Source of the DNA: a virus | Strand: one strand, 5' to 3' | IMG/VR virus record: IMGVR_UViG_3300013126_000082 | Coordinates: 1 to 40,277 of that record | DNA length: 40,277 nucleotides | Part shown: positions 1-40,277 of the stretch, one piece after another | How positions within the stretch are numbered: position 1 is the stretch's first letter | Layout: each line of letters starts with the position of its first letter | The notes under the pieces: generated by a model | Databases searched by the model: none | What the model was told of the DNA's origin: nothing | Seen by the model: the letters and a program-made list of their open reading frames with translations, nothing else | Program-made: the position numbers and the translations under genes

Positions 1-318
1 CGATTGCAGCATCTCCCGAAAAGCCTCAACCGACTTTTCACGCGCAGTCCTCTCCTCCTTGATCTCCGCTACAAATTGGTCCTTTGTGCGCTCCAGCATG
101 GCGATCAGCACCGGGACAGCCTTCCAGCAGAGCCAGAGCACACCCAGCACAAAGACCGCAATCAGCCCGAAGCTGCCAAGCTCGCGCACCGTGTTGACGG
201 ATATGCCGAAAAACTTCTCGTCCATCGGCGCGGCATCCGCAGCCATCCACATACCGGCAATCCCTCCGGCAGTCACGATTGAGGCTTTGATCCCCTCGCA
301 AAAAACATTGTTTATCAT
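1..318 (-). CDS. Small membrane protein, holin-like candidate (3' end outside window)
   Basis: The first 106 codons are inside the window and the 3' end is cut off by the window edge. The start is at 318, and its ATGA overlaps the stop of the gene before it, so translation is probably coupled. The protein has a weakly hydrophobic N-terminal stretch (about residues 10-28), a strong membrane segment (about residues 48-72, rich in L, V, I and W) and then a charged helical region rich in E, K and R that looks like the start of a coiled coil. Its place after the tail fibre gene and its one or two membrane segments would fit a holin or a spanin-type lysis protein, but no family signature was recognised. 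It may equally be a virion-associated membrane protein. Confidence 0.6.
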   Translation of the reverse strand, partial: MINNVFCEGIKASIVTAGGIAGMWMAADAAPMDEKFFGISVNTVRELGSFGLIAVFVLGVLWLCWKAVPVLIAMLERTKDQFVAEIKEERTAREKSVEAFREMLQS

Positions 319-716
319 AACGCCAGTTCCTCCCAAAGTTGCGCCAGCGCGTCCGCCACCGGCCCCGGCTCGCTTGTGATCTCAACCGCTGCTTGTCCGC
401 GCTCTCCATTGCCGACGACGGCAGCAACAAAGGCGGGAGAGTATGCAAACGGAGAAGGATTCCCGTTTTCATCAACTGTTTCAGTCCACTCCGTCACAAC
501 ATCCGCCACCTTGCGGATCTCGACACTTTCCAAAGTTTCAAACCCTTCCGGCACCATTTCGGTCGCCCATGACATAGCGGAAAAAACTATCCACTGCTCC
601 TCCTCAGTCAGATCCGAAAGCGTCATCACGTCATTGCGCCGGAATCCGTCCTCCTCCCAGTAGCGGGAAGCTGTTCCGGTTGCGGGACTGAATTTGATGA
701 GTCGTAGAGTTTTCAT
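315..716 (-). CDS. Hypothetical protein downstream of tail fibre (133 aa)
   Basis: An acidic 133-residue protein of no recognised family. It overlaps the tail fibre stop by 4 bases and the next gene by ATGA, so it sits in a tightly packed late operon. There is no signal peptide or membrane segment. The N-terminal half has the pattern of a small adaptor or tail-fibre chaperone (TEEEQWIVFSAMSWATE), and genes of this size straight after fibre genes are often assembly chaperones, but that is inference from position only. Confidence 0.65.
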   Translation of the reverse strand: MKTLRLIKFSPATGTASRYWEEDGFRRNDVMTLSDLTEEEQWIVFSAMSWATEMVPEGFETLESVEIRKVADVVTEWTETVDENGNPSPFAYSPAFVAAVVGNGERGQAAVEITSEPGPVADALAQLWEELAL

Positions 717-1924
717 CTCGCAAGTCCTGTTATGAGCATAGAGAAAAAGTCAACCTCGACATGGGCCGAAGATGTCGTCCTTGTCTCGACCGCAATGACC
801 GGGTAGCTGTATTGTACATTCAGAGTCATTCCAGCAAGATTAAGCGTCTGCTCGCTGCCTCCGTTGACAGATGCAGCAAAGGTTGTTGCCGACGTGCGGC
901 GGATCCGCAGCGTGTGGAACGCCGACGTGCTCGGCGCAACGCCGGATGCCGTGGCCGCTACAACTGTGTTACTGCCGCTAACCACCCCTTGCCCGATGAG
1001 CGTCCACGATGCGTCACCTTGGTCCGTGTCGTAACGGTAATACACCCCACGGCCTGCCGATGACGACGCCGTAAGGGCTGCATTACCACGGCCTCCGATG
1101 CCGACCCGTATCCGTATATTTGTTGTCGCGGACACTCGAAGCACAAACCGGGCATCCCAAGCTGCGGTTTCCCAGCTCATCGCAGACACTGAGTTTGGTG
1201 GCGTCAAGTGGACGCCAGCCTGATCTCCGGTCGAGGTTGTGGTTGCCAACCTTACGACGCCGCCATTTGGGAATGCGATGTTCTGACCTGTTACCGCCGC
1301 CCCGGTCCCTGACAACGACCATCGAAGCTCGCCTATGTTGTTTGTCGATGTCTGCCCGCCGCACATGAAATCATCCCGCAGCACCATGATTCGCGGATCA
1401 ATAAGCAGGAGGTCAGCCAAGTCGCGATTGACGATGTAACTCCCGCTCAACAAAGTTTGATTCGGGCAGGTGTTCGCCACCCCTTCCATCGTGACGTTGC
1501 CCGAGAAGGTCGCGCCAGTGAGGCTCGCAAAGACGTTTGCCAGCACGGTTTTGATGTTGGCCCATGTGAGATTTTTCAGCCCGTTGGAGGCCGCTGAATC
1601 AACGAGCGGGACTTCATCAGCATCAACCGGAGTCGTCTTGCTGGTCGCCGCGTGCGTGGTTGCGGCAATGTCAGTGATATAGCTTCCAGCGGCCTGTTTC
1701 CCGTCCAGTGCCGTCTGAAGGTCGGCTTGGTCCGATAAAGTTCCGCCAATAGATCCCCATGTTCCTCCCCCGCTGCCTGTGCTAGACGGAACCCATTGCT
1801 TTGTGTATTCGTCCCACACCAGACCCTGACCGGATGTCGGGTCTTTTACGGATACGGCATCGCCTTGGATTTTTGCAGCGTCCACCCCGCTTGCAGGGAA
1901 CATTCGCTGGACGGATCCGGCCAT
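713..1924 (-). CDS. Tail fibre / receptor-binding protein
   Basis: A 403-residue fibre-like protein. Residues about 55-80 contain the segment WGSIGGTLSDQADLQTALDGK, typical of phage tail fibre shafts, after a short N-terminal region (MAGSVQRMFPASG) likely to attach to the virion. Residues about 85-180 are Ser/Thr/Ala rich and repetitive. From about residue 185 (LRDDFMCGG) to the C-terminus the composition is beta-rich (many T, V, S, G), resembling a lectin-like or jelly-roll receptor-binding head, although no exact family is claimed. It follows the repeat-rich virion protein by only 3 bases and is co-transcribed with it. It probably recognises the host surface. Confidence 0.75.
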   Translation of the reverse strand: MAGSVQRMFPASGVDAAKIQGDAVSVKDPTSGQGLVWDEYTKQWVPSSTGSGGGTWGSIGGTLSDQADLQTALDGKQAAGSYITDIAATTHAATSKTTPVDADEVPLVDSAASNGLKNLTWANIKTVLANVFASLTGATFSGNVTMEGVANTCPNQTLLSGSYIVNRDLADLLLIDPRIMVLRDDFMCGGQTSTNNIGELRWSLSGTGAAVTGQNIAFPNGGVVRLATTTSTGDQAGVHLTPPNSVSAMSWETAAWDARFVLRVSATTNIRIRVGIGGRGNAALTASSSAGRGVYYRYDTDQGDASWTLIGQGVVSGSNTVVAATASGVAPSTSAFHTLRIRRTSATTFAASVNGGSEQTLNLAGMTLNVQYSYPVIAVETRTTSSAHVEVDFFSMLITGLAR

Positions 1925-1927
1925 CTC

Positions 1928-2779
1928 TTAGATGTAGGTTGCGGTGAAGAAGCAGTCGTTGCTGCCGATGGTCTTCTGAGCTGCCGCCGTTGCGGGGTCG
2001 CTCCCGTAGGAGTTGCAGATCGTGATTCCGGTCGAGCAGGGAAGCCCCTTCTGCCACTCGTAGAAGAATCCGGACTGTGCGGAGACGGGGATGATCGCAA
2101 GCGGAACGGCTCCGTTGGCGGGAACGCTTGTGGCGTTGTGGATCTGAATCCATTGAGCGGGTCCGGAGTTGTATCCACTGATCGACTCAAGGGACCCCGC
2201 GCTCGCTTTGGCGATGAGGGATGAGGACAGGGTTGTTGACTTCGCGACCAAGACGGTTGGATCACTTGCCACAACCGATCCAGAGGAGATGGTTACCGCG
2301 CTCGTGTTGACGTTGGTGAGCTTGGCGAGGATCGCGGCAAGGGTGGTCTGCGTTGCCGGGTCGGCAGAGAGCTTGGCAAGAACCGCGGCAAGCGTGGCCT
2401 GGGTTGCCATGCCGGACGCAATAGACGCCAAAGAGCTGTTGCCGGTATCCTGCTTTGCGCTTGTGGCGGGGTCAGCCAGTTTGGCCAGGATAGAGGCCAG
2501 AGCGGTATTGCCTGTGTCCTGCTTGGCTTCGGTCGCCGGCGCGGTAATCATCTTGGCCAGGACGGAGGCCAGAGTGGTCTGAGTGGCTGCGCCGGTAGGG
2601 AGCGCACTTGAAACAACAGACACACCATTCTTGCCGCCGGTTTGGTCAATCTCCACTTTGCCGAAAGAGATGTCCCCGGAAAGCGTGATGCCGCCAACGG
2701 TGACGCCCTCGGAAAGCGCCGTAAGAACAAGGCGACGGAACTCAGAATCAGAAACAGAAGGTGGGACGACGATGGCCAT
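1928..2779 (-). CDS. Repeat-rich virion protein, probably tail or fibre-associated
   Basis: A 283-residue protein. The start at 2779 (MAIVVPPSVSDSEF) is preferred over an in-frame ATG 31 codons upstream, because the upstream codons give an unstructured, Pro- and Trp-containing sequence overlapping an inverted repeat. Residues about 75-170 hold degenerate repeats of about 20 residues built on ALASILAKL and AKQDTGN, a pattern seen in phage tail and baseplate proteins and likely to form a helical stalk. The C-terminal third (from about residue 195) is beta-like and contains WIQIHNATSVP, resembling small tail-decoration domains. It lies between the capsid and fibre genes. Exact role unknown. Confidence 0.65.
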   Translation of the reverse strand: MAIVVPPSVSDSEFRRLVLTALSEGVTVGGITLSGDISFGKVEIDQTGGKNGVSVVSSALPTGAATQTTLASVLAKMITAPATEAKQDTGNTALASILAKLADPATSAKQDTGNSSLASIASGMATQATLAAVLAKLSADPATQTTLAAILAKLTNVNTSAVTISSGSVVASDPTVLVAKSTTLSSSLIAKASAGSLESISGYNSGPAQWIQIHNATSVPANGAVPLAIIPVSAQSGFFYEWQKGLPCSTGITICNSYGSDPATAAAQKTIGSNDCFFTATYI

Positions 2780-2816
2780 ATTGAAAAGATGCTGGATGTT
2801 TGGTGTTGGAAAGGGG

Positions 2817-2905
2817 TTCCGCGCCGGCTCGGTCAGAGCCTGACACCACGCGAGGATTGTCATGAGCCACAAGCAGTCCTGGCCCTGCGCCTCGCCGGCG
2901 CGGAA
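2817..2905 (-). repeat. 12-bp perfect inverted repeat between capsid and downstream virion gene
   Basis: The arms are TTCCGCGCCGGC (2817-2828) and GCCGGCGCGGAA (2894-2905), separated by 65 bases. The stretch between them holds a smaller hairpin, GTCAG-GCT-CTGAC on the minus strand (2832-2844). Both lie in the 142-base gap after the capsid stop. There is no T-run, so this is not a typical intrinsic terminator. It may adjust mRNA stability or read-through, so that capsid is made in excess over the downstream genes. Confidence 0.5.
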
Positions 2906-2921
2906 GATTTTGGCCTAGCGG

Positions 2922-4130
2922 TTACAGGCCAGTGGAGCTCGAAACGCAGGCCTCAAAGCCAGTGTTGAACGGGCACCGCTTGTACGCGAAGGGAATCACG
3001 TTATGCGGACGAATCGGCCGGTACGCCCGGCTGATCTGGTAGATGTGCTGCCCGTAATCGAGGAACAAGTTGCAGTCGTTATCACGCTGAGCAACCCACT
3101 CGAGTTCGCCCATGCTGAGCTGCGGAGCGAACTTGAAGGTTCCTTCGCCGACGAACCGCTCCGGCACCAGGCGCTCGAAGGAGTCCCCGGCGATCAGGAA
3201 GCCGATCTCGTACGTGGCCGAAACCCACGCCGGGTTGCGGCGCGCGCCCTTGCCGTTGGTGACCACCGCGCTGACTTCGGGCTCGATGAGGACCGGCATG
3301 TTGTCGCCGTCGAGGACGTTGAAGCGCAGGGGCTGCGAGTCGACGCCGAAGGCAAAGCCGCGGTATCCCTGGAAGCGATATCCAGCGATCGAGTCTTTGC
3401 CGATCTGGAACGAGCCGGTCGTCAGAGCGACCAAGTCTTCCTTGACGTCAGCGTCGTTGCGGATCGTCTCAATTGCGTCGATGCCCATGAGACACATGAA
3501 GAAGTCCCCGTTCTCGGTGCCGAAAGGTTCGGCCAGCATATCTTCCCGGAGGAAGCTGCCCAAGCGGTAGAGATTCTTGAAGTTCATCGGGCTGGTCGGC
3601 AGCGTCGAGATGAAGGGTTGGTCCACAAGCTGCGCATCGCCAGAGATGAGGCTGTCGAAGGATTTGCCCGAAGCAGCGGTGAACTTGAGACCGGAGCGGC
3701 GCAGAAGCGTCGCACGGACGTCGGAGTTCATCAGCTGCAGGATGCCTTTTTCCAGGGCCATCTGCGCGGCGAGGTACGCGCCCTTGAAGGCGGTGCGGCT
3801 CGTCTTGATACAAACACGCGGCCCGCGTCCACGGAGGGACTGGAGCTGGTATTGGTATTCGGTAGAGCCCACTTCGTCGGCGTCGGCGCCGGTTCCGCAG
3901 AGTTCCACGTCGTTGGTGAAGGCGGGTTCAGCCAGCGAGCTTGCGAGGACCGCGCGCTCTTGGATGACGCTGCGCACGACGTCGGAGACGTTGGGCAGGG
4001 TGCCGCCTTTGAGGATGTTGATGTAAGGGGATTTGCGGGCGAGAACCTTTCCGATCTGCCCAACAATCCGGTTTGTATCCTTGGCCGCAAAGTTCTGGAC
4101 TGCGGACAAGTCAATGCATTCGTTTGCCAT
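2922..4130 (-). CDS. Probable major capsid protein
   Basis: A 402-residue soluble protein. The start at 4130 (MANECIDLSAVQNF) is chosen because it follows an A/C-rich leader (AACCAAAACCAAACTC) like those before other probably well-expressed genes here; an in-frame ATG 19 codons upstream would translate that leader. The features fit a phage capsid: mixed alpha/beta composition, no membrane segments, an early segment with VGQIGKVLARKSPY, a domain with MNFKNLYRLGSFLRED and a C-terminal beta region ending with conserved-looking aromatic residues. It lies downstream of portal and scaffold-like genes, and upstream of tail genes, where a capsid gene is expected. The HK97 fold is likely but cannot be proved by eye. 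Confidence 0.65.
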   Translation of the reverse strand: MANECIDLSAVQNFAAKDTNRIVGQIGKVLARKSPYINILKGGTLPNVSDVVRSVIQERAVLASSLAEPAFTNDVELCGTGADADEVGSTEYQYQLQSLRGRGPRVCIKTSRTAFKGAYLAAQMALEKGILQLMNSDVRATLLRRSGLKFTAASGKSFDSLISGDAQLVDQPFISTLPTSPMNFKNLYRLGSFLREDMLAEPFGTENGDFFMCLMGIDAIETIRNDADVKEDLVALTTGSFQIGKDSIAGYRFQGYRGFAFGVDSQPLRFNVLDGDNMPVLIEPEVSAVVTNGKGARRNPAWVSATYEIGFLIAGDSFERLVPERFVGEGTFKFAPQLSMGELEWVAQRDNDCNLFLDYGQHIYQISRAYRPIRPHNVIPFAYKRCPFNTGFEACVSSSTGL

Positions 4131-4352
4131 AGTGCTTGAGTTTGGTTTTGGTTGTGTGGCCGAAACCTTTTGAGACCGCGACCACAATTTGTTTCACTGC
4201 GTGCCCCTCGGACGAGTGGGCGTTTGTGATCGTCCTCTTTGCCTCTCTAACCCTCCAGGCGGGGAGTCCATGCGAGGACCAACCGGATTGTTAATTGACC
4301 TGATACTGCTGCCTTCCGCGAATTGAAACCAAAATCTTCTGTGAAATAATGG

Positions 4353-4381
4353 TGTACATTCTACGTAGAATTTGATATACT
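4353..4381 (+). promoter_or_regulatory. Promoter with palindromic operator for the 4391 gene
   Basis: A -35 box TGTACA (4353-4358) and -10 box TATACT (4376-4381) are separated by 17 bases. The spacer begins with the perfect palindrome TTCTACGTAGAA (4359-4370), exactly where a repressor would block RNA polymerase. Only 9 bases separate the -10 box from the ATG at 4391, so the transcript should have almost no leader. A related CTACGTAG palindrome lies upstream of the promoter of the 16882 gene. Confidence 0.65.
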
Positions 4382-4390
4382 AGTTTTGTC

Positions 4391-4666
4391 ATGAGTAAAC
4401 AAACCACCAAAATAACCTCCGACAACGCGAAGGTCGGAGACACCTACACACGCAACCGCTTCGAGGTGCACTATCTCGGCAGCGACAACAAAACATGGTT
4501 CGCTATGGCCAGGAACGCGAAGACGTTGCAAGAAGCGCGGGCGCAGCTTGCAGACCGCAAAGCCGGCGACCGCGCTTTGGCTGGGTTCATCCAGCTGGGC
4601 AAATTCCCAAGGACCAGGATCGTCAAAGTCCTGGCGGAAGTCACCGTCGTGGAGATCCTGGAGTAA
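4391..4666 (+). CDS. Small protein transcribed against the late block (91 aa)
   Basis: A 91-residue basic protein on the plus strand inside the otherwise minus-strand virion block. It starts with the GTCATGAG start context shared by the plus-strand early genes and has its own promoter. No family was recognised. Residues about 15-45 (VGDTYTRNRFEVHYLGSDNKTWFAMAR) look like a small beta-sheet domain, followed by a helical Ala/Arg stretch. Its 3' end overlaps the 3' end of the GDP-fucose synthase gene by 26 bases tail to tail. The early-type promoter and operator suggest it is expressed with the early genes. It could be a regulator or host-takeover protein, but nothing in the sequence proves this. 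Confidence 0.75.
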   Translation: MSKQTTKITSDNAKVGDTYTRNRFEVHYLGSDNKTWFAMARNAKTLQEARAQLADRKAGDRALAGFIQLGKFPRTRIVKVLAEVTVVEILE

Positions 4667-5573
4667 GACCACGCGGAGCAGGGTCCTGCGTGAAGTCTAA
4701 CCAGGTTTTACGCAGGCCCTCCTCCAAACCGACTTGAGGCGACCACCCCAAGGATCGCATCAGCGTCACGTCAAAAGTTTTTCTTGGGATCCCGGTAGGC
4801 TTAGAAGCGTCCCACTGTACCGGACTTTTCATCCCTGACACTTGCTGCAGGAGGTCGGCCAACTCTTTGATGGTGTGGCCTACCCCGGTCCCGACCGAAA
4901 TGACATCCGGGGTGTTCCATCGTTCGAGCACTACCTCAATAGCAGAAGCTACGTCAGAGGAGTGAATGAATTCTCGCACAGCAGACCCGTCTCCCCATAC
5001 GACTGGGACTTCTCCTTTCGTCATCGCCTGGTGAAACTTTGCGATCAGCGCGGGAATCACATGCGCCGACGGCCCATAGTTGTCGCGGTCTCCGTAGATG
5101 TTAGACGGGTTGATTGTCATGAACTTCTTCCCGTGTTCTTCCCAATACGCCTTGCACAGTCGCCACCCAGCGATTTTGGCGATGGCGTAGGCTTCGATGG
5201 AATCGTCCAGCCGCCCAGTAAGCAGCGAGTCTTCCCGGACTGGAAGTTCGGCATCTCGCGGAAACATGCAAGACGTCCCCACAAAGATCAGCTTCTCGGT
5301 ATTGAATTCTGCTGCGGCTGAAATCACATTGACTTGCATGCGCAAATTGTCCTGCAGAAACGAGACCGGCTGGGACTTATTGGCGGCGACGCCTCCTACC
5401 TTGGCGGCGCAGTGGATCACCTCTTGCGGCTTGTGGCGGAAGAAAAAACGGGCCACCTCATTCTCATTCTTGCAGTCGCCCTCAAACAGAAGCACTTTCC
5501 GGCGACCAGCAAAATGCCTGACACACGCTGAGCCGAGAAGTCCCCGGTGGCCGGTGATGAGCAATGTTTTCAT
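4641..5573 (-). CDS. fcl: GDP-L-fucose synthase-like SDR epimerase/reductase
   Basis: A 310-residue extended short-chain dehydrogenase. It has the NAD(P)-binding motif TGHRGLLGSA (residues 7-16), the AAKVGGVAANKSQPVSF segment typical of GDP-L-fucose synthase (56-72), GTSCMFP (99-105), and catalytic Y129xxxK133 (YAIAK). The family turns GDP-4-keto-6-deoxymannose into GDP-L-fucose by C3/C5 epimerisation and reduction. Start 5573 is supported by the ATGA overlap with the upstream glycosyltransferase; a longer in-frame start at 5639 would add 22 poorly conserved residues. It is the last gene of a four-gene sugar cassette and would supply a nucleotide sugar to those transferases. The matching dehydratase (Gmd) is not in the window and may come from the host. 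Confidence 0.85.
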   Translation of the reverse strand: MKTLLITGHRGLLGSACVRHFAGRRKVLLFEGDCKNENEVARFFFRHKPQEVIHCAAKVGGVAANKSQPVSFLQDNLRMQVNVISAAAEFNTEKLIFVGTSCMFPRDAELPVREDSLLTGRLDDSIEAYAIAKIAGWRLCKAYWEEHGKKFMTINPSNIYGDRDNYGPSAHVIPALIAKFHQAMTKGEVPVVWGDGSAVREFIHSSDVASAIEVVLERWNTPDVISVGTGVGHTIKELADLLQQVSGMKSPVQWDASKPTGIPRKTFDVTLMRSLGWSPQVGLEEGLRKTWLDFTQDPAPRGLTPGSPRR

Positions 5574-6289
5574 AGGGTTGCGCGGTAAGCCTTCTGCAAA
5601 GTCCGAAGGATCTCTCCCGATTTGATCGCGTGAATGCAAGTCGCTTTGCGCTTAGTGACGCAGTCTAACATGACAAGCAAGCCGTTTTGCGTGACTGTCT
5701 CGCAGCTGGCTCCGTGGCGGAAAGGCAGGTGTTTGATCTTGCCGTGTTCGCAAGCGGGGACGAACCACCAGTCGATGAAAGGTGTAACTGGGCAAGCTTG
5801 CAAGCCAGCTGAGGCAGCGACCAATCGCTCCAGAACTTGGCGAGACATGAAGTACGGCGGTTGCATCGCGATAAGAGGATATCCCGCGTGGTAGTCATCT
5901 GCCCAACGAATGCCTTCGAACACTTGGCCTGGCACGCGAAAGTCTGTCACTTCGTTGCTGTAAAGAATCTCTGGGTCGTCAAACAAATACTCTGGAATCT
6001 GCGGCGACAAGATGAGCGAATCAGAATCATTGAGTAGATACCAGTCAAAGTCGTACTCGAGCAAGATTTTCAACTGCAAATGCTGCCGGTCCCAAGAATC
6101 TTGCCCAACGTAAGCTCGCTTGCCGGCGAACCTACAGGAGTGGCGTCCCATTCGCTCGATCTTCGAGTCTTCTGGAGACATGATGACGATAGGGCAGCGA
6201 TGATGTTCAAACACCGGCATCAATTCGACTACTTGCTGCTGGTCTCCTGCATAGCAGTGAACTGAAACTAACGTTTTGCGGTTGTTCAT
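5570..6289 (-). CDS. Glycosyltransferase-like protein (239 aa)
   Basis: A 239-residue GT-A-like protein. The N-terminus (TLVSVHCYAGDQQQV) begins like a nucleotide-sugar transferase, and NDSDSLIL (about residues 87-94) supplies a DxD motif for metal and nucleotide-sugar binding. FIDWWFVPACEHGKIKHLPF (about 170-189) resembles the acceptor-side region of phage-encoded transferases. It overlaps both neighbours by ATGA and is co-translated with the fucose synthase and another transferase. The substrate is unknown; decoration of the virion or of a host surface glycan are the main options. Confidence 0.65.
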   Translation of the reverse strand: MNNRKTLVSVHCYAGDQQQVVELMPVFEHHRCPIVIMSPEDSKIERMGRHSCRFAGKRAYVGQDSWDRQHLQLKILLEYDFDWYLLNDSDSLILSPQIPEYLFDDPEILYSNEVTDFRVPGQVFEGIRWADDYHAGYPLIAMQPPYFMSRQVLERLVAASAGLQACPVTPFIDWWFVPACEHGKIKHLPFRHGASCETVTQNGLLVMLDCVTKRKATCIHAIKSGEILRTLQKAYRATL

Positions 6290-7014
6290 ACTTTAAGCTG
6301 GCTTCGTACAGCTTTCACCGCGGAGTCATCTTTCACCCCATGATAAAGCACCACAGACTTGTTTTTCTTCGAAAAAAGTTCTTGTTCAGAGATAGTGTCG
6401 CGGTTGTAGTCCATCTTGATCAACGGCGTATTCACTGCGACTGGGCAAGTGATTTTCCCGTGGAAGTAATCCCAGCCGACAGTTCCTGGCGAGCCTATCA
6501 GCTGCGGCAATTTCTGGATGATGTCCCACGAATAAAGCGCGACGGCGTTGATGTGGAACTTGCACTCCTGAAATCCAGTAGGAATCTTCGTGCCGCAGAT
6601 CAACTTGCCGGCCTTCTGCGTTTCGTGCCACGCTTGATGCAAGTCTCGGTCCCACGTCCTGCGTAACATGACGCAATCAGACTCCACGATAAGCAGGCTG
6701 TCCACTTTAGGGAACAGGCTGTGGCGACAATAGACGTGGTCGAAAATCCCGAACGCCATTTCGTTGCAGCCCATTGGCCACCCGACCCCGCGACGCTTGT
6801 TTCGGTAGTATCGTACTTCTGCAAACTTGTCTGCGCATCTTTCGTGAAGTCGACTATCCGGCGCCTTAGACACATCGTGGCGTAGCACAAACAAAAGCTT
6901 GGTACGCGTCGACTTCTCCGGAAGCAAGTCTGCCAGCAGTAAGGCCACCTCCCGCATGCGCGGCCAGTCGCCATCCCAATAAGGCAAGCAGACGAGCAGC
7001 TCGGAGTCGTTCAT
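6286..7014 (-). CDS. Glycosyltransferase-like protein (242 aa)
   Basis: A 242-residue protein starting at 7014 (MNDSELLVCLPYWDGDW), chosen by the ATGA overlap with the gene before it. An in-frame ATG 51 codons upstream encodes an Arg-rich shadow of the neighbouring gene. LLIVESDCVMLR (about residues 108-119) carries an ESD motif in the place of the DxD motif, and the C-terminal VVLYHGVKDDSAV resembles the His-Gly-x-Lys-Asp ending of several GT-A transferases. It is part of the glycosylation cassette. Donor and acceptor are unknown. Confidence 0.6.
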   Translation of the reverse strand: MNDSELLVCLPYWDGDWPRMREVALLLADLLPEKSTRTKLLFVLRHDVSKAPDSRLHERCADKFAEVRYYRNKRRGVGWPMGCNEMAFGIFDHVYCRHSLFPKVDSLLIVESDCVMLRRTWDRDLHQAWHETQKAGKLICGTKIPTGFQECKFHINAVALYSWDIIQKLPQLIGSPGTVGWDYFHGKITCPVAVNTPLIKMDYNRDTISEQELFSKKNKSVVLYHGVKDDSAVKAVRSQLKV

Positions 7015-7973
7015 ACGACAGCTGTGTGAACACCGTAGACGCCGTAGCCGACATGCAGCGCGTGCAAGCGAGCGTCTACGTAAGGTTGAACTCCGACTTC
7101 TTTCGCCCGCTTGCAGAAAGCGATGTCTTCTCCCCGCCCGTCCATGCCTGGCTGAAAGAAGTTCCACGGCTGACTATCGTGCGCTGGCGCCAGCTCAGGA
7201 AGTTCTTCTTGCATCTTGAGAAACACGTTCCGATGCACGAGCATAAGCCCAGTCCCGACCCAGTCACAAGGGAAAAGACGATTCTCAAACACGCGTGCCG
7301 CTCTACAGTATTCCGAGTCTCGCAAGAGGGAATTGACTGGCAGGCCGGTACCGTTGCGCGTGTAGTAGGTTCCTCCGACCAACCAGTGCCCAGACTCTTT
7401 CAAGCGGTCGAGCGTCTGCAAAGCAAGCGGCGCGTCAGGGTAGCTGTCTGGAAGTCGCGCCAACTGACGAAGCATACTGGCTCGCCCGATAGGAAACAGC
7501 ATGTCGTCGTCCACGAACAAAAGCCAGTTCGCTTCTGTCTCGAGAAACTTCATGGCCAGTCGATTCCGAGCGTGATAGATCATCGCATCGCCCAACTCCA
7601 TGTCAAAACGAACTTTCTCTTTCCCGTAGTCAAGCGCCAGCGCAAGCAGACACCACGCGGTCGCAGGATTAGTAGCTTTGTAGGCGGGAAATCCGACGAA
7701 CACGTCGCGGCCCTCCCAATCGGCGACCGCTGGCGCTAGTCGTGCTGCACTTCCTTCTGGAATGCCTTTCTCTGGCGCCAAAACCGCATCCACGACCTTT
7801 TCTGCAGCCGGAGTAGGCAAACTTGCCTCTGCAACTTGCAGCTCCTCTGGCGAAGTCTCCGAGTCTGTCTCGGCAAGATCAGACTCGTCGACGCCGCTGA
7901 TGCTCCCGCCAAACCCAGCTGGAATTTCTACCGCAGGCTTGGCCTTCGGCTTTTTCAGGTTGAAGCGGCCCAT
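7011..7973 (-). CDS. GT-A family glycosyltransferase with disordered N-terminal extension
   Basis: A 320-residue protein. Residues 1-85 are low-complexity and acidic. The catalytic domain begins around residue 90 (DVFVGFPAYKATNP), with MIYHARNRLA (131-140), the metal-binding VDDDMLFP (154-161), VGTGLMLVHRNVF and, near the C-terminus, GEDIAFCKRAKEVG, a common arrangement in GT2-like phage glycosyltransferases. The N-terminal extension resembles the composition of the scaffold-like protein encoded immediately upstream, so it may dock the enzyme to the capsid assembly line (inference). It is separated from the scaffold stop by only 2 bases. Confidence 0.8.
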   Translation of the reverse strand: MGRFNLKKPKAKPAVEIPAGFGGSISGVDESDLAETDSETSPEELQVAEASLPTPAAEKVVDAVLAPEKGIPEGSAARLAPAVADWEGRDVFVGFPAYKATNPATAWCLLALALDYGKEKVRFDMELGDAMIYHARNRLAMKFLETEANWLLFVDDDMLFPIGRASMLRQLARLPDSYPDAPLALQTLDRLKESGHWLVGGTYYTRNGTGLPVNSLLRDSEYCRAARVFENRLFPCDWVGTGLMLVHRNVFLKMQEELPELAPAHDSQPWNFFQPGMDGRGEDIAFCKRAKEVGVQPYVDARLHALHVGYGVYGVHTAVV

Positions 7974-7975
7974 GA

Positions 7976-9286
7976 TTACGCCTCGGCTTCAGCTGCTGCG
8001 AGAGCGGCCTCGATCGCTTCGTCATCAGACATCTTTGAAGTATCTGGCGCAATCGCAGGACGTGTTTCACGCCCAGTTCGCTGTCCGCCGGGCACGCGAG
8101 TCGCGCCTTTGATTCCTTCAAGTTCTTTCTGAATCTTCGCTTTCTCTGCAGTCTCCGCGGCCAGCTGAGCTGTCAGTTCCTTGACGCGGGACGCCAACAC
8201 CGTGGACGCGACCGCAGCCGCAGCAATTTCGGCGCGCGCTTGTGGCGTAGCCGGCCAGAGTGACTGCTGAAAGATGTTGCCGAGTTCAACGACGTTAGCG
8301 TTGTGCGCTTCTGCCTGCTTCAGCTCCTCGCCTTTGAGACCCTCGGTCGGAACCAGGTTCGCCCAGGGAATGTCCTTGGTGATCGAGGCCAGGTGCGTTT
8401 CGATGGCGGTCTTGTCCTGGGTGAAACGCTCCATCTGAGCTTTCTCTCGCTCAGCCAACACCTCGTCTTGCTGGGACGCAAATTTCTCGAGCTCCGCGCT
8501 TCGCTGGTCAAGCAGGTCGGCCCGCTCAGCGATACGCTTCTGCACACGTTCCCGGTCCACGAAAGACAGCTTGCTGAGAATGTTATCTTCCCAAAACTTC
8601 GGGTCGATGTTGTTGACGCCGATCTCCCGCATGGACTTCTCGGTTTCCTCTGAGAGGCCTTGCGCCCGGAGAAGACGAAAGAGATCGTCATCGATCGCCG
8701 AAAGTTTCCCGTCAAACTGCTGCTTGAACTCCGGATCATTCTGCGCATCAAACACTTTGCGGAAGGTGCGCAGCTCCTGAAGTTCTTGCGCCACTGCGGC
8801 TGGCACGGCGCCGGCAGCTTTCGCTTTCTCCAGCTCTGCTTCCAGCGCAGGCACGCGCTTGGCGACAGCTTGGTGATGCTTCGCAACTTCCCGGAGTTTG
8901 TCGAAGTTGACCAGGTTTCGTGGGCTGACGCCGGCCGGGGGAGCGATCTTATCTAAGTCGAGCGCTTCCAAATCGGCGATTCGTTTCGCTTCAGCTTCCT
9001 CAGGAGTCGGCTGCGGCGTAGGCTCAGGCTGCGGCGTAGGCTCAGGCTGCGGCGCTGCGTCAGGCTGCGGCGCTGCGTCAGGCTGCGGGATGACTTCTTC
9101 CGGCGGCTTGTTGGCGTCGTCTGTCGCAGCGGGGAAGTCCCCGTCTTGAATGCCGGCTTCGTCCAAGGCGGCGTCGAGTTCGCTGCTAATTTGCGAAGAC
9201 GGCTCTTCAACGGATTGAAGATCTTCTTCTGCGGTGAGACCAGCCGTAACTGGTTTTTCTGCTTTGGCGGTGCGTGGTTTGCTCAT
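7976..9286 (-). CDS. Probable scaffolding / capsid assembly protein
   Basis: A 436-residue, highly charged, mostly helical protein. It has a disordered N-terminus with a run of PQPDAA and PQPEPT repeats (about residues 66-95), a long coiled-coil-like middle (about 130-310) and an Ala/Glu-rich C-terminus. No enzyme motif is seen. The position between portal and capsid, the size and the composition fit scaffolding proteins. The Pro repeats are encoded by an 18-bp tandem DNA repeat. If the protein is a scaffold, it would be expelled or cleaved during maturation, but no protease domain was recognised. Confidence 0.65.
   Translation of the reverse strand: MSKPRTAKAEKPVTAGLTAEEDLQSVEEPSSQISSELDAALDEAGIQDGDFPAATDDANKPPEEVIPQPDAAPQPDAAPQPEPTPQPEPTPQPTPEEAEAKRIADLEALDLDKIAPPAGVSPRNLVNFDKLREVAKHHQAVAKRVPALEAELEKAKAAGAVPAAVAQELQELRTFRKVFDAQNDPEFKQQFDGKLSAIDDDLFRLLRAQGLSEETEKSMREIGVNNIDPKFWEDNILSKLSFVDRERVQKRIAERADLLDQRSAELEKFASQQDEVLAEREKAQMERFTQDKTAIETHLASITKDIPWANLVPTEGLKGEELKQAEAHNANVVELGNIFQQSLWPATPQARAEIAAAAVASTVLASRVKELTAQLAAETAEKAKIQKELEGIKGATRVPGGQRTGRETRPAIAPDTSKMSDDEAIEAALAAAEAEA
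9009..9089 (-). repeat. 18-bp tandem repeat inside the scaffold-like gene
   Basis: About four and a half copies of an 18-bp unit, with two near-identical subtypes, at 9009-9026, 9027-9044, 9045-9062, 9063-9080 and a part copy to 9089. They encode six-residue PQPEPT and PQPDAA repeats. The copy number could vary by slippage and would change the length of a disordered Pro-rich linker. Confidence 0.85.
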
Positions 9287-9289
9287 AAC

Positions 9290-9553
9290 TTATGACATGT
9301 CTTGATGTCCAGAATCGATAGTGACTTGGCGTTTCGTCTGCGCCAGCGTGAAGAAGTAGTCGACTGCAGCCTCGAACCCAGCGTTCATGGCTGCGATCCG
9401 AGCGATCCCGTTTGCGTCGGCTTTCAAGATGTCTTCGGCCGTGATGGGCGCAGGAACACCTTCGCGCATCAGCGTACGGAATCGGTCTTGTTTAATCTTG
9501 GATAGAAAGTCGCGAAAGGCGACGCCTTCTTCTGGTGAAAGTGGGTGGCTCAT
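9290..9553 (-). CDS. Hypothetical protein between portal and scaffold (87 aa)
   Basis: An 87-residue helical protein with no recognised domain. It contains FRDFLSKIKQDRFRTLMREGVPAP and AAVDYFFTLAQTKRQ. It lies 23 bases after the portal stop and 3 bases before the scaffold start. The position suggests a small virion or head-assembly factor. Nothing more specific can be said. Confidence 0.65.
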   Translation of the reverse strand: MSHPLSPEEGVAFRDFLSKIKQDRFRTLMREGVPAPITAEDILKADANGIARIAAMNAGFEAAVDYFFTLAQTKRQVTIDSGHQDMS

Positions 9554-9576
9554 GACAGTTTGGATGAAAGGCTACT

Positions 9577-11889
9577 TCATTTCAAGGGTCGCTCGCTAGC
9601 GGTTGGGATAAGCGGGATGGCCGGCTGCTGCACGCTGCCTTGCGGCGTCGGCTGGGGCGGAGCCGCCGCAGATTGTGCGACTTGGACAACTCCGGGCGGA
9701 GTCACTGCGCTCGCTACCGCAGACACGCTGCCAGGCGACTGTGATTTCAAAGCAGCAGCAGCTTGCTGGTCCATCGGAGTCAGTTGCACGTACTGCTGCA
9801 GCTTTGAAATCATCTCCACAAATGGAGCCAAATCTTGAGGCTTGGCACCTTTTCCAGTCGCGCTTTGTATGTGAGCGTCGGCGTGCGTCGCCACCTTTGC
9901 GAGAAACTGCTTAGAACTGGTGAGCGGCGAGATGTCTGGGTTGGCGATCATCGGCGCGATACGATCGGAAACAACTTTGAGATGTGTCAGGTCGTCGTCA
10001 GTTGGATCCACAGGCACATCGTTGCCAGTAAGCAGCGTCGCGAGTTCCATCAGCTGGCTACGTCCCTGCTTCAGTTGCGAAAGCGGATTGAGATCTACAT
10101 TGAGCAGCCGGCTTGCCGCGTCAGATCCGAGTTTGGAAGCGAGATGCCGGCGCTTCAACTCGGTGGTGTCGATGAGAGGATCGGCTGAGTAGGTCGCGAC
10201 TACGTTGTCAAGCAACCCAGACTGCGAAGCGATAGCGTCCTCCACGGAAGAGCGGGAGCTTGCATTCGCAAGCATGATGATCTGCGTGGAAGTGAGGCCT
10301 TCTTCAAACATCTCAACGATGCACTTAATCGCGTCGATGTCAACGTAAGCCGGGTACTCCACAAGAAAGAAATCCTCCGCGACTTGGGCTTTTCCAAGAT
10401 CCTGAAAAAACATGGCGTCGTACACTGGGATCTTGTTCGTAGCGACGACTTGATCGTAAATGGTTTTCGCCAAAAGAACGTTTTCCGGGTGACAGACGCG
10501 CCTCTGCATCTCCGTGATCAGCCCGAAAGATTGGTCCGCAAACCGAGCCAGCGACCCGGCTTTGATTTGCGCGTCGATGCCGGCCACATAGTTGACTTCG
10601 CTCGCGGTCCGAGCCGTCTTCGTCTCCATGTTCACTTGCCCAGGCATGAAAGCGCCCACAAGAATCTCCGCTTGCGCCGTCGCATGACGATCTAACGCAA
10701 AGAACGCTTCGCTGTTGACTTCGAACTTGACGTTCTCCACCGGTTCAAACCCGTCGCCCAAAATAGCAAAGGGATGCTGCACTGTGAGGGCCGTCGTCTC
10801 CGTGCTTCCACCGCTCTGCCGCTGAGACTTCTTCAGCAGTATCAGGCCAGACAGATGCAATGCGTCTTGGATAAGGTTCCTCGCTTGCTCAATCGAGACG
10901 TGCGTGTTGAAAAGGATTCTGCCGGCGCCGCGACTTCCATGCAGCGTCTTATCGCCAACTTCTGCTGCGAACAGCTGAAGCGCTTGACTCATCTTACTGT
11001 AACGTCCGGCGCGGAAGTAAAGGGGCGTGCCGTCGTCTCGATCAAAAATGTAGTGGTCTACCGCGTGCCCGGTTTTATCCAGCGCAAAGATGTGCCCGGC
11101 TTTCACCACGCGAACAGAGCTAGAATAACTCGCTGCGTAATTGTTCTCGCGCGCCAGGTCTTCCATTTGGCGGGCGTTCTCTTCGCTCGCCTTGTTATCG
11201 AATTCTTTTGGCGCAGCGTTCAGCTTCTTCATCACATTCTCGAGATGCCATCCGGCGCTCTTGGCCCGATCGCCAAGTTCGACAATCTCCATCATCTCAT
11301 GAACTCGAAAGTTTTGCTTGAGGCCCCACACTTCCACGTCTGAAGATTCTTGCGGACATCCCACGGGGAAGAACGCTTCGTCAGAGCGGTGCGCTTTGGG
11401 CTTCCATTCGTACTCGCTCGACCACCCGACCGCGACGTAGCCAAAGTCAATGTTTTCTACGATGATCTGGTCCAAGAAATCGCTCCACCCAGTCCAGGTG
11501 CGAATAAGGTTGGTGATCTTCTTGCGAAACAGGTCGCGCTCTTTTTCAGTACCGAGCGACTTGTGCGGAAACTCAGCGAACGTCAGCAAGGGCAGCTGGT
11601 CAAGCATCTGCTTGTAGGGCGGGTAAAGTCGCCGCAACATCGCGCTCATGAACCCAGTAGGCCGATTGTTGCGCCACGACTGGCCTGCAGCCTTTAGTTT
11701 TTTCGGGGAATAAGGCTGCTCACCATCGCGCTTGCGAGTGACCGCGGCGTTCTTATTGTTACGATCGCGGTTGTCTTTAAGGAAGTCTTTGAACAGCGAA
11801 TGCGCTTGGCCGAACGTCATCTTCTTCCCGACTGGCTCACCAGTTTCGGCGTTAACGTAGTCGCTTGTTTGCGGCGTGTCGTCGTTCAC
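9577..11889 (-). CDS. Portal protein (head-tail connector)
   Basis: A 770-residue protein. The size, the position after the terminase, and the segment TARTASEVNYVAGIDAQIKAG (about residues 435-455), which resembles the T7-type connector signature around a TATEV-like motif, support a portal of podovirus type. The following LARFADQSFGLITEMQRRV helix matches the stretch before the long C-terminal helices of such proteins. The last roughly 100 residues are Gln/Pro/Ala-rich and probably disordered. It would form the dodecameric DNA channel at one vertex and bind the large terminase. It starts 1 base before the end of the intergenic gap to the upstream cysteine-rich gene. Confidence 0.75.
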   Translation of the reverse strand: MNDDTPQTSDYVNAETGEPVGKKMTFGQAHSLFKDFLKDNRDRNNKNAAVTRKRDGEQPYSPKKLKAAGQSWRNNRPTGFMSAMLRRLYPPYKQMLDQLPLLTFAEFPHKSLGTEKERDLFRKKITNLIRTWTGWSDFLDQIIVENIDFGYVAVGWSSEYEWKPKAHRSDEAFFPVGCPQESSDVEVWGLKQNFRVHEMMEIVELGDRAKSAGWHLENVMKKLNAAPKEFDNKASEENARQMEDLARENNYAASYSSSVRVVKAGHIFALDKTGHAVDHYIFDRDDGTPLYFRAGRYSKMSQALQLFAAEVGDKTLHGSRGAGRILFNTHVSIEQARNLIQDALHLSGLILLKKSQRQSGGSTETTALTVQHPFAILGDGFEPVENVKFEVNSEAFFALDRHATAQAEILVGAFMPGQVNMETKTARTASEVNYVAGIDAQIKAGSLARFADQSFGLITEMQRRVCHPENVLLAKTIYDQVVATNKIPVYDAMFFQDLGKAQVAEDFFLVEYPAYVDIDAIKCIVEMFEEGLTSTQIIMLANASSRSSVEDAIASQSGLLDNVVATYSADPLIDTTELKRRHLASKLGSDAASRLLNVDLNPLSQLKQGRSQLMELATLLTGNDVPVDPTDDDLTHLKVVSDRIAPMIANPDISPLTSSKQFLAKVATHADAHIQSATGKGAKPQDLAPFVEMISKLQQYVQLTPMDQQAAAALKSQSPGSVSAVASAVTPPGVVQVAQSAAAPPQPTPQGSVQQPAIPLIPTASERPLK

Positions 11890-11890
11890 T

Positions 11891-12118
11891 TTACCAGTTT
11901 CCTTCCGGGCATGTTTCAGTCTTGAGCATGGTCTTGAGGCGAATCAGACACTCGCAACGCGAGCACTGAATGCCTTCTCGATATAAACAATCTTCGCAAA
12001 TGGACAATCTTTTCTTCTGCGTAGTCTTTGACACGCGCGGATCTTCATGCGTTGCGGCGACCCCTAATCGGCACATGGCCAAAAAGAAGTTCCGCGCGCC
12101 TGAGAAGGAGATCTTCAT
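11891..12118 (-). CDS. Small cysteine-cluster (zinc-ribbon-like) protein
   Basis: A 75-residue protein with the pattern CEDC-x5-GIQCSRCECL-x(n)-CPEGNW, closely matching small zinc-ribbon-like proteins (DUF6171 type) found beside terminase and portal genes in phages. The start at 12118 (MKISFSG) is preferred because it forms the ATGA overlap with the upstream gene; an ATG three codons earlier is possible. It is probably a zinc-binding structural or packaging accessory. No enzyme motif is visible. Confidence 0.65.
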   Translation of the reverse strand: MKISFSGARNFFLAMCRLGVAATHEDPRVSKTTQKKRLSICEDCLYREGIQCSRCECLIRLKTMLKTETCPEGNW

Positions 12119-12741
12119 CGGACCCAACAGTGCGCGGGCTTTTGCACTGACGTTTGCAAAGTGTTAACCGGGTTGCGAAGCCATACCGCAGACCGCGTTT
12201 CTAATCTGAACAGTCGGCAGGCGTAAAGTCTCTTACCCCACGGTGTATCGCGGCCGAGTCGTATCGCGGTGCCCAGCCGGCCTACCTGCTCAGAACACGA
12301 ACCGCAAGAGATGTTCCAAGGCTTGTTGAACGGGCACTTGCGGCACACTTCGGCGCGAGACTTCGCTTCGCTGAGTAGCACCAAACGACTCTCATCGTGG
12401 TTGTCCAACGTCCGGTCCATCCACTGGATCATCGCATCAGTCAAACTTTGCGTCTCTGTGGACGCTGCTCCTCGAGTCACCGTGACTTGAGCTGTCGCAC
12501 CGGTGATGCTCAAGCACGCGTTGGGAAAGGTGTTACAGATGTAGTCCTCGCAGTCTTGCGCCGCGTTCCCGATGGGGATGAGGTTGTCTGCTCGAAACTT
12601 GATCACCGCTTGCACGAGCTCTTCGAAAGTGCTGGCCCGAATCGGTTCCTTCATGGGTCGGCCGGCTCGGTCCAGTTCGGGTTTGTGCCACCCGCCTGGC
12701 ATAACGATGCCTGTGATCACTCGAGTTTTATGCATACTCAT
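12115..12741 (-). CDS. Cysteine-cluster protein next to large terminase (208 aa)
   Basis: A 208-residue protein whose C-terminal half carries a Cys cluster, CRKCPFN-x6-CGSC (about residues 136-153), with further Cys residues in the last 40 positions and a His-Cys near the end, likely a zinc site. The N-terminal ~110 residues, with CEDYICNTFPNACL, form a separate domain. It starts by ATGA overlap with the terminase stop. Function unknown; a packaging or head-completion role is suggested by its place between terminase and portal. Confidence 0.65.
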   Translation of the reverse strand: MSMHKTRVITGIVMPGGWHKPELDRAGRPMKEPIRASTFEELVQAVIKFRADNLIPIGNAAQDCEDYICNTFPNACLSITGATAQVTVTRGAASTETQSLTDAMIQWMDRTLDNHDESRLVLLSEAKSRAEVCRKCPFNKPWNISCGSCSEQVGRLGTAIRLGRDTPWGKRLYACRLFRLETRSAVWLRNPVNTLQTSVQKPAHCWVR

Positions 12742-14702
12742 GACATGTCAAGGAAGTCTAAGCTGTCTACTAGCCCATGTGAAAGTGGCTTGGATAGGAT
12801 TTTCTTCTGTGCAGGTTCTGGCACCATCAACGCCGAGAGTCCTGCGTTCATTCTTACACCGTGCACAGCCAGCATCAAGGAGTCAAACCGGTCTGGAGAA
12901 CTTCCGCTGCTCGCTTTCTTGTAGTCCTTCTTGCTCTGCATCCTCACGATGCCGCGACCGACTTGCGTATACTTCCGACTTGTCGACTCTTTCTCGAGCT
13001 GGTTCCAGCTCATGCCTGGATTCAGCTTGAGGATCCCAGTCTCCATGAATCGACGAATGGCGAACCCCATCTCAGTGGAGATGTCATGATAAAGCTCGCT
13101 AGCGACTTCTGCGTCATCATCCAAAATTCGTACGTCTGTCGCCGCCCAAGAGAACATGACGCCGAGCACTGCTGGGCCGAACATCTGGCAGAGCGCATCA
13201 TGCACGCCAGTTCCGTTCCCAGTGCGGTCCACTGTCAGCCACTGCGGCTTGATGCTCAGATCCTTGCAAAGGCGGATGATCGCTTTCGCTTGATCGAGCG
13301 TCTGCTTCTTCTCGAGCACGACTTGCGATTCTACTTGCACGGCGCGCTGTCCGCTACGGATGGCGTGGAATCTCCCGTTTGCGTCTGTCCAGCCGGCAGC
13401 CTCGCCATGCCGCAAGTGTGTGAAGACGCAAAGATCGCCGCCTTCGAACGCGAGGTCTACTCCGCCGGCTGAGATGGTCGGCCCAGAAAACGTTATCACG
13501 CCCTTAGCAGAAGCGAACATTGACCCAGTGAGGATCACCGCTTGCGCTGAGTCTTCTGGGAACCAGCCTCTCGCCATCGTATAGTACTCCGGATGGTTGG
13601 TGCCCATCTTCAGCATCCGCTCGAAGCCTTCGTAAGTCTGCAGTCCTGGGAACACTACTCTCTGCTCGACTACGTTCTCGCACTTCGCCCCATCCAACCG
13701 AGTGACACGCCAGCCAAGCGTGCTTTCCCACGACTCACTCTCGTCAATGTCCAATGACGCCCAGCCGTTGGTTGGCTCAGCGAGTTGTCCAAACTTACTG
13801 TTGCGATCCTTTGGGTTCGTGGCCGCGAACACCTTGACGTTGCTGCGCTCAGACTCTTCAGTCAGCAGCACGTTGTTGACGTCTTCCCAAACGCCGCCTG
13901 GAATCTCCTCCGCTTCGTCAAGCAGCAGCATGACGCGAGACAGCCGGCCAAATCGCCAATGCTTGCGAGGCCGTGGCACTGGGTGAAATCCTCGGAGCCT
14001 GCCTTTCCCATCGTCGCCTTGTGGGATCGACACAAGATGGATGCCTTGCTTGTCGTCGTTGTTCACCTGCACGGACTCGGTCTTCACGGTTAAGCCGGGC
14101 ACGGGGACGATGGTGTTCTGCAGCAGGTTCTTCACGTGAGCAAAGACGTTAGTCACCGCGTGCTGCGCAGTCACCGACATCACTTTAATGCACGTCCACT
14201 CTGGATCGCGGATGAAGTCCAGCCCAAAATACACCGCCCCAGAATAGCTTTTGCTCAAAGAGCCACCGCCCATGATGAGGTTCTTCGCTGATCCGCTGAG
14301 CGCTTTCCACACCAACTGAGTACAGTGCGGCTCAGGCGTGAACAACTCAGGTCCCCAGCACACGATCGCTGCCGCTTCGTACTCGTCGATATCCAGCAGA
14401 CGTTGGATGAACTTCCAAATGATGAACTCAGCTTCTGTCGTGGTGATCTTGATCGCTTCAGCAGGCGGACGCTTGGTGCAATTCTTTAAGATGTACTCTG
14501 CTGGGCCGAAGAGGTCGCCGCTTGCGAGGTGCGCTTGTCTGACGGCGTACGCATTCGCCATATAAACTTCATGCGGCTTAATCATCCCGATCTCGCGCTG
14601 CCGGTCAAGCGGGATAACATTCTCGGGAGTGACTTCTCCGCGGACACCTGTGCGGTTGTAGAGGCAGTGCGACCCCTTCCGGAGTTTCATCTTGAAGGCC
14701 AT
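12738..14702 (-). CDS. terL: Terminase large subunit
   Basis: A 654-residue DNA-packaging ATPase and nuclease. The ATPase P-loop is GGGSLSKSYS (residues 145-154), and the Walker B motif is RVMLLLDEAEE (256-266, with D262 and E263). The C-terminal RNase H-like nuclease has GGVDLAFEGGD (413-423, D416 acidic), LTVDRTGNGTG (489-499, D492) and SSPDRFDSLML (601-611, D604/D607). It would cut concatemeric DNA and pump it through the portal. Start 14702 overlaps the small terminase stop as TAATG. The long N-terminal ~135 residues before the P-loop may be an extra domain. Confidence 0.9.
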   Translation of the reverse strand: MAFKMKLRKGSHCLYNRTGVRGEVTPENVIPLDRQREIGMIKPHEVYMANAYAVRQAHLASGDLFGPAEYILKNCTKRPPAEAIKITTTEAEFIIWKFIQRLLDIDEYEAAAIVCWGPELFTPEPHCTQLVWKALSGSAKNLIMGGGSLSKSYSGAVYFGLDFIRDPEWTCIKVMSVTAQHAVTNVFAHVKNLLQNTIVPVPGLTVKTESVQVNNDDKQGIHLVSIPQGDDGKGRLRGFHPVPRPRKHWRFGRLSRVMLLLDEAEEIPGGVWEDVNNVLLTEESERSNVKVFAATNPKDRNSKFGQLAEPTNGWASLDIDESESWESTLGWRVTRLDGAKCENVVEQRVVFPGLQTYEGFERMLKMGTNHPEYYTMARGWFPEDSAQAVILTGSMFASAKGVITFSGPTISAGGVDLAFEGGDLCVFTHLRHGEAAGWTDANGRFHAIRSGQRAVQVESQVVLEKKQTLDQAKAIIRLCKDLSIKPQWLTVDRTGNGTGVHDALCQMFGPAVLGVMFSWAATDVRILDDDAEVASELYHDISTEMGFAIRRFMETGILKLNPGMSWNQLEKESTSRKYTQVGRGIVRMQSKKDYKKASSGSSPDRFDSLMLAVHGVRMNAGLSALMVPEPAQKKILSKPLSHGLVDSLDFLDMS

Positions 14703-15208
14703 TACACTAGATCCTTCGTAAAGTCAACGATCTTCTCAGACACCTGCACTCGCACGGAGTCGTTGAACTCGCCCATCAGCCGGGCGTCCAGCTCGATTGC
14801 GCGCTGCTTGTCCGGCGTCTTCACATGCACGGACCCATCTGGAAGATACTTCACTTCTTGCGCGAGCGGACTCGTTTCGTCGACTTCGTCTACCGGAGTA
14901 CGCACAACCTTCGCGAGGAATCTTCGCTTCTCATCCAAAGAGAGAAACATGCTCTCCTGCGCTCGGTCTGCCAGCCGGCCTTTCAGCTCATCGACATATT
15001 CCTGAATGTAAGGCTTGCGCAGCACTCGGCGGGCGTAAACATCTGCCATGCCTTTCACGGCTTCTTCCCGGCGAGTCAGCCTCCAGTTCGCGCAGTGCGT
15101 CTTATACGCCATGAGGAACGCCCGGTACATGGGGTATCCCTTCACGACGTGGAGGTCGACAAACTCTCGCTCGACTGGGGTCAGCCTTCTTGCTACTTTG
15201 CTCGCCAT
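14702..15208 (-). CDS. terS: Terminase small subunit
   Basis: A 168-residue protein with a helix-turn-helix-like N-terminus (LTPVEREFVDLHVVKGYPMYRAFLMAYK) and the LDEKRRFLAKVVRTPVDEV segment seen in XtmA-like small terminases, ending in a helical tail that would contact the large subunit. It would recognise packaging sites and regulate the large subunit. It is followed by the large terminase with a TAATG overlap. A strong match to the early promoter family lies directly upstream of its start. Confidence 0.8.
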   Translation of the reverse strand: MASKVARRLTPVEREFVDLHVVKGYPMYRAFLMAYKTHCANWRLTRREEAVKGMADVYARRVLRKPYIQEYVDELKGRLADRAQESMFLSLDEKRRFLAKVVRTPVDEVDETSPLAQEVKYLPDGSVHVKTPDKQRAIELDARLMGEFNDSVRVQVSEKIVDFTKDLV

Positions 15209-15216
15209 GCAGAACC

Positions 15217-15244
15217 GAATAACTTCAGCTTGCTACCGAGTAAA
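15217..15244 (-). promoter_or_regulatory. Promoter for the terminase operon, same family as the plus-strand promoters
   Basis: On the minus strand the -35 box TTTACT (15239-15244) is separated by 16 bases (15223-15238) from the -10 box TTATTC (15217-15222). Only 8 bases lie between the -10 box and the small terminase ATG at 15208. The boxes and spacing match the promoters at 22586 and 38674. Confidence 0.6.
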
Positions 15245-15250
15245 CAAAAA

Positions 15251-15769
15251 TCATCTGCTGAGTATCACACCTGCTTCGGCGATCAGCGGGGCATCGCACA
15301 TCGACTGCACCCATTTCCACTGAGGCCAGCGGCGGTTCGTCTCTTCGCAGAGTTGCTTCTTTCTCTCAGCGCGGTCGCGAGACCTCTGCGTTTGCGGGAT
15401 GATCGCGTTCATCCAAGATAAAAGTGACAATTCAACTACGCGAAACTCTGGGTAGAACTTTGAGTACATTTGCCCAAGACCGAATATCTCTCGGTAGTTG
15501 CCGAACAGCACGCACATGAACGCGGCGGAGCGGTCCTCCCCAGCAAACTTAGGCACCTGTTCTATGAAAAGTATCTTCGAACGCTGAAACCATTCATAGA
15601 GGACGCTGCTCAACTCATCATAAGACTCCGGCATGCGGATGCCTTCTACGACTTCTAAGAGATTGTTTCCCCGGCGGACTCGCTCCATCAAAACAAGGCA
15701 CCCACTCTTGCCAGGATCGCAGCCGACGACCAGATCTCCCACGGCTACTTCATAGACATCCTTCTTCAT
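15251..15769 (-). CDS. RuvC-like Holliday junction resolvase / endonuclease
   Basis: A 172-residue RNase H-fold nuclease. GCDPGKSG (residues 16-23, D18) is the first RuvC acidic motif, IEQVPKF (69-75, E70) the second, and CDAPLIAEAG (158-167, with D159) fits the C-terminal acidic motif. The family cuts branched DNA; in phages it resolves recombination intermediates before packaging, which fits its place just before the terminase genes. A very short reading frame (15819 to 15766) overlaps its start by ATGA. The gene may be reached by the terminase promoter's upstream neighbour described separately. Confidence 0.75.
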   Translation of the reverse strand: MKKDVYEVAVGDLVVGCDPGKSGCLVLMERVRRGNNLLEVVEGIRMPESYDELSSVLYEWFQRSKILFIEQVPKFAGEDRSAAFMCVLFGNYREIFGLGQMYSKFYPEFRVVELSLLSWMNAIIPQTQRSRDRAERKKQLCEETNRRWPQWKWVQSMCDAPLIAEAGVILSR

Positions 15770-15819
15770 AGCGCCAGCCTATTTCGGCGAAAAGCGAAAG
15801 CGAAATCTAATCTTTTCAT
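15766..15819 (-). CDS. Possible 17-residue leader peptide overlapping the resolvase start
   Basis: The reading frame begins at ATG 15819 and stops at a TGA (15766-15768) that overlaps the resolvase ATG. The peptide is MKRLDFAFAFRRNRLAL. Coupling through an ATGA overlap is the usual arrangement in this operon, so a translated leader that couples to the resolvase is plausible, but a chance frame of this size is also possible. Confidence 0.25.
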   Translation of the reverse strand: MKRLDFAFAFRRNRLAL

Positions 15820-15856
15820 AGAAGTCAAAAGAGGTAAGGATCAGCAGTTGGTTATT

Positions 15857-15862
15857 ATTATA
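15857..15862 (-). promoter_or_regulatory. Candidate -10 box upstream of the resolvase
   Basis: A TATAAT hexamer on the minus strand, in an AT-rich divergent region, about 90 bases before the resolvase start. No clear -35 box at 16-18 bases was found, so the call is weak. It would give the late operon a start point with a leader that contains the 17-codon frame. Confidence 0.3.
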
Positions 15863-15937
15863 CAAGAACTTTAAAATAAATATAGTAATTCTAATATAGG
15901 GTCTGGATATATAGAACTCCCCCCTAGTAAATTTATG

Positions 15938-15966
15938 TTTACCTTTGTAGTACAAGGCAGTAGTCT
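15938..15966 (+). promoter_or_regulatory. Candidate leaderless-type promoter for the 15973 gene
   Basis: TTTACC (15938-15943), a 17-base spacer containing GGCAG, then TAGTCT (15961-15966), only 6 bases before the ATG. The match to the shared promoter family is looser than the others, but the GGCAG-TAG part and the position against the start codon agree. Confidence 0.4.
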
Positions 15967-15972
15967 ATCCTA

Positions 15973-16806
15973 ATGAACACCACCAACCACAAACTTGGAA
16001 TGCGCCCTGTCCGGCCTTCCGCATTACCCGATAAGGACGCTGAGTCCGCAGCGCTCGTCCCAGCTGGCGTCACTGAGCTCGCCCTTCACGAGTCTCAGCA
16101 CGCTTGCGAAATCGCTCTCAACGAGCTCACACTTTCCAAGCAAGCTCTTCTCACCCTGCAAGCGTCTCACGCCGAAGAGCGCGCCAGCCTCCGCTCCCGC
16201 CACGCGAAAGAGGTGCTGCAAGCTGAGAACGTCATCCTCCAACTCCGGCAGAAGTTCTTAGCCGCGCAAAAAGAAAGCGGCTTCAATCGCCGAGAACTCC
16301 TCGCGCAGCAGAAGCAAGAAGCGCTCGCTCGCCGCCAAGAGCGCGAAGAGACTCGGGCCTTCGAAGCGGAGTTCAAAGCAGCCCGCCGGGAGAAAGTTCT
16401 GGCCCTTAAAAAGAGGCTCAAAGACTTGCAGGACGTGCGGTCTCAAATCGAGTCACTCAGCGCCGACTGGGACGCGACCTTCCACGGAAAACTTTCTTAT
16501 GAAGAGCGCTTCGCTCAGTTAGATTCCGACCACCTCAACTTCTATGATGAGTACAAACTCCCTTCGGAGTGGCCGGATGCTTTTTGCTCCCGCATCCGAG
16601 TCCGGATCGCCGGCCAGCTCGCTCAAACGAAGAAACTTCTCAGGCAAGAAGAGGCCGGAGCCGACGCCGACAGCCTCCTGCAAAAGCTGCACCTGCCGCC
16701 CATCTTTGAAGACCCAGCCGAAGCAAAAGCTCCGCGGCCGAAAGCTTTCAAGACGCTCGAGCACTTATCGAAACCCGTCACGCCCGGCGCAACATATTCC
16801 GAGTAG
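15973..16806 (+). CDS. Coiled-coil protein of unknown function (277 aa)
   Basis: A 277-residue protein dominated by a long charged helix rich in Glu, Lys, Arg and Gln (about residues 45-160), followed by a more compact segment (about 165-235). There is no recognisable domain, signal peptide or membrane segment. It is the first gene of the plus-strand block and probably a structural or regulatory early protein. Function unknown. Confidence 0.7.
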   Translation: MNTTNHKLGMRPVRPSALPDKDAESAALVPAGVTELALHESQHACEIALNELTLSKQALLTLQASHAEERASLRSRHAKEVLQAENVILQLRQKFLAAQKESGFNRRELLAQQKQEALARRQEREETRAFEAEFKAARREKVLALKKRLKDLQDVRSQIESLSADWDATFHGKLSYEERFAQLDSDHLNFYDEYKLPSEWPDAFCSRIRVRIAGQLAQTKKLLRQEEAGADADSLLQKLHLPPIFEDPAEAKAPRPKAFKTLEHLSKPVTPGATYSE

Positions 16807-16814
16807 TGAATTTA

Positions 16815-16822
16815 CTACGTAG
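16815..16822. promoter_or_regulatory. CTACGTAG palindrome upstream of the 16882 promoter
   Basis: The core CTACGTAG (16815-16822), inside TTTACTACGTAGAAAA, repeats the palindrome found between the promoter boxes at 4359-4370. It lies 20 bases upstream of the -35 box at 16843. It could be a binding site for the same regulator. Confidence 0.4.
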
Positions 16823-16842
16823 AAAATTCTTACACTTTCCCG

Positions 16843-16870
16843 TGTACACTTACCTACCGGTTAGTTATAT
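16843..16870 (+). promoter_or_regulatory. Leaderless-type promoter for the 16882 gene
   Basis: -35 TGTACA (16843-16848), 16-base spacer CTTACCTACCGGTTAG, -10 TTATAT (16865-16870). The ATG lies 11 bases downstream, in the GTCATGAG context. One of six closely matching plus-strand promoters. Confidence 0.65.
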
Positions 16871-16881
16871 CTTCTCTTGTC

Positions 16882-17082
16882 ATGAGCAAACTTGTTCAAA
16901 TCTCCACTGGTGAGAGAGTCCGCATAGACTCAGACGGGATCGTCGAACTTGACGAAACCGCGATGAGGCGACTCTCTCAAGACGACCGCATCCTCTTAGA
17001 TCGAGAAGCCGACGCCCAGTCTGCCCGCCATTGCGGGAAGGCGCTCGCCCGCGCTTCTTTCGAACACTTCAACCGGGCCTGA
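16882..17082 (+). CDS. Small early protein (66 aa)
   Basis: A 66-residue acidic protein (MSKLVQISTGERVRIDSDG). No family recognised. It has its own promoter with a -10 box 11 bases before the start, and is followed by another small gene 7 bases later. Its size and promoter suggest an early protein that acts on host functions, but this is inference. Confidence 0.7.
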   Translation: MSKLVQISTGERVRIDSDGIVELDETAMRRLSQDDRILLDREADAQSARHCGKALARASFEHFNRA

Positions 17083-17089
17083 TATCTAT

Positions 17090-17416
17090 ATGCTCGAATC
17101 CCTTCCCATCCCTGACGAATTCGAAAGCGTGATGACGCCGGAGAATCGCCTCCCCTTAGAATATCTACCGGCCCATTGGCTGGTCATCATCTGCACTGAG
17201 CCGTCCCGCAATGAATACGGCTTTACTTCGGGCGGAGACCTGCACCGCAACTGGGAGAGCGCCCGCCACCACCGCTTCCGGGCCGACGCTCGCAACACCC
17301 CCAATGGCGCTATCCAAGTCCACTGCCCGGACGGAACCTTTCTCGCCGTGAAGATCACTTCCTACTGCGACACGCCGCCTCACCGCACGGCGCGCCGCTC
17401 CAACACAACGCGGTAA
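17090..17416 (+). CDS. Hypothetical protein (108 aa)
   Basis: A 108-residue protein with a beta-rich centre (AHWLVIICTEPSRNEYGFTSGGD) and a basic tail ending in TARRSNTTR. No known domain. It is probably co-transcribed with the 66-residue gene before it. Confidence 0.6.
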   Translation: MLESLPIPDEFESVMTPENRLPLEYLPAHWLVIICTEPSRNEYGFTSGGDLHRNWESARHHRFRADARNTPNGAIQVHCPDGTFLAVKITSYCDTPPHRTARRSNTTR

Positions 17417-17434
17417 CAAAAGAAAACCAAAACT

Positions 17435-17824
17435 ATGGCAGACACGCCAACACCTGCGGCCGCTAAGGTCGCCAAACCCAAAGCCCCGGCGAAAAAAGTC
17501 GTCGCGGCAAAGAAACTCGAGAAAGCCGTCGCGGACAAGACGAGCGGAAAAGCTCAAGCCGAAAAGGCCTCCGGCAAATCCGCGGCTCCCGCGCCCGAGC
17601 CTCGCGGCAACGTGAAGATCCCCTACAACTGGCGCACGCGCTCGTTGGCCCGGTTCATCACGGACAGCATCGACGACCCGGCTGATCGCAAAATCGCGCG
17701 CTCGGGGCTGCGGGACCTCCGCACCCTGGATGAGCTCCGCACCTTCGTCAGCGACAACATCGACGCCAAAGCGTGGGACGGCCTCCTCGAAGCCTGGTTC
17801 GCCGCCGGCAAGGTGGAGGACTAA
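17435..17824 (+). CDS. Histone H1-like Lys/Ala-rich protein (129 aa)
   Basis: Residues 1-55 are Lys/Ala/Pro-rich (AKPKAPAKKVVAAKK), with a composition like bacterial histone H1-like tails that bind DNA. Residues 65-129 form a compact helical domain (RSLARFITDSIDDPADRKIARSG). The gene follows an A/C-rich leader (AAAACCAAAACT) like those of the capsid and the 28215 gene, which suggests high expression. It may coat or condense DNA. No enzyme motif. Confidence 0.65.
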   Translation: MADTPTPAAAKVAKPKAPAKKVVAAKKLEKAVADKTSGKAQAEKASGKSAAPAPEPRGNVKIPYNWRTRSLARFITDSIDDPADRKIARSGLRDLRTLDELRTFVSDNIDAKAWDGLLEAWFAAGKVED

Positions 17825-17864
17825 CCGCGCAACCGCTTAACTGCGCAACTGCTTAACCGCGCAG
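17825..17864 (+). repeat. Five tandem 8-bp repeats (CYGCKYAA)
   Basis: CCGCGCAA, CCGCTTAA, CTGCGCAA, CTGCTTAA and CCGCGCAG follow one another directly after the histone-like gene stop. The pattern also reads as two and a half 16-bp units. Short phased repeats like these may bind a protein, as iterons do, but 8 bp is short for a replication origin. Confidence 0.6.
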
Positions 17865-17913
17865 GCAGGTCCCATCCCTCCTGGCGGTTTCGCCTTACTT
17901 AGAAAACTCCATC

Positions 17914-18144
17914 ATGCCCAAGACTACTCTCACTCCGCGCGAGCGAGCCCAAGAAATCAAGCGGCTGCGGCTCGTGTTGAAGACTGGCCGGTTCACCTGC
18001 CGGGAGATGGCTTCCATCCGAGGGAAGATCGGCGGGCTCTCCGGCTACAATCATCCCGGCAGACGCAAGGGCGGATACGCCGCGGCCAAGAAACGCTGGG
18101 GCTTCGTGCCCTCAAAAGCCAAGCTCAGCAAACCCAAACCATGA
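17914..18144 (+). CDS. Small basic protein, DNA-binding candidate (76 aa)
   Basis: A 76-residue basic protein with a central GKIGGLSGYNHPGRRKGGYAAAKKR stretch rich in Gly, Arg and Lys. Its helical N-terminus ends with a Cys-containing segment (FTCREMASIRGKIGG). The charge fits a nucleic-acid binding role. Family unknown. It ends in an ATGA overlap with a short frame (18141). Confidence 0.6.
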   Translation: MPKTTLTPRERAQEIKRLRLVLKTGRFTCREMASIRGKIGGLSGYNHPGRRKGGYAAAKKRWGFVPSKAKLSKPKP

Positions 18145-18305
18145 GCCACCTCTCCTGCGCAGCAGACGACTACTCCAAGGCTACGAACCCACGACGGGCA
18201 CTCAGCTGCAAAGCTACAAACCCACGACGGGCACTCAGCCAGCCGAGTAACGAGCCCATTTCGGGCGCTCTGCTGCGCAGGACCTCTTTTTATGAAACCT
18301 TCTGA
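18141..18305 (+). CDS. Possible 54-residue ORF with an 11-residue tandem repeat
   Basis: Starts by ATGA overlap with the previous stop and encodes two copies of KATNPRRALS at 11-residue spacing, then a degenerate third. The repeats come from a DNA repeat (about 33 bp) that lies within a long inverted repeat, so the frame may be a by-product of that element. The stop overlaps the start of the 18292 gene. Confidence 0.25.
   Translation: MSHLSCAADDYSKATNPRRALSCKATNPRRALSQPSNEPISGALLRRTSFYETF
18153..18282. repeat. 14-bp inverted repeat enclosing three ~33-bp tandem repeats
   Basis: The arms TCCTGCGCAGCAGA (18153-18166) and TCTGCTGCGCAGGA (18269-18282) are perfect complements. Between them, about 30 bases recur starting at 18180, 18213 and 18247; the first two copies are nearly identical and the third diverged. 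The arms contain the palindrome CTGCGCAG. The unit looks like a small mobile or structural element rather than a gene. Confidence 0.7.
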
Positions 18306-18639
18306 AATCCTGGCCGAAGCGAAGGCCATTCACGCCCAGCTGCAGGACATGCTGCTGGCCGAAATACCCAAGCCAGAAAACTGTGTCTTAGACTGTCGCT
18401 GGTGGGTGGTCTCAGAGTACGCCGACTTCCAAGTCAAACTGCTTGGCAAAGTCCAGATCAACGGATCCGAACACGAGTTTTCTTACGGGCTTCCCATGGA
18501 CGCGTCTCGGGAAGACCTCTCTCGAGTCTACGAGCTCTTCGTTAGAGACTTCATCCTCAAATCTGGAATCCGCGACGATCTGGCGAAAGCCGTAACCGAC
18601 GCACGCATCTTCCCGTTAAAGAAAGGCATCCCTGCATGA
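18292..18639 (+). CDS. Hypothetical protein (115 aa)
   Basis: A 115-residue protein of no recognised family (MKPSEILAEAKAIHAQLQDML). It has a helical N-terminus, then a beta-rich region with Cys32 and Cys35 or nearby (VLDCRWWVVSEYADFQVKLLG), and a helical C-terminus. It overlaps the next gene by 4 bases. Function unknown. Confidence 0.65.
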   Translation: MKPSEILAEAKAIHAQLQDMLLAEIPKPENCVLDCRWWVVSEYADFQVKLLGKVQINGSEHEFSYGLPMDASREDLSRVYELFVRDFILKSGIRDDLAKAVTDARIFPLKKGIPA

Positions 18640-18977
18640 ACTCATCCTTCCGACTCCAATTCCGAGCGACGCGCTCTCCATTCCTAGGCGACTGCATTGA
18701 GCTATTCTGTGCTGCGATCACCGAAGACAACGGCGTCCGCAAAGTTCGCATCGCCAGGTCGCCGGCGCTCGACACTCTCACAGACGACGAGCTTTGCTGC
18801 TCGCAGTCGCCGATGCTCTCACTCACGCAGCAGAGCGCCCAGCAGCTGATGGACGAACTCTGGCAGACCGGGCTCCGCCCCACAGAAGGCACCGGCTCGG
18901 CAGGCGCGCTTGCTGCTACCGAAAGACACCTCTCCGACATGCGCGCTCTGGTCTTCAAGCAGAACCCAAAATTGTGA
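18636..18977 (+). CDS. Hypothetical phage protein (113 aa)
   Basis: A 113-residue protein. Its C-terminal half (LMDELWQTGLRPTEGTGSAGALAATERHLSDMR) matches a motif recalled from many uncharacterised phage proteins. The N-terminal half is beta-like. It overlaps both the previous and the next gene by 4 bases and reads as one translational unit with them. Confidence 0.65.
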   Translation: MNSSFRLQFRATRSPFLGDCIELFCAAITEDNGVRKVRIARSPALDTLTDDELCCSQSPMLSLTQQSAQQLMDELWQTGLRPTEGTGSAGALAATERHLSDMRALVFKQNPKL

Positions 18978-19396
18978 GCACCGCCGAAAAACTGAACATC
19001 ATCCGCGCCGAGTGCGTGAGGCTTTTGGAACTGAGCGAGAAGCGGACGCAGGGGAGGTGGATAACACACATCGTAGGCTGTCATTGGACCGCGATTGAAA
19101 TTCCTGACACAGCCCCCGTTGGAGAAAGTAAAGGCAAAAATTCAACTCCAATGTGCGCGGATAGAGACGCCGCCTTCATCGCAGCCTGTGCCGGAAACGC
19201 CGAGGCTGGGTGGAAGTCCACGATTGCGGCGATTGACGGACTAACAGAAATCGCTTGGATAAAAGAAACAGGTCTCAGAGACTACTCTTGGACGGGAGAC
19301 AAAGCACTTCAAACGCTCAACGACATCATCTCCGCATGGTCGAGCCTCGGACTCTTGGAGGGAGATATTGTGGCGAACGCCAAAGATCACGTATGA
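18974..19396 (+). CDS. Hypothetical protein in the cassette array (140 aa)
   Basis: Begins with GTG at 18974 overlapping the previous stop (GTGA); an earlier in-frame ATG at 18794 lies inside the preceding gene and is rejected. Residues 5-30 (LNIIRAECVRLLELSEKRTQGRW) and 60-85 (DAAFIAACAGNAEAGWKSTIAAID) resemble a hypothetical protein family common in phages and prophages. The ending AWSSLGLLEGD recurs in the protein at 21753. The last 25 bases lie in the first attC-like site. The left boundary of its cassette was not found. Confidence 0.65.
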   Translation: MSTAEKLNIIRAECVRLLELSEKRTQGRWITHIVGCHWTAIEIPDTAPVGESKGKNSTPMCADRDAAFIAACAGNAEAGWKSTIAAIDGLTEIAWIKETGLRDYSWTGDKALQTLNDIISAWSSLGLLEGDIVANAKDHV

Positions 19397-19471
19397 CCAC
19401 CAGCGCGACAGACTCCAATCCGCAAACCGGCGTGGCCGCTGGTGGGCATTACGTGGATCGCCTTGTTCGCC
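19372..19471 (+). repeat. attC-like site a
   Basis: The outer sites are GGCGAAC (19372-19378) and GTTCGCC (19465-19471), perfect complements. The inner arms at 19385-19405 and 19437-19459 pair over about 20 bases, broken by a single mismatch and two single unpaired bases, a shape typical of folded attC sites. The loop is 31 bases. The next cassette begins with TTCGCC. Confidence 0.65.
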
Positions 19472-19806
19472 TTCGGTTGGAAATGTGGGAGGAAGGCTGG
19501 GAATCCGACGACAAGCTCACCACACAGGGGTGGGGAAGCGGTCTCGGATACTCGATTTGGTTTACGCGCTGGGACTGGCACGGGAAAAATCTCACGGCTT
19601 TCCGGGCAACCTACCATGCGCACGGGTTGGTCGCTGACGGGATAATGCCGGTCGCTGAAAAGGCCGCATCACTGGCACGGGAGGCATGGGCAAAATTTCC
19701 AGAAGAGCCGCCGAATCAACTGCCCGGATATATTCTGGCGAACGACCTTCGTCAGCCGCCCCTACCGGTGGCTGACTCAACTACCATCAAAAGCGCCGAC
19801 CGGTAG
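19393..19806 (+). CDS. Hypothetical cassette-encoded protein (137 aa)
   Basis: Two start sites are possible. ATG 19393 overlaps the previous stop as ATGA, but then the first 25 residues come from attC-like site a. ATG 19483 (MWEEGWESDDK) lies just after the end of that site and gives a 107-residue protein, the usual placement in a cassette. The core GWGSGLGYSIWFTRWDWHGK is Trp-rich and beta-like. Function unknown. Its 3' end lies in attC-like site b. Confidence 0.6.
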   Translation: MTTSATDSNPQTGVAAGGHYVDRLVRLRLEMWEEGWESDDKLTTQGWGSGLGYSIWFTRWDWHGKNLTAFRATYHAHGLVADGIMPVAEKAASLAREAWAKFPEEPPNQLPGYILANDLRQPPLPVADSTTIKSADR

Positions 19807-19832
19807 GGGTTGGCTGCACGAAATTGTTCGAC
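19737..19832 (+). repeat. attC-like site b
   Basis: R'' is GGCGAAC (19737-19743); R' is GTTCGAC (19826-19832). Inner arms pair as TTCGT with ACGAA, CAGCC with GGCTG, and CCCCTACCGGT (19759-19769) with ACCGGTAGGGG (19799-19809), with small unpaired bulges. The outer R''/R' pairing fails at the last two bases. This fits a hybrid junction: R'' belongs to the left cassette and R' to the right one. Confidence 0.7.
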
Positions 19833-19836
19833 ATTT

Positions 19837-20106
19837 ATGGGCACCGTCAAAATAGAAAAAATCAAGCTGACCATCGCTGGTCAGGAAGTGGAAATGACTC
19901 TGGAGCAGGCACGGGAACTCCGCGCTATCCTCAACGAACTGTGGCCGGAACCGACAGAAAAACTGGTTCCGATGCCACAACCATACCCGGTTGCCCCGTA
20001 TCAGCCGCCCGTCATCATCGAGCGGTGGCCGGAATATCCGTGGTGGCAACAACCGATCATCACATGCCAGTCAGGGAACCAAACGCTGTGCATCGCTGCA
20101 AAATGA
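19837..20106 (+). CDS. Hypothetical cassette-encoded protein (89 aa)
   Basis: An 89-residue protein starting 4 bases after attC-like site b, the usual place in a cassette. It begins MGTVKIEKIKLTIAGQEVEMTLEQARELRAILNELW, a short beta-helix domain resembling a family of small phage or mobile-element proteins. The second half is Pro/Trp/Tyr-rich. A TTG 27 bases upstream is rejected as a start. Function unknown. Confidence 0.65.
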   Translation: MGTVKIEKIKLTIAGQEVEMTLEQARELRAILNELWPEPTEKLVPMPQPYPVAPYQPPVIIERWPEYPWWQQPIITCQSGNQTLCIAAK

Positions 20107-20110
20107 ATAT

Positions 20111-20117
20111 GTCGAAC
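20111..20117 (+). repeat. Half of an attC-like site (c)
   Basis: GTCGAAC lies just after the stop of the 19837 gene. It is the exact complement of GTTCGAC at that cassette's left end (19826-19832). No complementary R' was found within 150 bases, although GATTCGGTG at 20226-20234 resembles the R' half of site d with one base changed. The junction seems degraded. Confidence 0.5.
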
Positions 20118-20156
20118 GCCTAGCTCTGGCACCGCCACCACTTACACCCCAAAACT

Positions 20157-20498
20157 ATGCCCACCAAAAAATCAGCATCGAACGAAACTGAAACGCAGCC
20201 AACACCGAAACCGCCCACGGGTGAGGATTCGGTGCATGAACCTGCTTTGCCTCGGCACGAAAATCGCCGACGGATGTGTGTTGCTGAGAAAGATGTGCCC
20301 TACACTACAGAAGGGAATGTAGTGTGGAGGCGTGAGCCGTGCGGAGGCGAGGCAATGGAGGGCAGCAAATTCTGCCGATGGCATCACCGCGACGACTATT
20401 TGAGACCAGAGACAATCAAAGGCTTTGTCATGCCGAACGTCCGCGATCACCGGCACTCAGCCGGTGGCGCGACGGATGCCAAGGAGGAAAAACTATGA
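20157..20498 (+). CDS. Cys/His-containing cassette-encoded protein (113 aa)
   Basis: A 113-residue protein with a disordered N-terminus (about residues 1-35), then CVAEK-x(n)-EPCGGEAMEGSKFCRWHHRD (about residues 42-80), with spaced Cys and His residues that could bind zinc. No family recognised. The segment TGEDSV near the N-terminus is encoded by DNA resembling a site d half. It ends by ATGA overlap with the next gene and an AGGAGG sequence 7 bases before that ATG. Confidence 0.6.
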   Translation: MPTKKSASNETETQPTPKPPTGEDSVHEPALPRHENRRRMCVAEKDVPYTTEGNVVWRREPCGGEAMEGSKFCRWHHRDDYLRPETIKGFVMPNVRDHRHSAGGATDAKEEKL

Positions 20499-20564
20499 AA
20501 GAAAATGAAACGATAGCATCCGGCGTGACGCCGGGTGAGTGTTCGGTGGATCGCTCTGTTCGGC
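20432..20564 (+). repeat. attC-like site d
   Basis: R'' is GCCGAAC (20432-20438) and R' is GTTCGGC (20558-20564), perfect complements; GTTCGGT at 20541 is a second candidate. Inner arms are 20447-20464 and 20520-20538 (TCACCGGC with GCCGGGTGA, and GCCGG with CCGGC, with small bulges). A local hairpin CACCGGC-ACTCA-GCCGGTG (20448-20466) may form instead. The loop contains the SD and start codon of the 20495 gene. Confidence 0.5.
20481..20487 (+). promoter_or_regulatory. Strong Shine-Dalgarno sequence of the 20495 gene
   Basis: AAGGAGG followed by 7 bases before ATG. Most genes in the window lack such a site, so its presence here supports a different origin for this cassette and decides the start. 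Confidence 0.65.
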
Positions 20565-20854
20565 CTATTGTCGTCCTGGTGACCCGGGATGAAGCGATCA
20601 TGGCAAGGTCACTTGCAGCGTATCACGGAAAGATCGCTGACAAAATCCGCGCCGGGGGAATCTCTCTCGGGATGATGCTCTGGCTGGCTGGAGTGTCGGA
20701 AATGACAAATGACGAAATACAGCAAGGGTGGCTGAAAGAACTCTCAAAGCACAATCTGAGCCGAGTGGATGTCGAATCTCTGCCGGATGGTGGAACGCGC
20801 ATTCTTCTTTGGCCGAACGCAAAAGTGACCGATGCGAAGCATTCGGCCCACTGA
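20495..20854 (+). CDS. Hypothetical cassette-encoded protein (119 aa)
   Basis: Starts at 20495 with an AGGAGG sequence 7 bases upstream and an ATGA overlap with the previous stop. The first ~20 residues come from site d, so a shorter version from ATG 20600 is an alternative. The rest (RDEAIMARSLAAYHGKIADKIRAGGISLGMMLWLAGVSEM) is helical. No family recognised. Its last residues (NAKVTDAKHSAH) nearly repeat those of the 20878 gene, because both are encoded by attC-like DNA. Confidence 0.65.
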   Translation: MKENETIASGVTPGECSVDRSVRPIVVLVTRDEAIMARSLAAYHGKIADKIRAGGISLGMMLWLAGVSEMTNDEIQQGWLKELSKHNLSRVDVESLPDGGTRILLWPNAKVTDAKHSAH

Positions 20855-20864
20855 CTTGTTCTCA
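20812..20864 (+). repeat. attC-like site e
   Basis: R'' GCCGAAC (20812-20818) closes the left cassette. R' GTTCTCA (20858-20864) opens the next. They pair only over GAAC/GTTC, as expected for a hybrid junction. The inner hairpin spans 20825-20851: GTG-CCGA-TGC, loop GAA, GCA-TTCGG-CAC. The TGC/GCA pair is TCC/GGA in site f, a compensatory change. Confidence 0.7.
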
Positions 20865-20877
20865 GGATATTTTTACT

Positions 20878-21732
20878 ATGGAAAACTCGAAAATCGAATG
20901 GACAACGCACACCTTTAATCCGTGGATCGGATGCACGAAGGTATCGCCTGGGTGCGCCAACTGCTACGCAGAAACGCTCATGGATAAACGGTTCGGTCGT
21001 GCGAAATGGGGAGATGAAAACCCAAGATCGCTGACAAGTCGGGCGGAATGGGCAAAGCCTCTCAAGTGGAATCGTGACTATGCGGAAGGGGACATCATGG
21101 CAGATCCTCCGGTGCAACGTCCTCGCGTGTTCTGCGCTTCCCTCTCGGACTGGCTCGACTGGAAAGCGCCCGTTGAATGGCGGGTAGAACTGCTGCGTCT
21201 GATCGAAAAAACACCGTTTCTGAATTGGTTGATGCTCACCAAAAGGCCTGAAAGCTGGGAGGCTCGGATGATGGAAGCCTGCCATGCTTCGCCTCTGGCT
21301 GGGAAGTGGCTGAATGGGGATGCCCCTCACAATGTCTGGATGGGAACCAGCGTAGAAGATCAAGCGCGAGCCAACGAAAGGATTCCTCTCCTACTGGAGA
21401 TCCCTGCGCGAATCCGCTTCCTGTCATGTGAACCGCTGCTCGGCCCGGTGAGCATCCCCGACGCGCTGCCTTGGAAAATCGGGAGCGAGGGGAAGACCGC
21501 TGGAATCCATTGGGTAATTTGCGGCGGCGAGAGTGGCCCCGGATCACGCCAGATGCAGCCGGAATGGGCTCGGCAACTCCGCGACGATTGCGAGGAAGCG
21601 CATGTTGCCTTCCTATTCAAACAATGGGGCGGAGTGGACAAAAAAGCGAATGGCCGAGAACTGGACGGCCGCACGCACGACGATATTCCTGAGAACGCAA
21701 AAGTGGCCGATCCGAAGGATTCGGTCCACTAA
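20878..21732 (+). CDS. Phage Gp37/Gp68 family (DUF5131) protein
   Basis: A 284-residue protein of the family often called phage Gp37/Gp68. The start at 20878 (MENSKIEWTTHTFNPW) lies 13 bases after attC-like site e; an in-frame ATG at 20728 lies inside the previous gene. Residues 13-31 carry FNPWIGCTKVSPGCANCY with Cys19, Cys26 and Cys29, which may bind a metal or Fe-S cluster; the family has a radical-SAM-like barrel. LMLTKRPE (about 120-127), VWMGTSVEDQ and WVICGGESGPGSRQM match conserved blocks of the family. The biochemical activity is not established. It is the largest cassette in the array. Confidence 0.85.
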   Translation: MENSKIEWTTHTFNPWIGCTKVSPGCANCYAETLMDKRFGRAKWGDENPRSLTSRAEWAKPLKWNRDYAEGDIMADPPVQRPRVFCASLSDWLDWKAPVEWRVELLRLIEKTPFLNWLMLTKRPESWEARMMEACHASPLAGKWLNGDAPHNVWMGTSVEDQARANERIPLLLEIPARIRFLSCEPLLGPVSIPDALPWKIGSEGKTAGIHWVICGGESGPGSRQMQPEWARQLRDDCEEAHVAFLFKQWGGVDKKANGRELDGRTHDDIPENAKVADPKDSVH

Positions 21733-21742
21733 CCTGTTCGAC
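21690..21742 (+). repeat. attC-like site f
   Basis: R'' TGAGAAC (21690-21696) is the exact complement of GTTCTCA at this cassette's left end (20858-20864). R' is GTTCGAC (21736-21742), the left end of the next cassette. The inner hairpin (21703-21729) is GTGG-CCGA-TCC, loop GAA, GGA-TTCGG-T-CCAC. Confidence 0.75.
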
Positions 21743-21752
21743 ATTTTGAATT

Positions 21753-22121
21753 ATGGAACTGGAAAACAACCCACTCAGAGATATCAATAACGCCCGAAAC
21801 CTGCCAAGGACTGATGGAATCCCGACCTCAGTAAATGAGTATCTGGAAACCCCGGCCACTCGACACGCACTTAGGATGCTTGGCGACAAGTGCATCGCGC
21901 TGACAAGGGATAACGACAGGCTTCGTGAGGAATCGCTTGCATGGCGCCACAAGTGCGAGCGACTGCATAGTCTCCTCGACCCTGACAGTATTATCTCAGC
22001 CTGTGTCCCCGGCGGAGACGCGTGCGACCCGCAACAAGTTGCTGATGCGATACGGGAATATTTGTCGAACGTCGCTATCACCGCGTGGTCGGGCCTCGGA
22101 CTATGGGAGGACGGGGAGTGA
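21753..22121 (+). CDS. Hypothetical cassette-encoded protein (122 aa)
   Basis: A 122-residue protein starting 10 bases after attC-like site f. Residues about 30-75 (TPATRHALRMLGDKCIALTRDNDRLREESLAWRHKCERL) form a coiled-coil-like helix, as seen in small phage proteins. The C-terminal YLSNVAITAWSGLGLWEDGE shares AWSxLGLxE with the protein of the 18974 gene. No function known. The end overlaps the next gene by GTGA and lies in site g. Confidence 0.65.
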   Translation: MELENNPLRDINNARNLPRTDGIPTSVNEYLETPATRHALRMLGDKCIALTRDNDRLREESLAWRHKCERLHSLLDPDSIISACVPGGDACDPQQVADAIREYLSNVAITAWSGLGLWEDGE

Positions 22122-22168
22122 GCACCTTCAGTGGATCCATCACAAGCGGCGGCAGCGACGAGTTCAGC
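22064..22168 (+). repeat. attC-like site g
   Basis: R'' GTCGAAC (22064-22070) is the exact complement of GTTCGAC at this cassette's left end (21736-21742). R' is GTTCAGC (22162-22168). Inner arms pair as GTCGCT (22071-22076) with AGCGAC (22154-22159), then CCGC with GCGG across a 4-base internal loop, with GA unpaired on the right. No cassette ending in GCTGAAC was found just downstream, so this may be the array end. Confidence 0.6.
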
Positions 22169-22411
22169 GAAGTCCAGACGAGGTCCCGCCGGTCTTTCGC
22201 CCAACCAAAGCCCCGCACGCCGCTGCAGGAGGAGGCACTTGACAAGATCCGAGCCGACTTCCTCCAGGACCTGGATGATTCTGTCACCGTCGAGGTGGAC
22301 GACTTCGAGGCCGACTTCTTGAAGTCCAACTTACGTAGGAAGTCCTTCTCACCCGGTCAGCGCCGAGTCATCGATAAGATGCGCCGGAAATTCGAAAGAC
22401 GCTTGTCATGA
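22118..22411 (+). CDS. Hypothetical protein at the array end (97 aa)
   Basis: Starts with GTG at 22118 overlapping the previous stop. An ATG 33 bases upstream lies in the previous gene. The first ~15 residues are encoded by site g. The rest is helical (TPLQEEALDKIRADFLQDLDDS) with a conserved-looking C-terminus FSPGQRRVIDKMRRKFERR. No function known. The next small gene begins at 22408 by ATGA overlap. Confidence 0.6.
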   Translation: MSTFSGSITSGGSDEFSEVQTRSRRSFAQPKPRTPLQEEALDKIRADFLQDLDDSVTVEVDDFEADFLKSNLRRKSFSPGQRRVIDKMRRKFERRLS

Positions 22412-22566
22412 AGCCAGGCGACCTCATCACAAAGACTAGCCATCATCCGCGAGGCAAGCGGCACGGGGTGCTTATCTCATTGAAGGGCAAGACGGCTACC
22501 GTGAAGTTGCACGGCATGAAAGAACAGCTTCGCCTGCCTGCAAATAAGCTGGTTTTGAAGCCTTGA
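22408..22566 (+). CDS. Small SH3/KOW-like protein (52 aa)
   Basis: A 52-residue basic protein beginning MKPGDLITKTSHHPRGKRHG and containing GVLISLKGKTATVKLHG, a pattern typical of small SH3-like barrels that bind nucleic acid or protein. The ATGA overlap with the previous gene supports the start, and a shared-type promoter follows immediately. Confidence 0.6.
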   Translation: MKPGDLITKTSHHPRGKRHGVLISLKGKTATVKLHGMKEQLRLPANKLVLKP

Positions 22567-22585
22567 AAAATGATCAAAAATTTTA

Positions 22586-22613
22586 TTTACTTTTAAGTGA
22601 CGGTTAGTTATTC
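22586..22613 (+). promoter_or_regulatory. Leaderless-type promoter for the 22625 gene
   Basis: -35 TTTACT (22586-22591), 16-base spacer, -10 TTATTC (22608-22613), then 11 bases to the ATG. The spacer ends with GGTTAG, as in the other family members, and the start context is TTTTGTCATGAG. Confidence 0.65.
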
Positions 22614-22624
22614 TTAGTTTTGTC

Positions 22625-23056
22625 ATGAGTAACCTACACACTCCTACAGTCAACTTGGCTGACAAACATCAGCTCAAGCTCCTCCGCACGAAAATGGACG
22701 AAGCCCTCGCCACTTTGGCAGATATGGGCGTCACCTTGAAGTGCGGCTCCATCAAATACTGCGCAGACGGAACAGTCGCGACAATCACAGTCGACGCGAC
22801 AACCGGGCAAGCCAGAGGCAAAGACCAATACCAACTCGCCTTTGAGCGCTTGCACGCCTGCTACGGCTTCACCCGCGAGATGCTCGGCAACCGCTTCACG
22901 CATAAAGGCGTTTCCTACGAGCTTCACGGCCTGGCGCCCAACCGCTCGAAATTCCCCATCGTGGGAAAAGGACCCGACGGGAAGATCTTGCTCTTCACTA
23001 AGAGCGTCGTCCCGCAAATCCAATCCGGAGAGAAGCCTCTGTTTCCCAACGGTTAA
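22625..23056 (+). CDS. Hypothetical early protein (143 aa)
   Basis: A 143-residue protein with its own promoter. A helical N-terminus (HQLKLLRTKMDEALATLADMG) is followed by a beta-rich core with CGSIKYCADGTVATITVD and a second domain (FTHKGVSYELHGLAPNRSKFPIVG) resembling small SH3-like regions. No family recognised. It leads the small gene cluster up to 24750. Confidence 0.65.
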   Translation: MSNLHTPTVNLADKHQLKLLRTKMDEALATLADMGVTLKCGSIKYCADGTVATITVDATTGQARGKDQYQLAFERLHACYGFTREMLGNRFTHKGVSYELHGLAPNRSKFPIVGKGPDGKILLFTKSVVPQIQSGEKPLFPNG

Positions 23057-23060
23057 TCCC

Positions 23061-23519
23061 ATGAGCGCACTGCCCATTTACTACAGCATTCGCGACTTCA
23101 AAAACGGATACCGCGGCTACTGGCTTAGCGAGCAGCCGGACTCCCAGGTCTGGGCGCACGGGTTTTTCTGGGACGGCCGCGGTCCTCACAAAGCGACGCA
23201 GTACCACGCAGCGGAAGCCGCAAAAGAAGCGGCCGCTCACTTTGTCAACCGCGGGCACATCTCAGAAGACGGCTTTCTCATTGAGGTGCGCGCTACGTGC
23301 GTCGCTGAGCTGGTCGCTGAGTTGTCTCGCGCGGGGTTTGAAACTGAGTGCGACTCTTACGCCTTTCAGTGGCCCAACGCTACGTACGAACAGGGACGCT
23401 TGATGCGAAATCCCGTGACTGGGGAGGCTTGTCTTTTACGCAAGCGAGACTTTTTATGCGCGGTCGGGACATACCTCCCAGTCCCAGCCGCAGAGCCCAA
23501 GCAACTGCTTCTCTTCTAA
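23061..23519 (+). CDS. Hypothetical protein (152 aa)
   Basis: A 152-residue protein starting at 23061, 4 bases after the previous stop. No domain recognised. Aromatic and His-rich stretches (YYSIRDFKNGYRGYWLSEQPDSQVWAHGFFWDGRG) suggest a compact fold, and HAAEAAKEAAAHFVNRGH a helix. Function unknown. Confidence 0.6.
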   Translation: MSALPIYYSIRDFKNGYRGYWLSEQPDSQVWAHGFFWDGRGPHKATQYHAAEAAKEAAAHFVNRGHISEDGFLIEVRATCVAELVAELSRAGFETECDSYAFQWPNATYEQGRLMRNPVTGEACLLRKRDFLCAVGTYLPVPAAEPKQLLLF

Positions 23520-23523
23520 GAAT

Positions 23524-23739
23524 ATGTCTACACCCAAAAAACCCAAGCCGGAGTTAGTCGTGTCTATCGCGCAGCTTACCCACGAGCAAGCGAAAGAAAA
23601 GGCCTACGCCGTTCTCGAGTGGTTGCACAACCACCCCATCACGGAAGACTTTTCTCCGCAGGAGAGGCTTCATCACATCGGCCGCTGCAACGACATTAAG
23701 TCGACGCTCACTACGCTGCTGCACAACTTGAACCTATGA
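23524..23739 (+). CDS. Hypothetical protein (71 aa)
   Basis: A 71-residue helical protein (LTHEQAKEKAYAVLEWLHNHPITEDFSPQERLHHIGR). No family recognised. It overlaps the next gene by ATGA. Confidence 0.6.
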   Translation: MSTPKKPKPELVVSIAQLTHEQAKEKAYAVLEWLHNHPITEDFSPQERLHHIGRCNDIKSTLTTLLHNLNL

Positions 23740-24089
23740 AGCCCCTGCCTCAAAAATTCTCCAAGCACGGCTTCGAGTTCGAGCTTATCAAGCGAGAAGG
23801 CGACGTCGCTCTTCTCAAGAAGACGCGCGGCGCTTACGCTGGGTACGAAGTCGTGAAGATCCAGAAGCATAATGGCGTCGAATACGAAGGCTCAGTCACA
23901 GAGGCCGCCGAGCATCTTCCGGGAAACTCCGACTGGGGCATCTCCGGGTTCACTTATCTGCTCGCCGATCTTGATCGCGCCGAACGCCGATTCGCCCAAC
24001 TGGTCGCGTTCAAACAGCACCAGACGGCGACCAAAGACGTCAAGGGCATCTCCCGATCGTTCAAACTCACACTGAAAAAACTCACATGA
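23736..24089 (+). CDS. Hypothetical protein (117 aa)
   Basis: A 117-residue protein with a beta-sheet-like N-terminal half (FEFELIKREGDVALLKK) and a helical C-terminal half (LADLDRAERRFAQLVAF). No known domain. It overlaps the next gene by ATGA. Confidence 0.6.
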   Translation: MKPLPQKFSKHGFEFELIKREGDVALLKKTRGAYAGYEVVKIQKHNGVEYEGSVTEAAEHLPGNSDWGISGFTYLLADLDRAERRFAQLVAFKQHQTATKDVKGISRSFKLTLKKLT

Positions 24090-24394
24090 AACTACACCAC
24101 ATCATACTCACCCCGCAAGGAGCTCAGCAGCTGCGCGCCATGCGGATCTCTCAACTCGGACGGGAGCTCATCCCATTCCGCAACCCGCTGTGCCGGCGCT
24201 TGGAGGAACTTCGCAAGACACAAGACGCACTCGAGCAGAAGCAAGCTGACCTGCGCCGGCAGCCCATCTCAGACTTTATCGAGCTGAAGGTGGAACTTCC
24301 GCGCAGCACCAAGATCTCGGCGTTGAAAGTCTTAGGCTTCAACACCGCTCGCCCGAACGCAGAGCGCTTCATCCAGGAGGTGTCGGTCGCATGA
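24086..24394 (+). CDS. Hypothetical helical protein (102 aa)
   Basis: A 102-residue protein with a coiled-coil-like helix (CRRLEELRKTQDALEQKQADLRR) between two short beta regions. No recognised family. It overlaps the neighbouring genes by 4 bases on each side. Confidence 0.6.
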   Translation: MKLHHIILTPQGAQQLRAMRISQLGRELIPFRNPLCRRLEELRKTQDALEQKQADLRRQPISDFIELKVELPRSTKISALKVLGFNTARPNAERFIQEVSVA

Positions 24395-24750
24395 ACTCCT
24401 GGCTTCCTCTTCTTCACTGGGTCTTTACTTACTGGGAGACGTTGCTTCTCGCGCTGGTGGCGCTTGTCGCTCTAGCCTCTGCGGTCTGCCTTCTCTGGAG
24501 GCCGTATTGGAACCGCCGCCGGTTCGTTGACGGCTACAACTCTATCGCCGACCAGTTCATGCATTCTAAAGACACGACCATCTCCCTCACTGCGCCAGCG
24601 CCGCCTGCAGCGTGGTCTGTCGTACACCAGACGCTGTTCCGCAATGGGCAGCTGAAGGCTCTCAGCGTCCTAGAAGCGCACAACCAGCGTGTGGAGGCAG
24701 CTCTGAAGCGCGGCCGGAAGCGGGCGACCGCTCGTAAGAAACGAGTCTAA
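24391..24750 (+). CDS. Single-pass membrane protein (119 aa)
   Basis: A 119-residue protein with one long hydrophobic segment (about residues 8-36, rich in L, V, A and W) near the N-terminus, then a soluble part ending in a very basic tail (KRGRKRATARKKRV). The arrangement places the basic tail in the cytoplasm by the positive-inside rule. It may act at the membrane early in infection. Holin-like function is possible, but nothing shows it. Confidence 0.65.
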   Translation: MNSWLPLLHWVFTYWETLLLALVALVALASAVCLLWRPYWNRRRFVDGYNSIADQFMHSKDTTISLTAPAPPAAWSVVHQTLFRNGQLKALSVLEAHNQRVEAALKRGRKRATARKKRV

Positions 24751-24781
24751 AGCCGCTTTCTTAGTACTTAAAACCACCTAG

Positions 24782-26155
24782 ATGTCACTAGTCATGCCTG
24801 CGAATAGGTCTAATGGCTTTGCTTTCCGTCCGTATCAGGTCGAGGCCGGGCGCCAGCTCTCAGAAATCCTCTTATCTAAGCGATTTGCCTTAGACGGGAG
24901 CGACACCGGAGTTGGCAAGACTTTCACGGCCATCGCTGCGCTGACTGAGTTTGAGTCTGCTCCGGTGGCAGTCATCTGCCGAGCGCGCGCTCAGACGAAG
25001 TGGCGAGAAGCTTTAGCTCTTTTCGAGATCACGCCTCTATTCATCATGAGCTGGGACAAAGCTCGCGGGACGAACGAATGGTTTCGCCCCATCATGACTC
25101 AGCGGGGGAAGTTCTCTACTTTCTCGCTGCGGCTGAGTGAGCCCACTCTCATAGTGATTGACGAAATCCATGCAGGCGGCGCGATCAAAAGCAAGAACGC
25201 CGAGGTAGTGATCGCCTGCCGGCGGTGCCCGGATGCTTACGTCTTAGGGCTGTCTGCTACTGTCACCGACACTCCGCTCAAGATGCGCGCCATCGGCTTC
25301 TGCTGCGGCCTGCACACTTTAGGCGAAGACTACTGGCTTTGGTGCCGGAGAAACGGCTGCGGGAAGAGTCCTTTTGGCGGGCTCTATTTTCGAAAGCGCG
25401 ACCGCGAGCGCGTCTTGGGCAAACTGCATCGTATGTTGTTTAACTCGGAGGATTCGTGGGGCGTCCGGCTTCGCCGCAAGGAGCTTGCTGACGCCGGGCA
25501 GTTTCCGGCCTGCGAAACGTTCGTCGAGTTGTGGGATGTGCCTAGCAAACTTCCCGGCTGGCTCATGCTGCTGGAAGACGAGATCCGAGACGACGAGATC
25601 CGAGATGAGGAAAAGCACGAAGGCGAGACTCCGGCGATCGTAAGAGCGATTCGTGAGCGGCAGCGCGCCGAGCTTTACAAAGTGCCGGCTTTGATTGAAG
25701 AAATTGAAGACCAAGTAGAGGAAGGGTCGTGGGTCATCGTTTTCGTGCAGTTCACCCGCACGCTGCATGCGATCGCGTCTAAGCTGAAGCAAAACTTTGC
25801 AGTCGTCGCTGGGAGTTGGCCGGGCAAGCGCGCCGACGAGGAAGCCGAGAAATTTCAAAGCGGAAAAGTCCAAATCATCCTCTGCCAGATAGACGCCGGC
25901 AGCGAGTCCATTGACTTGCATGACACAGACGGCTCCCGCCCGCGTCACGTCATCTTATTTCCCACTTACAAAGCAGTCACTCTGATCCAAGCGTTAGGCA
26001 GAGCTCCTAGAAGCGGAGGGAAGTCTCCCGTCGTGCAGCGGCTAATCTACTCGGCCGGCGGGATTGAGGAGAAGATCGCTAAGGTCGTTGAGCGGAAGTT
26101 GGAAAACTTGAACATGATCGCAGACGGCGAGCTGACCGCGGGAGGAATGATCTGA
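24782..26155 (+). CDS. SF2 DNA helicase
   Basis: A 457-residue helicase. Q-motif-like RPYQVEA (residues 16-22), Walker A SDTGVGKT (40-47), DEIH (127-130), SAT (158-160) and QALGRAPRSG (near 400-410, motif VI) identify superfamily 2. It resembles SNF2/UvsW-type phage helicases, which help replication and recombination. Two start codons are possible, 24782 and 24794 (MPANRSN); neither has a Shine-Dalgarno sequence. The gene ends just before a promoter of the leaderless family. Confidence 0.85.
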   Translation: MSLVMPANRSNGFAFRPYQVEAGRQLSEILLSKRFALDGSDTGVGKTFTAIAALTEFESAPVAVICRARAQTKWREALALFEITPLFIMSWDKARGTNEWFRPIMTQRGKFSTFSLRLSEPTLIVIDEIHAGGAIKSKNAEVVIACRRCPDAYVLGLSATVTDTPLKMRAIGFCCGLHTLGEDYWLWCRRNGCGKSPFGGLYFRKRDRERVLGKLHRMLFNSEDSWGVRLRRKELADAGQFPACETFVELWDVPSKLPGWLMLLEDEIRDDEIRDEEKHEGETPAIVRAIRERQRAELYKVPALIEEIEDQVEEGSWVIVFVQFTRTLHAIASKLKQNFAVVAGSWPGKRADEEAEKFQSGKVQIILCQIDAGSESIDLHDTDGSRPRHVILFPTYKAVTLIQALGRAPRSGGKSPVVQRLIYSAGGIEEKIAKVVERKLENLNMIADGELTAGGMI

Positions 26156-26191
26156 GCGCTGAGCAGTCAAAAAGTTTTCATTCATAGTCTT

Positions 26192-26219
26192 TTTATATTT
26201 ACGTAGCAGTCAGTTATTT
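26192..26219 (+). promoter_or_regulatory. Promoter for the replication operon
   Basis: -35-like TTTATA (26192-26197), 16-base spacer TTTACGTAGCAGTCAG, -10 TTATTT (26214-26219), 16 bases before ATG. The GTCAGTTAT core and the TTGTCATGAG start context agree with the other members, but the spacing to ATG is a little longer, and a weaker TTATTA nearer the ATG is an alternative. Confidence 0.5.
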
Positions 26220-26235
26220 TATTATCACCCTTGTC

Positions 26236-26964
26236 ATGAGCAAACCAGTCCCACACTTCAAGCCACGTCTTCCTGAGTTGATGGAAGCCAGCCGCGACGT
26301 TCAAGCTTTAGTCCTCCAAGCGCTCAAGTCTTTCAGCAAGCACCAATCCATGGGTGATTCTTGGCAAGCGCTGCTCGAAGTTCCAGAATTTCGCTACGTT
26401 TTCTGCGGCGACGCCAACTGCGAGTTCGCCCATTTCTACGTCGAGATTGAAGACCTCGCCAGGGCTCAGACACTTCAGCGCCACGCGGACATCCTCTATT
26501 CCATCGAGCACTTCCGGCTTAGCGTTTACGAATATGCGATGCTTCTTGCGGTGGCCGCTGCCACTCGCTGCGAAGACCCAAAGCGAAAAGTTGGGGCGGT
26601 CGCTCTCACAAAAGAGAACCGAGTAGTGGCTACCTCTTACAACGGCTTGCCGCGCGGGGTAGACTACGATCTTTCCTGGTGGGACAGCGACAAAAATCGC
26701 CGGCAGTTTGTCATTCATGCTGAGAGCAACCTGTGCAGCCTCACTCAACGAGGCGACGTCGAGACGGTAGCTGTTACCACTATGCCTTGCGGCCCGTGTG
26801 CTCGAGATCTTGTCGCCCATGGAATATCGCGCGTCATCTTCGGTGGATACTACCCCACGGACACATCCGGCGAAGAAATCTTCGAGAAGTTCGGCGTTGA
26901 GACGATTCTTATCAACGCGAAAGATACCGCGAAAACTTTGGTTAACGTCCTCAATCATATATGA
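26236..26964 (+). CDS. dCMP deaminase-like protein with N-terminal extension
   Basis: A 242-residue protein. The C-terminal ~145 residues form a cytidine/dCMP deaminase domain: SYNGLPRGV (134-142), zinc motif HAESN (161-165) with catalytic E163, and PCGPC (184-188). It would convert dCMP to dUMP to supply thymidylate. The first ~95 residues, with CGDANCEFAH (57-66), are an extra domain not usual in dCMP deaminases. It overlaps the next gene by ATGA. Confidence 0.75.
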   Translation: MSKPVPHFKPRLPELMEASRDVQALVLQALKSFSKHQSMGDSWQALLEVPEFRYVFCGDANCEFAHFYVEIEDLARAQTLQRHADILYSIEHFRLSVYEYAMLLAVAAATRCEDPKRKVGAVALTKENRVVATSYNGLPRGVDYDLSWWDSDKNRRQFVIHAESNLCSLTQRGDVETVAVTTMPCGPCARDLVAHGISRVIFGGYYPTDTSGEEIFEKFGVETILINAKDTAKTLVNVLNHI

Positions 26965-28145
26965 AATCCGCACCTCCACAACACTCCGCGAGAAAACATT
27001 CTCGCATATCGCCCTCCGGGCTCAAGTCTATCCAGCTGTGTCCCGGCTACGAAGGAATCGAAGGCGAGTCTGACGCGTCACTTCGCGGCACGGCTTTGCA
27101 CGAAATCATGGACAGCGGCATCGTGCCGGAGACTCCGCCGAAATATCTCGACAGTGAAGACCTCGAGATGGCCAGGCGACTTCTTGCTACGCTTGCTAAG
27201 GCAGAAGCCGTCTCGCCTTATGAGTCGATCAAAGAAATCGAACTCGACTTCACCCCACTGGAGTTGGCTGACTTTGAAAAAGGTCATGCAGACCGGGTCA
27301 TCATCTTAGCTGAAGATGAAGGCGGTGACCCGCGAGACGTAGAGCTGATCGACTTTAAGTTCGGCCGCATGGAGGTCGAGTCTGTGAAGACCAACATACA
27401 ATTCCGGGCGTACGCATTGGGACTCTTTCTCTATCTGCCTTCGGTCGAGTCCATCCGAGTCCGCATCATGCAACCGTTCCTCGCAGTGGACGAAACTCAT
27501 ACACTGACGCGCAAGCGTGATTACGACATGATCGTGACACAGATCAGCGCTATCGTAAAACGCCGGCAGAAATTCTTGGACACTCGCGACCCGCAAATGC
27601 TGAAGTCCGATCCCGACAATTGCACTTTCTGCGCCATGCAGGGGACTTGCCCCATCTGGCAGGCCTACCAGACACGACTCGCAAACGAAAGCAATCTTTT
27701 CGAAGTCCCCGTCATGCCAGTCGCGATGCTGGACGACCCGGAGCTCGCCGACCCGGATGAAGTCGTCCGAGTGTTCCGCTGGGTGAAGCCCATGGAGGAC
27801 TATCTGAAAAAGGTCAAGCGCTTCGCCCTTTCAGTCTACGACACCGGACGTCTGGGGCCGGCGCTTACCTTAGTCGAAAAAGCAGGCGACGCCAACGTTG
27901 TCGATATCCTCACTGTGCGAGACCACTTGCGCAAAGAATACGGCATCTCTGAGGAAGAGTTTCTTTCTGCCTGCAGCATTTCGCTTGGGAACATCAAGAC
28001 GTTAGTCGGCGAAAAGGCGCCCATTGGGGAAAAGGGCAAGCTTCAAGCGCAAGTCATCACGGAACTGTCCAATGAAGGACTCATTCAACATGGCTCGACT
28101 ATCCGCTATCTTCAACTGTCGCGTAAAAAGCAACACCACTTCTGA
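26961..28145 (+). CDS. PD-(D/E)XK nuclease with probable Fe-S cluster (DUF2800-like)
   Basis: A 394-residue nuclease of the RecB/Cas4 type. TALHEIM (44-50, H47), HADRVII (109-115, D111), ELIDFKFG (128-135, D131 and K133) and QFRAY (147-151) match the PD-(D/E)XK motifs in order. One Cys before the nuclease (C27, LCPGYEG) and three after it (C221, C224 and C230, CTFCAMQGTC) are placed as in Cas4/AddB-type Fe-S clusters. The DUF2800-like family is common next to phage replication genes and probably acts in recombination. The ~160-residue C-terminal region is an extra domain. Confidence 0.75.
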   Translation: MKSAPPQHSARKHSRISPSGLKSIQLCPGYEGIEGESDASLRGTALHEIMDSGIVPETPPKYLDSEDLEMARRLLATLAKAEAVSPYESIKEIELDFTPLELADFEKGHADRVIILAEDEGGDPRDVELIDFKFGRMEVESVKTNIQFRAYALGLFLYLPSVESIRVRIMQPFLAVDETHTLTRKRDYDMIVTQISAIVKRRQKFLDTRDPQMLKSDPDNCTFCAMQGTCPIWQAYQTRLANESNLFEVPVMPVAMLDDPELADPDEVVRVFRWVKPMEDYLKKVKRFALSVYDTGRLGPALTLVEKAGDANVVDILTVRDHLRKEYGISEEEFLSACSISLGNIKTLVGEKAPIGEKGKLQAQVITELSNEGLIQHGSTIRYLQLSRKKQHHF

Positions 28146-28158
28146 GCAGTTCGCTGCT
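28145..28158 (+). promoter_or_regulatory. UUCG tetraloop hairpin overlapping the nuclease stop
   Basis: AGCAG-TTCG-CTGCT with a very stable loop. No T-run follows, so it is more likely an RNA stability or processing element than a terminator. An A/C-rich leader follows. Confidence 0.45.
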
Positions 28159-28214
28159 TAGGACACCAAACCGCCCGCGAGGGCTCAACCAACACAACAA
28201 ACCAAACTAAAACT

Positions 28215-29351
28215 ATGGCCATACAAAAACTGTCGCTCCGCCGCAAAGGCGCCGACGCCACACAGGAAGCCGGCGAAGAGCAGGCCGAGGCTCCTAAGAA
28301 ACAGCTGCTCAAGAAAGCCGTCGCGGCTCCCGCCGAAGAAGAGGAGGAGGAGGAAACTCCCGCCCCGAAGAAAGTCCTGGTGAAGAAGCGTCTCGGCGGC
28401 GGACCCGCTGCGGAAGAGGAAGAAGTTCCTGCTCCGAAGAAAGCGCTCAAGAAAGTCGCGCCTCCCGCCGAAGAGGAGGAGGAAGAAGAAGAGCCCAACG
28501 TGGAAGACCGCGCCGAAGAGGAAGAGGAAGAAGTTCCTGCTCCGAAGAAAGCGCTCAAGAAAGTCGCGCCTCCCGTCGAGGAGGAAGAGGAAGAGGAAGA
28601 AGCTCCCGCTCCGAAGAAAACTCTCGCCAAGCGGCCGGCCGCTCCCGAGCCTGACGAAGAAGCGCCTTCTGACCGCGCAGTCGTCTCCTACCAGCCGCAG
28701 AGCTTCGGCTCTATCGACGGCCCGGTTGACGCGCGCGACCTCATGCGTCCGCGCATCAACATGGTACAAGCCAACAGCTCCGACCTGGAAGAGAAAGGCT
28801 TCTCGCTTGGGCAGATCGTGCTCAACGGGGAGATCCTCATTTGGGACAAGGGCTTCGACCCGCTGAACCTCATCCTCCTCACCGGGCGGAAGAAGTTCGT
28901 GCAAAAGCTCAGCGACGAGGAATACAAAGAGGGCGTCATCCCGCTCATCTTCGACTCTCCGGAAGCTGTCGCCGAAGCCGGGTTCAGCACGGAGTGGGAC
29001 GGGGACGAACCGCCGACTGTGGACCCTGCGTTGTTCGCGCTCTTCTTGCTCGAGCAGCCGGAGTTCATCGAGCCGGATCCGATCTTCAACCTCTCGTATG
29101 AAGATCGCGTCTTCGCCTTGGCGGAGATGAAGTTCACCGGAGTCAACTACCGCGCTTCCACGGCCGGCAAGTGGCTCATCACTCAGAGCCGCACCAGCTT
29201 GGCTCCGGACACGCGCCACTACATGCTCGCCTTCAATGCCTCTCGCGAGAAGCAGAAGAAGAGCGGGAACATCGTCACGGTCGCGAACTTCAAAAACCTC
29301 GGCAAGCACAAAGATCCCAAGTTCTTGGACTGGGTGTGCAGCCTGGGCTAA
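28215..29351 (+). CDS. Replication protein with acidic/Lys repeat tail (possible ssDNA-binding)
   Basis: A 378-residue protein. Residues about 20-150 are alternating Glu-rich blocks and APKKALKK-type basic blocks, likely disordered and encoded partly by a 108-bp DNA repeat. The folded part (about 155-378) has DARDLMRPRINMVQANSSDLEEKG, a start that recalls phage single-strand-binding or replication accessory proteins. It lies between the RecB-like nuclease and the polymerase, consistent with ssDNA binding, but no motif proves it. The A/C-rich leader resembles that of the capsid gene. Confidence 0.6.
   Translation: MAIQKLSLRRKGADATQEAGEEQAEAPKKQLLKKAVAAPAEEEEEEETPAPKKVLVKKRLGGGPAAEEEEVPAPKKALKKVAPPAEEEEEEEEPNVEDRAEEEEEEVPAPKKALKKVAPPVEEEEEEEEAPAPKKTLAKRPAAPEPDEEAPSDRAVVSYQPQSFGSIDGPVDARDLMRPRINMVQANSSDLEEKGFSLGQIVLNGEILIWDKGFDPLNLILLTGRKKFVQKLSDEEYKEGVIPLIFDSPEAVAEAGFSTEWDGDEPPTVDPALFALFLLEQPEFIEPDPIFNLSYEDRVFALAEMKFTGVNYRASTAGKWLITQSRTSLAPDTRHYMLAFNASREKQKKSGNIVTVANFKNLGKHKDPKFLDWVCSLG
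28413..28575 (+). repeat. 108-bp-spaced direct repeat in the 28215 gene
   Basis: About 54 bases recur exactly at 28413 and 28521, encoding the EEVPAPKKALKKVAPP-type block. The copies are 36 codons apart and could expand or contract by recombination. Confidence 0.8.
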
Positions 29352-29428
29352 CCAAATTGGGACAGGCCTGTGACAGGGCCGTCTCATGACTCGGGAGAAG
29401 CACACTCCTAGAAATTAAAGCCTTCGCT

Positions 29429-29452
29429 GGCAGACCGAAGAAGACGTCTGCC
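29429..29452 (+). promoter_or_regulatory. Hairpin just before the 29466 gene
   Basis: GGCAGAC (29429-29435) pairs with GTCTGCC (29446-29452) across a 10-base loop, ending 13 bases before the ATG. No T-run follows. It may control translation of the ThyX-like gene or mark an mRNA processing site. Confidence 0.45.
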
Positions 29453-29465
29453 GCCCACTTTCAAT

Positions 29466-30122
29466 ATGTCTTTCGATCTACAAGTCCAGAAATTCTTAGT
29501 CAACGACTGCCCAGTTGACCGCAAGCTTTCTACTTGCCATGGGACTCGCTACCGGTTTCTCGCTTCGGCGTACGACGCAGACTCCATCCCGCTGCCTGAC
29601 TTTACTACAATCTACGTTCGAGACATGCGAGCAGAAGCCTCGCCCGCTTACTGGCGAGCGAACGCCACTAACCCGGAGCTAGTCATTGAGCTCGAGCAGG
29701 TCTCAGATGCGAAGCTGAACAGCATGGCTGACGAAGCCGACTCTTGCTGGCGGCAATTCTCCCACGATGTCCACAAGCGTGTTCGTTGGATGAATCTTCT
29801 AGGCGTTCACTCAGACATCCAGGCCAGGATGCTGTCTCCGCTTGCACTTCGTATCACAGAGATCAATACCTTGCAGGACGACATGCTCGCGATTCTTTAT
29901 TCAGCCAGTACTACAGACATGTCTAAGATCGCAGTCCGGCTGCGAGACCTCGAGCACACTAAAGAAGTGCAAGACCAGGAGCCGATCGTCGTGTCTTTCC
30001 AAGAATTTTTATGGCCCGCGAAAACTAAAAGCATTCCTGCCTGGGCCGCTGGGCGGTATGCGCAAGCTCTCGCAAATCAATTCGCTTCTCCGGCGTCTTC
30101 TTTCGCGCCTTCTGATGTATGA
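29466..30122 (+). CDS. Possible degenerate ThyX-like protein (218 aa)
   Basis: A 218-residue protein. Segments resemble the flavin-dependent thymidylate synthase family: IPLPDFTTIYVRDM followed by AYWRANATNPELVIELE (like the IP-x(n)-WGKNQ-GM block), and LLGVHSDIQARMLSPLALRITEINTLQDD (like GVHKQ-x-ANRLLEP). The expected RHRxxS signature is not present; the equivalent place reads TRYRFLASAY. If related, it has lost the usual catalytic site. The evidence is short and alternatives remain open. It overlaps the polymerase gene by ATGA. Confidence 0.4.
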   Translation: MSFDLQVQKFLVNDCPVDRKLSTCHGTRYRFLASAYDADSIPLPDFTTIYVRDMRAEASPAYWRANATNPELVIELEQVSDAKLNSMADEADSCWRQFSHDVHKRVRWMNLLGVHSDIQARMLSPLALRITEINTLQDDMLAILYSASTTDMSKIAVRLRDLEHTKEVQDQEPIVVSFQEFLWPAKTKSIPAWAAGRYAQALANQFASPASSFAPSDV

Positions 30123-31957
30123 AATCGCACGCCGCCGTTGACTTTGAGAGTACGTTTTTTCCCAAGCGAAAGATAGGTCTGCGCACCATGGGCGTCGACC
30201 AGTATCTATGGCACCCAGAGGTAGAGATTTATCTTTGCTCAATTCACACTCAATGGGGCGAATTCGTAGGGCATCCCGCAGAGTTCAACTGGAGTGAAAT
30301 TGCCGACTTAGACTGGGTGAGCCACAACGCTGGGTTTGACCGCCGTGTGTGGAGAAGGTTCTTGCACGACCACCCAGATCAAGCCTGCTTCAGTCCTAAA
30401 ACCTGGCACTGCACCGCTAATATGACGAGCTGGATGGGTTTGCCACGCGACCTAAAAGGGGCCGTTTCTGCCGTGTTTAACGTGGACATCTCAAAAGACG
30501 CCCGCAAGAAGATGGAGAACAAGACAGCGCGGGAGCTTCAGCAAGGCCCTGACTGGACTTACATTCTCGAGTATGCAGCGCGCGACGCGCTATGGTGTTA
30601 CAAGCTTTGGGAAGAGTGCCATGAAAAGTGGCCGTCTCAGGAGCGAGAGATTTCGGAGATGACCATGCAGCAGTGCTTGCGCGGCCTCCCGGTTGATGAA
30701 GAATACGTAGACTGGGCGCTCAGCAGACTGGAGCGCGTCTGCTGGGAGACAAAGAAAGTTTTGCCGTGGGCCAATGGCACTAGCGAAGAAGCAGCAGTGC
30801 TATCTCCGATCGCTTTAGCAGAAGAATGCCGCAAGATAGGCGTGACTCCCCCGGTCTCTCTAGCCGAAGACAACCCAGCTTGTCAGAAATGGGAGCGCGA
30901 AAACATCAACATCTCGTGGGTCCAAGCCATGAGGCGCTATCGCAAAGCCAACCTGCTGAAGACAAAGTTCCTCAGCATGAAGACGCGGATCTCTCCCGCT
31001 ACCGGACGCATCGACTTTTCTCAAAAGTATTGTGGTGCCCACACAAAGCGTACCTCTGGCGGCGACAACTCCGCGTCAAGCAAGGGGTTCAACGTTCAGG
31101 GCTTTCAGCGCGATCCGTTTGCCTGCGTCGAATTGGCCGAAGGACAGAAAGTTCGAGAACTGCCTCTGCAAGACCAAGTAGACATGCGGCGTGCGATCCA
31201 CGCAGAGAAAGACGGCGAGATTATCGTAGCGGACCTGGCGCAAATCGAGCCTCGTACTTTGGCTTGGGTCACAGATGACCGAGCAAAGATCAAACTGATC
31301 AACCAAGGGATGTCAGTCTATCAGGTGCATGCAGTCCAGACGCTCGGTTGGAAAGGCGGCACGCTAAAGAAGGAAGACTCTCACAAATATGCTCTCTGCA
31401 AGATGCGTGTCCTCGGACTTTCTTACGGCTGTGGCTGGGTCCGGTTTGTGGATTACTGCTGGTCGCAATTCGGACATCTCATCACGCCGCGTGAGAGCAA
31501 GATGCAAGTCAATGATTTTCGTAGGAAAGAGCGGAAGATCGTTGCCTTTTGGAATAAGCTCGGCGTTCAGTTAGAAAACGCGATCGGCGGAGACTTAGTG
31601 ATTGAACTTCCGACTTGGAACAACATGGTCTATCGGAACGTGAAGAAAGTCGAAGGCCAACTTTCTGCGACGTTGGCGACTGGGCGGGTCAATCGCTTAT
31701 GGGGCAGCCTGCTTTGCGAAAACGTTATCCAGGCGATCGCTAGAGACGTCTTTTATGAAAAACTTGTCAAAATCGAACGAGGCGGAGTACCAACCTTGTT
31801 TGCCGTGCATGATGAAGGCATTACCGATCAAATTCACAAGTCGCAAGCGCAGGAAGCTTTGGAATTCGTGTATGAAGTCATGCGAGAAGAGTGTTCGTGG
31901 ATGCCTGGCATCGCACTGGACACCGAAGCTTTCACCACGCCTTTCTACAAAAAGTAA
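30119..31957 (+). CDS. Family A DNA polymerase with 3'-5' exonuclease
   Basis: A 612-residue DNA polymerase. The N-terminal DnaQ-like exonuclease has VDFES (residues 7-11, D8 and E10), SHNAGFD (68-74) and YAARD (152-156). The polymerase part has motif A IIVADLAQIEPR (368-379, D372), motif B KYALCKMRVLGLSYG (423-437) and motif C VHDEG (563-567, D565). The residue equivalent to E. coli Pol I F762 is Leu (L432). It would replicate the phage genome with the primase-helicase downstream. It starts by ATGA overlap with the ThyX-like gene. Confidence 0.9.
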   Translation: MKSHAAVDFESTFFPKRKIGLRTMGVDQYLWHPEVEIYLCSIHTQWGEFVGHPAEFNWSEIADLDWVSHNAGFDRRVWRRFLHDHPDQACFSPKTWHCTANMTSWMGLPRDLKGAVSAVFNVDISKDARKKMENKTARELQQGPDWTYILEYAARDALWCYKLWEECHEKWPSQEREISEMTMQQCLRGLPVDEEYVDWALSRLERVCWETKKVLPWANGTSEEAAVLSPIALAEECRKIGVTPPVSLAEDNPACQKWERENINISWVQAMRRYRKANLLKTKFLSMKTRISPATGRIDFSQKYCGAHTKRTSGGDNSASSKGFNVQGFQRDPFACVELAEGQKVRELPLQDQVDMRRAIHAEKDGEIIVADLAQIEPRTLAWVTDDRAKIKLINQGMSVYQVHAVQTLGWKGGTLKKEDSHKYALCKMRVLGLSYGCGWVRFVDYCWSQFGHLITPRESKMQVNDFRRKERKIVAFWNKLGVQLENAIGGDLVIELPTWNNMVYRNVKKVEGQLSATLATGRVNRLWGSLLCENVIQAIARDVFYEKLVKIERGGVPTLFAVHDEGITDQIHKSQAQEALEFVYEVMREECSWMPGIALDTEAFTTPFYKK

Positions 31958-31960
31958 TTT

Positions 31961-32161
31961 ATGCCAAAGACAACTGAACAACTAAGAAAAATGGATCCGG
32001 AAGACTTGACGGCCCACGACTTCGTGGCCTTGTCGATTCTTGTCGGATTGGTCGCCAACACCCCATCCGAAGCGCAGCGTTTTACGCACCAAGCGCTCGT
32101 GAAGAAAAGCCGAGACCTCGCCGACATGTTCTTGCTTCAACGAGAGGAGCGTGCGTCATGA
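31961..32161 (+). CDS. Hypothetical protein (66 aa)
   Basis: A 66-residue helical protein (LTAHDFVALSILVGLVANTPSEAQRF) with no recognised family. It sits 3 bases after the polymerase and overlaps the Nudix gene by ATGA, so it is co-translated with the nucleotide-metabolism genes. Confidence 0.6.
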   Translation: MPKTTEQLRKMDPEDLTAHDFVALSILVGLVANTPSEAQRFTHQALVKKSRDLADMFLLQREERAS

Positions 32162-32688
32162 GCAACGCTGAGAAAAACTCAGAAGAACCCGCGAAGTGCT
32201 CAGACGCGCTGGTTGACAAACGGTTTCTCAACGCGCCGTACCCACACTTCACTGTGTCGGTCATCCCTTTCGATCCCGAAACTCACGAGTGCGCTATCCT
32301 TTGGCGCGGGGACGGAGTCCGGTCTGCGAAAAACTGTCTCGCCCTGCCTTCAGGGCTGCTCGAACATGGGGAAAACTTCAACCTTTCGCTCGCTCGAGAA
32401 CTTTCCGAAGAACTCGGGCTGCCCTTCGTAAGTCGAGACGTCACATTCCGGACGTTATACCGCAACATCCCAGGCGACGGGTTCGATTGGGTCATCGGCA
32501 TCTGGACAATGCCCGTGTTTAACCTTCGTGATCACGCAAAAAATGTCGAGCCTCACAAGCATGACTGGATCGCGGTAGTGCCCATTGAAGTGCTATGGCT
32601 TTTGGTTCAAGTGCCTGGCCTTTGGAGTGGCGGGCTTGCTGACGCATTGCGGCCGGTCGTGTTGAAACTCAAAGACGAACTTCAATGA
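32158..32688 (+). CDS. Nudix hydrolase
   Basis: A 176-residue protein with a complete Nudix box, G66-x5-E72-x7-REL-x-EE-x-G (GLLEHGENFNLSLARELSEELG, residues 66-87). Nudix enzymes hydrolyse nucleoside diphosphate linkages. In a modification operon it could remove dCTP or an unwanted nucleotide, as T4 does with its dCTPase, or it could clean up damaged nucleotides. Substrate unknown. It precedes the kinase with an ATGA overlap. Confidence 0.8.
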   Translation: MSNAEKNSEEPAKCSDALVDKRFLNAPYPHFTVSVIPFDPETHECAILWRGDGVRSAKNCLALPSGLLEHGENFNLSLARELSEELGLPFVSRDVTFRTLYRNIPGDGFDWVIGIWTMPVFNLRDHAKNVEPHKHDWIAVVPIEVLWLLVQVPGLWSGGLADALRPVVLKLKDELQ

Positions 32689-33356
32689 ATCACCCCATCA
32701 TCGTCATCGAAGGTCCCGACGCGACTGGGAAGACCACGCTTGCCGACCACTATTGCGAAAAGTACGGCGGCCGCAAGATTCATCTCACGCTGCGAAAGTC
32801 TATGTTCGCTTATCAAGTCGGCAGTCTTTGGCTGGCGACTAAGTGGAGCAAGCACTGTCCGGTTATCATTGACCGTCACTGGCCTAGCGAGAACATTTAC
32901 GCAGGCGCTTACCGAGGCGGCACACTTCTTGAAGAAGAAGCGGAGTGGCTCGCCCGGGTGATGTCTTATCTGGGCGTGTTTTACGTAGTCGCTCTTATGG
33001 GCTCTATCCAAAGAATGCTGCAGGCTCACCGGGATACTTTCGCCGCTCGCAAAGAAATGTATGAGCCGTCCTTGCAGTATGAAATGGTGGTCCGCGGCTA
33101 CTGGGACTGGTATTACGGCAGCCACACGACCGCTGAGGACATTGGGTACTGTCGTGCTCATGCACCCATGCGCGAAAAGCACATGTCTTGCTTTCTATAC
33201 GACCGAGATCTTGACGGCGCAGATCTGCCTGCATTTACGCACGACGTTCACGTCTTGTCTACGGCTTGGAGAAAGCATTGCATGCAAGACAAGTTCGCAG
33301 CTCGACTTACCACACACAAAAAATCATTCCTCCACGAATGTGGCTACCGCTCATGA
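32685..33356 (+). CDS. Deoxynucleoside monophosphate kinase (thymidylate kinase-like)
   Basis: A 223-residue P-loop kinase. EGPDATGKTT (residues 9-18) is the ATP-binding loop, and DRHWPSENIYAGAYRGG (about 64-80) is the Tmk-like DR-x(n)-S motif. It would phosphorylate dNMPs; in T4 such a kinase (gp1) converts hm-dCMP to the diphosphate. It overlaps the ThyA-like gene by ATGA. Substrate range cannot be read from the sequence. Confidence 0.75.
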   Translation: MNHPIIVIEGPDATGKTTLADHYCEKYGGRKIHLTLRKSMFAYQVGSLWLATKWSKHCPVIIDRHWPSENIYAGAYRGGTLLEEEAEWLARVMSYLGVFYVVALMGSIQRMLQAHRDTFAARKEMYEPSLQYEMVVRGYWDWYYGSHTTAEDIGYCRAHAPMREKHMSCFLYDRDLDGADLPAFTHDVHVLSTAWRKHCMQDKFAARLTTHKKSFLHECGYRS

Positions 33357-34189
33357 ATACCTACACCGACGCAGTCTCAGCCGACATCGCTTGGGACCAT
33401 CTTTTACACGACATCTGCACCTTCGGGGAGAAGACAGCTCCTAGAGGAATGCCGATCACTGAAATCATCGGCAACCAAGTCATCGTGGACATGCAGCACC
33501 CGGTAATCACTTGCGTTGAAAGAAAGTTGAGCTACACTTTCATGCTTGCCGAAGCGTGGTGGATTCTGTCCGGGAAGAAAGACGTGCCGAGCATTGAGAA
33601 GTATTGCAAGGTCATCACAAAATTCTCCGACGATGGGCTCACGTTCTTTGGCGCTTACGGCCCGCCGATATCTGAGCAGTTAGACTACGTTGTCGACTGT
33701 CTCAAAGGCGACCGCGACTCTCGGCAAGCCGTGCTCACCATCTGGAGACAAAACCCGCAGCGCTCGAAAGACATCCCTTGCACAGTCGCCGTGCAGTGGG
33801 TTATCCGAGACGGGCACTTGCACTGTATTGACACCATGCGAAGCAACGACGCATGGCTCGGGTTTCCTTACGACGTGTTCAACTTCTCCATGCTGTCCTG
33901 GCACGTGCTCGAACAGCTACGAAGGTTGTCTGAGTACCGAGACTTGAAGCTCGGCGCGCTGTTTTTGCAGGCGGGGTCGCACCACCTGTACGACCGCGAC
34001 ATGATAAAGTACCAGCAGCTGAAGCAGACCAATCGGCTTCGCCACAACTTCGGCGGAGTCGCTGGGCATGCCCTTTCTGCTAGCTCCGTAGTGGACCAGC
34101 TAGCCTTTGCCCTAGGCGAGCCAGTTCCCGCCGGGACTCAGTCAGGCTCCTTCTTTTGGTTTTTTAACAACCAGCTTAGAAATTCTTAA
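33353..34189 (+). CDS. dCMP-type ThyA-family enzyme, candidate dCMP hydroxymethylase
   Basis: A 278-residue member of the thymidylate synthase fold. Catalytic Cys is C143 (DIPCTVAVQW), the phosphate-binding segment is RDSRQAV (121-127), MRSNDAWLG (162-170) carries the conserved Arg-Ser-x-Asp, and HLY (211-213) matches the HxY motif. At the place of the Asn that recognises dUMP (E. coli ThyA N177) it has Asp (D174, FPYD), as in dCMP hydroxymethylases. It should therefore act on dCMP rather than dUMP; hydroxymethylation or methylation at C5 are both possible. Start 33353 (MNTYTDAV) overlaps the kinase stop by ATGA. Confidence 0.8.
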   Translation: MNTYTDAVSADIAWDHLLHDICTFGEKTAPRGMPITEIIGNQVIVDMQHPVITCVERKLSYTFMLAEAWWILSGKKDVPSIEKYCKVITKFSDDGLTFFGAYGPPISEQLDYVVDCLKGDRDSRQAVLTIWRQNPQRSKDIPCTVAVQWVIRDGHLHCIDTMRSNDAWLGFPYDVFNFSMLSWHVLEQLRRLSEYRDLKLGALFLQAGSHHLYDRDMIKYQQLKQTNRLRHNFGGVAGHALSASSVVDQLAFALGEPVPAGTQSGSFFWFFNNQLRNS

Positions 34190-34220
34190 ATACAATTTGA
34201 TTTCGCTACCAACTCGTTTT

Positions 34221-34226
34221 TGTAAT
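34221..34226 (+). promoter_or_regulatory. Weak promoter candidate for the primase-helicase
   Basis: A TTGATT box (34197-34202), 18-base gap and TGTAAT (34221-34226). The start context TTTTGTCATGGG agrees with the leaderless family, but the core GTTAGTTAT is missing. Confidence 0.3.
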
Positions 34227-34239
34227 AGTTTGTTTTGTC

Positions 34240-36354
34240 ATGGGCCAATCAGACATCCAGTTCCCTACTATACCTAACCTTTCATCTGCGGAAGTTACTT
34301 TTTCTAACCCGGCGGAATTCGTGCCACGAGTTCCTAAGTTCAAGACAAAACGACTCTACAAAGAATGGTTGGCGCAGGAGTCTTCAGAGCACTGCTTATA
34401 CTCTGGGTTTGTGGGCGTCATCCCTGCTCTGCGGGTACAAACTTCGTCTAACCCCATTCACTCCATGCATGCGATCGTCGCGGACTACGACTCGCAGATT
34501 TCAGGAGAGGACTTGGAGAGCATGCTCGACCGGGCAAAAGACAACGCGCCTAACTGGGTGCATACGACTCCGTCAGGCGGCGCTCGTTTGATATGGACAT
34601 TAGACCGCCCTGTGTTAATCGCTTCGCCGGCGATCTTACAGAAAACTCTGCGCGCTATCGCTAAGTCGTTAGACCTGCGCGGTCTTCTTCCAGGTTTTGA
34701 TCTGCAGGACGCTTTCATGAATGCCAGCATCTACTACGATGTCGGGCGAGACTGGATCGAGATCACCAACCACAAGCCGATGAAGGCTTCCTTCGTCGAA
34801 GGGCTGATCCTCAAATCCTCGGAAGGCGTCAAATGGGCTGGGGAAGAAATTCCGCTGGATGTCATAGAGCGAAAGATGCAGGAAGACTTCCCCGGCCGCT
34901 GGGATGGGCCTTTTGTAGAAGGCGCTCGCGGTGTTCGGTTTTGGGATGCCTTAGCCGACAACCCGTCTGCGGCGATCGTGCGTCCTACCGGGATGCAGTG
35001 CTTTACTGGGCCTCTTGGGTTTGTCCCATGGAGCAAGATCTTCGGCCCAGGTTTTGTCGAGCAGTTCACTACCACGCAGTTAGGCGAAGTCGTTGAGGAC
35101 GTATGGTACGACGGGCGAATATATTGGTACCAGTCAAGCGACGGAAAATGGGAGCCGCGGGCGGAAAAAGAAATGAGCCGCTACCTCAAAGTAGAAAAAG
35201 AGCTCTCAGCCGATAAGGGCCGCGACGCTACGTTCTCCGAAGTGGAGCAAGCCCTTCACATGATCGACCAGCATCGGCGCGTCGCCGGAGCAGCGCCATT
35301 TATCTTCCGCCTCCCAGGCATGATTGAGTACATGGGCGAAAGAGTTCTGAATACAGCTCAAGTGAGAGTCTTGCAGCCGGCGAGTGGCGTGAAAGACTGG
35401 GGCGACAAGTTTCCGTGGATCTGTGAGTTTTTAGAGAATTTCTTTGACAGTGAAGAGCAGCTTCTATTTTTCATCAGCTGGCTGAAGAGGTTCTATTGCT
35501 CTGCGTTAGAGGGAATGCCCAATCAAGGGCAAGCGCTTTTCATCGCAGGCGAGTCCGGCCAAGGCAAAACACTGCTATCTAACCGGATCGTGTCTGGGCT
35601 GATGGGCGGGCACCAAGACGCGTCGAAGTTTTTATTAGGTGAGTCCGACTTCAATAAGAAGCTGTTCCACCGTGGACTGTGGACTATTGACGACGCCACG
35701 CCAGGCGACAGCGTGTCTGACCACAAGAAGTTTTCGTCTCTCTTGAAGAAAGTCACCGCAAACACCAGCTTTGAATACCACGCCAAATTCCAAGACTCAG
35801 CGATGGTCGAGTGGAGTGGCCGCGTGATTGTAACCGGCAACGTAGATGCAGAAAGCCTTCGGATCCTCCCAGACCTCGATACTTCCATCTTAGACAAGAT
35901 CATGCTTTTCAAGGTGGCCACCATCAACAAGAAGTTTCCCGAAAGCAAGACTTTGCAGAGCATCATTGACAAAGAACTTCCCTTCCTCGGCGCTTACCTG
36001 CTCGAGTTCGAAACGCCAAAAGAATGCGACGGCGGAAGCCAGCGGTACGGCATCGCAAGCTACCATCATCCTGAACTTCGCCTGGCAGCCGGCGAAAGTA
36101 CTGACGCGACAGTGCTCGGCGAAATTCTCGAGTCCTTTATGCAAGCCCGAGAAAAATCTGGCGAGCCGATCCCATGGGTCGGGACTGCGACTGCGCTCAT
36201 GCAAGACATTCTGCTTGACGACGTGCTTCGCAGCATGATCGGACGAAACTCTGTCAAATGGCTTGGCATCCAGCTCGGCAAACTTGAATCACAAGGCAAG
36301 AAAGTCACCTCCCGCCGGCTTCACGGCAAGAAAGTTTACACCATACAACTATGA
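34240..36354 (+). CDS. Primase-helicase (AEP-like primase with SF3 helicase)
   Basis: A 704-residue protein. The N-terminal domain has VADYDS (80-85, catalytic acidic pair) and HTTPSGGARLIW (108-119), like archaeo-eukaryotic-type primases. The C-terminal ATPase has AGESGQGKT (about 434-442) and LWTIDDA (Walker B, about 484-490), typical of superfamily 3 helicases. It would unwind and prime the replication fork. It overlaps the glycosyltransferase gene by ATGA. Confidence 0.8.
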   Translation: MGQSDIQFPTIPNLSSAEVTFSNPAEFVPRVPKFKTKRLYKEWLAQESSEHCLYSGFVGVIPALRVQTSSNPIHSMHAIVADYDSQISGEDLESMLDRAKDNAPNWVHTTPSGGARLIWTLDRPVLIASPAILQKTLRAIAKSLDLRGLLPGFDLQDAFMNASIYYDVGRDWIEITNHKPMKASFVEGLILKSSEGVKWAGEEIPLDVIERKMQEDFPGRWDGPFVEGARGVRFWDALADNPSAAIVRPTGMQCFTGPLGFVPWSKIFGPGFVEQFTTTQLGEVVEDVWYDGRIYWYQSSDGKWEPRAEKEMSRYLKVEKELSADKGRDATFSEVEQALHMIDQHRRVAGAAPFIFRLPGMIEYMGERVLNTAQVRVLQPASGVKDWGDKFPWICEFLENFFDSEEQLLFFISWLKRFYCSALEGMPNQGQALFIAGESGQGKTLLSNRIVSGLMGGHQDASKFLLGESDFNKKLFHRGLWTIDDATPGDSVSDHKKFSSLLKKVTANTSFEYHAKFQDSAMVEWSGRVIVTGNVDAESLRILPDLDTSILDKIMLFKVATINKKFPESKTLQSIIDKELPFLGAYLLEFETPKECDGGSQRYGIASYHHPELRLAAGESTDATVLGEILESFMQAREKSGEPIPWVGTATALMQDILLDDVLRSMIGRNSVKWLGIQLGKLESQGKKVTSRRLHGKKVYTIQL

Positions 36355-37547
36355 AAATCATACATGTTCTCGGCCGCGGCTTAGAAGGCTGCGGTGTTTC
36401 CCGCTACGCAATAGAGTTTCACAACTGGGCGAAGAAGGCCGGCCACGACAGCTTTCTCATCGCGCTGGAGAAGCCGTGGACTGTCGGTGCTTACCTGAAG
36501 AAAACTCTCCCAGACCTGCTCAACCTGAAACCAGCCGACTTTGAGAGCTACATAGACGACATTCTCGCAGCCGACCTTGTCATCACCCACTCCTTCCCGC
36601 CAAAATCTTCAGACGCGGAAGTCTGCCGAGTGTGGAATAAGCTGATCGAGTCGCCCCGCCAAGCGATGCTCGTCCACACCTGCCATGATCATCACCCCAT
36701 GAGCTGGGCCAGAAACTACGATTTCTTTCCAGGAATTCTCAAACACGACGGGATGCTTGTTCACGCGACGAATGGGAAGTTGCCGGCGAAAGTGAAAGCT
36801 TTGGACTCTCAGTTCCCCGTCTTGCCGCTCGTGCTCGGCATGGAGTTCGGCAACCAATCAGACTGGGTGCCCACAAAACAGCAGCAGAGACGCATATCCT
36901 ACGTCGGGCGCTACGCCAACTTCAAAGACCCGAGCCGGATGATCCCTCTATGGGCTCAGATTGGCGCCCAAAATGACATCGAAGTCACTTTGTTTGGCAT
37001 CGCAAGGGTTATTGAGTCGGCGTGGATCCGAGGTCACTATCAGTGTCGCGACATGGAACGCTCCGCTGGGAAGAAAGACTTTACCCGGAGAACTGACCGG
37101 GTTGGATTCTACCAAGCTTACCCGCGCGAAGTCGGTTTGGAATATCTCCGGCACACGGCAGTCATGGCCGACTTTTACACCCTCCCAGTCTATGGCCTTT
37201 CTATGGAGTACGCCATGTTCGAAGCTGTCGACTGCGGGAGTGTCCTTCTCACTGAGCCTCGCTATGTCCAAGAAGCGCCAGTCTTTCTAAACGACGGAGT
37301 CGTCGGCGATTACATCACTCCGCTGACGTTGGCAGCTACGCTCCGCGAGCCGCTTATTTTCACTGTGAACGGGAAGGATCTTCCACCTGTGAAAGTCACC
37401 ACTGAAGTCGGCCCGACAGATCGCATCGTGGAAGTGATGAATTCGGCTAAGACCCGGGAGGAAATCCGGCAAGAAGCTTTTGCCTTCGCGAAGAGTTTGC
37501 ATTCTTCTGCCCAGGTGTTCCCGTGGACCATCGAACAAATTTTATGA
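36351..37547 (+). CDS. GT-B glycosyltransferase (GT4-like), possible DNA glycosyltransferase
   Basis: A 398-residue protein with a GT-B layout: an N-terminal Rossmann region beginning MKIIHVLGRGLEGCGVSRYAIEFHNWAKKAGH, and a C-terminal region with ISYVGRYANFKDP (about 182-194) and LSMEYAMFEAVDCG (about 284-297, the E of the acid-base motif). It lies between the primase-helicase and the C5-cytosine methyltransferase, each by ATGA overlap, unlike the virion-side transferases at 5570-7973. Transfer of a sugar to modified cytosine in DNA is a good hypothesis, but a host glycan target is possible. Confidence 0.7.
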   Translation: MKIIHVLGRGLEGCGVSRYAIEFHNWAKKAGHDSFLIALEKPWTVGAYLKKTLPDLLNLKPADFESYIDDILAADLVITHSFPPKSSDAEVCRVWNKLIESPRQAMLVHTCHDHHPMSWARNYDFFPGILKHDGMLVHATNGKLPAKVKALDSQFPVLPLVLGMEFGNQSDWVPTKQQQRRISYVGRYANFKDPSRMIPLWAQIGAQNDIEVTLFGIARVIESAWIRGHYQCRDMERSAGKKDFTRRTDRVGFYQAYPREVGLEYLRHTAVMADFYTLPVYGLSMEYAMFEAVDCGSVLLTEPRYVQEAPVFLNDGVVGDYITPLTLAATLREPLIFTVNGKDLPPVKVTTEVGPTDRIVEVMNSAKTREEIRQEAFAFAKSLHSSAQVFPWTIEQIL

Positions 37548-38626
37548 AAGAAAAGAACCCAACAGCTGTAGCCGTCCATGTTTTCGCAGGCGGCTTTTCC
37601 GTAGGCGTAGCCGCTCACTTCGACGTCATCGCCCATTTTGAGACTAGCAAGTACGGCTCGGAAGTCGTCGCGCTTAACCAACCGGAGGTCGACGTCTTTT
37701 CGGGGAAGGAGACCTGGCCGCTTGAAGGCTTGGCAGATCACAAGATTGACTTCGTATTCTGCAACCCGCCTTGCGCGCTTTGGAGTTCGATCGGCATTCT
37801 GGTTCAAAAAGGCGGAGCGGCCTGGAAAGACGACCCGAGGCAAAGCTGTTGGCACGACTGCTTCCAAGTCTTGGAGGCAGCCCGCCCGCAAGTCTTCGCC
37901 GTAGAAAGCGTGTGCCGCGCGTTCTCGCCTACCGGAGGACAGCCCCTCATGATCGAGTTCGCCGAAAAGGCCAACGCGCTTGGGTACTACGTAACCTTTC
38001 TGATGGTAAACGCCGCGCAGTGCGGAATCGCCCAAAACCGGAAGCGGTTCTTTTTCGTAGCGCACAAGATGCCCATGGACTTCACCAGCGACGAGACCCC
38101 AGACATCCCAGTCCGGGAAGCGTTGAAAGGCATCGAACCAGACGACTTCTACACCTTAAGCCCAGAGCTCGAGCGTATCGTTGCGAAAGTCGGATACAGC
38201 CAAGGACTGCGAGAAGTCTGGGAGGAGATGGTGCCTGAGCACAAGAGGAAGAGGAACAAGCACGGTCACGTCTCTGGGCGCCCCATGTTCATGACGCACC
38301 GGATCCACCCGGACAAGCCGCTCGGTGCGATGGCCGGTAATTACTATATCCACTATAAAGAGCCGCGCATGCTGTCCATCGCTGAGATGAAAGTTCTCGG
38401 CGGCTATCCGGAGTGGTTTACCTTCCCGGAGAAGATGACCACTGGGAAAAAGATTTCCTACCTCTGCCAAGCTGTCATGCCGGCCGTGGGCGAGTGGCTC
38501 GCGCGGCAGGCGAAGATCGCCATTCAGCATCAAGGCAAAGCCGACCTGGTGCAGCCAGTTTGCGAGTACCGACTGGTAGATCTTAGAAAAATCCCCGCTG
38601 AGTTCACAGAAGTGGACATCTCCTGA
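37544..38626 (+). CDS. C5-cytosine DNA methyltransferase
   Basis: A 360-residue enzyme. HVFAGGFSVG (12-21) is the SAM-binding motif I, NPPCALWS (74-81) holds the catalytic PC (C77, motif IV), ESV (121-123) is motif VI, QNRKRFFFVA (164-173) is motif VIII, and LSIAEMKVLGGYPEWFTF is motif X. It would methylate cytosine in DNA, protecting the phage from host restriction. The start at 37544 is chosen from the ATGA overlap with the glycosyltransferase. A restriction partner is not present. Confidence 0.85.
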   Translation: MKEKNPTAVAVHVFAGGFSVGVAAHFDVIAHFETSKYGSEVVALNQPEVDVFSGKETWPLEGLADHKIDFVFCNPPCALWSSIGILVQKGGAAWKDDPRQSCWHDCFQVLEAARPQVFAVESVCRAFSPTGGQPLMIEFAEKANALGYYVTFLMVNAAQCGIAQNRKRFFFVAHKMPMDFTSDETPDIPVREALKGIEPDDFYTLSPELERIVAKVGYSQGLREVWEEMVPEHKRKRNKHGHVSGRPMFMTHRIHPDKPLGAMAGNYYIHYKEPRMLSIAEMKVLGGYPEWFTFPEKMTTGKKISYLCQAVMPAVGEWLARQAKIAIQHQGKADLVQPVCEYRLVDLRKIPAEFTEVDIS

Positions 38627-38673
38627 AGGTCTAGCCTTATCCGAGAGCCTCCGAAAATAGTTTCACTTTTTTG

Positions 38674-38701
38674 TTTACTTTTACCTGGCAGTTAGTTATC
38701 T
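38674..38701 (+). promoter_or_regulatory. Leaderless-type promoter for the 38712 gene
   Basis: -35 TTTACT (38674-38679), 16-base spacer TTTACCTGGCAGTTAG, -10 TTATCT (38696-38701), 10 bases before ATG. Confidence 0.65.
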
Positions 38702-38711
38702 TAAGGGTGTT

Positions 38712-39584
38712 ATGAGAAACCAAGCACCCACAACGGGACTAGTGTCCGCCACGCGCTCACTGGTCGAACTGAACGAAACTGATCTTCGCAAGGCCTGCCC
38801 TGCGATCTTCTCAACCAAAGCGGATCCCCGCGTCAGTGAACGGTACTCCTTCACTTCCACGGCGGACATCCTCCCCGTCCTCCGCGACCACGACTTCATT
38901 CCCACTGGAGTCCAAACCCGGATGAAAGCGACACCCTTCAGCAAGCACGCCGTGGAGTTCTTCCACAGCCGCGACCTGGAAAACCTCCGCCGCGGAAAAC
39001 TCGGCGAAGTCCCACGCATCATTCTCACCAACAGCCACGACCGGTCTAGCCGGCTGGTGATCATGGCTGGGTTCTACCGCCTGGTGTGCAGCAACGGGAT
39101 GGTGGTGTCAAGCGGTGCCCACAGCGAACTGAGAGCCATGCACATCAAGCTGGATCCTGAGAGCATCAACAAACTGGTGCACGGCATCTCGCAGATGTTG
39201 GACGGCGCCAGCCAGCAGGTGGAGATCTTCAAGAACCGCAAGGTGTCGAAGATCGAGCAGTCAGTGCTCGCCAACTACGCCGTCGAAGTTCGCTACCGCA
39301 ACTACGAAAAACCGAAGATGGCCGCCAAGGAACTTCTTACCGTGCGCCGCGACGTCGACAAGGGCGACGACCTCTGGTCGGTGTTCAACCGGATCCAGGA
39401 AAACGTCATGGTTGGCGGACTGCCTCTCTTCTCCGGCCGCAAGAGCGGCGGGGTGAAAAGCTTCGAGTTCTCGGTGAACGCGAACCGCCGCCTCTGGGCC
39501 GGAGCTGAAGCGCTCAACGCAGGCGGGATCAAGGCCGTACAGGCCCTCCGCGAAACCGTGAGCGCCCTCCAAGGCGACAACTAA
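38712..39584 (+). CDS. DUF932/DUF945 family phage/plasmid protein
   Basis: A 290-residue protein. FSKHAVEFFHSRD and LGEVPRIILTNSHDRSSRLVIMAGFYRLVCSNGMVV (about 75-135) match the conserved block of the DUF932/DUF945 family, found in phages and plasmids. Its function is unknown; it is often early and highly expressed. It has its own promoter and is followed by a clear terminator, so it forms a single-gene transcription unit. Confidence 0.8.
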   Translation: MRNQAPTTGLVSATRSLVELNETDLRKACPAIFSTKADPRVSERYSFTSTADILPVLRDHDFIPTGVQTRMKATPFSKHAVEFFHSRDLENLRRGKLGEVPRIILTNSHDRSSRLVIMAGFYRLVCSNGMVVSSGAHSELRAMHIKLDPESINKLVHGISQMLDGASQQVEIFKNRKVSKIEQSVLANYAVEVRYRNYEKPKMAAKELLTVRRDVDKGDDLWSVFNRIQENVMVGGLPLFSGRKSGGVKSFEFSVNANRRLWAGAEALNAGGIKAVQALRETVSALQGDN

Positions 39585-39604
39585 GACACAAGCCTCAACC
39601 CAAG

Positions 39605-39627
39605 AAGGCGCCTCCGGGCGCCTTTTT
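39605..39627 (+). terminator. Rho-independent terminator after the DUF932 gene
   Basis: AAGGCGCC (39605-39612), loop TCCG, GGCGCCTT (39617-39624) followed by TTT. A stable GC-rich hairpin with a U-tract, 20 bases after the stop. Confidence 0.85.
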
Positions 39628-39655
39628 GATGCCCAAAAATAGTCGAAAATAGTTG

Positions 39656-39683
39656 TGTACATATACCTAGCAGTCAGTTATTC
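39656..39683 (+). promoter_or_regulatory. Leaderless-type promoter for the 39694 gene
   Basis: -35 TGTACA (39656-39661), 16-base spacer TATACCTAGCAGTCAG, -10 TTATTC (39678-39683), 10 bases before ATG. It follows the terminator of the previous gene directly, which supports its use as a promoter. Confidence 0.7.
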
Positions 39684-39693
39684 TAGTCTTGTC

Positions 39694-40277
39694 ATGAAAA
39701 ACCAGACCACATCACCCCTGATAGAAAAAATTCGGGCCCTCTTCAAAATGGCGGACCCGAACAACGGGGCCACCCAGAACGAAATCGAGACCGCGATGCG
39801 GAAAGCCAAGGAGCTGATGACCAAGCACGGGATCGAGCAGATGGAGATCGGGGAGGCCAGCCAGGCCGCAGAGCCAGGCATCGTCCAAGAGTCCATCAAT
39901 ACTGGCCGCAAGCGGCGGGACGAAGACCGGTGGATCCCAGTCGCCATTAAGAAAGTCTTCGAAGTCGACGTCGTGTTCAGCCTCCGCTTTGACCCGACAG
40001 CCGGAGCACACGGTGGCTACCGCCACGTCTACATCTTCGTGGGCACGCCGGAGGACACACTCATGGCGCGTACTGTGTTGCCCATCATCTACGACGCCAT
40101 GCGGATCGGCCTCAACGCCTACCTCAAGACTAATGGGGTCAAGTGGAACACCCACACGGCGAACAGCTTCTTCCGCGGCGTGGCAGACGGCTTCATCAAC
40201 GCCTCGGTGCACGGGCAGGCGGCCGCTATGAAGCAGTTCAAGAAAGAGCAGCAGGACCGCTTCGCCATCGTGCTCGC
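39694..40277 (+). CDS. DUF2786-type protein (3' end outside window)
   Basis: 194 codons lie in the window and the 3' end is cut off. IEKIRALFKMADPNNGATQNEIETAMRKAKELMTKHGIEQMEI (about 10-52) is the DUF2786 signature. The rest (from about 70) is a conserved-looking domain with HVYIFVGTPEDTLMARTVLPIIYDAM and FRGVADGFINA, as in proteins fused to DUF2786. The family is common in phages; function unknown. It has its own promoter. Confidence 0.75.
   Translation, partial: MKNQTTSPLIEKIRALFKMADPNNGATQNEIETAMRKAKELMTKHGIEQMEIGEASQAAEPGIVQESINTGRKRRDEDRWIPVAIKKVFEVDVVFSLRFDPTAGAHGGYRHVYIFVGTPEDTLMARTVLPIIYDAMRIGLNAYLKTNGVKWNTHTANSFFRGVADGFINASVHGQAAAMKQFKKEQQDRFAIVL

Follow-up and report, generated by a model that had tools for sequence, protein, structure and literature searches.

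Integron recombination sites carry core boxes of the consensus RYYYAAC and GTTRRRY, and integrons are thought to fix the orientation of their cassettes for gene reading from the Pc promoter. In known attC sites the unpaired extra base sits in the L'' box (PMC2727003). Among phages, virulent ones have been found to carry attC arrays without an integrase (CALINs) and some temperate ones complete integrons; phage attC sites are recombined by IntI1, giving G|TTRRRY junctions, and for typical phage arrays the orientation given is that of bacterial arrays (Qi et al., 2023, PMC9892861).

The locus reported here lies in a 40,277-base virus record (IMG/VR IMGVR_UViG_3300013126_000082), the whole of which we call the window. 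It carries genes for terminase subunits, a DNA polymerase, a helicase, an exonuclease and a dCMP deaminase; the phage is a lytic-looking, tailed virus of bacteria. Searches of known phage records found no cultured close relative, and DNA searches in phage and plasmid records gave no match. A first-pass annotation made from the sequence alone had proposed that the phage bears an array of integron-type cassettes whose GTTC core is non-standard, a proposal supported by the hairpins, the ownership of cassette ends and the excess over shuffled sequence presented below. We are fairly confident that the locus is an integron cassette array without integrase, i.e. a CALIN, in a tailed phage, and that it constitutes a viral variant with inverted cassettes.

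All features of the array lie on the + strand. The ten core boxes listed in that annotation are all present where it placed them; of its seven sites five are complete (a, b, d, e and f), while c and g are partial, with one end each. Site a (19372-19471, 100 nt, GGCGAAC ... GTTCGCC) encloses an ATGA overlap in which gene 1 stops (19396) and gene 2 starts (19393). Gene 2 (19393-19806, 137 aa, no family match) ends in site b (19737-19832, 96 nt, GGCGAAC ... GTTCGAC), whose R boxes differ by one base, each coming from a different cassette. Gene 3 (19837-20106, 89 aa, no family match) is followed by the degenerate site c (20111-20260), with the R'' box GTCGAAC only and R' absent; site c looks chimeric or degenerate because its right-hand sequence is matched by the right half of an attC that is complete in the virus contig L051. 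The N-terminal part of gene 4 (20157-20498, 113 aa) is encoded in attC-derived sequence, and its stop falls in site d (20432-20564, 133 nt, GCCGAAC ... GTTCGGC), the loop of which offers AAGGAGG and then the ATG of gene 5 (20495-20854, 119 aa, no relatives found in other virus contigs). Next come site e (20812-20864, 53 nt, GCCGAAC ... GTTCTCA) and gene 6 (20878-21732), a DUF5131 gene (PF07505, phrog_2045) whose C-terminal tail and stop are encoded by site f (21690-21742, 53 nt, TGAGAAC ... GTTCGAC). Gene 7 (21753-22121, 122 aa, no family match) contains the truncated site g, an R'' box GTCGAAC at 22064-22070 that pairs with the R' of site f as matching cassette ends and has no credible R' after it. 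The C-terminal ends of genes 1 and 7 are alike (AWSxLGLxE; 19335-19365 and 22079-22110), one copy lying before an attC box and the other after one, suggestive of some earlier rearrangement where the array begins and ends.

The five complete sites have R'' and R' boxes flanking paired L'' and L' arms with unpaired spacers, as in attC, and under DNA parameters, the check proposed in the first-pass annotation, they fold into long imperfect hairpins; site e folded in isolation yields its hairpin only without its R boxes. They depart from the core consensus: AAC and GTT are kept, and the fourth base of R' is C in five out of five, as had been stated. As attC loop lengths are too variable for the alignment tool to support a covariance model, structure detection was by our own folding-based detector, with TerL relatives as background. 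In its strict form the detector recovers four sites from 19300-22250 (complete site a fails the filter because of one opposite bulge) and never more than two from dinucleotide shuffles, with none, one or two sites in 265, 32 and 3 of 300 shuffles. In each of the five cassettes R' matches the R'' at the cassette's far end, so that tandem short genes stand between attC sites with complementary cassette ends, as in a CALIN; the R''/R' mismatches at junctions b, e and f are likewise as originally described. Permuting ends within the array gave p = 0.017 for the window alone. In a pooled permutation over four arrays 0 of 200,000 trials reached the observed end match, with the caveat that in the other arrays end matching helped to select a few of the R' boxes: two candidates existed for R' in the last L050 site, and two L051 sites derive from a search requiring matching ends.

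Hairpins between genes can be terminators, and the sites might be no more than intergenic hairpins, terminators or chance structures. Terminator-like motifs do not exceed their frequency in shuffles, and this reading would leave unexplained the ownership of ends, the excess over shuffles, the recurrence of one repeat between different genes elsewhere and the core-exact breakpoints discussed below; we give this explanation next to no credence, since in practice the data on ownership and breakpoints already refute it.

Returning to the cassette array, its sites also carry the punctuation of the genes. The gene upstream of each of the five complete sites has its stop codon inside that site, and sites a and d also hold the start codon of the next, in ATGA overlaps. 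L039, an 84-kb virus record with a seven-site array of the same build, has the upstream stop inside six of its seven sites and the next start inside six of seven. Over four arrays with 23 sites in all, 19 stops and 11 starts lie inside, with gene starts assigned by ORF and start codon, versus 2/10 and 0/10 in class 1 controls. An N-terminal leader peptide, e.g. NETETQPxPxxxTGEDSV, recurs as the product of some attC loops, as in the window at 20157-20260, in L051:2537-2667 and in attC loops of L172 and L181.

The extra-helical bases give the sites a polarity. Read in the attC sense, control sites from class 1 plasmids and chromosomes have two or three extra bases on the 5' arm and none on the 3' arm (2/0 or 3/0), one chromosomal site having 3/1, and nearly always show an A after R'' and a C before R'; these controls are mainly class 1 plasmids, as few of the Gammaproteobacterial genome arrays fetched gave detectable sites. 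Read in the gene sense, the window sites are the mirror image, with AACG at the left and TGTT at the right, and the one-armed excess of extra bases falls on the 3' arm at all five, site a carrying its single opposite bulge in addition. The arrays of L037, L039, L050 and L051 have the 3'-arm excess in the gene sense too. Since the extra-base pattern mirrors that of the controls, the window genes run against attC polarity, that is, the cassettes are not co-oriented with their attC as in the bacterial type. The layout first assumed, a gene followed by its attC, is contradicted by the extra-helical bases, by the position of attI and intI in related arrays, and by homology breakpoints. Because all three of these locate the crossover in the left box of every site, a cassette comprises an attC and the gene downstream of it.

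As first reported, the window has no integrase: the whole record gave no match to PF00589 or TIGR02249, and a motif search found no match to the attI motif of L039 and L050. A search for a tyrosine recombinase elsewhere had been suggested, and other virus contigs do carry IntI beside arrays of the same build. In L039 the array is followed by a full-length IntI of 323 residues with the conserved tyrosine-recombinase motifs, whose best solved relative is IntI4 and whose TIGR02249 score, 213 bits, falls short of the curated cut-off (265). The L050 array ends in a deleted form (L050:9646-10047), a 133-residue in-frame IntI-like protein 44% identical to the L039 IntI, in which the N-terminal part and the C-terminal motif are kept and most of the catalytic domain between them is gone; it could be a relic or a regulator. 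The tyrosine recombinases of the L051 record were considered as IntI and rejected as ordinary phage integrases.

Homology breakpoints between viral arrays bear on where cassettes are joined. L158, whose record holds a major head protein gene, and L172 share intI and the 81 bases upstream of it at about 95% identity; the identity begins exactly at GCCTAAC in one and GCCGAAC in the other, and the cassettes beyond are unrelated. This is the pattern that different cassettes inserted at one attI, GTTA versus GTTC, would leave. L161 and L163, with near-identical intI/attI, diverge likewise at GAACAGTGATT, a motif that also stands in front of intI in L039 and L050. For an attC common to L158 and L172, the shared stretch opens with the left AAC box and extends beyond R' to include leader sequence of the following gene. 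The homology of the DUF5131 cassette between the window and L037 starts at the left AAC box of the attC before the gene; the right end of this cassette says less, as it lies between two similar attC repeats. All these breakpoints place the cassette boundary at the left box, as reversed polarity predicts. Because a GTTA cassette in one virus and a GTTC cassette in another adjoin the same type of viral attI, and genuine IntI genes adjoin related arrays, the divergent recombinase invoked for the GTTC cores need not be a new kind of enzyme. The pair L062/L063 was dropped as evidence on cassette change, being one phage assembled twice.

Ownership of ends is symmetrical and so compatible with either polarity, and at sites b, e and f the gene starts close to the right box; one could accordingly envisage, as the first-pass annotation implied, normal, co-oriented cassettes whose divergent recombinase reads a mirror-image attC and cuts the right box. 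This we find very unlikely: intI in L039 and L050 is on the side expected for reversed polarity, the breakpoints fall at the left box, and genes with their start codons often begin to the left of the right box.

Inverted cassettes are thus the favored reading, and similar arrays recur in other viral contigs. The attC repeat of sites e and f is found almost unchanged between other genes in L037, L050 and L051. A search pattern with GTTC on both sides had no viral match, and one without a fixed fourth base matched three viral stretches; two matches of this same pattern in a genome scan were unrelated and judged chance. GTTC and GTTA cores stand side by side in L037, L050 and L051 with matching ends, e.g. 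GTTAGCC with GGCTAAC and GTTCGCA with TGCGAAC. A census of 80 viral IntI-like loci recovered a number with arrays 5' of intI whose polarity leads away from it. It gave 66 cassettes with exactly matching ends, and background loci gave none; the fourth R' base was C in 28, A in 28, G in 9 and T in 1, and gene direction, clear in 27 of the 66 (39 unclear), was inverted in 19 and co-oriented in 8, versus 10/10 co-oriented among class 1 control cassettes, these shares being rough because some contigs group with bacterial IntI in the tree and may be cellular. L149 (IMGVR_UViG_2914811602_000004) has an IntI identical over the aligned part to the class 1 IntI1 of L101; the contig may be cellular, or else viral and bearing a class 1 integron. 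L172 has at 579-1670 a second attC-like group, whose polarity is the reverse of that of the array leading to intI, at a distance of about 7 kb.

The distribution of these arrays also bears on their source. Phages can pick up pieces of host integrons (PMC9892861), the window record is without intI, and canonical GTTA cores occur within the same family of arrays, all of which is consistent with a piece of a bacterial chromosomal integron with GTTC-type sites that was captured by the phage and is moved, if at all, by the IntI of the host. The IntI genes of matching build sit in virus contigs with phage genes, and the genome scan yielded only its two unrelated matches; because other virus contigs share both the attC repeat and the DUF5131 cassette, a viral origin seems more probable than capture from a host integron, which we judge unlikely overall.

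In the phage genome the array is part of an accessory insert (18145-23735, +). The neighbors of this insert, at 17914-18144 and 23736-24089, are about 0.5 kb apart in the TerL relative L001 versus 5.6 kb in the window, and in several other TerL relatives the spacing from 17914 to the helicase is 1-2.5 kb versus 6.6 kb. The array is therefore an insert relative to these phages, which are without it, and the comparison of related phages for gene loss or gain that had been recommended thus revealed absence of the whole insert. Among the TerL relatives there were no comparable arrays, the structure scan giving only scattered matches unlike the window array, and no close relative of the window phage with a different array was found.

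The sequence evidence covers the sites, ownership of ends, polarity, insert status, IntI beside like arrays elsewhere and core-exact breakpoints; from it we infer the recombination chemistry, a helper acting in trans, transcription as an operon and translational coupling. The mobile unit would consist of a folded attC and the gene behind it, with its limits at GAA|C of the left boxes. Such units would be added one by one at attI by a tyrosine recombinase of the IntI family whose substrate is the attC strand in folded form, which here is the + strand that encodes the genes. As the attC is 5' of its gene, the hairpin often carries the stop of the previous gene and the start of its own, and with these codons in the hairpins the row can be read as one coupled operon, presumably from an upstream phage promoter and not from an integron Pc promoter, and the ribosomes would move on from each gene to the next within the hairpins; promoter and terminator scans did no better than on shuffles. 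With no intI in the record, cassette change would need an IntI from another virus or the host, or else the array is a remnant. That the row is a former integron array, now fixed phage genes immobile to any integrase, is possible, though on the whole we doubt it: two of the seven sites (c and g) are degenerate and the record has no integrase, but in the five others the arms still pair, the extra-helical bases are kept and the cassette ends match. The question is one of present activity alone, and either answer agrees with the origin as a cassette array preferred here.

We lean slightly towards a broader interpretation, namely a virus-specific class of integrons in which the attC is a 5' cassette module that provides signals for translation stop and start, with genes oriented towards the integrase and GTTC cores accepted by viral IntI lineages. 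If true, phages would own a dedicated gene-swapping device with which to exchange accessory genes within a translationally coupled operon, and viral integrons would be under-detected; the viral variant makes testable predictions on strand choice, core tolerance and translation.

Set against the known systems, the class 1 arrays of the plasmid records L099, L101 and L103 share with the window the R''/R' boxes, the hairpin with two extra-helical bases and the ownership of ends, but their ten cassettes are all co-oriented, they have GTTA or GTTG cores, and none of their attC sites contains a start codon. Sedentary chromosomal integrons resemble L039 and L050 in that intI diverges from attC polarity with attI at its 5' side; unlike in these integrons, the genes of L039 and L050 point towards intI, and the window is without intI. 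Virus Rctr41k (KX853513, L104) is a published phage record with, at 4680-5678 and 7921-8545 and as in the viral arrays here, an IntI-like gene (labelled xerD) and attC-like sites, but its detected sites have canonical cores and its genes are co-oriented with attC. In the literature covered, with preprints and most subscription papers outside its scope, we found no report of phage cassettes inverted as a rule, of GTTC cores or of attC-borne start codons. The phage CALINs of Qi et al. (2023) are, like the window, attC arrays without integrase in phages, and differ in that the window has GTTC cores and genes against attC polarity: phage CALINs were thus already known, and the inverted cassettes, the GTTC cores and the attC-borne start codons are what is new.
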